Shown: piece by piece, positions 1-35,350 of the stretch
How positions within the stretch are numbered: the first letter of the stretch is position 1
How the letters are laid out: the number at the start of each line of letters is the position of its first letter
NCBI GenBank assembly: GCA_026391555.1
Contig: JAPLEB010000102.1
Coordinates: forward strand, 1-35,350
Direction of reading: 5' to 3'
Length of the DNA: 35,350 bases
Origin: Bacteroidia bacterium
GTDB taxonomy: Bacteria > Bacteroidota > Bacteroidia > Bacteroidales > VadinHA17
The notes under the pieces: model-generated
Seen by the model: only the letters and a program-made list of their open reading frames with translations
Told to the model about the DNA's origin: nothing
Database searches by the model: none
Program-made: the position numbers and the translations under genes

Positions 1-116
1 GCAGGCATATATACCTCTCTTCCATAAACATCGACTGAGTCAACCCAGTTTTGTGAAAAAAGAGAAAGTGAACTCAGGAGTATCATTCCTGTAAAAACAA
101 TTTTTATCATTTTCAT
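1..116 (-). CDS. N-terminus of a secreted protein, possibly GH88/GH105-like (3' end outside window)
   Basis: The ATG at 116-114 opens a frame that runs off the left edge after 38 codons. Residues 1-21 are a typical export signal (MKMIKIVF, then a hydrophobic run ending LSLFSQ). The mature start reads NWVDSVDVYGREVYMP. That beginning resembles what I recall of the N-termini of Bacteroidota GH88/GH105 unsaturated glycuronyl hydrolases, which remove the unsaturated uronic acid left by polysaccharide lyases. Such an enzyme would fit the lyase-like genes upstream. Only 38 residues are visible, so the family is a guess; that it is an exported protein is much more secure. It is the next gene downstream in the same operon direction, 30 bp after a 31-codon ORF. 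Confidence 0.5.
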   Translation of the reverse strand, partial: MKMIKIVFTGMILLSSLSLFSQNWVDSVDVYGREVYMP

Positions 117-146
117 AACAGTTGTGTGTATTATACTTTTTATATC

Positions 147-242
147 TCACCTTCGATCAAAGGCCAGTTGTTTATTACTGATCAGAAGCACCAAGAGAAG
201 AATGATAATAAAAAACAGAGTCCACTTTAGAGATTTTTTCAT
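147..242 (-). CDS. 31-residue predicted single-pass membrane peptide or truncated gene start
   Basis: An ATG at 242-240 opens a 31-codon frame ending in TGA at 149-147. It starts MKKSLKWT, continues as an uninterrupted hydrophobic stretch of about 14 residues (FFIIILLLVLLIS), and ends NKQLAFDRR. It fits between the GH106 stop (11 bp away) and the next start (30 bp away), so its spacing is that of a real operon gene. It could be a genuine small membrane protein. It could also be the signal/anchor segment of a gene that lost its body, as appears to have happened at 20532-20600. No family is recognised. Confidence 0.35.
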   Translation of the reverse strand: MKKSLKWTLFFIIILLLVLLISNKQLAFDRR

Positions 243-253
243 GATTTTTCTTT

Positions 254-3200
254 TCATTTATTTTCAATTTCAGCAGATTCTAAATTATATGGAATTATCC
301 GCACCGGTCCTAATAACCCGGAAACTAATTTTTCCTTTTCCCTTTGTATGCTGCCGTAGTGCCACCATCTGGCAGCCTTATTGGTAATGTTATCATCGAG
401 AATATTCCAGGTTGCCTGGTTTGCCTGTAAGTTTGCCACGACGAGGGAAATCTCATTTTCACCGGCTTTTACAAAACCGGAGATATCAGCTTCGAACGGA
501 GCCCAGGGACAAAAGGTCACCAATTTATTATTCACCCATATTTCAGCAAAATAATTTACCTTGCCAAGGTTAAGGACTAATCTTGTTCCCTGCTGAATAA
601 AATTTGAGGGAACGTCCACTTTCTTAATGTACAAAGCCCGTCCCGAATACCATCCCAACCCCATATTATTCCAGGAAATTAATGGCGAATTTACCTTACC
701 ACACACAACCTCAACAGGTTTAATAAGTCCATAAGTATAATCACCGGCATTTACACTCAGCGCAATTTCATTGACATCCTTTTTCATCATTCGGGCAATA
801 TTAATAATATTTTCCCCTTTAACAACATTAGCCCGGATACCATTAATATATAAGGAATAATCGCCTTTGATCACCGGCTTTTTTATTGCTACGGCTCCGG
901 GAGGTAACTGTTGACGATACCAGACAGTAAGAGGGAAATTATCTTTTTGTGAAGGGTTATCAATATTGCCCCATGAACCAAGTGGCGGTGCGGCAAACAT
1001 AAATGAAGGCCTCCATCCCTCCTTTCCATCGGAAACCATCCATGTATCATCCGACCTTAATGCAATAATTTCCACATTCTTCATCCGGATGGAACCCTGT
1101 AACAGAAGGCCTCTGGTCTGTTTTGTTCTGACCTCAAGTATATTGTTTCCAGGTTTAAGCATACCGGAGATATCATAAGTTTCAGCCACTTTCCAGTCAT
1201 TATCCGAACCAACAATTTTGCCATTGACCAGGAACTCATATCCCTTATCGGCAGTGATTGTAATTTTTGCGTCTTTGACTGCGGCATCAATATGTATCTC
1301 TTTTTTGAAGGATCGTTCTCCCCCTTCGATGTCAGGTATATGCATTGAATAATCATAATAGCTTATCCACCAGCCATCCCAGCCGCTCATGTAACGCTGT
1401 ATCCCTGGTTTTTTATTGAACTCGTCCTGTATTTTGACCGTTTTCCAGCCGGTGTCGTCAAAATTGGTGGCAGACCAATGATTTTTCAAACCTTCATTTG
1501 GCAATCGTTCCGGTTGAAATTTCATAATCGGGAGAGCAAGTGTGTCTGACTCCAGAGAAGAGCTCCAGTTATAATCAAGTGCATGTGGAACCAGTTGAAA
1601 TTGCCATTCTCCAACAATATTTATATCAGGCAAGACCTGGTTAGTTCTCTCCTTCCTTTCGACAAGCACTCTGGAAGAATCGGGTTTACCCGGCCCTAAA
1701 ACAAGAAAATAACTCTCATGCGGCTTAAAATCCAGAATCAGTTCCATTCGTCCATCAGTCATCTGGTAATTTTTATAAGGAATAATACCACCTGTTTCAG
1801 GGCTCCATATTGAAGGGATACCTATGTTCCGCAAAGAAATTTGGTATTTTTCAGGTGAATTCCGATCGTTCACCAAAAGGTATATTTCTGTGGCATCAAT
1901 CCTCCGATGATTAAACCGGAGGTATCCGGAATTATTGCTTTTTACTTCAAAATCGGGGTTGATGTTGCTGTTTATGATTTCAGGAAGCTGACTGAGAAAC
2001 CTGGTAAAGAATGCTGAACCGCCGGATTTATTTGTTCTGGAAGTAAAACGGTTGGTTTGTTCATTATTCCACTGGTAATACTCTTCCGGTTTGAGGCTGG
2101 ATGGAGGAAATCCGAAAAGGTCTTTAACTTTTGCGGCAACCAACTCATCAACACCAGTTCCGCTTTCAGAAGTAGCAGGCAAATTTTTCAGTCCGATGAC
2201 AATCCCACCTTCTTCAACAAATGAAGTGATCTTCTGAAGCACATCCTGCCGGATGGCCTGTATTGCAGGCATTACTAATACCCGGTACTTCCCGGTACCG
2301 GCAACAATTTTTCTCCCTTCAATTGTTGCCTTGACGAGCGAAGCGGGATCTATTATATCGTAATCAATATGATTGTTGAGAAGTTCCTGCTGCACCTCTT
2401 TATAAAAGGTGTCATCTACCTTTTCGGGATAACCGCTCTCCCATAAATCAGTTAGAGGATATAGAATTGCGACATCGCAGACAGCATTTCCCTGAGAATT
2501 CATATAGGAAATTCTGCTTCCAAAGTCAGCCAGCGGCTTGAAATATTTCCAGTATGGGTTGGTGAAAAACCAGCTCGGTGGCCAATCAGACTGGCTCTCG
2601 GGAGTATCCATGGTATAATGGAACAGGTGAGGGACAAACATATTAATTCCATAAACACCCAACATGGATAATCCATAACGATATTCCTCCAGAGGGATTG
2701 TATAACCGCCGCTACCCAATGCTTCTGCCAACACTCTTTTCCTGTTGTACAGATGGGCAATTGAACTGATTTGAATGGGGTTGTACCAATCTATCATGCG
2801 GGGAAAACCATATCGATATTCCTCATTATCAGTACCAGGCACCTGAAGTTGCCCCATGGTAGAAAAGTAGTCGGATTGCCTGATGTAATGGATAAGTTTT
2901 TCCGTAGTGTGGCCGGTTGCAAATATCTTATGAGCAGCACACCAATCGGCATACTGTTTGAACCATGCTTTCACATACAACTCTTTTACAACATCAAAAT
3001 AATCGTATCTTACTTTCCCCGATTTATCCGGATCCTTATAAATAATCAGCGGGAGATTGTCTGTTAATTCATATCCTTTTATCTTCCTGAACTTCAGGAG
3101 AAAATCATCTGTCCAGAAAATATTTCCTGTCATTTTTGAATAATTGGCATAGATCTCATCGAAAAAAATCCCCGGAATTGTGTTTCCGAAATAGTTCCCA

Positions 3201-3901
3201 TAGCGTTTGAAATACTCTTCATGAGTGATCTTAATAAATTCAGCAACAGCAGCAGAATCGAGATAATCGATTTGTGCACCGGGGTCTTTGACCATCTCGA
3301 AGGAAATAATCGCCCAGCGACCCTTGGGTACACTCCATTGAGCGCCATTTTTATCAGTTAAATTAACCTGAGATGAGTAATCATAATTCCCATTTTCGGA
3401 AATCCTTCCTGCAAATATTGCCATTGGATTTTTCTGAAAATTTAATATGATAGATTGTGGCCCAATCACTTCCATTTTATCATAGAATAGTACTTTCTTA
3501 ATAAACTCATCAGGATTTGCGGCAATAGTACGGCCGCCGGCACTTCCACTTGGCCACTTATCTTCATCGTAGAGGTAAGTCTGAAAACCTTTTGAAGCGC
3601 TGTACCCGATAGTTGTATCGACAGCTTTCCAGAATCCTTCTGAAAAGTATGGTGTTTCACTTTCATCGAGGCCTCCCCTGGCATGTAAAAATGCTCCGTA
3701 AATCCCTTTATCCATCATCTGGTCTATTTGCCAGGTAAGCTTTTCAGGTTTAAGTGTTCCATTCCACGACCAGAAAGGTAAAAGACTATACTCCTTCGGT
3801 GGATTAATGAAATTTTTAGCCAGATCAGTAGTTTGTCCGGATAGTAATGCCGGAATTCCCAGAGCAACCAAAATCAAAAAATGTTGTTTAAAGATATTCA
3901 T
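254..3901 (-). CDS. GH106-family alpha-L-rhamnosidase-type glycoside hydrolase
   Basis: A 1215-residue secreted enzyme of the GH106 (Glyco_hydro_106) type, whose characterised members release alpha-L-rhamnose from pectic and other glycans. Residues 1-22 are a signal peptide ending LLSGQ. The barrel begins at NPPKEYSLLPFWSWNG (33-48). The family signature YDEDKWPSGSAGG is at 111-123 and an acidic FFDEIY at about 246-251. A long conserved block, PPSWFFTNPYWKYFKPLAD, lies before a Rossmann-like segment (VLVMPAIQAI). The C-terminal third holds GH2-like beta-sandwich domains, with GLGWYSGRALYIKK and FAEIWVNNKLV near the end. Its length fits the family. The start is 8 bp downstream of the preceding gene's stop. 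It is clearly paralogous to the gene at the right edge of the window. Family assignment is strong; rhamnose specificity is inferred. Confidence 0.88.
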   Translation of the reverse strand: MNIFKQHFLILVALGIPALLSGQTTDLAKNFINPPKEYSLLPFWSWNGTLKPEKLTWQIDQMMDKGIYGAFLHARGGLDESETPYFSEGFWKAVDTTIGYSASKGFQTYLYDEDKWPSGSAGGRTIAANPDEFIKKVLFYDKMEVIGPQSIILNFQKNPMAIFAGRISENGNYDYSSQVNLTDKNGAQWSVPKGRWAIISFEMVKDPGAQIDYLDSAAVAEFIKITHEEYFKRYGNYFGNTIPGIFFDEIYANYSKMTGNIFWTDDFLLKFRKIKGYELTDNLPLIIYKDPDKSGKVRYDYFDVVKELYVKAWFKQYADWCAAHKIFATGHTTEKLIHYIRQSDYFSTMGQLQVPGTDNEEYRYGFPRMIDWYNPIQISSIAHLYNRKRVLAEALGSGGYTIPLEEYRYGLSMLGVYGINMFVPHLFHYTMDTPESQSDWPPSWFFTNPYWKYFKPLADFGSRISYMNSQGNAVCDVAILYPLTDLWESGYPEKVDDTFYKEVQQELLNNHIDYDIIDPASLVKATIEGRKIVAGTGKYRVLVMPAIQAIRQDVLQKITSFVEEGGIVIGLKNLPATSESGTGVDELVAAKVKDLFGFPPSSLKPEEYYQWNNEQTNRFTSRTNKSGGSAFFTRFLSQLPEIINSNINPDFEVKSNNSGYLRFNHRRIDATEIYLLVNDRNSPEKYQISLRNIGIPSIWSPETGGIIPYKNYQMTDGRMELILDFKPHESYFLVLGPGKPDSSRVLVERKERTNQVLPDINIVGEWQFQLVPHALDYNWSSSLESDTLALPIMKFQPERLPNEGLKNHWSATNFDDTGWKTVKIQDEFNKKPGIQRYMSGWDGWWISYYDYSMHIPDIEGGERSFKKEIHIDAAVKDAKITITADKGYEFLVNGKIVGSDNDWKVAETYDISGMLKPGNNILEVRTKQTRGLLLQGSIRMKNVEIIALRSDDTWMVSDGKEGWRPSFMFAAPPLGSWGNIDNPSQKDNFPLTVWYRQQLPPGAVAIKKPVIKGDYSLYINGIRANVVKGENIINIARMMKKDVNEIALSVNAGDYTYGLIKPVEVVCGKVNSPLISWNNMGLGWYSGRALYIKKVDVPSNFIQQGTRLVLNLGKVNYFAEIWVNNKLVTFCPWAPFEADISGFVKAGENEISLVVANLQANQATWNILDDNITNKAARWWHYGSIQREKEKLVSGLLGPVRIIPYNLESAEIENK

Positions 3902-3909
3902 GGCAAAAA

Positions 3910-6264
3910 TTAATTAGTTATTTCATTCAATTTTGTTCTTACACCCCAGCTATTCATCTCTTCAGGTTTCATTGGCAGGGCTGAAATAACAAAAGATTCC
4001 GGTTTTTTGCCGGTATAGAGAACAGCCTCCTCCCCTTTTTTCAGATTAAGCTCTATCAGGCCATCATGCAGACGCATATTGGCTGTTTTAGTACCAACAA
4101 TTTTTATATCTCCCGGCAAATCCGATTTTATGACACAGGGTTCGCCGGCCAGGCTTTTGATTCGTATAAATTGTGTTATTCCGGATTCCCGGACAGCACT
4201 AACCAGAAAAGCACCTTCGGTACGCAGATTATGAAAGCTGGCATTTTCCCATTCTGTTGGCATTGCGGGGAAAATACGAATAACTCCACCCCAATCCTGA
4301 AGGAGCATATCGAGCATGCTACGGGAAGCGGAAATAGGCGACTCAAATGTCGGGTTTTCACGTTCGCTGTATAAGGTATTAGGTGTAGCAGTGGGTATCC
4401 GTTCGGGAGCAGGAGGAACTCCAAACCGTGGAAGCAATTCCAACGATCGGTTAAGCCATTTAAGAGCATTATCCCCATCGCCCAGCGCGGCCCACAGAGA
4501 CGAGGCCCCGGAAAATTTATAAATACAATTATCACCGTCCAGATCAGTAAAATGCTGAATGGATTTTCGCATCAACGGAATGCGTGCAGGATTGTTTTCA
4601 ATATTCATATCATACAAAGGAAATATAGCAAAGAGGTGACTGTAATGCCTGTGTGGTTTAGCAAAAGGGACATCCTTACCAATCATCATTCCATTCCCGT
4701 TGATGTTGTAGTCAGCCATTTTTGCCAGCGTTTCTTTCCATCGGGGAAGCAGCGGATCGTCAATTTTAAGTCGTTCAGCTGTTGCAATTAAGGTTTTGAA
4801 CCCCCATCGTGCCAGGGCGATATTCAGGCTTGTTTCCTTCGCATTGCCATACTCATCGGAGTAGGTATATGGAATATGGTAGAGACCATCATCGCCCATG
4901 TAAAGGATACGAAGATAAACGTTGAAGGCACGACGCATAAGCGGATAAATGGAATCTCTCAGGCAAGTATCGTCCATGGTTCGTCTGTTGTGAAGGTAAT
5001 ACATCTGCATGAGCCAGGGGAGCACAATGATATTTAGCTCTTTGTCGTTATTCTTATCATCCGACAAAAACAAGGGAGCATACAAGTCGTCGTAACCTAC
5101 AGGATTTCTTATACCGGCACAGTCGGATTGAAATGATAGAGGTACATTCGCAATCATTTGATCTTTATGTCTTTCAAGTAGTTGATAAAGATTATCTTCC
5201 ATATCCGGGTGGTTAGTAATGCCAAAAGTGTAGTAGGTTAGCTGCACATTCAGATTCATCCAAAGCAAAGGCCATGCGGTTGGTTTAAACCATGGTCCCA
5301 GCAGGTCAATCACCGGCCGGCCTGGATGTGTAGCACTTGCCAGTTTGTAGAGCTGAATCCAGTAAAAGCTTTCCAGCCGGGCATCCGGGAAAGTTGCGAA
5401 GCTTGCCGGATAGTAATTATGCCACCATGTACGGTGCTCTTTTTCCATAGATGCCACATCTTTCTTTTCGGCAGTTTTTATTATTGCCACAGCATCAATA
5501 GCCGAACCGCTTGCTGGTTTTCTGTACTTGCCCCAGCGGTTGGCAACCGTGACCAAAACAGTTCGTGTACCTTCGGGGTTTGTTTTATCGCTCCAGGCTG
5601 TGGCATAGTCGTCGCCCATCAACAGATCCTGGCTTATGGTTTCTATCCCGTCAATTCTTTCTACACGAAAAGGGGGATTCTGCTTATATTCGATGTTAAG
5701 CTCCAAACCCATTGCTCTTTTCGCAATATACCTTGCACTCTGAGCCGGCTGTGGCCGCAATGCAAATTTTGCTGTATTTTCTTTGCCCGTAGCCTTCATG
5801 GTAACCACAATCAGTTCTTCATCAGAAGGGACAAAACAGCGAAATGATATTGTTCCGGCAGTTGTTTCAAGCTCACCCCTTATTTCAGCATTCCAGAGAT
5901 CGTTTCGAAGATGGATCTTCGTTATCTCGCCGGCAGGAGTCAGTAGAAGTTGTCCGATGGGCAATCTGCAGGTTTCATAAGCGCTGGAGGCTTTTGTCCG
6001 GTGGTCAAACACATCGGTTCTTCCGATTTCAAAACGCAAGGTGTTTGGCTCGGTATCGTCCTTGAAAATGATAGTGCCAAGCAAGCCATTTCCCACAAAT
6101 GCCCCCTCAAAATAATCTGCAGGTATTTTATCCCAGATTAAATCGTGCTGTGCCATATATTCCGGCCAGTTGACATTTAACTGAACCAACGACTTTTTTT
6201 GTGCCTCACAAAATATTAGTGCGGCGCTAATAATTAGAAATCCTGTTGCAATGAATTTTTTCAT
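3910..6264 (-). CDS. GH95-like (alpha/alpha)6-barrel glycoside hydrolase with altered catalytic base
   Basis: A 784-residue exported protein (signal peptide about 1-21, ending FCEAQ) with the layout of GH95: an N-terminal beta-sandwich carrying GNGLLGT (58-64), then a helical barrel and a short C-terminal beta domain. I aligned it by eye to the clear GH95 at 9947-12370. The Asn pair is kept (NLN 337-339, versus NIN). A Glu is kept in the general-acid region (YSDEYG, E471). The HRHYSHLFAIFPL helix is kept. The Asp of DGNFG is replaced by Glu (FESP, E641). The GH95 fucosidase motifs are otherwise weak, so this is a distant relative of unknown specificity. Its ATG overlaps the preceding stop as ATGA (6264-6261), implying coupled translation with the putative lyase upstream. 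Confidence 0.68.
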   Translation of the reverse strand: MKKFIATGFLIISAALIFCEAQKKSLVQLNVNWPEYMAQHDLIWDKIPADYFEGAFVGNGLLGTIIFKDDTEPNTLRFEIGRTDVFDHRTKASSAYETCRLPIGQLLLTPAGEITKIHLRNDLWNAEIRGELETTAGTISFRCFVPSDEELIVVTMKATGKENTAKFALRPQPAQSARYIAKRAMGLELNIEYKQNPPFRVERIDGIETISQDLLMGDDYATAWSDKTNPEGTRTVLVTVANRWGKYRKPASGSAIDAVAIIKTAEKKDVASMEKEHRTWWHNYYPASFATFPDARLESFYWIQLYKLASATHPGRPVIDLLGPWFKPTAWPLLWMNLNVQLTYYTFGITNHPDMEDNLYQLLERHKDQMIANVPLSFQSDCAGIRNPVGYDDLYAPLFLSDDKNNDKELNIIVLPWLMQMYYLHNRRTMDDTCLRDSIYPLMRRAFNVYLRILYMGDDGLYHIPYTYSDEYGNAKETSLNIALARWGFKTLIATAERLKIDDPLLPRWKETLAKMADYNINGNGMMIGKDVPFAKPHRHYSHLFAIFPLYDMNIENNPARIPLMRKSIQHFTDLDGDNCIYKFSGASSLWAALGDGDNALKWLNRSLELLPRFGVPPAPERIPTATPNTLYSERENPTFESPISASRSMLDMLLQDWGGVIRIFPAMPTEWENASFHNLRTEGAFLVSAVRESGITQFIRIKSLAGEPCVIKSDLPGDIKIVGTKTANMRLHDGLIELNLKKGEEAVLYTGKKPESFVISALPMKPEEMNSWGVRTKLNEITN

Positions 6265-8177
6265 TGTATATATTTTTCCATTATTGATTTACCTATCTCA
6301 ACCCCATCAACATTGAACAGAAAATCCATTGGAAGGGGTTTCGGATTATAATATCTCAGGCGTTTTTTATTTATTATATCTGCCTTAACACCCAACTTTC
6401 CTAAGGTTGTAATAACTGAAATGTCAAGAATTCCGTTTTTTTCTTCCATGCTAACCCGGGAATTCAGCACGGTTTCTCTGAACTTCAAAAAATCAGTATC
6501 GCTTTTTATCCCTTCTTCAACCTTCCACCACATTGCTATGGCTCCCTTGCCATTATCAGGATGCTGAAGTGTTAATCTTAATCCTCTGTTTTCTGCCATT
6601 TTGAAATTCTCTCTGTTTGGCTTATAAATAAACCCGTCGTTACAGAGCGACATTTTAACGCCTTTATCTGCATTGTCCCACAGGACTCGTATGGCAATAA
6701 CCACATCTTCGAATCGGGCAAAAAAAGTATTTGTCTGGTCAAATGACACGTTACTGCCAATCTCCGGCACCGGGATTTTCATATTTCCGAGCCATATCTC
6801 ATCAAAAGCATTGGGCAGAATGATAGTTGAATTCAGATAGTTTTGGATGCAATTATGGTCCTTTTCGCCTGCAGCAAGCATCACAAATTCCCCCTTGTTT
6901 TGTGCAGACTGCATGAAATACATAAGGTGCCTGGCTTTGCCCCAACCGCCGTTTGAGGGGTAGTTGGCAGGCATAAGATGTTTCATCTTTTCGCCCATTC
7001 CTTCATTTGCCCAGGTTCCATAATGGTCATTCCTTCCCTCCATATTATAGGCTATGTTTAACATCTGAGGTATTCTGGAACTACTAAGATATGCAACAAA
7101 CGCCTTATCATCAGGACCGTACGATTGGTTCGATGAAGCCAGAGAAACATTCTTGCCAACATAGTCGCAACTAAATGCGTTCGGAAAACTATCCCACCTC
7201 TGAACAATAAACCTGCCTGGGCGGTTCATCAGATCTTTTTGCTGAGCGCTCAGCCCGATTTCGTTTAATACTGAAAAACAGATCTGGTGAAACAGGTGGT
7301 TATTTGTGTTTTTCCATCCAAGTAATGGATTCATATACTTTTCTTCCAACAGGTCGCGGCCAAAAACACGGTTATAATCGCGGCTGTGAGCACCGCCAAG
7401 ATATCCACCCCTTTCGTTGTAATGGGAACACAAATCTGTCAACAAAAAATTGATTGCATCAGCTGCTTTTGTCTTTATATCTTCGTCAGCCGGGAATTTA
7501 AAAAGTAACAGAAGTGACTCCAGATCTACTCCGGAGTATGTAGGGCTGTCATACTCACGGTTACCGTAGCGGGCTATATGATTCAGCCAGATGTTGAGAA
7601 ATTTTCTTCCTTCTTCAGTAACCGATGGTAAATTGTAGGCCTGCCCCATGGCTACCAAATTCCAGATTCGCATTATGTAAATATTAGTGTATGAGATACG
7701 TACCGGCTGATTTCGAATCCCTATGAGCGCATATTCAAATATCTGGTCAAGCGTTTCCTTTGATCCGGGGGATAACCTGTCGTCGAAAAGGAGTTTGATC
7801 AGAATACCGTATTGCACACAAAACTGTACATTGTTTCCGTCACCCATATCGCCACCGGTTTCAGTCCAGCCCCAATAAATATTGCCGTACGATTTCGCAT
7901 TCTGGTCAGTTATTACCCTGGTTTGCAATAATTTCAAAGTCCATTCGACTTGTTGGGGAGTTAAGTAACGGGTATCCAGGGCATCGAGCAGGAACATAAA
8001 TCCGTCACGAACCCCTAACCTGGGAGGTGATTGTTGCAATGCTGCCCATTCAGCTTCCATGGTAACCTGACGCACAGCAGGATTTGCCATCGGGGGTATA
8101 TCAGCTGACTTGCTTTGAGCCGGCAGTTGCAAGTTGAAAGCGCAAAAAAGACCAATCAGGATGAATATATTGTTCAT
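6261..8177 (-). CDS. Unassigned secreted alpha/alpha-toroid protein, candidate polysaccharide lyase (A)
   Basis: A 638-residue exported protein (signal peptide about 1-20, ending LQLPAQ) that I cannot place in a named family. Residues about 40-300 are rich in amphipathic helices and aromatic or acidic motifs of the kind lining toroid lyase clefts: YWGWTETGGDMGDGNN (101-116), YTNIYIMRIWN (163-173), NREYDSPTYSG (206-216) and GAHSRDYNR (262-270). The C-terminal third looks like beta-sandwich. Tyr, His, Arg and Asn clusters in this order recall the Asn/His/Tyr/Arg machinery of PL8/PL12/PL15/PL17-type lyases, but this is an analogy rather than a match. It lies 2 bp downstream of a second toroid-like gene and overlaps the next gene by ATGA. 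It could instead be a glycosidase or a binding protein. Confidence 0.5.
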   Translation of the reverse strand: MNNIFILIGLFCAFNLQLPAQSKSADIPPMANPAVRQVTMEAEWAALQQSPPRLGVRDGFMFLLDALDTRYLTPQQVEWTLKLLQTRVITDQNAKSYGNIYWGWTETGGDMGDGNNVQFCVQYGILIKLLFDDRLSPGSKETLDQIFEYALIGIRNQPVRISYTNIYIMRIWNLVAMGQAYNLPSVTEEGRKFLNIWLNHIARYGNREYDSPTYSGVDLESLLLLFKFPADEDIKTKAADAINFLLTDLCSHYNERGGYLGGAHSRDYNRVFGRDLLEEKYMNPLLGWKNTNNHLFHQICFSVLNEIGLSAQQKDLMNRPGRFIVQRWDSFPNAFSCDYVGKNVSLASSNQSYGPDDKAFVAYLSSSRIPQMLNIAYNMEGRNDHYGTWANEGMGEKMKHLMPANYPSNGGWGKARHLMYFMQSAQNKGEFVMLAAGEKDHNCIQNYLNSTIILPNAFDEIWLGNMKIPVPEIGSNVSFDQTNTFFARFEDVVIAIRVLWDNADKGVKMSLCNDGFIYKPNRENFKMAENRGLRLTLQHPDNGKGAIAMWWKVEEGIKSDTDFLKFRETVLNSRVSMEEKNGILDISVITTLGKLGVKADIINKKRLRYYNPKPLPMDFLFNVDGVEIGKSIMEKYIQ

Positions 8178-8179
8178 AT

Positions 8180-9913
8180 CTATTCAATGGTAAACTCAAA
8201 TTCACAAGGAGCATAATTGGTAAAATACAGGCAGTCGGCCTGCAGTTTTGGGAGCGCCCCTCTTAGTTGTGTCCATTTGTGTGCAGAGACGCCGGGACCA
8301 ATTTTTATCACATCATCACCTTTTTGGTATGTTGCATATTCTCCGTTTTTGATCAGAAAAGCATTACTAATACCCTGTTTTGGAGTTACATTTTTCAATA
8401 TGCCCCCTGAACGGAAACCTAACTCTAAAGTTACCGGTAAATTTTTAGGGCCAACCACAGAGATTTTTATTCTGGCTTTTCCATTGGTTTCGGACACGTA
8501 TATTTTTGTTTGTAAGGTTTGTACTTCCGATTGTACTCTTTCGCTTCTGGGAACTTTGCCCCAACTCTCCCCTTCAGCTGGAATTTGTTCTTTTGAAAGT
8601 GGCTGATAATAAGGTCCGTAAATTGTTGAAGAGAGGATGTAAGTATTGCCCTCTTTCTCCATTTGCTGGCTCTGAAACTGTCCTTTTCCAAAAAATGCAG
8701 CGGATAGTCTGACTGCCTCCAACGCTGCATCTCCTTTGAAAAAAGTGAAGAAGGTGGTATTGTTTGTAATAACCGACATATCAATTTTGTCTTCCCTTAT
8801 TCTGACAATATCTGAGTATTTGAAATATTTATGATAACTCGTGGGAATAGGAGTTCCTTCCGGCAGATCCTGCAGCAGGGAAGAATCTTCAAGGAAGTAG
8901 GGCAACATGTAGTCCAACTGAGCAACCGGCACTGTTTTTTCTATGTATCTGACCATGCCTGCAAAACGATTATCTTTATCGAGCAACGCCATATAGTTAT
9001 AAGCCAGATAATAGCGTGACATATTGCTCTGCTGGTATTTATCCTGTCTGTTTGAAGACTCTGTAACTATTTCTCCATTTGAATGAACGAAATAAAAGGT
9101 CAGGTTCAGGTTCTTCCGAATGTCCTCGTAAAGATTGCTGAATTTCATCCTTTTTGCCACTTCAATCAGGCTGCGGTTTGTAATCGGAGTATAACCTGCA
9201 GTACTTCTTTCATTGTACTGGCCATCGGGATCTATGTCAATTTTCTCTGCCAGCCACTGTTCAACTCTGACCTGGTATGCAGGGTTTGGGAAAAAAGTAT
9301 TGATCAACGCCAGAGCACCTGATATCACCCATCGGTGATTGGGAGTATGAACACCTCCTACCGAAAGCGCTTTCCCTGCATTGAGCAGATATTGTTTCAT
9401 AACAGAAGGGAATTCTCCATAATTTAGCTGGTTGTTCTTTAACATTATTGAATAGGCAAAAGCCAGAGGATAAATGGTAAATCCAAGATCGGGAGTTGAA
9501 TGAAAGTTGGTTGATATTAAATCAATTGTGCCATCTTCGTGTTGCAGATTCAACATTCCGGTTGCAGCAAGTATCATCCGTTGAAGAATCTCTTTCGACT
9601 GGTAATATTTCGAATCGGGTGATACATAGCTGCACATCAACGTTTGAATCAGACCCGATGTTCCGATGGGAGAAACCACACTATCGCCATCAAAAACTGC
9701 TCCGCAATAGAGGTTCTCCTTTTCAATCCATTGCCTTCTTAAAGCATTTGGTATCTCTTTGTCATTCAGTTTGATCAGTTCCGACAGCAATTCTTTTTTG
9801 TTGTAGGGATGTTTTATTCCATAGGCATCGGCCAGGTTGAATAATAAAGCAATAAAAAGGCAAACCGATAGCCATTTTTTGCCTATGATCATGTTTGTGT
9901 GAAAAGTTTTCAT
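8180..9913 (-). CDS. Unassigned secreted alpha/alpha-toroid protein, candidate polysaccharide lyase (B)
   Basis: A 577-residue exported protein; the signal peptide ends near residue 30 (LFNLADA), and Met8 is an alternative start. Residues 40-400 look like an alpha/alpha toroid and 400-577 like a beta-sandwich, the two-domain plan of heparinase II/III-type and PL8-type lyases. Candidate catalytic motifs are FDGDSVVSPIGTSG (74-87), GVHTPNHRWVISGALA (187-202, with Asn192-His193-Arg194) and GQYNERSTAGYTPITNRS (231-248, with Tyr233 and Tyr241). An Asn-His pair followed by a Tyr is the expected arrangement for a lyase that neutralises a uronate and abstracts a proton. I do not recognise the family. 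The GH95 upstream in transcription is 33 bp away; lyase candidate A follows after 2 bp. Confidence 0.52.
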   Translation of the reverse strand: MKTFHTNMIIGKKWLSVCLFIALLFNLADAYGIKHPYNKKELLSELIKLNDKEIPNALRRQWIEKENLYCGAVFDGDSVVSPIGTSGLIQTLMCSYVSPDSKYYQSKEILQRMILAATGMLNLQHEDGTIDLISTNFHSTPDLGFTIYPLAFAYSIMLKNNQLNYGEFPSVMKQYLLNAGKALSVGGVHTPNHRWVISGALALINTFFPNPAYQVRVEQWLAEKIDIDPDGQYNERSTAGYTPITNRSLIEVAKRMKFSNLYEDIRKNLNLTFYFVHSNGEIVTESSNRQDKYQQSNMSRYYLAYNYMALLDKDNRFAGMVRYIEKTVPVAQLDYMLPYFLEDSSLLQDLPEGTPIPTSYHKYFKYSDIVRIREDKIDMSVITNNTTFFTFFKGDAALEAVRLSAAFFGKGQFQSQQMEKEGNTYILSSTIYGPYYQPLSKEQIPAEGESWGKVPRSERVQSEVQTLQTKIYVSETNGKARIKISVVGPKNLPVTLELGFRSGGILKNVTPKQGISNAFLIKNGEYATYQKGDDVIKIGPGVSAHKWTQLRGALPKLQADCLYFTNYAPCEFEFTIE

Positions 9914-9946
9914 TTTTTTTTATGCATTAAAGTTTCTTTTTGAGTT

Positions 9947-12370
9947 TTACATTTTCTTAATCAAAGAACCGTCCATAATCGCAGCTTCTCCGGGCTTAAG
10001 GTGAATTTGTTTTGTTTTTTCTTTATAGCGAATAGTATAAGACCCACCTTTATCGGATCTAATGCTCACCTTACTCAGAAGTCCTTCTTTCCAATCAAGG
10101 TTAACTGTACAAGCTCCTCTGGCACGTAAACCATGAATCGAACCAGCAGGCCATGAAGAAGGCAGTGCCGGTAACAGGTGAATATCACCATTTTGGGATT
10201 GTAAAAGCATCTCGGCAATACCGGCAGTGCCTCCAAAATTACCATCAATCTGGAATGGCGGGTGAGTATCAAATAAATTGTTTAGTGTACTTTTTCTTAA
10301 AAGCGCATACAAATGCTCGTTTGCCTTTTCTGAGTCTAAAAGCCTGGCATAAAAGCATATTATCCAGGCCCTGCTCCATCCGGTATGACCGCCTCCACCG
10401 GCTAAACGCCTTTCGAGGGTTTTTCCGGCAGCTTCAAACAATTCCGGTTCTTTGGGAGAGATCAGGTTCAGGGGATATAAACCCAACAAATGAGACATGT
10501 GACGATGTCCTGGTTCCACTTCTTCAAAATCCTGAATCCATTCCTGCAAAGATCCATTTGGAGAAACCTTCAGAGGGGGCAACTGCTTTTGTGCTTCCCT
10601 CACTTTCTCAACCATTTCAGGATCTGAATCCAGGATTTGTGCAGCATTTATGAAATTGTTGAATAATGCATTTATGATGTGAATATCGACAGTGGGAGCA
10701 TAAGTCAATTGCGATTTTTCTTTCCTGTCGGTATTGGGAACAAAAAATGAATTTTCCGGTGAATGTGACGGGTTTGTAACAAGATAGCCGTCGGGGGATT
10801 TTACAAGGTAATCCAGAACAAATTCCACTGAACCTTTTATCATCGGATAGGCTACATTTTGCAGGAAAACAGTGTCGGATGAAAATTCAAAATGTTCATA
10901 CACGGGAAATGTCATCCATGGGCCATCCAGAGGGGTAATTCCCCATGCACCATCTGCAACGCCTGTGCGCCCGTAAGGGTCTGTAAGATGGTGAATTGTC
11001 CAACCTTTGGCATTATACATTTCAGAAGCTGTAGCAGCGCCCGGAACTGTTAGTCTGCTCATAAAATCAGATAATACCACTGAAGTCTCGGAGAGGTTTC
11101 CGGTTTCGGCAGGCCAGTAATTCATCTGCAGGTTGATGTTTGTATGAAAATCTGAGTTCCAGGGAGCTTCATACAGGTCATTCCATATCCCCTGCAGATT
11201 AGCGGGTAAACGGCCCGGTTTTCTTGAAGAGCCCATAAGAAGGTAACGACCATACTGATAATACAGAGCTATCAATCCATTGTCGGTGTTCCCTTCTTTG
11301 ACCCTGCTTAACCGTTCATCTGTTGCCAGGTTTTTATTAGTATCTTCTCCAAGTGAAAATTCAACTCTGTCAAAAACTGACCGGTGTTCGACCTCATGGA
11401 TCTGCTTCAATTCATCGGAAGTGAATTCAGATGCTTTTAAGATTATGTCTTTACAAAGGGCAAAAGGATTTATCGACCTGTCAAAATTCAGGCTGTCAAT
11501 ATTATAATCCGTGGCACCGGTAAGCACTATCACTATATTCTTTGCCGAAATAATCCGGAATCCTGCCGATGTGTCTGAAAAACAGGGAGAAGAAGTACCA
11601 TCAAGAGATAAGATTTTCATTGCAGCGGAATAACGAAGGTGTTTTCCTCCGGGACCTTTCAAGGGAGAATCCTCATCAACAATCTGCCCTGTGAAATAGG
11701 CTAATCCGTCTGTATTAAAATAATCATTGCTGTATAAAGAAAGTACAGGTCGATTCCTGTTTTTCTTACCCATAAATTCATAAGTTGTATCACATTCGCG
11801 GGAAAGAAGGATCTCTGAATTGAAAGCTTTAGTCGCCGATAAACTAATTACAATTATATTCTGCGGAGCGGAAGCAAAAACTTCCTGAGTAACTTTGTTT
11901 CCATCAATAGTATATTCTGTTTTGGAAATACCTGTATTCAGAGTCAGGGATCTTTTGTAAGATAATGGTTGTCCCTTCCACCCGAAATTGATAATCAGAT
12001 CGCCTAAAGGCTGGTATGAACGAACCTGAGGGGGCGTTCCCAACATGAATTTATTCGACAATTCCAGTGCCTTTTTGTATTCGCCCCTGAATATGGCTTG
12101 TTGAATTTCGCCAAGATGAGCTTTAGACCGGGGATTGTTATTATTTATTTTTGATCCTGCCCAAACGCTTTCTTCATTCAGCTGGATCCTCTCATGACTA
12201 AAATCGCCGAAAACCATCCCTCCCAGGCGGCCGTTGCCAACAGGTAAAGCTTCGGTCCATGTTTTTGCCGGACTTTTATACCAGAGTTTTATATCCTTAT
12301 CTTGTGCAGCAGACGAAAGACAACAGATCGTACAAAGCGCAACAATAACGAGTTTAGTTTTTGACATCAT
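9947..12370 (-). CDS. GH95 alpha-L-fucosidase / alpha-L-galactosidase
   Basis: An 807-residue exported GH95 enzyme. The signal peptide ends LSSAAQ (about 22). The N-terminal super-sandwich starts LWYKSPAKTWTEALPVGNG (29-47), followed by LNEESVWAG (64-72), both GH95 hallmarks. The barrel carries every motif expected for this inverting family: NINLQMNYWPAE (411-422; N411 and N413 match the Asn pair that assists the base), TNPSHSPEN (532-540; E539 as general acid), GHRHMSHLLGLYPL (621-634) and QIDGNFGGTAGIAEMLL (707-723; D709). Length is normal. Whether it prefers L-fucose or L-galactose cannot be told by eye; TDPYGRTG (463-470), where fucosidases usually read TDIW-like, may matter. The ATG at 12370 overlaps the CE15 stop as ATGA; Met2 is also possible. 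Confidence 0.93.
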   Translation of the reverse strand: MMSKTKLVIVALCTICCLSSAAQDKDIKLWYKSPAKTWTEALPVGNGRLGGMVFGDFSHERIQLNEESVWAGSKINNNNPRSKAHLGEIQQAIFRGEYKKALELSNKFMLGTPPQVRSYQPLGDLIINFGWKGQPLSYKRSLTLNTGISKTEYTIDGNKVTQEVFASAPQNIIVISLSATKAFNSEILLSRECDTTYEFMGKKNRNRPVLSLYSNDYFNTDGLAYFTGQIVDEDSPLKGPGGKHLRYSAAMKILSLDGTSSPCFSDTSAGFRIISAKNIVIVLTGATDYNIDSLNFDRSINPFALCKDIILKASEFTSDELKQIHEVEHRSVFDRVEFSLGEDTNKNLATDERLSRVKEGNTDNGLIALYYQYGRYLLMGSSRKPGRLPANLQGIWNDLYEAPWNSDFHTNINLQMNYWPAETGNLSETSVVLSDFMSRLTVPGAATASEMYNAKGWTIHHLTDPYGRTGVADGAWGITPLDGPWMTFPVYEHFEFSSDTVFLQNVAYPMIKGSVEFVLDYLVKSPDGYLVTNPSHSPENSFFVPNTDRKEKSQLTYAPTVDIHIINALFNNFINAAQILDSDPEMVEKVREAQKQLPPLKVSPNGSLQEWIQDFEEVEPGHRHMSHLLGLYPLNLISPKEPELFEAAGKTLERRLAGGGGHTGWSRAWIICFYARLLDSEKANEHLYALLRKSTLNNLFDTHPPFQIDGNFGGTAGIAEMLLQSQNGDIHLLPALPSSWPAGSIHGLRARGACTVNLDWKEGLLSKVSIRSDKGGSYTIRYKEKTKQIHLKPGEAAIMDGSLIKKM

Positions 12371-13635
12371 TTTCTTTCTTTGTATTTCGTTAAAAGGTTC
12401 CCGATAGTTGATTGTGCAAATTGAATATACTGCTTCCAGTCGTATTCCAGAATATCGTGTTTGCCCGATCGGATGTGGTGAGAAATAATGCCGGATACAG
12501 GTGTATCAGGCTGAGGTACAACTTCCGGATTGAGCCCGCTTTTATAACCGTACAGCGCATAAACCGACGAAGCATAGCAGGCTGAAAGATATTCTCCTTT
12601 AGGATCTGCCCAACTATCCTCAGAAGCGCTGGCAACATAAAGCGGACGAGGGGCAATTAAAGATAGAACCATGTGTTGGTCGAAAGGAAGAGAGTCTTCT
12701 TTGTCGCTGTATTTTTTAAAGTTTCCACAGGTCCATCGAGGAAATCTACCATTAACAAAGCCAATTGTTTCACCAAATACTCTCTTTGAAAGAGCCGCAC
12801 CACAACAACCGGAGCAGTTTGATATTACCCCGGCAAAACGTTGATCGGTTGCCCCTGCCCAAAGAGCCGCCTTGCCTAAACGCGAATGACCAATGACAAA
12901 CACGTGGTTACCATCCACATTTTTATCGTTTTTCAGATAGTCAAGCGCACGGGATAAACCCCATGCCCAGGCAGAAAGAGCACCCCACTCATCGTCGGTG
13001 GGCTTGGTTTGTCCTTCTGAATAAAACAGGGGATAGACACCCGTCGAATAATCATTTTTGTCGGGGGCAATGTCCCAGTAATACATGATCGCTACTCCAC
13101 AACCAGACTTGATAATCATTTCGGCAGGCCAATTTTCGGAGGCACTACCTCGTTCTTTCACAGTACCATTCCACGCTTTGGCGAAATGAATAGTTGTATC
13201 TCTGTTTACTGTTTGGTTACCGGCAAAATTATAACCCAGGAATGTAGGAAAGGATTTTTTTTCTTTGGGTAGATACATCAATAATTCAACACTTAATTCT
13301 TTTCCATTCATACGAAAGGTTAGCATCACCTGTTTACGAATAGCAATCCCACCCAAAGCCTGATCGTCATTATCCAGAATTTTTATTTCCGAAATTTTAA
13401 GATCGCCGGGGATTTTCCCATATTGTTCCTGTTCCAAAAGGGCTAATACTTCCGGACGACGGATTTTCTCCCAATCCTTTACATTTTTAATCGGTTTACC
13501 ACCTTGACTTATCAGCAATTCCGGCACCGTATAAGGAGGAACCATTGCTTCGTCTGATATTGTATTGGGAACCTGGCTAAACAGAGTGTTGGAAAATACC
13601 AACCATAGGTTTACAAATAATAACAGTTTTTTCAT
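12367..13635 (-). CDS. CE15 glucuronoyl esterase-type alpha/beta hydrolase
   Basis: A 422-residue exported protein of the carbohydrate esterase 15 type, whose known members cleave esters of (4-O-methyl)glucuronic acid. The signal peptide ends NTLFSQ (about 21). The catalytic serine motif GHSRLGKAALWAGA (249-262, Ser251) is the CE15 version of the nucleophile elbow. It is followed by the cysteine-rich NCSGCCGAALSKR (273-285). APRPLYVASASEDSWADPKGE (328-348) carries the acidic residues, and the catalytic His is in RSGKHDILEYDW (His393). PTFLGYNFAGNQTV (130-143) is the oxyanion-side strand. All family landmarks and the usual length are present. It is coupled to the GH95 by ATGA. In this sulfated, non-xylan setting the ester may be a methyl or sugar ester on a uronic acid other than lignin-linked glucuronate. 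Confidence 0.9.
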   Translation of the reverse strand: MKKLLLFVNLWLVFSNTLFSQVPNTISDEAMVPPYTVPELLISQGGKPIKNVKDWEKIRRPEVLALLEQEQYGKIPGDLKISEIKILDNDDQALGGIAIRKQVMLTFRMNGKELSVELLMYLPKEKKSFPTFLGYNFAGNQTVNRDTTIHFAKAWNGTVKERGSASENWPAEMIIKSGCGVAIMYYWDIAPDKNDYSTGVYPLFYSEGQTKPTDDEWGALSAWAWGLSRALDYLKNDKNVDGNHVFVIGHSRLGKAALWAGATDQRFAGVISNCSGCCGAALSKRVFGETIGFVNGRFPRWTCGNFKKYSDKEDSLPFDQHMVLSLIAPRPLYVASASEDSWADPKGEYLSACYASSVYALYGYKSGLNPEVVPQPDTPVSGIISHHIRSGKHDILEYDWKQYIQFAQSTIGNLLTKYKERK

Positions 13636-13714
13636 GTTTATATCTATTGTTTTTAATTTACTATCCTGTTTTTCATGATTAGCACTCTTATGTAACTTCT
13701 TATTCTTATATAAA

Positions 13715-13755
13715 CTCAGTCCCCCTTCTCAATCCTCATGAACTCACCCCCTTCT
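13715..13755. repeat. Short imperfect direct repeat in the spacer upstream of the CE15 gene
   Basis: The 162-bp spacer at 13636-13797 is one of the longest in the window. It contains CTCAGTCCCCCTTCT at 13715-13729 and CTCACCCCCTTCT at 13743-13755 on the plus strand, which share CTCA and CCCCCTTCT. On the minus strand these are purine-rich blocks reading AGAAGGGGG. I saw no matching Bacteroidota -33/-7 promoter. The repeat could be a regulator site, or debris left beside the decayed GH92. Confidence 0.3.
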
Positions 13756-13797
13756 TTTCAAATCAGTTTAACTTGCTCCAAGGTATCTTTCATTAAA

Positions 13798-14115
13798 TCA
13801 TTTCGAACCATTTTCCTCAGTTAAAGAATACGGAAAATCAGCCTGATTTATACCTCTTTTCATATTCGGAACAGGCGACATCTTATAGTTCACAACACCG
13901 CCATTTTGTAAAAGGCTATGCGAAAAATAGTTTTTGGTATAAACAGAACCATTCACGCCTGCTTCTTTCACAAAAACATTTTCGGCACTATTCTGATCAG
14001 CTTTTAGTTCCAGTGTTTTGCCGTTGTCGAACCGAACCTTTTCGTAGGCTTTATAGTCGAATACCGGTGGCATATTAAATACCGAGTCAAGCATTTGGAC
14101 AAAGATTTTTTTCAA
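13798..14115 (-). pseudogene. GH92 C-terminal remnant
   Basis: This 105-codon frame has no ATG start: the first codon is TTG at 14115-14113 and an in-frame TAA precedes it directly. From about residue 15 it is the last ~90 residues of a classical GH92 alpha-mannosidase. The visible landmarks are PVFDYKAYEKVRFDNGKTL (17-35), followed by ENVFVKEAGVNGSVYTKNYF (45-64), LLQNGGVVNYKM, then PNMKRGINQADFPYSL near the end, matching the usual GKTFTI..N.Y.....LNG......YL.H..I..GG.L.F.MG..PN..RG....PYS pattern. The catalytic barrel is absent. The first residues (KKIFVQ) look like the beginning of a signal peptide, so the piece may be a start fused to a tail by deletion. It is not a fragment of the intact GH92 at 22504-24843, whose tail ends differently (PNKKWGDTK). 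It begins 6 bp after the GH27 stop. Confidence 0.8.
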
Positions 14116-14121
14116 TTAAAT

Positions 14122-16134
14122 TTACGGAAATAACCTTAACATAACTACCGCATGATGACGGATTTCTGTCGTGAATTCCCCTGTGAACTCTCCTAAATCT
14201 TTTTGTCGCCAGAGATCACGGAGTTTCCATTTACCTTTCAGTCCAACTTTGGCAAAATCGAATACAAACTGTTTTGTCTGCTCATCTCCCCAACGAAAGT
14301 AAGATTGCGGCGTTTTGCCAAAATCATCCGTATTGAAAAGTCCGACTGCAAGAGAGCCGTCTTCCATTGGTTTTGCCCAGATATGAACTCCATTTTCGTC
14401 AGCAACAAGCCTTGCAGGTTTTCCCAATGGATCCTGATTAACTTCAATGACTTCGTCGTTGGTAAGCAGGTTCAGTGTAAAATCATCCAACTGCTCAATG
14501 GGGCAACCGATCAGTAACGGGGCTGCCAGCAGGCTGAAGATGCTGACGTGGCTGTACTGCTCGTCGGGGGTGAGCCTGGAAGGGTGTAACTCCGTAGGCC
14601 CCATGCTTACATTTCCAAGAATCATCATATCCGGATCGTTCCAATGTCCAGGACCTGCGAATTCTGCCCATTTATCGATGGTAAAAGCCAGTGAATAGAG
14701 ACTGGTCCAACTGTCCCTGATATCTGGTCCTGTGCGCCATGCATTGGTTAGCCGGGCCAAGTCAGCGGCCTTTTCAATCGGAGCATTGTTTGAGATACTA
14801 AAAACCACGTCCCTACCTGACTTTTTCAGGGCAGCCGACATGCGTTCCGTTGAGGTTACATCTATCCTCCAGTCGTATTTCAGGTAGTCAAAACCCCATT
14901 CTGCCATCTGCAGGGCATCATTTGTTTCAAACCGGTATTTCCCGATTGGACCAGAAGAACGCCTGTTTGTCTTGATGGGTTCATGTTTTTCCCCGCCTTT
15001 TTCAAAATCGGAGGAAGCGCCGACATAACCGGCATAACTCCAGACGTAGGGGGTAGAATAGATTCCTGCTTTTAACCCGAGGGAATGGATATAATCAACC
15101 ATCCCTTTAATATCAGGAAACTTTTCATTGGGTTGCAGCGCATTTAGTTTTCCACCTCTTCTCCCCTGCCATGCATCATCAATGTTGATGTAGCTCCACC
15201 CGTGATCGCTCAAACCCTTGTTCACCATCGCTTTTGCCGTGGAAATCACTTTCTCCCTGTCAATTTTTTCGGCCCATGAATTCCATCCGTTCCAGCCAAT
15301 GGGAGGCGTCAGAGATATGGTATCTCCAATACAAATTTTCAGTTGCCTTGTTGATTCTCCCAATTCATTTTTTGCTTTGAGTGTAGTGAAGTAGATCCCG
15401 CATTTGTTTACTTTTCCTGTGATGATACCAGTCCGGGAGTCTAAGATAAGTCCGGCTGGCAGATTCTCAGCAGAAAACTGCATCGGGCGTTTCCCGGTAG
15501 TTGAAATGGAATATAAAAATGGATTTCCGGGTGTGGCACCAAAAATTTTGGCAGAATTTATTTTTGGCGTTTCCGGAGGAACGGGAGTAAGTATCTGTTT
15601 TTCATCTGAATTAGGAATCAATTTTGGAAGACTGTCAGGGATCATCTCAAACCTGGCGTTTGCCCAATTACAGTAAGTCATCTTGTTCTTCAACCCTCCG
15701 ATGTCGTCGGTAACCAGAAGACCCAGCCGTTGAATACCCTTCAGGTTCAGGTCAATCTTTTTTGCAGGATCGCCAACCCTCATTTCACCACTTTCGAACA
15801 GAACTTTTTTATCGCCCACCACATAGAACCTGATTGGGATATCTTTGTTCGCTTTATCATCCGCACCAACCTCTGCCATGAACCGCCTGGCATTTCCGTT
15901 CAGGAAGAAAGGGAACACGGCCGTAGTAATCGAACCAATCCCTCTTTGATAACGAACACCACCAATGCGGATGGTATCCGCCAGATAATTTGCCTTTGCT
16001 TTTACAGGACGGATCCCTTCCGAAAACGATACTATTGCCAGATCATCCACCCAAATAGTGGAAACTTTCTCCGAACACGATCCTAATGCAAAGAAGCAGG
16101 CTAACAGGGTGATCAACTTTGATATGTTTCTCAT
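14122..16134 (-). CDS. GH27 alpha-galactosidase-type lipoprotein with N-terminal NPCBM domain
   Basis: A 670-residue predicted lipoprotein (lipobox ALGSC, Cys20). Residues about 25-165 form an NPCBM-type sugar-binding domain (RYQRGIGSITTAVFPFFLNG, FMAEVGADDKAN, VLFESGEM). Residues 195-270 form a putative-Ig (He_PIG) linker domain (NPFLYSISTTGKRPMQF, GLILDSRTGIITGKV). The GH27 barrel follows from LTPPIGWNGWNSWA (275-288). The nucleophile is D421 in YLKYDW and the acid/base is D471 in RTGPDIRDSW. HWNDPDMMILG (497-507) and TNDEVIEVNQDPLGKPA are further GH27 signatures. GH27 enzymes are retaining alpha-galactosidases or alpha-N-acetylgalactosaminidases, and some act on beta-L-arabinopyranose. The domain order is complete and nothing catalytic is missing. 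A shortened second copy lies 3 bp upstream in transcription. Confidence 0.93.
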   Translation of the reverse strand: MRNISKLITLLACFFALGSCSEKVSTIWVDDLAIVSFSEGIRPVKAKANYLADTIRIGGVRYQRGIGSITTAVFPFFLNGNARRFMAEVGADDKANKDIPIRFYVVGDKKVLFESGEMRVGDPAKKIDLNLKGIQRLGLLVTDDIGGLKNKMTYCNWANARFEMIPDSLPKLIPNSDEKQILTPVPPETPKINSAKIFGATPGNPFLYSISTTGKRPMQFSAENLPAGLILDSRTGIITGKVNKCGIYFTTLKAKNELGESTRQLKICIGDTISLTPPIGWNGWNSWAEKIDREKVISTAKAMVNKGLSDHGWSYINIDDAWQGRRGGKLNALQPNEKFPDIKGMVDYIHSLGLKAGIYSTPYVWSYAGYVGASSDFEKGGEKHEPIKTNRRSSGPIGKYRFETNDALQMAEWGFDYLKYDWRIDVTSTERMSAALKKSGRDVVFSISNNAPIEKAADLARLTNAWRTGPDIRDSWTSLYSLAFTIDKWAEFAGPGHWNDPDMMILGNVSMGPTELHPSRLTPDEQYSHVSIFSLLAAPLLIGCPIEQLDDFTLNLLTNDEVIEVNQDPLGKPARLVADENGVHIWAKPMEDGSLAVGLFNTDDFGKTPQSYFRWGDEQTKQFVFDFAKVGLKGKWKLRDLWRQKDLGEFTGEFTTEIRHHAVVMLRLFP

Positions 16135-16137
16135 AAT

Positions 16138-18009
16138 TTATATTTTTATCATACTTATCAAAACAACTCCATGGTGGTTTATTGTTGTTTCGAATGACCC
16201 GTCAAATTCACCTAAATCTTTTTGTCTCCAGAGATCACGTATTTTCCACTTTCCTTTCAGACCAACTTTGGCAAAATCGAATACAAACTGCTTTGGCTGC
16301 TCACTTCCCCAGCGAAAGTATGATTGCGGTGTTTTGCCAAAGTCATCTGTGTTAAAAAGTCCGACAGCAAAAGAGCCATCTTCCATTGGTTTTGCCCAGA
16401 ACTGAACGCCATTCTGATCCGCGACAAATCTTGCAGGTTTTCCCAGTGGGTCCTGATTCACTTCAATAACTTCGTCGTTGGTAAGCAAGTTCAACGAAAA
16501 ATCATCCAATTGTTCAATGGGACAACCAATAAGCAATGGTGCGGCCAGCAAACTAAATAAACTAAAATGGCTATATTGTTCGTCGGGAGTAAGGCGGGTA
16601 GGATGCAATTCAGTGCCGGTGGTCACATTCCCCAGGATCAGCATGTCGGGATCGTTCCAATGCCCGGGACCGCCGAACGGAGCCCACTTGTCGATGGTAA
16701 ATGCCGAAGTATACAGACTTAACCAGCTATCGCGGATGTCGGGTCCTGTGCGCCATGCATTCGACACTCTGGCCCAGTCTTTTGCGTTCTCAAACGGAGC
16801 TGAATTGGATAAGCTAAACAGAATATCCCTGCCGGATTTTTTCAATGCATCTGACATCCGTTCAGCCGAATTCAGTTCTATGCGCCAATCATATTTCCCG
16901 GCATAACCTGCATAGGTCGAAATCCAGGGGGTCGAGTAAATGCCGAGCTTTAAGCCCATTGCATGGATGTTGTCAATCATTTTCTTAAACTCCGGGAATT
17001 TTTCGTTAGCCTGCAGGGCGTTAAGCTTTCCCCCGCGCTGTCCTTCCCAGGTATCGTCGATGTTGATGTACGTCCAGCCATGATTGCTCAGTCCCATACT
17101 CACCATGGCATTGGCTGAAGCAATTACTTTTTCTCCGTCAATATTCCTTGCCCATGAATTCCAGCCGTTCCAACCGATTGGAGGGGTGAGGGCAATAGTG
17201 TCGCCAATCACAATTTTTAGTGGTTTAACTGACTCTCCAAAGACGTTTTTTGCCTTAAGAGTGGCCAGATAAGTGCCTTTTTTGGTGACTTTCCCTGTAA
17301 TTAAACCTGTTTTTGAGTCTAATACCAGTCCTTTTGGTAAATTCTCAGAAGAGAATTCAACAGGACGGTCTCCGGTTGTTGCTATTGTATAAAGGAATGG
17401 GTTGCCCGGAGTAGCACCAAATATCCTTGCTGAATTGATTTTTGGTGTTTTAGCCGGAGGTGGTGTCAGAATGTATTTTTCTCCATTATTTGGTATGGGC
17501 TGAGGAGCATTTTCATCCAACATTACTAATTTTGCATCTGCCCAATCGGAATAGGTTCTGCCATAGCCCTCATCCTCCAGGCTGACAGTTACCAGAAGTC
17601 CAAGGCGTTGAATCCCTGAAAGGTTAGCGCTTACTTTTTTGGGGGCATCGCCCACTTTCATCGCACCGCTTTCGAAAAGGACTTTTTGATCACCAAGTAC
17701 GTAAAACTGAACGAGCATATTTTTGTTTCCCTTATCGTCGGCACCCACCATTGCTGAAAATTGCTCTGCTTTCCCATTCAGCAGGAAGGAAAGAACACTA
17801 ACCGATTGCACGCCAATCCCTCTTTCGAAATAGTGACCTGCCAGCCGGATAGAATCGCCACCTGCACTTTTCTTTGCTGAAACCGAAGGGATCCCTTCTG
17901 AAAAGGTTTGTATTTTCAGGTCATCCAGCCATATATTGGTGGTTTTTGGGGTGCAGCCCCCGGAAACTATATAAAAAAAGACAATTAATAATCTGATGGC
18001 CTGTTTCAT
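16138..18009 (-). CDS. GH27 alpha-galactosidase paralogue with an internal in-frame deletion, possibly inactive
   Basis: Second NPCBM-Ig-GH27 copy, 623 residues from the ATG at 18009. A longer frame upstream is open, but this ATG forms a TAATG overlap with the preceding stop and opens directly onto a hydrophobic signal ending at Cys19 (VSGGC), so I prefer it. Domains run in the same order as in the neighbour: NPCBM about 25-165, Ig-like 195-270, barrel from LTPPIGWNGWNSWA (274-287). The two proteins align almost gap-free except at 371/372, where YAGYAG joins directly to KYDW. The neighbour has 46 extra residues there, including the helix and strand ALQMAEWGFDYL that lead into the nucleophile. 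The nucleophile (D374) and RTGPDIRDSW survive, but a core element of the barrel is gone. It may be inactive, misfolded, retained for binding, or an assembly error. Confidence 0.87.
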   Translation of the reverse strand: MKQAIRLLIVFFYIVSGGCTPKTTNIWLDDLKIQTFSEGIPSVSAKKSAGGDSIRLAGHYFERGIGVQSVSVLSFLLNGKAEQFSAMVGADDKGNKNMLVQFYVLGDQKVLFESGAMKVGDAPKKVSANLSGIQRLGLLVTVSLEDEGYGRTYSDWADAKLVMLDENAPQPIPNNGEKYILTPPPAKTPKINSARIFGATPGNPFLYTIATTGDRPVEFSSENLPKGLVLDSKTGLITGKVTKKGTYLATLKAKNVFGESVKPLKIVIGDTIALTPPIGWNGWNSWARNIDGEKVIASANAMVSMGLSNHGWTYINIDDTWEGQRGGKLNALQANEKFPEFKKMIDNIHAMGLKLGIYSTPWISTYAGYAGKYDWRIELNSAERMSDALKKSGRDILFSLSNSAPFENAKDWARVSNAWRTGPDIRDSWLSLYTSAFTIDKWAPFGGPGHWNDPDMLILGNVTTGTELHPTRLTPDEQYSHFSLFSLLAAPLLIGCPIEQLDDFSLNLLTNDEVIEVNQDPLGKPARFVADQNGVQFWAKPMEDGSFAVGLFNTDDFGKTPQSYFRWGSEQPKQFVFDFAKVGLKGKWKIRDLWRQKDLGEFDGSFETTINHHGVVLISMIKI

Positions 18010-19019
18010 TATGGTAATTTTTGGTAGTTTAAAATATCCGGAAAGTGTACACAAACCACTGGATGCATTGTATAAAGACGGTACGCATCTCCATCATAAA
18101 CCAAAACAGGACTGGATTTATTTTCGCGTAAAATGGGATTCTTTGAATATTTGACCCAATGGATCAGGTCATCTGATTTCGCCACACAAGAACTCCACTC
18201 GTGCCAGTCTTTATATGCTGAAGCATGATAATAAGCATAATAACTACCTTTGTATTTAATGATCTGGTCAACGGCAACTGCATATTTATCGTACAATTCA
18301 GGCCCCATCTTAATGACCGGCTCATCCTGCAAATTTGTCCAGACTTTTAAATCAGTGGAGACTGCCAGCCAGATTCCAAGGTCATCCCGTTCATAAAAGA
18401 GATACCACTTATCATTTTCAAGCCATATTGAAGGGGTACCAAAAGGTCCTTTAGACAGTGGCTGGCCATTACTATACCTTATATCCAACGGACCGTTCTC
18501 TTTCCAATGGATACGGTCAGCGGAGGTGAGCTGGTGGGCAATGTCGTCCTTCCCTTCAGCAAACATATAGTAGGTACCTTTCGACTTTATAACGCACATG
18601 TCTTCAACCCATCCGGCATCATAGATTGGATTATTTATATACCTTGTCCATGTGATTCCATCCTCAGAAGTTGCATAACCAAGATGACTTTCAGTCGCCT
18701 TTCCACTCTGCTTATTATAACCGGTATACCACAAGTGATACATTCCATCTTCTTTCAGAATATAACCTCTTTCCCTGATCATCTGATCCCATGAATTGGT
18801 ACCTGTGCCTGTAAATACCGGATTCTTTTCATAAGAGGTGAAATTTACCAATTCATCAGGAAATTTTGAATTACTTTTCTCCTTTGCCATAGAGGCTATG
18901 TTATCAGGACCGGCTTTAACCTGAGAAAAGACTATTCCGGTCAGGAACATAAGCATAATTGCTTTAATGTTCACTTTACGGTGAGTCAAATACTTTTCGA
19001 AAACTGTATTTATTTTCAT
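18009..19019 (-). CDS. Five-bladed beta-propeller glycosidase (GH43/GH32/GH117/GH130-like)
   Basis: A 336-residue exported protein; the signal peptide lies around residues 17-36 (AIMLMFLTGIVFSQVKA), so the start could also be Met22. Propeller blades are recognisable as repeated strand-turn units that pair a 'W/Y-hLaySeDlihW' element with a 'G.yYmfY' element: GYILKEDGMYHLWYTG (85-100), LGYATSEDGITWTRY (113-127), WVEDMCVIKSKGTYYMFAEG (137-156), TPSIWLENDKWYLFYERDD (195-213), VDQIIKYKGSYYAYYHAS (250-267) and VAKSDDLIHWVKY (279-291). Glu139/Asp140 and the Glu/Asp of YERDD are candidate catalytic acids. The exact family cannot be set by eye; exo-acting arabinosidase, galactosidase or anhydro-sugar hydrolase activities are all possible. 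The stop shares a base with the GH27 start (TAATG), so the two are probably translated together. Confidence 0.7.
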   Translation of the reverse strand: MKINTVFEKYLTHRKVNIKAIMLMFLTGIVFSQVKAGPDNIASMAKEKSNSKFPDELVNFTSYEKNPVFTGTGTNSWDQMIRERGYILKEDGMYHLWYTGYNKQSGKATESHLGYATSEDGITWTRYINNPIYDAGWVEDMCVIKSKGTYYMFAEGKDDIAHQLTSADRIHWKENGPLDIRYSNGQPLSKGPFGTPSIWLENDKWYLFYERDDLGIWLAVSTDLKVWTNLQDEPVIKMGPELYDKYAVAVDQIIKYKGSYYAYYHASAYKDWHEWSSCVAKSDDLIHWVKYSKNPILRENKSSPVLVYDGDAYRLYTMHPVVCVHFPDILNYQKLP

Positions 19020-19043
19020 ATACAGCCTGATTTACAAATTAAA

Positions 19044-20423
19044 TTAGCTTTTCCAAAGATCTTCCCCGTATTCCCATCCTTTGCGAACAGGTTCCTTAAG
19101 GTTAACATTAAATTCAGGATGATTGGTAACTTTCATATTTGCAGCATCATACTCTATGCGAGTATTGAATCGCTGAGCTAATACTCCTGTGAGGGACATC
19201 TCCACTAATTTTGTAGCATAATCGAAATTCGAACCCGGCAACGTACTATTTTTGATGGCATCAATCCATTCGCGCTGGGGATTTTCTTCAAGGACTCTTG
19301 GGATAGTTTGTGCCGGGAGATTTTTCTGAAATTCAGCCCATTCTTCACCAGGTAATAAAATTTTAGGATCATTTGGACGTCCGCCTGTCATAAGGCAATG
19401 CTTATCACCAACCATAATCATACCGCTTCCCGGCAACTTTTCAAGATTCCATTCCGGACGAAGTTCGGGTTTCAATCCGCCTTCGTGCCAGCGCATGGTA
19501 ACGGGACTTTTATCTCCACGTTTTGGAAAATCCCATCGAATAATGGCCTGGTCTGAAACAAATCCGGTATCAGGAACGGGTGACTTAAACTCAGTTTCAA
19601 CAACATCAGGCATACCCAAATCCAATGACCAGAAAGGAGCATCGAGCGTGTGGCAACACCAGTCGCCCAATTCACCATTGCCAAAATCGAACCAACTACG
19701 CCATGTTTTTGGGGCATAAATACCATTGTATGGTCGGTATGCTGCTGGTCCCAGCCACACATCCCAATCGAAATATTCAGGAATAGGCTGTTCTTCCGGC
19801 GGAAAACTTTCGGGCTTATCGAAGAACTTTCCTTTACCAAAGGTTGGTCCATCAAACCAGGCTATTACTTCGGTAACATTGCCCAATATTCCGGCTTCAT
19901 ACCATTCTCTTACCAGACGAATACCGTTGGTGGTATGCCCCTGGTTAGCCATTTGAGTAATTACGGAATAGTGTTTGGCAGCCTTCCGGAGGGTTCTTAA
20001 TTGCCAGATATTGTGAGCAAGAGGTTTTTCAACTATTACATGTTTGCCAAGTTCCATTGCAGCCATTGCTGCCGGGAAATGAGTATGGTCAGGAGTACAG
20101 ACCATCACTGCATCAATTTCTTTGTGCATCCGATCAAACATCACCCTGAAATCTTTAAAGAGCCTGGCATTTGGCATCGCTTTAAAACCTTCGGCAGCTC
20201 TGTTGTTATCAACATCGCATAATGCAACAATATTTTCGTTCCATTTTGGATCTTTCTGGTTAATTAGTTTACTCCAGTTCGATTTACCTCGTCCTCCTAC
20301 ACCTATAACTGCAATATTTAATCTGCTCGATGGGGAACAACTTATCAGGTTAGGAATAAAAAATGCACCTGCCGTAAATGCACCTGCAGACTTAAGAAAA
20401 TCTCTTCTTGTTGGTTTCATCAT
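19044..20423 (-). CDS. Tat-exported Gfo/Idh/MocA-family oxidoreductase (GH109-like)
   Basis: A 459-residue NAD(P)-dependent oxidoreductase. The N-terminus TRRDFLKSAGAFTAGAFF (5-22) is a twin-arginine signal, so the protein is exported folded with its cofactor, possibly as a lipoprotein (LISCS). The Rossmann domain starts NIAVIGVGGRGKSNW and includes CTPDHTHFPAAMAAMELGKH and the family hallmark VEKPLAHN. NQGHTTNGIRLVREW and HEGGLKPELRPEW are typical of the large Bacteroidota clade of these proteins. Family members oxidise or epimerise sugars, or act as GH109-type glycosidases through a transient NAD+-mediated oxidation. Its place inside a degradation operon suggests action on a released or chain-end sugar in the periplasm. 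The start is 40-47 bp downstream of a promoter-like octamer. The reaction is not determinable here. Confidence 0.92.
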   Translation of the reverse strand: MMKPTRRDFLKSAGAFTAGAFFIPNLISCSPSSRLNIAVIGVGGRGKSNWSKLINQKDPKWNENIVALCDVDNNRAAEGFKAMPNARLFKDFRVMFDRMHKEIDAVMVCTPDHTHFPAAMAAMELGKHVIVEKPLAHNIWQLRTLRKAAKHYSVITQMANQGHTTNGIRLVREWYEAGILGNVTEVIAWFDGPTFGKGKFFDKPESFPPEEQPIPEYFDWDVWLGPAAYRPYNGIYAPKTWRSWFDFGNGELGDWCCHTLDAPFWSLDLGMPDVVETEFKSPVPDTGFVSDQAIIRWDFPKRGDKSPVTMRWHEGGLKPELRPEWNLEKLPGSGMIMVGDKHCLMTGGRPNDPKILLPGEEWAEFQKNLPAQTIPRVLEENPQREWIDAIKNSTLPGSNFDYATKLVEMSLTGVLAQRFNTRIEYDAANMKVTNHPEFNVNLKEPVRKGWEYGEDLWKS

Positions 20424-20462
20424 TGTTTTATGGTTTTAATGTTTTAATCGATAAATTTAGAA

Positions 20463-20470
20463 CAAAAATA
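20463..20470 (-). promoter_or_regulatory. Candidate Bacteroidota -7 element upstream of the oxidoreductase gene
   Basis: On the minus strand TATTTTTG lies at 20470-20463 and matches the Bacteroidota -7 consensus TAnnTTTG exactly, about 40 bp before the ATG at 20423. A TTTG that could be the -33 box is 31 bp upstream, too far for the usual 19-21 bp. At the correct distance only GTTC is found. The region is AT-rich, so a chance match is possible. If real, it would restart transcription after the eroded segment. Confidence 0.3.
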
Positions 20471-20531
20471 TTTAATTTGAATTTATTGAACCGGAAGGGA
20501 GCAAAACAGATGCTTTCAGAAAAGGAACTTC

Positions 20532-20600
20532 CTATGCCTTCTCGATAGTCGTTACCTGGCATAGAGCAATAATCAGAAAGAGAGATATTTGATTTTTCAT
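20532..20600 (-). pseudogene. Orphan signal peptide: 22-codon remnant of a secreted protein gene
   Basis: An ATG at 20600-20598 begins a 22-codon frame, MKNQISLFLIIALCQ followed by seven more residues, then TAG at 20534-20532. The sequence is a textbook Bacteroidota export signal (Lys/Asn start, hydrophobic core, Gln after the core), but no mature protein follows. The ATG overlaps the stop of the upstream GH3 remnant as ATGA, the same coupling used between intact genes in this operon. The most likely reading is the beginning of a secreted enzyme whose body was deleted or cut by a stop. A translated leader peptide is the alternative. Confidence 0.5.
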
Positions 20601-20869
20601 CCGTACAAAATTATTTTTAATATGTCGGATGGAGCTCTCATGTTGATTTTGTTCATGCAAGCCAACCTTGGAATGCCTGGTGAACTGGCAATCAAAAGGC
20701 TTATTTTTTCCTCAACAGAAAGTTGATACAGCAAATCAATTATGCGCTCATGCTGAGGGGCATTTTCGTTTCGGAATAGAGGTAAACTTTGGCCAAAGCC
20801 CTGATTAACAAAAACTGAAATCAAGCATATTAAAATGCTAAATTTGAGTAAGTTAATTTCTCTTTTCAT
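20597..20869 (-). pseudogene. GH3 remnant: N-terminus fused to a short tail
   Basis: From the ATG at 20869 this frame gives 90 residues (an upstream GTG at 20893 is less likely). The signal peptide ends NQGFGQ. The mature start PLFRNENAPQHERIIDLL, then LSVEEKISLL and PGIPRL, is the unmistakable N-terminus of GH3 beta-glycosidases, which normally run past 700 residues. After IPRL the expected block containing NEALHG is missing. A tail ending APSDILKIILYG then runs to a TGA that overlaps the next ATG. The tail is faintly like GH3 C-termini (SSDI.LK), so an internal in-frame deletion is possible; a random out-of-frame tail is the alternative. The gene cannot encode an active GH3. It sits 23 bp after the GH28 stop. 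Confidence 0.75.
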
Positions 20870-20892
20870 TACTGATTTATCGTATTGGTTCA

Positions 20893-22476
20893 CTATTTTA
20901 AGTTCGTTTTAATAACACCCTTTTCCTGACTAACCGGAATCATCAGGTTTTTAGTTGTAATGTCCGACGAATTGTTAAAAAGGACAACAGGCAATTCTTT
21001 AACGGCAGGAATATCTACACCAACCATTTCAATCCCTTTCACATCATCAAAAACGAATGCAGGGCGAAAATCATCCTCAACATAGCTCACTTTTACATTT
21101 TTCATTTTAACTCCTTCAGCATGGCGCACATAAAAGCCCCATGAAGGCAGCTCCCCAAACATCGAAAACTCGGGATAATTGGCTTCGTTTTCAGGAATTG
21201 AGGTAATCTTATTTAGAGGAATATACGCTATTTCTTTGCTGGCCATTCCGCCATAGCTGATTTCCACATTCTCGATAGTCACATCCTGAACGGGGTATCC
21301 CGGAATTCCAACTATGGAAGAAGGGATCAGGTTGTAGGGTAAAAACGGGTGTCCGTAAATGTGAAAATGAGAGGGCCGTTTGGGCATTTTATCCTCCCCC
21401 GGACGAAGATGATCAGGTGGCCCTTCTATTGGATAACCCTGGTCGGGCTTGTAAAGAGGGATCTCTGCTTTAATATTGGCGATGTAAACACCTTTGAGTG
21501 TTCCAACTTTACTCTCCTGATTCCGGTGTCCGCGGCGGATAAAAATGGCATTACCTGTATTCTTTGCCACAACATTTTGAATATCTATGTTTTCCAGCAC
21601 TCCCCCATCAACCGATTCGATAGCAATGGCTGAGCGGTAGGTGTCAAAAACAGTAAGATTGCGTACTTTGATGTTTTTAAAACCTCCGGTTGAAGCTGTA
21701 CCCATTTTAAATCCACTGGCGCTGGAGCGAACAGTGCAACTGTCGATCCATACATTCTCGCAAAGGGAATTAGGATTTTCAGATTTCAGGCAAATACCGT
21801 CATCAGCCGAGTTGATAAAACAATTGGTGATTCTTACATTTTGGCAATCCGTAATATCCAATCCGTCATTGTTCCAGTAAGCAGTGCTTTGAACGGTTAT
21901 CCCATGAATGATAACATTGTTGCACTCGCGGTAATCCTGAACCCAGCCTGAAGCATCTTTTAGTGTGATTCCCGATACATTTATTTCAGAGCATGAATCA
22001 ATTGCAAGAATCATAGCCCTGTGCCCCGGCCTTTTTACCAGCCAGATTGTATCTTCTTTTATTTCGCCACTTCTGAGTTTTTGGAACACATCCAACATAA
22101 GCTCTTGTCCCTGCCCATCAAGAATACCAGTACCACTGATCGATACCTTTGTCTGATTTTTTGCCCTGATAAGTGCCCGGCGGTCATTGCCGTAATCTGA
22201 AAGATCAGGTGATCCCAGAAGACAGGCACCCTGTTCCAAATGCAAATCAACACCCGATTTCATAAATATTGTTCCGGTCATGAAGTTTCCGGGAGGAACA
22301 ATTAGCCTCCCACCACCGGAAGCCGAAATCTCATCGATTGCCTTTTGAATATAAGCAGCATTATTTGTTTTCCCATCTGCTATTGCACCATAGGAGGTAA
22401 TTAGATTTTCATTTTTTGTCTTGCACCCGATCGCGGAACAAAGCAAAAGGATTAAAATTGGCCATCTTGTTTTCAT
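20893..22476 (-). CDS. GH28-like right-handed beta-helix lipoprotein with non-canonical active site
   Basis: A 527-residue predicted lipoprotein (lipobox SAIGC, Cys18). It opens with the pectate-lyase-like entry SYGAIADGKTNNAAYIQKAI (28-47) and GGGRLIVPPGNFMTG (54-68), followed by many beta-helix turns (ISGTGILDG, NNVIIHGITV, NVRITNCFINS, NVWIDSCTVRS, NIKVRNLTVFD). The three catalytic Asp positions of GH28 are present: NNDGLD (D204) and ADDGICLKS (D225, D226). The GHG histidine motif is replaced by SASGFKMG (252-259), and no RIK follows. GH28 covers polygalacturonases, rhamnogalacturonan hydrolases and related exo-enzymes. With the substrate-binding His, Arg and Lys changed, the substrate is probably not plain homogalacturonan. 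The fold is certain; the activity is open. Confidence 0.85.
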   Translation of the reverse strand: MKTRWPILILLLCSAIGCKTKNENLITSYGAIADGKTNNAAYIQKAIDEISASGGGRLIVPPGNFMTGTIFMKSGVDLHLEQGACLLGSPDLSDYGNDRRALIRAKNQTKVSISGTGILDGQGQELMLDVFQKLRSGEIKEDTIWLVKRPGHRAMILAIDSCSEINVSGITLKDASGWVQDYRECNNVIIHGITVQSTAYWNNDGLDITDCQNVRITNCFINSADDGICLKSENPNSLCENVWIDSCTVRSSASGFKMGTASTGGFKNIKVRNLTVFDTYRSAIAIESVDGGVLENIDIQNVVAKNTGNAIFIRRGHRNQESKVGTLKGVYIANIKAEIPLYKPDQGYPIEGPPDHLRPGEDKMPKRPSHFHIYGHPFLPYNLIPSSIVGIPGYPVQDVTIENVEISYGGMASKEIAYIPLNKITSIPENEANYPEFSMFGELPSWGFYVRHAEGVKMKNVKVSYVEDDFRPAFVFDDVKGIEMVGVDIPAVKELPVVLFNNSSDITTKNLMIPVSQEKGVIKTNLK

Positions 22477-22503
22477 TTTAAAAATTTTTTATGAGGTTTG
22501 ATT

Positions 22504-24843
22504 TTATTTTGTATCACCCCATTTTTTGTTTGGAGTATTTCCCATTTCGAGCACGAGCTTTCCTCCTGCGGTAATCTCATCGTGGTAAAACCATTGTTTC
22601 GTTAATGGTTTCCCGTTTAGTATCGCTGATTGAATGTAGCAGTTCTCCGGCTTATTGTTTATTATTTCAATTACAAAACTTTTTCCTTTGTAATAACCGG
22701 AGTCCAGATGAATGATAATTTTATCAAAGATGGGGCTGCCAAGCTCTATAACTGGTCGCAACTCTGCACCTGAATTCATTTCGAAAAGACCAATTTTCAT
22801 CAGAACAGCCAATGAACCCATTAATCCCTGGTCTTCATCACCGTTGTAACCTTTATTCGTTGACAGGGCGCTAAAAGCCTGTTCAACAACCTTTCGTGAC
22901 CAATACTGTGTTAACCACGGATACCCGATGTGATTAAATACAAAGGCCGTTTCGATAGATGGTTGATTGCCATAATTGATCGGGATGCGGCTATATTCTT
23001 CCTGAAGTTCTTTTGATTTGGACTTACCTGAAGTAAAATCAAGCTTTGCTGCTTCTTTAAAACTGTTTTCAAGCTTTGCTGCCATTTTATCCTTTCCACC
23101 CATCAATGTGGCTAAACCTGAGAGGTCGTGGGGGACAAACCATGTCGCCTGTGCAGCATTTGCTTCAACGAATCCATTCTGATATTGATATGGATCGAAA
23201 GGCTCTTTCCATTTACCATCCATATCTTTGGGACGAATCCAGCCGGATTGAGGATCATACAGGTTTTTCCAGTTTGAGGAACGTTTCATGAAGTAATTAT
23301 AGTCGTCCTGCTTTCCCAATGATTTGGCCATCTGAGCTAAACACCAGTCCTGGGAAGCATATTCAAGGGTCTGTGCTGCCCCATCCTGATGAAATCCCCA
23401 CTTCTGGCTCAATGGATAAGGTACATAGCCTTTTTCAATATAATATTCTATTCCACCGCCATTGGCCGTGTTGTGCTCATAACCTGCTTTCCCCATCATC
23501 CCTCCGGGCAGATGGTTTTTCTTCATCCCTTCGTAGGCTTTAGCAATATCAAAACTCCTTATGCCTTTCATATAGGCACTTACAATAAAAGGAGTTGACG
23601 AAGCCCCGGTCATTACAGCTGTATAATTTCCTCCCGCAGGTCCTCGTGGGATAAGTCCGCCATCGTTGTACATCATCAGCATTGAGTTGACAAAATCGTT
23701 GGCAATTTTTGGATAAACAAGGTCCCACAGCGTGGCGATAGTCCACTGAGCTCCCCAGAAAGAGTCGGAATTATGATGGTTGAAAAGTGGTTTCCCATTT
23801 TTGTCCAGAGGTATCTGGCCAATACGCCTTTCAGCACCGGTCATATCGCAGTATTTTCCGTTTGCATCACTGATAATTCGACGGCCTAAAAGCGAATGCC
23901 ACAAATCAGTATAAAACCTTCGTTGTTGTTCAGGCGTGCCACCTTCAATTTCAATCCTGCTAAGCCAACTGTTCCATTCTTCAGATGATTCATTGACTAC
24001 TTTGTCAAAATCCCAGTGTGGTAATTCAGCTTGAATATTAAGGCGAGCCTGATCGGCATCCACATAAGATATTCCAACTTTCATCTGAATAACCTTACCT
24101 TTGGGAGTAGCAAATTTCAGGTAAACGCCACCTTTGCTCCCTTCAAATTCATCAACAATGCCGGTAAGTTTTCCATCTTTCCATGCAGCCATATTTTCAA
24201 AAGGAGTATCAAACTGAATATCATAAAAAACATACATCTCTTTTGGACGGCGGGTCGTTTTATCCATCAGGGCATATCCTTGAATCTCTTTGTCGTTCAA
24301 CTTTTTAGCATATCCTTTTTTCGTACCGGCAGGTCCTAAAAAAGTTCCCAGGTCGAGCAAAAGATAACTCTCTTCAGCGGCCGGATACCGGTACCTGTGA
24401 AATCCAACCCTGATGGTAGAGGTCAATTCGGCCCTTATGCCATAATCTTCCAGAAAAACCGAATGATATCCCGGTTTAACTATCTCCTTTTCATGTTTGT
24501 ATCCGGAGCCATAAATTTTGGATCCTAAATGACCTTTAAATTTTCCTGTTACCGGTAAAACCGGAATGCCGGAAAGCTGCCATCCGTGAATATGGCTGAA
24601 AAAAAGTATTGAATCTCTTTCATATCTATATCCGGAACCCCAGTCGCCATCCGCGTTATTATCAGGACTAAGGTTTACCATGCCGAAGGGTCTGCATGCT
24701 GACGAAAAAAAGATCCACCGGGAGTTTTCACTATCCAGTTGCGGATAAACCAAATCTACCGGCCTGCTAATTTCCTGCGCATGAAGTGAAAAAGCTGAAA
24801 TCAATAGAAATGCAGCTCCTAAGAACCAATTTATAGTTTTCAT
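22504..24843 (-). CDS. Divergent GH92-family glycoside hydrolase
   Basis: A 779-residue exported protein (signal peptide to about residue 22, SLHAQ). GH92 enzymes are calcium-dependent exo-alpha-mannosidases. The family plan is visible: an N-terminal beta-sandwich with RPFGMVNLSPDNN and a SHIHGWQLSG segment (83-92), a helical barrel with FYTDLWHSLLGRR (310-322), SFWGAQWTIATLWDLVYP (361-378), GFVEANAAQATWFVPHDLSG (557-576, E560 as candidate acid) and GYNGDEDQG (665-673, the usual GNDD site), and a C-terminal sheet closing LEMGNTPNKKWG. Differences are large: no NPFIGT near the N-terminus, and the usual NEPSHH sugar/calcium loop reads NQPSIE (626-631). This is probably a GH92 subgroup with changed specificity. 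A remnant of a more classical GH92 lies at 13798-14115. Confidence 0.85.
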   Translation of the reverse strand: MKTINWFLGAAFLLISAFSLHAQEISRPVDLVYPQLDSENSRWIFFSSACRPFGMVNLSPDNNADGDWGSGYRYERDSILFFSHIHGWQLSGIPVLPVTGKFKGHLGSKIYGSGYKHEKEIVKPGYHSVFLEDYGIRAELTSTIRVGFHRYRYPAAEESYLLLDLGTFLGPAGTKKGYAKKLNDKEIQGYALMDKTTRRPKEMYVFYDIQFDTPFENMAAWKDGKLTGIVDEFEGSKGGVYLKFATPKGKVIQMKVGISYVDADQARLNIQAELPHWDFDKVVNESSEEWNSWLSRIEIEGGTPEQQRRFYTDLWHSLLGRRIISDANGKYCDMTGAERRIGQIPLDKNGKPLFNHHNSDSFWGAQWTIATLWDLVYPKIANDFVNSMLMMYNDGGLIPRGPAGGNYTAVMTGASSTPFIVSAYMKGIRSFDIAKAYEGMKKNHLPGGMMGKAGYEHNTANGGGIEYYIEKGYVPYPLSQKWGFHQDGAAQTLEYASQDWCLAQMAKSLGKQDDYNYFMKRSSNWKNLYDPQSGWIRPKDMDGKWKEPFDPYQYQNGFVEANAAQATWFVPHDLSGLATLMGGKDKMAAKLENSFKEAAKLDFTSGKSKSKELQEEYSRIPINYGNQPSIETAFVFNHIGYPWLTQYWSRKVVEQAFSALSTNKGYNGDEDQGLMGSLAVLMKIGLFEMNSGAELRPVIELGSPIFDKIIIHLDSGYYKGKSFVIEIINNKPENCYIQSAILNGKPLTKQWFYHDEITAGGKLVLEMGNTPNKKWGDTK

Positions 24844-24879
24844 GGCTTTTGTAATAAACTGAAGTTTAGATTTATCATA

Positions 24880-26337
24880 TTAATCCCTGTTACCATCGTC
24901 TTTGGTCTTCACCCCCTGCTTTATTGTAGGATAGAGAATCTCTGCATGCACTTCTTTCAGGTAAGCCATCAGCTTTGATTCAAGTTCCTCTGCCTTTTGA
25001 GTCTCTTTTTTCGACAAATCGCTTAATTCACCGATATCATCCTTCAGATTATACAGTTCAATTTTTTTTGAATCCCAGAACTTGATGAGTTTATAATCGC
25101 CAACACGGATCGCCGAATGCGACTTTCCGAAGTAATGAAAAACCAATTCGTCGGTTTTTCTTTTGAATTTGCCCTCATTCCCGTTTTCGAGCAAGGGACT
25201 GATGCTTGTTCCGTCCAGATTATCGGGAAGCGGAGTTTTATTTCCGGCCAGGTCAGCAAAAGTAGGCAGAAGGTCCCAGCCGGTTACCGGAACATTGCAT
25301 TGGCTGCCAGCTTTTATCCCCGGTCCGATTACAATAAATGGAACCCGAATGCCACCTTCATACAGAGTCCATTTGCCACCACGGAGGGGATAATTGCGTG
25401 TGTGGGTGCTGAATACAGACGGATGATCAAACTTATTCTTAACAGGAGGGATAAATTCAACTCCTCCATTATCAGCCATTAGTATCAGATAAGTATGATC
25501 TGCAATTCCCAACTGATCGATCATATCCAGAATTCTACCAATTCCTGAATCCAGGTTTTCTAACATTCCTGCCCAGGCCGGGTTTGAATGAATTTCTCCT
25601 TTCTTTTTTTGCAGGTATTTGTTATAGGTTTCTTCAGTAGTTTGCATATCGACATGGGTTGCATAATGCGAAACCTGAAGAAAAAACGGATGTCCGGTTT
25701 TTACCTGCCGGCTCATAAAATTGAGAGCACGAGCCGTAATGGTCTCGATACGTTTAGGATCATTGTTCAGGAAGAAATCAGTCCATTTAGTATCTTTGGT
25801 CGAATTCATATCGCCATTACTGTTCCCTGTGTTTCCATCACTTTCATCATAGCCAAGATCCTCAGGGAAAATATCGGCCCGCAAATCCCATTTGCCATAA
25901 TGAGCAGCCCTGTAATCCGGGGAGATTGACTTCAATATTTGCGGAATTGCCGGTACCATTTTATAATCGGGATGATAATTCTCTTTGAAAAGGGCATCGC
26001 CCTGACGCGCCGGTGTCTGGCCAAACTGAATGCTTCTGCGTGTAGGACAAGACAGGGCACAGGGGGCATAGCCGCTTGTAAACCGCATCCCCCGGGCTGC
26101 AAATCTCTCTATATTCGAAGTTTCATAAAAATCGCTCTTTGAATTGGAGATATTGTCATCCATCAACTGTGAACTGCTGGTCCAACCCTGATCATCTGTC
26201 AGGATTAAGATGAAATTCGGTTTTTGAACCTGCTGAGCGCCCACAACCTGCATTACCGGCGTAATTAGAAGGCTTATGGAAGAAATTTTTTGCAGCCATC
26301 CTTTGAAAAGGCTGTTTAGTGGTTTGCTGGTTTTCAT
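24880..26337 (-). CDS. Sulfatase (S1 type) with Ser-type SCPTR active-site motif
   Basis: A 485-residue exported alkaline-phosphatase-fold sulfatase (signal about 20-35, ending VVGAQ). The metal-site start FILILTDDQGW (42-52), HYGKWDLR (146-153) and ILMADNGG are present. The nucleophile motif reads APCALSCPTRRSIQFG (91-106). In the C/S-x-P-x-R pattern the residue converted to formylglycine is therefore Ser96, with Cys97 in the next position. This is the reverse of the usual CSPTR order. If functional it is a Ser-type enzyme that needs a maturase able to oxidise serine; none is in the window. The usual His of GKWHL is Asp here, as in GKWDL-bearing sulfatases. The 70-bp spacer to the lyase gene upstream in transcription is one of the larger gaps. 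The substrate cannot be told. Confidence 0.88.
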   Translation of the reverse strand: MKTSKPLNSLFKGWLQKISSISLLITPVMQVVGAQQVQKPNFILILTDDQGWTSSSQLMDDNISNSKSDFYETSNIERFAARGMRFTSGYAPCALSCPTRRSIQFGQTPARQGDALFKENYHPDYKMVPAIPQILKSISPDYRAAHYGKWDLRADIFPEDLGYDESDGNTGNSNGDMNSTKDTKWTDFFLNNDPKRIETITARALNFMSRQVKTGHPFFLQVSHYATHVDMQTTEETYNKYLQKKKGEIHSNPAWAGMLENLDSGIGRILDMIDQLGIADHTYLILMADNGGVEFIPPVKNKFDHPSVFSTHTRNYPLRGGKWTLYEGGIRVPFIVIGPGIKAGSQCNVPVTGWDLLPTFADLAGNKTPLPDNLDGTSISPLLENGNEGKFKRKTDELVFHYFGKSHSAIRVGDYKLIKFWDSKKIELYNLKDDIGELSDLSKKETQKAEELESKLMAYLKEVHAEILYPTIKQGVKTKDDGNRD

Positions 26338-26407
26338 TTAAAATATTTTAATTGTAATTTACTTCAAATCAATTATAAAGGAAGTTTTTCAATTTCGGAA
26401 TTATTTA

Positions 26408-28945
26408 CTAATTTCTCTTCATCGCTTTTTGAATAGAAGCAGGTATCTCATCAACTGCTTCCTTAAAAACTTCTTTGCCATCAATAATTTCAAGCAATTT
26501 TGAGCTACTGATCTCTTTCCCTATGTAAGTTTTCCCTTTATTGTTAAGAATTCCGTCAGAAACCAGCGAAGCACTATTGTAATTGTTCCATATTTGTAGG
26601 TTTGCAGGCTTCGAAGAGTTCATTTCAGCATTTATGTTCCAATTACCTACTGTGAAAACTCCATCGTTTTTATTGCTGGTCACAAGCTCAAAACTCCCAT
26701 CAGGCTTCACCTGAATAATAGCCAGAAATCTCATCTTCTCTGTTTTTTGTTTAGATACTCCGGAGAAGTGCCATTGGTTTTTAAAGACAATAGTGTCTCC
26801 TTCTTCATCTATTTTGTTTGTCCAATTGTCAACAGGGACAGAGAATTGATCGGTCACCATAAATTCGATTTCAGAAGATGAGTAGAGTGATACCTGTGCT
26901 TTAGCCACTTCACTTCCGGCAATAATTATTTTCTTATCAGGATCAATTTTCAATCCATTATCGTTGTGCAACAACCAGCTCCATTCTGCAGCATGATCTG
27001 CTTCAAGTTCATCATATATTACTATTGTTGACGGTCGAAGCATAATATAATGGCGTCTGAAAAGTTTAATCCCGTGATCAGTTTTCACCCCTTCATCTGT
27101 TCCTGAATATGCATTCGAAGCATCACCAACAGCATACGAAATCTGTTTTCCGTGCAGGAATCGTGGCAGATAGCCATAAGCTACATCGCTGAAAGGCTGT
27201 CCTTCCCCATCGATTAAAACACCGTTATGCCCTCTGGTATGTTTGTACCAGCCCAGAAAATGAGGATCTCCCATTGCCGGACGGTAGCCTGTATTATAGA
27301 AAAGCCTTTTACCGCCATAAGCAATATTAAATGTGTTCTGATCGGCATGAGCGTGCGCCATTGGCCCAAACGGGCTGCTACGTACCGACAGCATAAGGTC
27401 GGTTTTGGCATTTTCCAATGAGGTATGCATATAGGCAACACCTATATCAGGAAACCTGGCAGCCTGAAGAATGTCCGATTCTTTTACCGGTTCAGGAAGG
27501 GTCATTTTATACCCCCGTTTAATTCTGAACCAGCGAAATTCATCTTCGTCAGCAATTTCATTTCCTGAACTTCTTGTTACTGCCTGAGCATACCATGCTG
27601 CATAGGGGTTGTTAAGCAAGCGAGCCATAGCATCGCTGTAACCTGCATAGTTAATCGGGGGAAACGGATATCTTTCTCCGTCATTACAAAATCCATCCGA
27701 CACGGAATTTGCAGGGAAGGCATAGATCAGCCAGCCGGGGTTATTATTAAACCATTCTGATCTCATAAAGTCAACTCCCGAAAGCTCTTTGAAAATAGAT
27801 GACACGTCAATCAGGGTAAGAGTATTCATCCCAAAATAAGATGTTCCGTTGAACCAGGCACCATCTTCCTCTCCCATTTTGGGTGCCTGTGCAATCCAGA
27901 TTTCATAAATATATTCTAACCAGAGGTCTGCTTCCGGGATTTCACCTTTAAAAGCCAGCGAAGTCTGAAGCAGATGATGAAGAATATGCTGCCAGACATG
28001 CATCGATGAAGAGCGGCTTTCAACCTGACCTATCCACAGCTTGTAGAACTGGCTGGCACGAATAGAAGACTGTTTAATGATTCCTTCTCTTTCAGTCGCC
28101 GATAACAGATCCCAAAAAGTATCAGCTCCGATTGCAAGACCTGCCATGATACCGGCATCGCCAAAATTATTTGTATGGGAAGGTCCATTGGGATCCCATG
28201 TGGAAACTTCAAGCATCCACTTTTCAGCTGTATTAAAATATTTTGTATCGCCGGTTAACAGATACGCCTGTGAAAGTGAGTTGATTGCATTGTAAACCTT
28301 CCATCCAGCCCATTTACTTGCCAGACTGGCAATCTTTTCATTTTCGAATTCATCTTTCCCGCGGAATGAAGGAAGTGCCGATTCTTCTTTAGGAGGAAGT
28401 TTGTCCAGATAGTTATTTGCCTCCCGGATTATCAATGACGATTCTTTATACTCTTTTGCTCTTATCCGGAATGCGTTGAAATCAGCCTTGTTTACCAATA
28501 CTCTAGGGTGTGATAAAGGAACACCAGCCAGTAATACTTTAACTTCAGGAGTTTCGAATATCCGGGTTGAGGGTTTAATTAAAAATGAATCGGTCTTATT
28601 CCATTTTTCATCATTGACCTTATATTGCCAATACCATATTCCTGCACCAAGCTTTTTGTGTGGATTGAAAATGGCGTATGGTATTTCCTCCTTTTCAATT
28701 AAATCACGATTGAAATCATCAGAAGATGAGATTCTTACACTGTACTTCGCATTTTTGGATGAAGGCCATTGAAAACTGGGTGAATTAAAAGCTGGTTCTT
28801 CGCCATAAGAAGGAGTAGTCCAGATTCTCTCTTTCGGATAGATAACATCGGCATCGGCTTTTTCTTGTGCCTGGTTAAATACCTCTGAGGAGCTGAAAGC
28901 AACCAATACAAGAAATGATATAATAAATAGCAGTATATATCTCAT
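26408..28945 (-). CDS. DUF4962 / heparinase II/III-type polysaccharide lyase
   Basis: An 845-residue exported protein (hydrophobic signal 1-19). After an N-terminal Ig-like sandwich (SPSFQWPSSKNAKYSVRIS, 55-73, to about 135) comes an alpha/alpha toroid of the DUF4962 type (SHPRVLVNKADFNAFR, 145-160; HVWQHILHHLLQTSLAF, 316-332; WFNGTSYFGMNTL, 364-376), then the heparinase II/III beta-sandwich with its signature AHAHADQNTFNIAYGG (530-545) and KHTRGHNGVLIDG (568-580). Known relatives cleave uronic-acid polysaccharides by beta-elimination, using Asn/His and Tyr from the toroid and His from the sandwich. His316/His320, Tyr370 and His533 are plausible participants. The length and domain order are those of a complete enzyme. 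It lies between sulfatases, so a sulfated uronan is a reasonable substrate. Confidence 0.86.
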   Translation of the reverse strand: MRYILLFIISFLVLVAFSSSEVFNQAQEKADADVIYPKERIWTTPSYGEEPAFNSPSFQWPSSKNAKYSVRISSSDDFNRDLIEKEEIPYAIFNPHKKLGAGIWYWQYKVNDEKWNKTDSFLIKPSTRIFETPEVKVLLAGVPLSHPRVLVNKADFNAFRIRAKEYKESSLIIREANNYLDKLPPKEESALPSFRGKDEFENEKIASLASKWAGWKVYNAINSLSQAYLLTGDTKYFNTAEKWMLEVSTWDPNGPSHTNNFGDAGIMAGLAIGADTFWDLLSATEREGIIKQSSIRASQFYKLWIGQVESRSSSMHVWQHILHHLLQTSLAFKGEIPEADLWLEYIYEIWIAQAPKMGEEDGAWFNGTSYFGMNTLTLIDVSSIFKELSGVDFMRSEWFNNNPGWLIYAFPANSVSDGFCNDGERYPFPPINYAGYSDAMARLLNNPYAAWYAQAVTRSSGNEIADEDEFRWFRIKRGYKMTLPEPVKESDILQAARFPDIGVAYMHTSLENAKTDLMLSVRSSPFGPMAHAHADQNTFNIAYGGKRLFYNTGYRPAMGDPHFLGWYKHTRGHNGVLIDGEGQPFSDVAYGYLPRFLHGKQISYAVGDASNAYSGTDEGVKTDHGIKLFRRHYIMLRPSTIVIYDELEADHAAEWSWLLHNDNGLKIDPDKKIIIAGSEVAKAQVSLYSSSEIEFMVTDQFSVPVDNWTNKIDEEGDTIVFKNQWHFSGVSKQKTEKMRFLAIIQVKPDGSFELVTSNKNDGVFTVGNWNINAEMNSSKPANLQIWNNYNSASLVSDGILNNKGKTYIGKEISSSKLLEIIDGKEVFKEAVDEIPASIQKAMKRN

Positions 28946-28957
28946 TTGAAGTTTATT

Positions 28958-30322
28958 CTAATTGGTAGGAATTTTCTTATTTTTCTCAAGCCACAGCTGA
29001 TATTGGTTTTTTAGTTCTTCAACAATATCAGGATACATAGCCGAAAGATTTTTCATCTCTCCCGGATCTGCTTCCAAATCGACGAGAAAAAGTGAATCAG
29101 TTTCGGTCAGGACACCTTTGTTGCTTGTATCGACAGGATTTCCATGCAACTTCCATTTACCTTTGCGGGCTACCCACATATTCTTACCAAATGCCCAGCA
29201 ATAACCATCGGCATGTAAGGTTACAGCTTCTGAATTGTTAATGACAGGCACTAAACTTTTTCCGTCCAGATTCTTAGTATCCAATTTAATATTACAATAT
29301 TCTGCCAGGGTTGGCAACCAGTCGGTATTCACTGCAAATTGGTCGCGTTGCTGACCTTCAGGGATTTTGCCCGGCCAGCTGATAATGGAAGGAACCCTGA
29401 TCCCACCTTCAAACAGGCAGGCTTTTGCACCACGATAAATGCCGGCACTTCCACCGCCAAAATGAGCCCTTTCTTCGGTTGAATAACCATTGTCGGACTG
29501 AAAAATAATAATTGTATTTTCACTGAGCCCCAGTTCGGTAACCTTCTTCAATAATAAACCTATTTTATCATCGAGCGTTGAGACAAACGCGGCATAAAGA
29601 TCGCGTGGATAAGCAACTCCCTTTTTTCTGTAGTATTCCAGCCATTTTGGATCGCCCTGATACGGATAATGCGGCATGTTGATTGCAAAATAAAGGAAAA
29701 ACGGATGCTCCTTATTTTGTTCCATGTACTGCCCTGCCTCTTTTACCATCAGATCGGGGAAATATTGACCAGGATAGAATACCTCTTTTCCGTTACGGTA
29801 CAGATCGTGCCTGTTGGGACCACTCCAGTAAAAGAAATGCGAGTAATTGTCGATACAACCAACCATGTGGCCAAAAGAATAATCGAACCCCTGAGCATTC
29901 GGACTCATTTCAGGCTGATATCCCAAATGCCATTTGCCGATATGTGCAGTATTGTAGCCGGCATTTTTAAACATTTCGGCCATGGTGTATTGGTCACCCG
30001 GCAGGCCGGCCCTGCTATTCAGATCGGCACCGGCATTTCCCGGTACACCTGCCCGTTGGGCATTCAGTCCGGTCAGCAGTGATGCTCTTGACGGTGAACA
30101 AACCGGAGCCGCGTAAAATTGGGTAAAACGGACCCCGCTTTTGGCTAATTTATCAATATTGGGAGTCACCAGATCTTTTGCGCCATAGCAATTTAAATCA
30201 ATTGCCCCCTGATCGTCCGAATAGATCAGTATTACATTAGGCCTTTGCTGGGCATTGCACAACGAAACGCCAATAAAAAAGGATGTTACAAACGAATTCT
30301 CCAAAATCCTGACTATACCCAT
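28958..30322 (-). CDS. Sulfatase (S1 type, CSPSR)
   Basis: A 454-residue exported sulfatase (signal about 9-25, ending LCNAQ). NVILIYSDDQGAIDLNCYG (29-47) carries the first metal ligands. CSPSRASLLTG (75-85) is the Cys-type formylglycine motif, with Cys75 as nucleophile precursor. GKWHLGYQ and FQSDNGYSTEE supply the remaining active-site Lys/His and Asp/Asn. The sequence resembles arylsulfatase A-like Bacteroidota enzymes that desulfate glycans in exo or endo fashion, but the subfamily and sugar cannot be assigned by eye. The gene begins 14 bp after the stop of the next sulfatase and ends 12 bp before the lyase start. All S1 landmarks are intact and the length is normal. Confidence 0.93.
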   Translation of the reverse strand: MGIVRILENSFVTSFFIGVSLCNAQQRPNVILIYSDDQGAIDLNCYGAKDLVTPNIDKLAKSGVRFTQFYAAPVCSPSRASLLTGLNAQRAGVPGNAGADLNSRAGLPGDQYTMAEMFKNAGYNTAHIGKWHLGYQPEMSPNAQGFDYSFGHMVGCIDNYSHFFYWSGPNRHDLYRNGKEVFYPGQYFPDLMVKEAGQYMEQNKEHPFFLYFAINMPHYPYQGDPKWLEYYRKKGVAYPRDLYAAFVSTLDDKIGLLLKKVTELGLSENTIIIFQSDNGYSTEERAHFGGGSAGIYRGAKACLFEGGIRVPSIISWPGKIPEGQQRDQFAVNTDWLPTLAEYCNIKLDTKNLDGKSLVPVINNSEAVTLHADGYCWAFGKNMWVARKGKWKLHGNPVDTSNKGVLTETDSLFLVDLEADPGEMKNLSAMYPDIVEELKNQYQLWLEKNKKIPTN

Positions 30323-30336
30323 AATTGTATTTATTA

Positions 30337-31740
30337 TTATTTCATCATGTATTTTATATACGGATCGTTATTCTTTTTAGCCCATTCGATCAACTGACTT
30401 CTGCAATTTTTCAGCTCACTGCTAAATTTAGGATCGCTGGCCAGATTAACCATTTCTCCGGGATCGTTTTGCAAATCGTAAAGTGTTTCTTTCTGGTTTC
30501 CCTCATTGTAAATCCAGTATTTAAACTGTCTGTTTCTCAGCATGCGGCCTTCGGGTTCAGGTTTTTGTCCGTTCACTGCTTCTCCCTGTACCAAATGATC
30601 GGATACCACAACATATTTTCGTTCGACAGGGGCGGTTTCGTTTGTAATCAATTGTTTTAAACTAACACCACGGTTATTTTCAGAAAGTGGAATACCTGCA
30701 AATTCACATAAGGTAGGCCTCAAATCAATTCCGGTTTGAACCAGGTAATCAGATTTTCGGGGCTTAAGACTCTTGGAGCTAATGATAAACGGCACCTTCG
30801 AGGCTTCTTCGTAAAATACGGTTTTCTGGTTCCAGCGGTGTGCTCCCTGGCAATCGCCGTGATCGCTCATAAAAACTATCAGGGTATTTTTATCGAGACC
30901 TGATTCACGTAATGAATTGAGTATCTTTCCAATTTCGCCGTCCACTTTTTCAATCATCCGGTAATAAGCCCAGATGTATTTCCGCCATTTTTCATCAGTA
31001 AAACCTGAAACCGGGAATGTATTACTGGCCTGGTAGGAGGTTCTTATCAATTGCATGATATCAGTTTCGTTTTTCGATGGCATCGCATTGGCTCTTAAGG
31101 GCGGACACTGATCTGCCGGCGGAGGATATCCGATGGCGCCATCCGGCAATTTCTGGCCACGTGGCCACTGACATATATTATGAGGATTCATAAAGGAGAC
31201 CACCAGAAAAAACGGGTGTTGACGCTGCTTATCCAAAAAATTAATGGCCGAGCCGGGCGAAAGGCTATCAAGCCCGTTACCCTTTTTGTCTGGCAAATAT
31301 GCAAACCCATGAGAGTCAGGCTGATTCCTGTCGTATGGTAAATGCCATTTGCCTACATAACCGGTCTCATAGCCTGCATTTTTTAAGATAGTTCCCAAAG
31401 TAGGGAATTCAACCGGATCAATCATTTTGTCCACATTGGACTGAATTCCCAATTCGTGCGGATAACGGCCTGTAAACAAGGAACTGCGCGAAGGGATACA
31501 AAGTGGGTTCGCACAGTAGGCGTTTGTAAAGCTGACACCATGGTCGGCCAGATAATCCATATTGGGCGTTTTCAGGTATTTGCTGCCCAAATTGCAACTC
31601 ATCGATTCGGATGATAGCTGGTCGGTCATAATGATCAGGATATTGGGTTTGTCCGGCAGTTTTTGAGAATAAGCTCCTGCTGACGTCAAAACGGCTAAAA
31701 CTGAACATCCGAGTGCTCCTTTATTAATTTGGTTTTTCAT
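30337..31740 (-). CDS. Sulfatase (S1 type, CIPSR)
   Basis: A 467-residue exported sulfatase (signal about 8-25, ending GAYSQ). NILIIMTDQLSSESMSC (33-49) uses the TDQ variant of the metal site. CIPSRSSLFTGRYPHELG (81-98) is the formylglycine motif, with Cys81. GYVGKWHLPYDRNQPDSHGF and FMSDHGDCQGAHRW complete the active site. The SDHGD...H arrangement is the one seen in iduronate- and choline-sulfatase-like branches of S1, distinct from the SDNG of the neighbouring sulfatase, so the two probably remove sulfate from different positions. It is 2 bp downstream of the GH106 stop, consistent with one transcript. Confidence 0.93.
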   Translation of the reverse strand: MKNQINKGALGCSVLAVLTSAGAYSQKLPDKPNILIIMTDQLSSESMSCNLGSKYLKTPNMDYLADHGVSFTNAYCANPLCIPSRSSLFTGRYPHELGIQSNVDKMIDPVEFPTLGTILKNAGYETGYVGKWHLPYDRNQPDSHGFAYLPDKKGNGLDSLSPGSAINFLDKQRQHPFFLVVSFMNPHNICQWPRGQKLPDGAIGYPPPADQCPPLRANAMPSKNETDIMQLIRTSYQASNTFPVSGFTDEKWRKYIWAYYRMIEKVDGEIGKILNSLRESGLDKNTLIVFMSDHGDCQGAHRWNQKTVFYEEASKVPFIISSKSLKPRKSDYLVQTGIDLRPTLCEFAGIPLSENNRGVSLKQLITNETAPVERKYVVVSDHLVQGEAVNGQKPEPEGRMLRNRQFKYWIYNEGNQKETLYDLQNDPGEMVNLASDPKFSSELKNCRSQLIEWAKKNNDPYIKYMMK

Positions 31741-31742
31741 AG

Positions 31743-34700
31743 TTAATATGGTTTTTCAAAAACGGTTTGAGGGATAATCTGAACAGGTCCCAGGAGGCCA
31801 GATTCCAAACAATTACTTTCCCTGTCAGTAGCACCATTATGCCACCATCGGCTAAAACTATCATTCAGTACGGCATCAGGGACATCCCAGTATTCCTTGT
31901 TCGCACTCAAATTCGATACAATTATACTAACAACATTAGTACCTTCATTTACATATTTAGTAATATCGGTAGGAAACTCACCCCATGGACAAAATCTAAC
32001 CAACTTGTGATTTATCCATATTTCAGCAAACCAATTTATTTTCCCCGGATTTAGAATCAGCTTTAAATTTGCATTAATATAGTCTTTGGGCAGACTAAAC
32101 TCCTGTGTATAAATACCCCTTCCGGAAAACCAGCCGAGTCCGTAAGACTCCCAATTATTTAATGTAACGCTAACAGGATGCACTACCGCCCTGATAGGAC
32201 TACTTATACCATCACTTAATTTTTGGAATTTTGATTTCACCGCGAAAATTATCTTTTGTCCCTTATATTTTTCAGGGATTACTATTTTCCCATTTACCGG
32301 AGCAATAACTTCTCCATTCAAATAGTATTCAAATGTGCCGGTATTAGTTGATAATAATAATGCGTCTGCACCAACCGGAACGACTTGCCTATACCAGGCA
32401 TTAATGGGAAATTCAGGCTCTTTAGAGTCAAACCGAATACTGCTCCAACCTCCCAAAGGTGGTTTGCTATGTATAAAAACATTACCCCATGTACTGGTAC
32501 CAGCCTCTTTTGCGCACCAGGTATCATTGGTATTCAGATGAACAACTTCTTTACTTGTAAAAATATCCCCTTCGGCTATTACTCCGTTATGATTGGGTAC
32601 TTTTATCAGAATTTGATTTTCTCCAAGCTTTAAAAACTTATTAATATCATAATTCTCAATCGTTTGAAAAATACTATCTCTTCCGACACTATATCCATTT
32701 ATTTCTAATTCATACGAAGGGTCTGCTGTAATTTTCATCCTTGCCTGTAAAGGTTTGGCACAAAGATTGAAGGTCTTACGGAATACTGCATCGCTTCCTC
32801 CCAGAGTTTTTAAGCGAATGTCCTTATTGAAGTACATAATTCTGTAACTATTCCATGAACTTAAATATCTCTCTCCGCCTTTTTCAGAGTTAAATTTATC
32901 GGCAATTTTAACGGTAGTACAATAGCTGTCATCAATATCAGGATTGGCGTAGTTAGTACCGCTTGCATTAATATCGGTATAGAATTTCATGACAGGAATA
33001 TCTATCGTATCTTGAACAACATTATCTGTCCACCTGTCTTCTTCTTCGTTGTTGAACGGCATGAATGTCCAGACATTACTTAAGGCAAGATTACTAATCG
33101 CAGATTTTGCAGGTAACTTTATATATTCATTTTGCCGTTTCAAATCCAATACTTCTGCGAATTGAGGCTCATTAGCATTTCCCCAACCTGAAATGAAGGG
33201 TTTTTCCTGTTTGTAAATAATGGAGGCATCTTTTAAACTTGTTTCGCCTATCATCATTTTTTGATCTCCGGCTTTTCCTTTTTCAAATGTCAGGAAGAAG
33301 GCCTCCCTGGGTATAAAATCGAAAGAAAAGTATACTCTGTCTCCGTCCGATGAATAATTTGTAACCTCATGACTCTCGCCGGTTTCAATATTCATCTTAT
33401 AGGGTTTCCCATAATTTAGAGTAGAAAGAACAAAATAATTTTGGTTTGTACTCTCGTTCATAAAAAGAAATTGCATTGTTTTATCGTCTGTTTGACGTTG
33501 GTGAAAGCGAAGATCAGCTTTGCTTCCTGAAATCACTTCCACCTCATTTGTGATGTGTTTATTGATAATCTCAGGTAAACTATTGATATCTTTTGTCATA
33601 TATGCTCCTTGGGCATTGTTACTATTAAATAACTTATTTAAAGTCTGTTGAAGCTCCTTGTCTTTTCCTTTAGGGTCTGAATGTGATATTTCGCCTATCG
33701 CTATAACTTTTCCCCCTGATTGACAAAAGTCTTCTAATTTCTTTGCAACATTCGCTGACATTACCGACATCGGAGGAATAATAAGAACACTATACTCTTC
33801 CGCCTGGACGCTAAGTTTGCTATCTTTTATATTAGAAATCAACAGTACATCAGGTGTAATAATATCATAATCAATTTGATTATGAAGCAGAACTTCTTGT
33901 ATTTCCGTGTATTCCATACCGGAAACTTTGCCATAATAACCTGCAGCCCATTGTTGTTCAATTGGATAAAGAATTGCCGCGTGACAAATGTGATTCCCTT
34001 GTGAAACCATATACGAAATTCTCCGCCCATAGTCTGCTAATGGTTTAAAATATTTCCAATACGGATTTGTGAAAAACCAGGATGGTGGCCAGTCCTCATT
34101 GGCACCTACATTTTCGACAGAATATTTTAACATGTGAGGAATAAAAAAATTAATACCCAAAACGCCAAGACTTGCAAATCCATATTTGTATTCTTCGGGA
34201 GTAATCATATATCCACCCCCACCCATTGCCTCAGCGCCAGCTCTTTGTCTTCCATAAATATGAGCCACACTTGCCAATTGTTTAGGTTTGTACCATCCTG
34301 TTTTTCGCGGAAAGGTGCGACGAAAATCTTCATTATCTGTTGCCGGTATTTGCAGTCTGCCAATGGTCTTGAAGTAATCGCCCTCACGCTTGTAAGCATC
34401 AAGTTCTTCCAAAGTATGACCGGTTAGCCATATTTTGTGGTTTTTACACCAATCAGCATATTGGACAAACCATGCCTTATCATATCGGTTAGATAACTCA
34501 GAGAAATAGTCATAGCTGAAAGTCATGGACTTTTCGCTTTCCAGGATAAGCGAAGGCAATTCGTTCAGGATGTCATAGCCAAAACGTTGTTTAAATGTAT
34601 TATCAAAATCATCAGTCCATGAAATAACATCCTTTTGTTTGATGTCGAAATATATTTCATCAAAAAAGACTCCCGAAATTGTATTACCAAAGTATTTTGC

Positions 34701-35350
34701 AAAACGCGAGTAGTATGCCTCGTGTGTAATGTTAATAAAACTTGCTACGGCAGAAGAGTCAAGGTAATCTACTTGTTTTGGATCTTCTATGAGAGAGAAT
34801 GATAAAATTGCCCATTTCCCGTTAGGAATATCCCAATAGGAATTTGGGGAATTGCTCAGGTCTATTTGCGAAGAACGAATAAAACTATTTTCACCTGTCA
34901 ATTGAACTGCAAATAGTTTGAGCACATTCGATTTCGGTAACTTAATACGCATATTAACATCCGACACGGCATAATCATCTCTGGTAAATTTGAGTCCCTT
35001 CTTGGCAAATTCTTTCGGATTTGAAGCCACAGTTCTTCCTCCTGCACTGCCGCTTGGCCATTTATCTTCATCATAAAGACAAGCATAGAATTTTTTTTCT
35101 TTCGAGTACTGAAGCGTTACATCTACAGCGTTCCACCATCCCTCAGAGAAATAGGGCGTTTTAGTATTGTATTCTTCTTCAATCCCCTTTCTCGCGTGCA
35201 TAAAGGCGCCATAAATACCTTTATCTAACATCATATCTATCTGACGTTTAATCTCATTCTCTTTTAGTGTCCCATTCCATCCCCAGAAAGGCAAAATTGA
35301 ATATTCGTGCGGGGGATTCTCAAACTCTTTAAAAATGAGGGTTTGCGACT
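31743..35350 (-). CDS. GH106-family alpha-L-rhamnosidase-type glycoside hydrolase (5' end outside window)
   Basis: This reading frame stays open to the right edge. A TTG at 35294 could be taken as a start, but the codons upstream read EFENPPHEYSILPFWGWNG, matching the corresponding part of the GH106 at 254-3901 (NFINPPKEYSLLPFWSWNG). The true start, with its signal peptide, therefore lies beyond 35350. About 1200 residues are visible. YDEDKWPSGSAGG and FFDEIYFD are present, as are PPSWFFTNPYWKYFKPLAD, the Rossmann-like SVLIIPPMSVM and a C-terminal beta-sandwich ending GLGWFSGRGIY, FAEIWINHKLVRFCPWGEF and GLLGPVQIIPQ. It is a paralogue of the left-hand GH106. Rhamnose specificity is inferred from the family. 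This is the first gene of the window in transcription order; 2 bp separate it from the next. Confidence 0.87.
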   Translation of the reverse strand, partial: SQTLIFKEFENPPHEYSILPFWGWNGTLKENEIKRQIDMMLDKGIYGAFMHARKGIEEEYNTKTPYFSEGWWNAVDVTLQYSKEKKFYACLYDEDKWPSGSAGGRTVASNPKEFAKKGLKFTRDDYAVSDVNMRIKLPKSNVLKLFAVQLTGENSFIRSSQIDLSNSPNSYWDIPNGKWAILSFSLIEDPKQVDYLDSSAVASFINITHEAYYSRFAKYFGNTISGVFFDEIYFDIKQKDVISWTDDFDNTFKQRFGYDILNELPSLILESEKSMTFSYDYFSELSNRYDKAWFVQYADWCKNHKIWLTGHTLEELDAYKREGDYFKTIGRLQIPATDNEDFRRTFPRKTGWYKPKQLASVAHIYGRQRAGAEAMGGGGYMITPEEYKYGFASLGVLGINFFIPHMLKYSVENVGANEDWPPSWFFTNPYWKYFKPLADYGRRISYMVSQGNHICHAAILYPIEQQWAAGYYGKVSGMEYTEIQEVLLHNQIDYDIITPDVLLISNIKDSKLSVQAEEYSVLIIPPMSVMSANVAKKLEDFCQSGGKVIAIGEISHSDPKGKDKELQQTLNKLFNSNNAQGAYMTKDINSLPEIINKHITNEVEVISGSKADLRFHQRQTDDKTMQFLFMNESTNQNYFVLSTLNYGKPYKMNIETGESHEVTNYSSDGDRVYFSFDFIPREAFFLTFEKGKAGDQKMMIGETSLKDASIIYKQEKPFISGWGNANEPQFAEVLDLKRQNEYIKLPAKSAISNLALSNVWTFMPFNNEEEDRWTDNVVQDTIDIPVMKFYTDINASGTNYANPDIDDSYCTTVKIADKFNSEKGGERYLSSWNSYRIMYFNKDIRLKTLGGSDAVFRKTFNLCAKPLQARMKITADPSYELEINGYSVGRDSIFQTIENYDINKFLKLGENQILIKVPNHNGVIAEGDIFTSKEVVHLNTNDTWCAKEAGTSTWGNVFIHSKPPLGGWSSIRFDSKEPEFPINAWYRQVVPVGADALLLSTNTGTFEYYLNGEVIAPVNGKIVIPEKYKGQKIIFAVKSKFQKLSDGISSPIRAVVHPVSVTLNNWESYGLGWFSGRGIYTQEFSLPKDYINANLKLILNPGKINWFAEIWINHKLVRFCPWGEFPTDITKYVNEGTNVVSIIVSNLSANKEYWDVPDAVLNDSFSRWWHNGATDRESNCLESGLLGPVQIIPQTVFEKPY

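Follow-up and report, generated by a model that had tools for sequence, protein, structure and literature searches.

A probable cluster of deletions in a carbohydrate-enzyme operon of a Bacteroidia bacterium and a small, apparently mobile element at start codons

Why should several adjacent genes of one operon be reduced to fragments while the genes around them stay whole? This question is raised by a 35,350-nt stretch of DNA from a Bacteroidia bacterium (contig JAPLEB010000102.1; hereafter the window), in which an earlier note described four eroded coding units between 13.8 and 20.9 kb. The coordinates and truncations of these units stood, whereas the identity of the parts had to be revised and one supposed gene tail proved to be borne by an element (Table 1). 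The neighbours are indeed intact: for 15 of the 16 other window proteins a relative was found at E <= 1e-30, and in the best three matches of each at most 20 consecutive residues are absent from the window protein. No large gap was seen in the GFO/IDH/MocA oxidoreductase (longest 10, compared with L069). The SusC/SusD pair of a polysaccharide utilisation locus (PUL) is not seen: no such domain occurs among the 19 proteins scanned on this contig, which may end early. In bacterial carbohydrate-degradation clusters, ordinary decay by deletion leaves truncated enzyme remnants between intact genes, and the deletions themselves are ordinary here too; unlike ordinary gene decay, several adjacent genes are hit and the remaining pieces show little decay. 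Our comparisons support a cluster of deletions within an otherwise intact operon. We consider it probable that several independent deletions removed parts of the GH3, esterase, GH92 and GH27b genes, and that an element found at the esterase start codon is mobile DNA.

Table 1. Features of the eroded segment and its neighbours, in window coordinates
Feature	Position	Strand	Basis
GH92 remnant piece 2, C-terminal 80 residues	13801..14040	(-)	Pfam; 53% to 796-aa GH92 frame; 16/19 conserved columns kept
GH92 remnant piece 1, internal	14044..14112	(-)	Match upstream of that of piece 2; pairwise alignment with L140
GH27a, intact GH27 alpha-galactosidase-like gene	14122..16134	(-)	Pfam; 83% to L035 ortholog, alignment ungapped; predicted fold
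GH27b, tandem copy with in-frame 46-residue deletion	16138..18009	(-)	Pfam, alignments, predicted fold
GH43/GH32/GH130-like gene	18009..19019	(-)	Weak Pfam; 56-65% to 309-326 aa frames in three other genomes
GFO/IDH/MocA oxidoreductase with TAT signal	19044..20423	(-)	Pfam; 37% over residues 2-451 to L069
11-residue esterase piece FLKASVLLPSG	20490..20522	(-)	Shuffle tests against L035 and L064 esterases
Signal peptide of lost esterase	20532..20600	(-)	Starts on ATG of start-codon element; GH3-esterase order in L035/G505
Start-codon element, 3' two-thirds of ~100 nt	20595..20661	(-)	97% over positions 34-100 of 100-nt query
GH3 remnant, first ~69 codons, rest missing	20663..20869	(-)	Alignment to relatives' GH3
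Intact GH28 gene, upstream of GH3 remnant	20893..22476	(-)	Pfam; 68% to L039 and L041, longest gap 2

The 46-residue in-frame gap reported for one copy of the GH27 pair was borne out by alignment to GH27a; against the L035 ortholog (667 aa, 71% identity) GH27b is shorter by 45 residues, and the deletion junction lies at 16896/16897. GH27b is still recognizable as a GH27 protein, with a Melibiase_2 match in Pfam (E 8.4e-34) and the motifs GWNSW, INIDD, KYDW, RTGPDIRDSW and WNDPDM, of which KYD holds the nucleophile. Its (beta/alpha)8 barrel is incomplete: what is deleted is one helix of the barrel and the greater part of strand beta-4 before KYD, which in the predicted fold of GH27a correspond to helix 403-413 and the first part of strand 417-420. 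Because the helix and most of the strand preceding the nucleophile are lost, GH27b is probably inactive. The predicted fold lends weak support to this loss of function: 10-residue block means of confidence for the barrel outside the variable loop, calculated by hand, average about 68-72 in GH27b and 81-83 in GH27a, a moderate difference, and the low confidence at the junction (block means 34-44) is not specific, because the variable loop of intact GH27a likewise scores 34-45.

Among the GH27 alignments that reach the segment no other short form was seen, and the helix and strand before KYD are absent only from the window copy. A natural subfamily without the segment was considered and rejected, as about 25 of its residues are missing from many GH27s, which nevertheless retain helix and strand. 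When columns invariant in 17 relatives were compared, six were found deleted and one other changed in GH27b, 111 of the 112 still present being kept; this comparison gives no excess of changes and no decay outside the gap. Faster evolution of GH27b was also rejected, private changes being fewer than in the L035 copy with 7 of 9 outgroups and slightly more with 2 of 9. Since no aligned relative has the gap and the remainder is undecayed, the deletion would appear to be either recent or an assembly error. The second option extends to the whole locus, where some or all junctions might be artefacts of a metagenome-derived genome, for instance where different strains, or the two tandem GH27 copies, were collapsed into one. 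The undecayed state of GH27b and the 82% identity of the two copies downstream of the gap fit such a collapse, as does the genome itself, in which the window is one contig of 164 and contamination is estimated at 4.08%. Any of the junctions might come from misassembly or from a mixture of strains; yet this explanation requires errors at no fewer than five separate junctions, and a search of the host's own genome did not recover the missing esterase in another place, so that we hold it to be rather unlikely.

The GH92 unit, described earlier as a tail, is an eroded GH92 but not a simple tail: two pieces of one gene are joined in frame, with about 99 codons missing between them. The 13798-14115 ORF matches the GH92 profile of Pfam only at positions 409-463 of 464 and does not hold a complete catalytic domain. 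In 20 of 22 homologous loci (17 of the 20 at E <= 3e-4), the match to ORF residues 2-24 lies about 99 codons upstream of the match to residues 26-105. The start of the gene is lost in the window.

The GH3 unit had been read as a gene start plus a short tail, and only the start is GH3. It consists of about 69 codons that are 53% identical to the GH3 of G505:C154 (858-aa frame) and 51% identical to that of G506 (871-aa frame), gives no Pfam match at E <= 0.01 and lacks a complete catalytic domain; the tail, with its ATGA, belongs to an interspersed repeat and is no surviving end of a gene. The orphan signal peptide next to it is present and eroded, as stated, but is better read as the start of an esterase, since an 11-residue esterase piece follows it in the same frame, with a TAG between. 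This piece, although short, scores 46 against the L035 esterase, a value reached by 0 of 3000 shuffles, and 0 of 1000 shuffles reached its score against the L064 esterase. On the L035 contig an intact 858-aa GH3 frame is followed by the esterase. This intact neighbourhood was seen in that relative only; in the L064 genome GH3 is followed by GH92. Relocation of an intact esterase within the host's own genome was rejected, a 200-residue esterase query giving no match there at E <= 1e-5. Matches to GH3 and GH92 in that genome lie in other frames, mostly on other contigs.

Aligning the locus to relatives, as the earlier note had proposed, thus located counterparts of GH27b (L035), GH3 (L035 contig) and GH92 (a 796-aa frame in G249). 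It is extremely unlikely that the remnants are functional short proteins, or that GH27b still works as an enzyme, its barrel having been remodelled. GH27b, GH92 and GH3 do retain open frames, and GH27b still has its motifs; against this, no other GH27 whose alignment spans the segment shares the short form, the GH27a model places a barrel helix and strand in the lost part, GH3 matches lie in frames of 747-1031 aa, and most GH92 matches among those listed lie in frames of at least 700 aa, with three exceptions of 96, 109 and 228 aa. In the order of events that we infer, several independent and probably recent deletions struck the operon. The start-codon element would have inserted at the start codon of the esterase, the gene next after GH3; one deletion would have taken GH3 beyond about codon 69 and, with it, the element's 5' third, and one or more further deletions would have gutted the esterase. 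Two deletions may account for the GH92 remnant, removing the 5' part and the ~99 internal codons, and a single one of 46 codons for GH27b.

The covariance model of the element matches the window at 20595-20704 (53.9 bits, E 6.9e-7). This copy supplies the last codons and the stop of the GH3 frame as well as the ATG of the esterase signal peptide, and the ATGA at 20600 marks where the ~100-nt element ends. Such an element can mislead annotation, being here the source of the apparent tail and of the coupled start. These observations bear on the idea that selection preserved gene ends, reading frames and stop/start overlaps as the interiors were deleted, sparing a translationally coupled operon from polar effects. 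The frame is kept at each of the three junctions where it can be tested (GH27b, GH92 and, with a stop between, the esterase), an outcome with a 1-in-27 chance without selection and suggestive only, and the TAATG at 18009, where the stop of the GH43/GH32/GH130-like gene overlaps the GH27b start, is present. However, the GH27b deletion does not reach TAATG, which would thus be expected to survive; the ATGA belongs to an element that is found at many unrelated genes and, in the majority of examined copies, terminates with a start codon; the GH92 start is gone; and a TAG separates the esterase pieces. The remnants are moreover so little decayed that they hold little history from which to read maintenance, being too young or too uncertain to show it. 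Selection against polar effects, which our data do not support, is very unlikely.

The element itself is about 100 nt long with two hairpins, the second covarying around an ATG. It was found in 29 of 114 genomes of the host's family, at the starts of many unrelated genes, and gave no match at E <= 1 in 54 loci (1.0 Mb) of other lineages. After removal of L191, L195, L196 and four duplicate loci, 50 copies were extracted and 42 were aligned; outside the alignment are the window copy (L130), L134, L136, L137, L217, L218, L190 and L215. Nearly all 42 rows start ATGAA[AC]CC and nearly all end ATGAAA, the terminal ATG being replaced by GTG, AGG or ATA in three. From the terminal start position the frame is open for at least 60 codons in 38 of the 42 copies, compared with 20.5% of ATGs in the same loci; one of the other four copies ends at a contig edge. 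Other palindromes have inserted within five copies (L134, L136, L137, L217 and L218).

RNAalifold recovered only the second helix from the 42 copies. Standard pairs make up 75.5% of helix 1, since in most copies CGAG stands on both arms and gives tandem G-A mismatches. When covariation was tested against 500 shuffles, the observed number of pairs changed on both sides was reached in 63 of them and that of further pair types in 436; none of the 500 reached the three other measures, a result that kinship of the copies could also produce. The predicted RNA fold was more stable than shuffles in all five copies folded (z -2.0 to -5.0). The hairpin covarying around the start codon, these stable folds and the sharing of the element by some similar genes of two genomes (L194/L197, L184/L213) would suit a vertically inherited regulatory RNA leader, which we nevertheless regard as unlikely. 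In other genomes, 27 gene starts that match were examined and all 27 lack the element; these are the loci returned by the search, cover four of 12 query genes and take their orthology from best matches, not from a tree. In addition, identical 104-nt copies stand at unrelated genes of one genome. The element also corresponds to no Rfam family: the window has no match at the gathering score, and seven element loci gave three sub-gathering matches, none on the element.

The element thus appears to be small structured mobile DNA that inserts in or just after a start-codon ATGAA. Because it ends in its own ATGAA, the invaded gene would keep its start and the invasion would be nearly neutral for coding. 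A fuller version has, in our estimate, an even chance of being right: a mobile family specialised in start codons, whose ~100-nt two-hairpin DNA inserts after ATGAA, carries the replacement ATGAA in its 3' hairpin, brings genes under a shared structured leader and uses its central CCAT as a single guide word for both ends of single-strand transposition. By eye, the alignment allows the central CCAT to pair with the ATG on either side, which suggests one guide word for both ends. If true, this would be a new route into a compact genome without breaking genes, and would spread one translational leader across many genes at once. We found no start-codon targeting in the literature searched. A longer, autonomous version was sought by scanning ~0.8 Mb of sampled stretches for the end motifs, with nothing convincing; the stretches were partly picked for contigs with known copies and so give no fair density. 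A motif scan of 288 loci, run without a positive control, found no transposase, and in particular no REP-associated tyrosine transposase (RAYT) such as a canonical REP element would have as its partner in the genome.

Bacteroidetes genomes contain REP sequences with REP-associated tyrosine transposases of subclass 2.6 (PMC6006769). Like these, the element is a small hairpin DNA dispersed in Bacteroidetes genomes; unlike REP/RAYT systems, its copies were found, in the motif scan, without an adjoining transposase gene. The text of PMC6006769 makes no mention of start codons or ATG. Canonical REP elements are described as having a GTAG or CGTC word at one end (PMC3733652), whereas nearly all aligned copies of the element begin with ATGAA[AC]CC and nearly all end in ATGAAA. 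It resembles IS200/IS605 ends as presented there (PMC6006769) in having hairpins at both ends, a conserved left flanking target word and a matching right-end word, but is only ~100 nt long and lacks a transposase, and its right word is a start codon set within the arm of a hairpin. Rickettsia palindromic elements are likewise small mobile palindromes tolerated in protein genes; according to the account in PMC2229807 they are fused in frame within those genes, whereas the element here sits at the start codon and restores it. Compared with a MITE, the element shows two hairpins and, on visual inspection, no inverted repeat at its termini, and the ATGAA at both ends looks similar to a MITE target-site duplication but hardly varies. 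The genes at which it sits, judged by eye, often look like those of secreted proteins.

The GH3 remnant is a 90-residue frame of which about 69 codons are GH3; its final ~23 codons have matches elsewhere in the same genome, and at the DNA level the repeat at the GH3/esterase junction is an interspersed element. Of 114 family genomes, 29 had matches to a 100-base element query (E ≤ 0.001; at most seven candidates scored per genome). The full element starts with ATGAA[C/A]CC and ends in ..GGATGAAA or a covarying variant, and the gene downstream usually starts on its last ATG. At least 60 codons were open from the terminal start position in 38 of 42 aligned copies, one of the other four being cut by a contig end, compared with 711 of 3461 (20.5%) for all ATGs of the same loci; GTG, AGG or ATA replaced the terminal ATG in three of the 42. 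When 796 kb of stretches sampled from two genomes were scanned by a model search, 13 copies passed E ≤ 0.1, including a weak one (E 0.012), and 12 of the 13 begin frames of at least 375 codons, as do all seven that were not known when the stretches were picked. The genome of the window also holds two identical 104-base copies with unrelated downstream genes and differing upstream flanks.

Coordinates and gene content of the features discussed
Feature	Location	Strand
GH92 remnant, in addition to the long genes	window 13798-14115	
GH27 proteins (2), in tandem	window 14122-16134 (GH27a, intact); 16138-18009 (GH27b)	-
Orphan signal peptide	window 20532-20600	
Start-codon element, window copy	window 20595-20661	-
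GH3 remnant, in addition to the long genes	window 20597-20869	
GH106-like proteins (2)	window	-
GH95 proteins (2)	window	-
Glucuronyl-esterase-like protein	window	-
GH43/32/130-like protein	window	-
GFO/IDH/MocA oxidoreductase	window	-
GH28	window	-
GH92 (besides the remnant)	window	-
Sulfatases (3)	window	-
DUF4962/heparinase-like protein	window	-
Proteins without Pfam match (2)	window	-
N-terminally extended frames	L035:2136-3734; L035:11988-14153	
Element at a similar gene start	L285:11460-11528 (genome of the window); L262:6827-6925 (genome G086)	

Members of the element family (the window copy, loci L169-L218 and others) are about 100 nt long, contain two hairpins and usually end on the start codons of unrelated genes. 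In the second hairpin, CATCCG pairs with CGGATG and covaries as CATCTG/CAGATG, CATCAT/ATGATG and CATAAT/ATTATG; 96.4% of cells pair, with both-side changes at four of the six pairs. The first hairpin takes the forms AACCCACATG/CATGTGGGTT, AACCTCCATG/CATGGAGGTT, or CGAG on both arms. Across the whole structure, 38 cells were changed on both sides versus 9.0 in shuffles, and three of five covariation measures were reached by none of 500 shuffles, the others by 63 and 436. Folding energies of five copies lay below the shuffle mean, with z from -2.0 to -5.0 as RNA and from -1.5 to -4.3 as DNA. Rfam gave no match for the element. The motif TAnnTTTG may resemble the Bacteroidetes -7 promoter box. 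At five loci of the genome of the window (L217, L136, L218, L137 and L134), the first hairpin is partly replaced or interrupted by the palindromes CCCGATGCATCGGG and TCCCGCCTTTGCGGGA, as if one repeat were nested in another.

Twelve element-bearing gene starts, joined into one query, had 27 matching loci among those listed from other genomes of the genus; these represent four of the 12 genes and are not independent events. None of the 27 gave an element hit at E ≤ 1, and their genes start with ATGAAA (24) or ATGAAG (3). Upstream flanks aligned in some pairs for three of the four genes (G068 with G069 and G045; G086 with G076; the genome of the window with G083, G043 and G059), and the insertion can therefore be placed at the start codon; no upstream alignment was obtained for the fourth gene (G086 versus G063). 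Under this placement, the former start is the left ATGAA, and the element contributes the right one. Loci L285 and L262 share a similar gene start and carry elements of the CATCAT versus CATCCG hairpin classes; a single start codon could thus have been invaded twice, independently.

The best candidate for the mobilizing enzyme would be a Bacteroidetes subclass 2.6 REP-type transposase, a type described as having atypical flanking secondary structures, further copies of which lie in other parts of the genome (PMC6006769). A motif scan without positive control detected no such gene in the examined loci. Rickettsia palindromic elements are described as forming in-frame fusions within protein genes (PMC2229807). 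The term 'start codon' does not occur in the accessible portions of PMC6006769, PMC2229807, PMC3733652 or PMC9769881, and titles and abstract openings of the literature searched held no description of start-codon insertion.

The closest GH3 matches to the remnant in nine genomes searched were frames of 858 aa (53%, L035 genome) and 871 aa (51%, L064 genome). On the L035 contig an esterase gene directly follows that GH3 gene. In the window, a TAG comes after the 22-residue 'orphan signal peptide' and then, in the same frame, an 11-residue stretch matching the esterase; none of 3000 shuffles scored as high against the L035 esterase, and none of 1000 against that of L064. Because of this same-frame match and the GH3-esterase order in L035, we read the orphan as the probable start of a gutted esterase. 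The adjacency was found in one relative only, L035; the L064 genome has GH92 after the GH3. A 200-residue esterase query had no match at E ≤ 1e-5 in the genome of the window, where GH3 and GH92 queries matched other, long frames. In two L035 frames, N-terminal extensions (MPDFLCDTLRNSLRTLR..., MKTKKVHAKPAKKDAK...) precede the likely true starts and by eye look like the translation of another interspersed repeat.

The 105-residue GH92 remnant matches positions 409-463 of the 464-position catalytic profile. Its residues 2-24 match about 99 codons upstream in GH92 proteins at 20 of 22 homologous loci (E ≤ 3e-4 in 17 of the 20). Since this is a separate upstream place, the remnant is a single gene that has lost its 5' region and an internal segment, with two pieces in frame. 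Nineteen columns are shared by at least 85% of homologs; 16 of these are kept and three changed to similar residues.

GH27b lacks 46 residues relative to its neighbor GH27a and 45 relative to its L035 ortholog (71% identical); in L035, an uncultured Bacteroidia bacterium, both copies are present, tandem and intact. We compared 123 alignments over this region, drawn from 114 loci, some of them overlapping, that include the window and L064, which stops before the segment. About 25 residues of a variable loop are absent in many GH27s; among the sequences long enough to cover the segment, only the window copy has lost the helix and strand after the loop. Of 118 columns invariant in 17 relatives, six are removed by the gap, and GH27b differs at one of the 112 others. 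Against nine outgroups, GH27b had fewer private changes than the L035 ortholog in seven comparisons and slightly more in two. By these counts, GH27b was under constraint until recently, and its gap is of recent origin or else results from misassembly. In GH27a, three of the 121 columns that do not vary in the other 16 relatives are changed, W459L among them. In the predicted fold of GH27a, the deleted part corresponds to helix 403-413 and the start of strand 417-420 leading into KYD. Block means fall to 34-44 around the junction in the GH27b model, the variable loop of GH27a being equally low; elsewhere in the barrel, confidence is moderately lower for GH27b than for GH27a (18-sequence alignments for each model).

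The earlier note proposed, as one possibility, that gene interiors were lost while stop/start overlaps were kept by selection on translational coupling. The element's end accounts for the ATGA at 20600, and the GH27b deletion does not extend to the TAATG at 18009; neither overlap supports such selection. The window copy of the element has lost its 5' third, which, most simply, the GH3 deletion would also have taken. All three testable junctions are in frame (chance 1-in-27).

Every long gene of the window, one whole contig of 35,350 bases among the 164 of its genome, lies on the minus strand. Related records place the contig, probably, in Bacteroidota. Enzymes of families GH106, GH95, GH27, GH28 and GH92 cluster here with sulfatases and a heparinase-like protein, and no SusC/SusD domain occurs among the 19 proteins scanned. 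Relatives at E ≤ 1e-30 were found in 80 loci for 15 of the 16 other proteins; among the three top matches per protein, several spanning part of the protein only, the longest stretch absent from a window neighbor was at most 20 residues. The GH43-like protein, which had no such relative among the 80 loci, had 56-65% matches to frames 309-326 aa long, which lie in three other genomes among the 393 searched.
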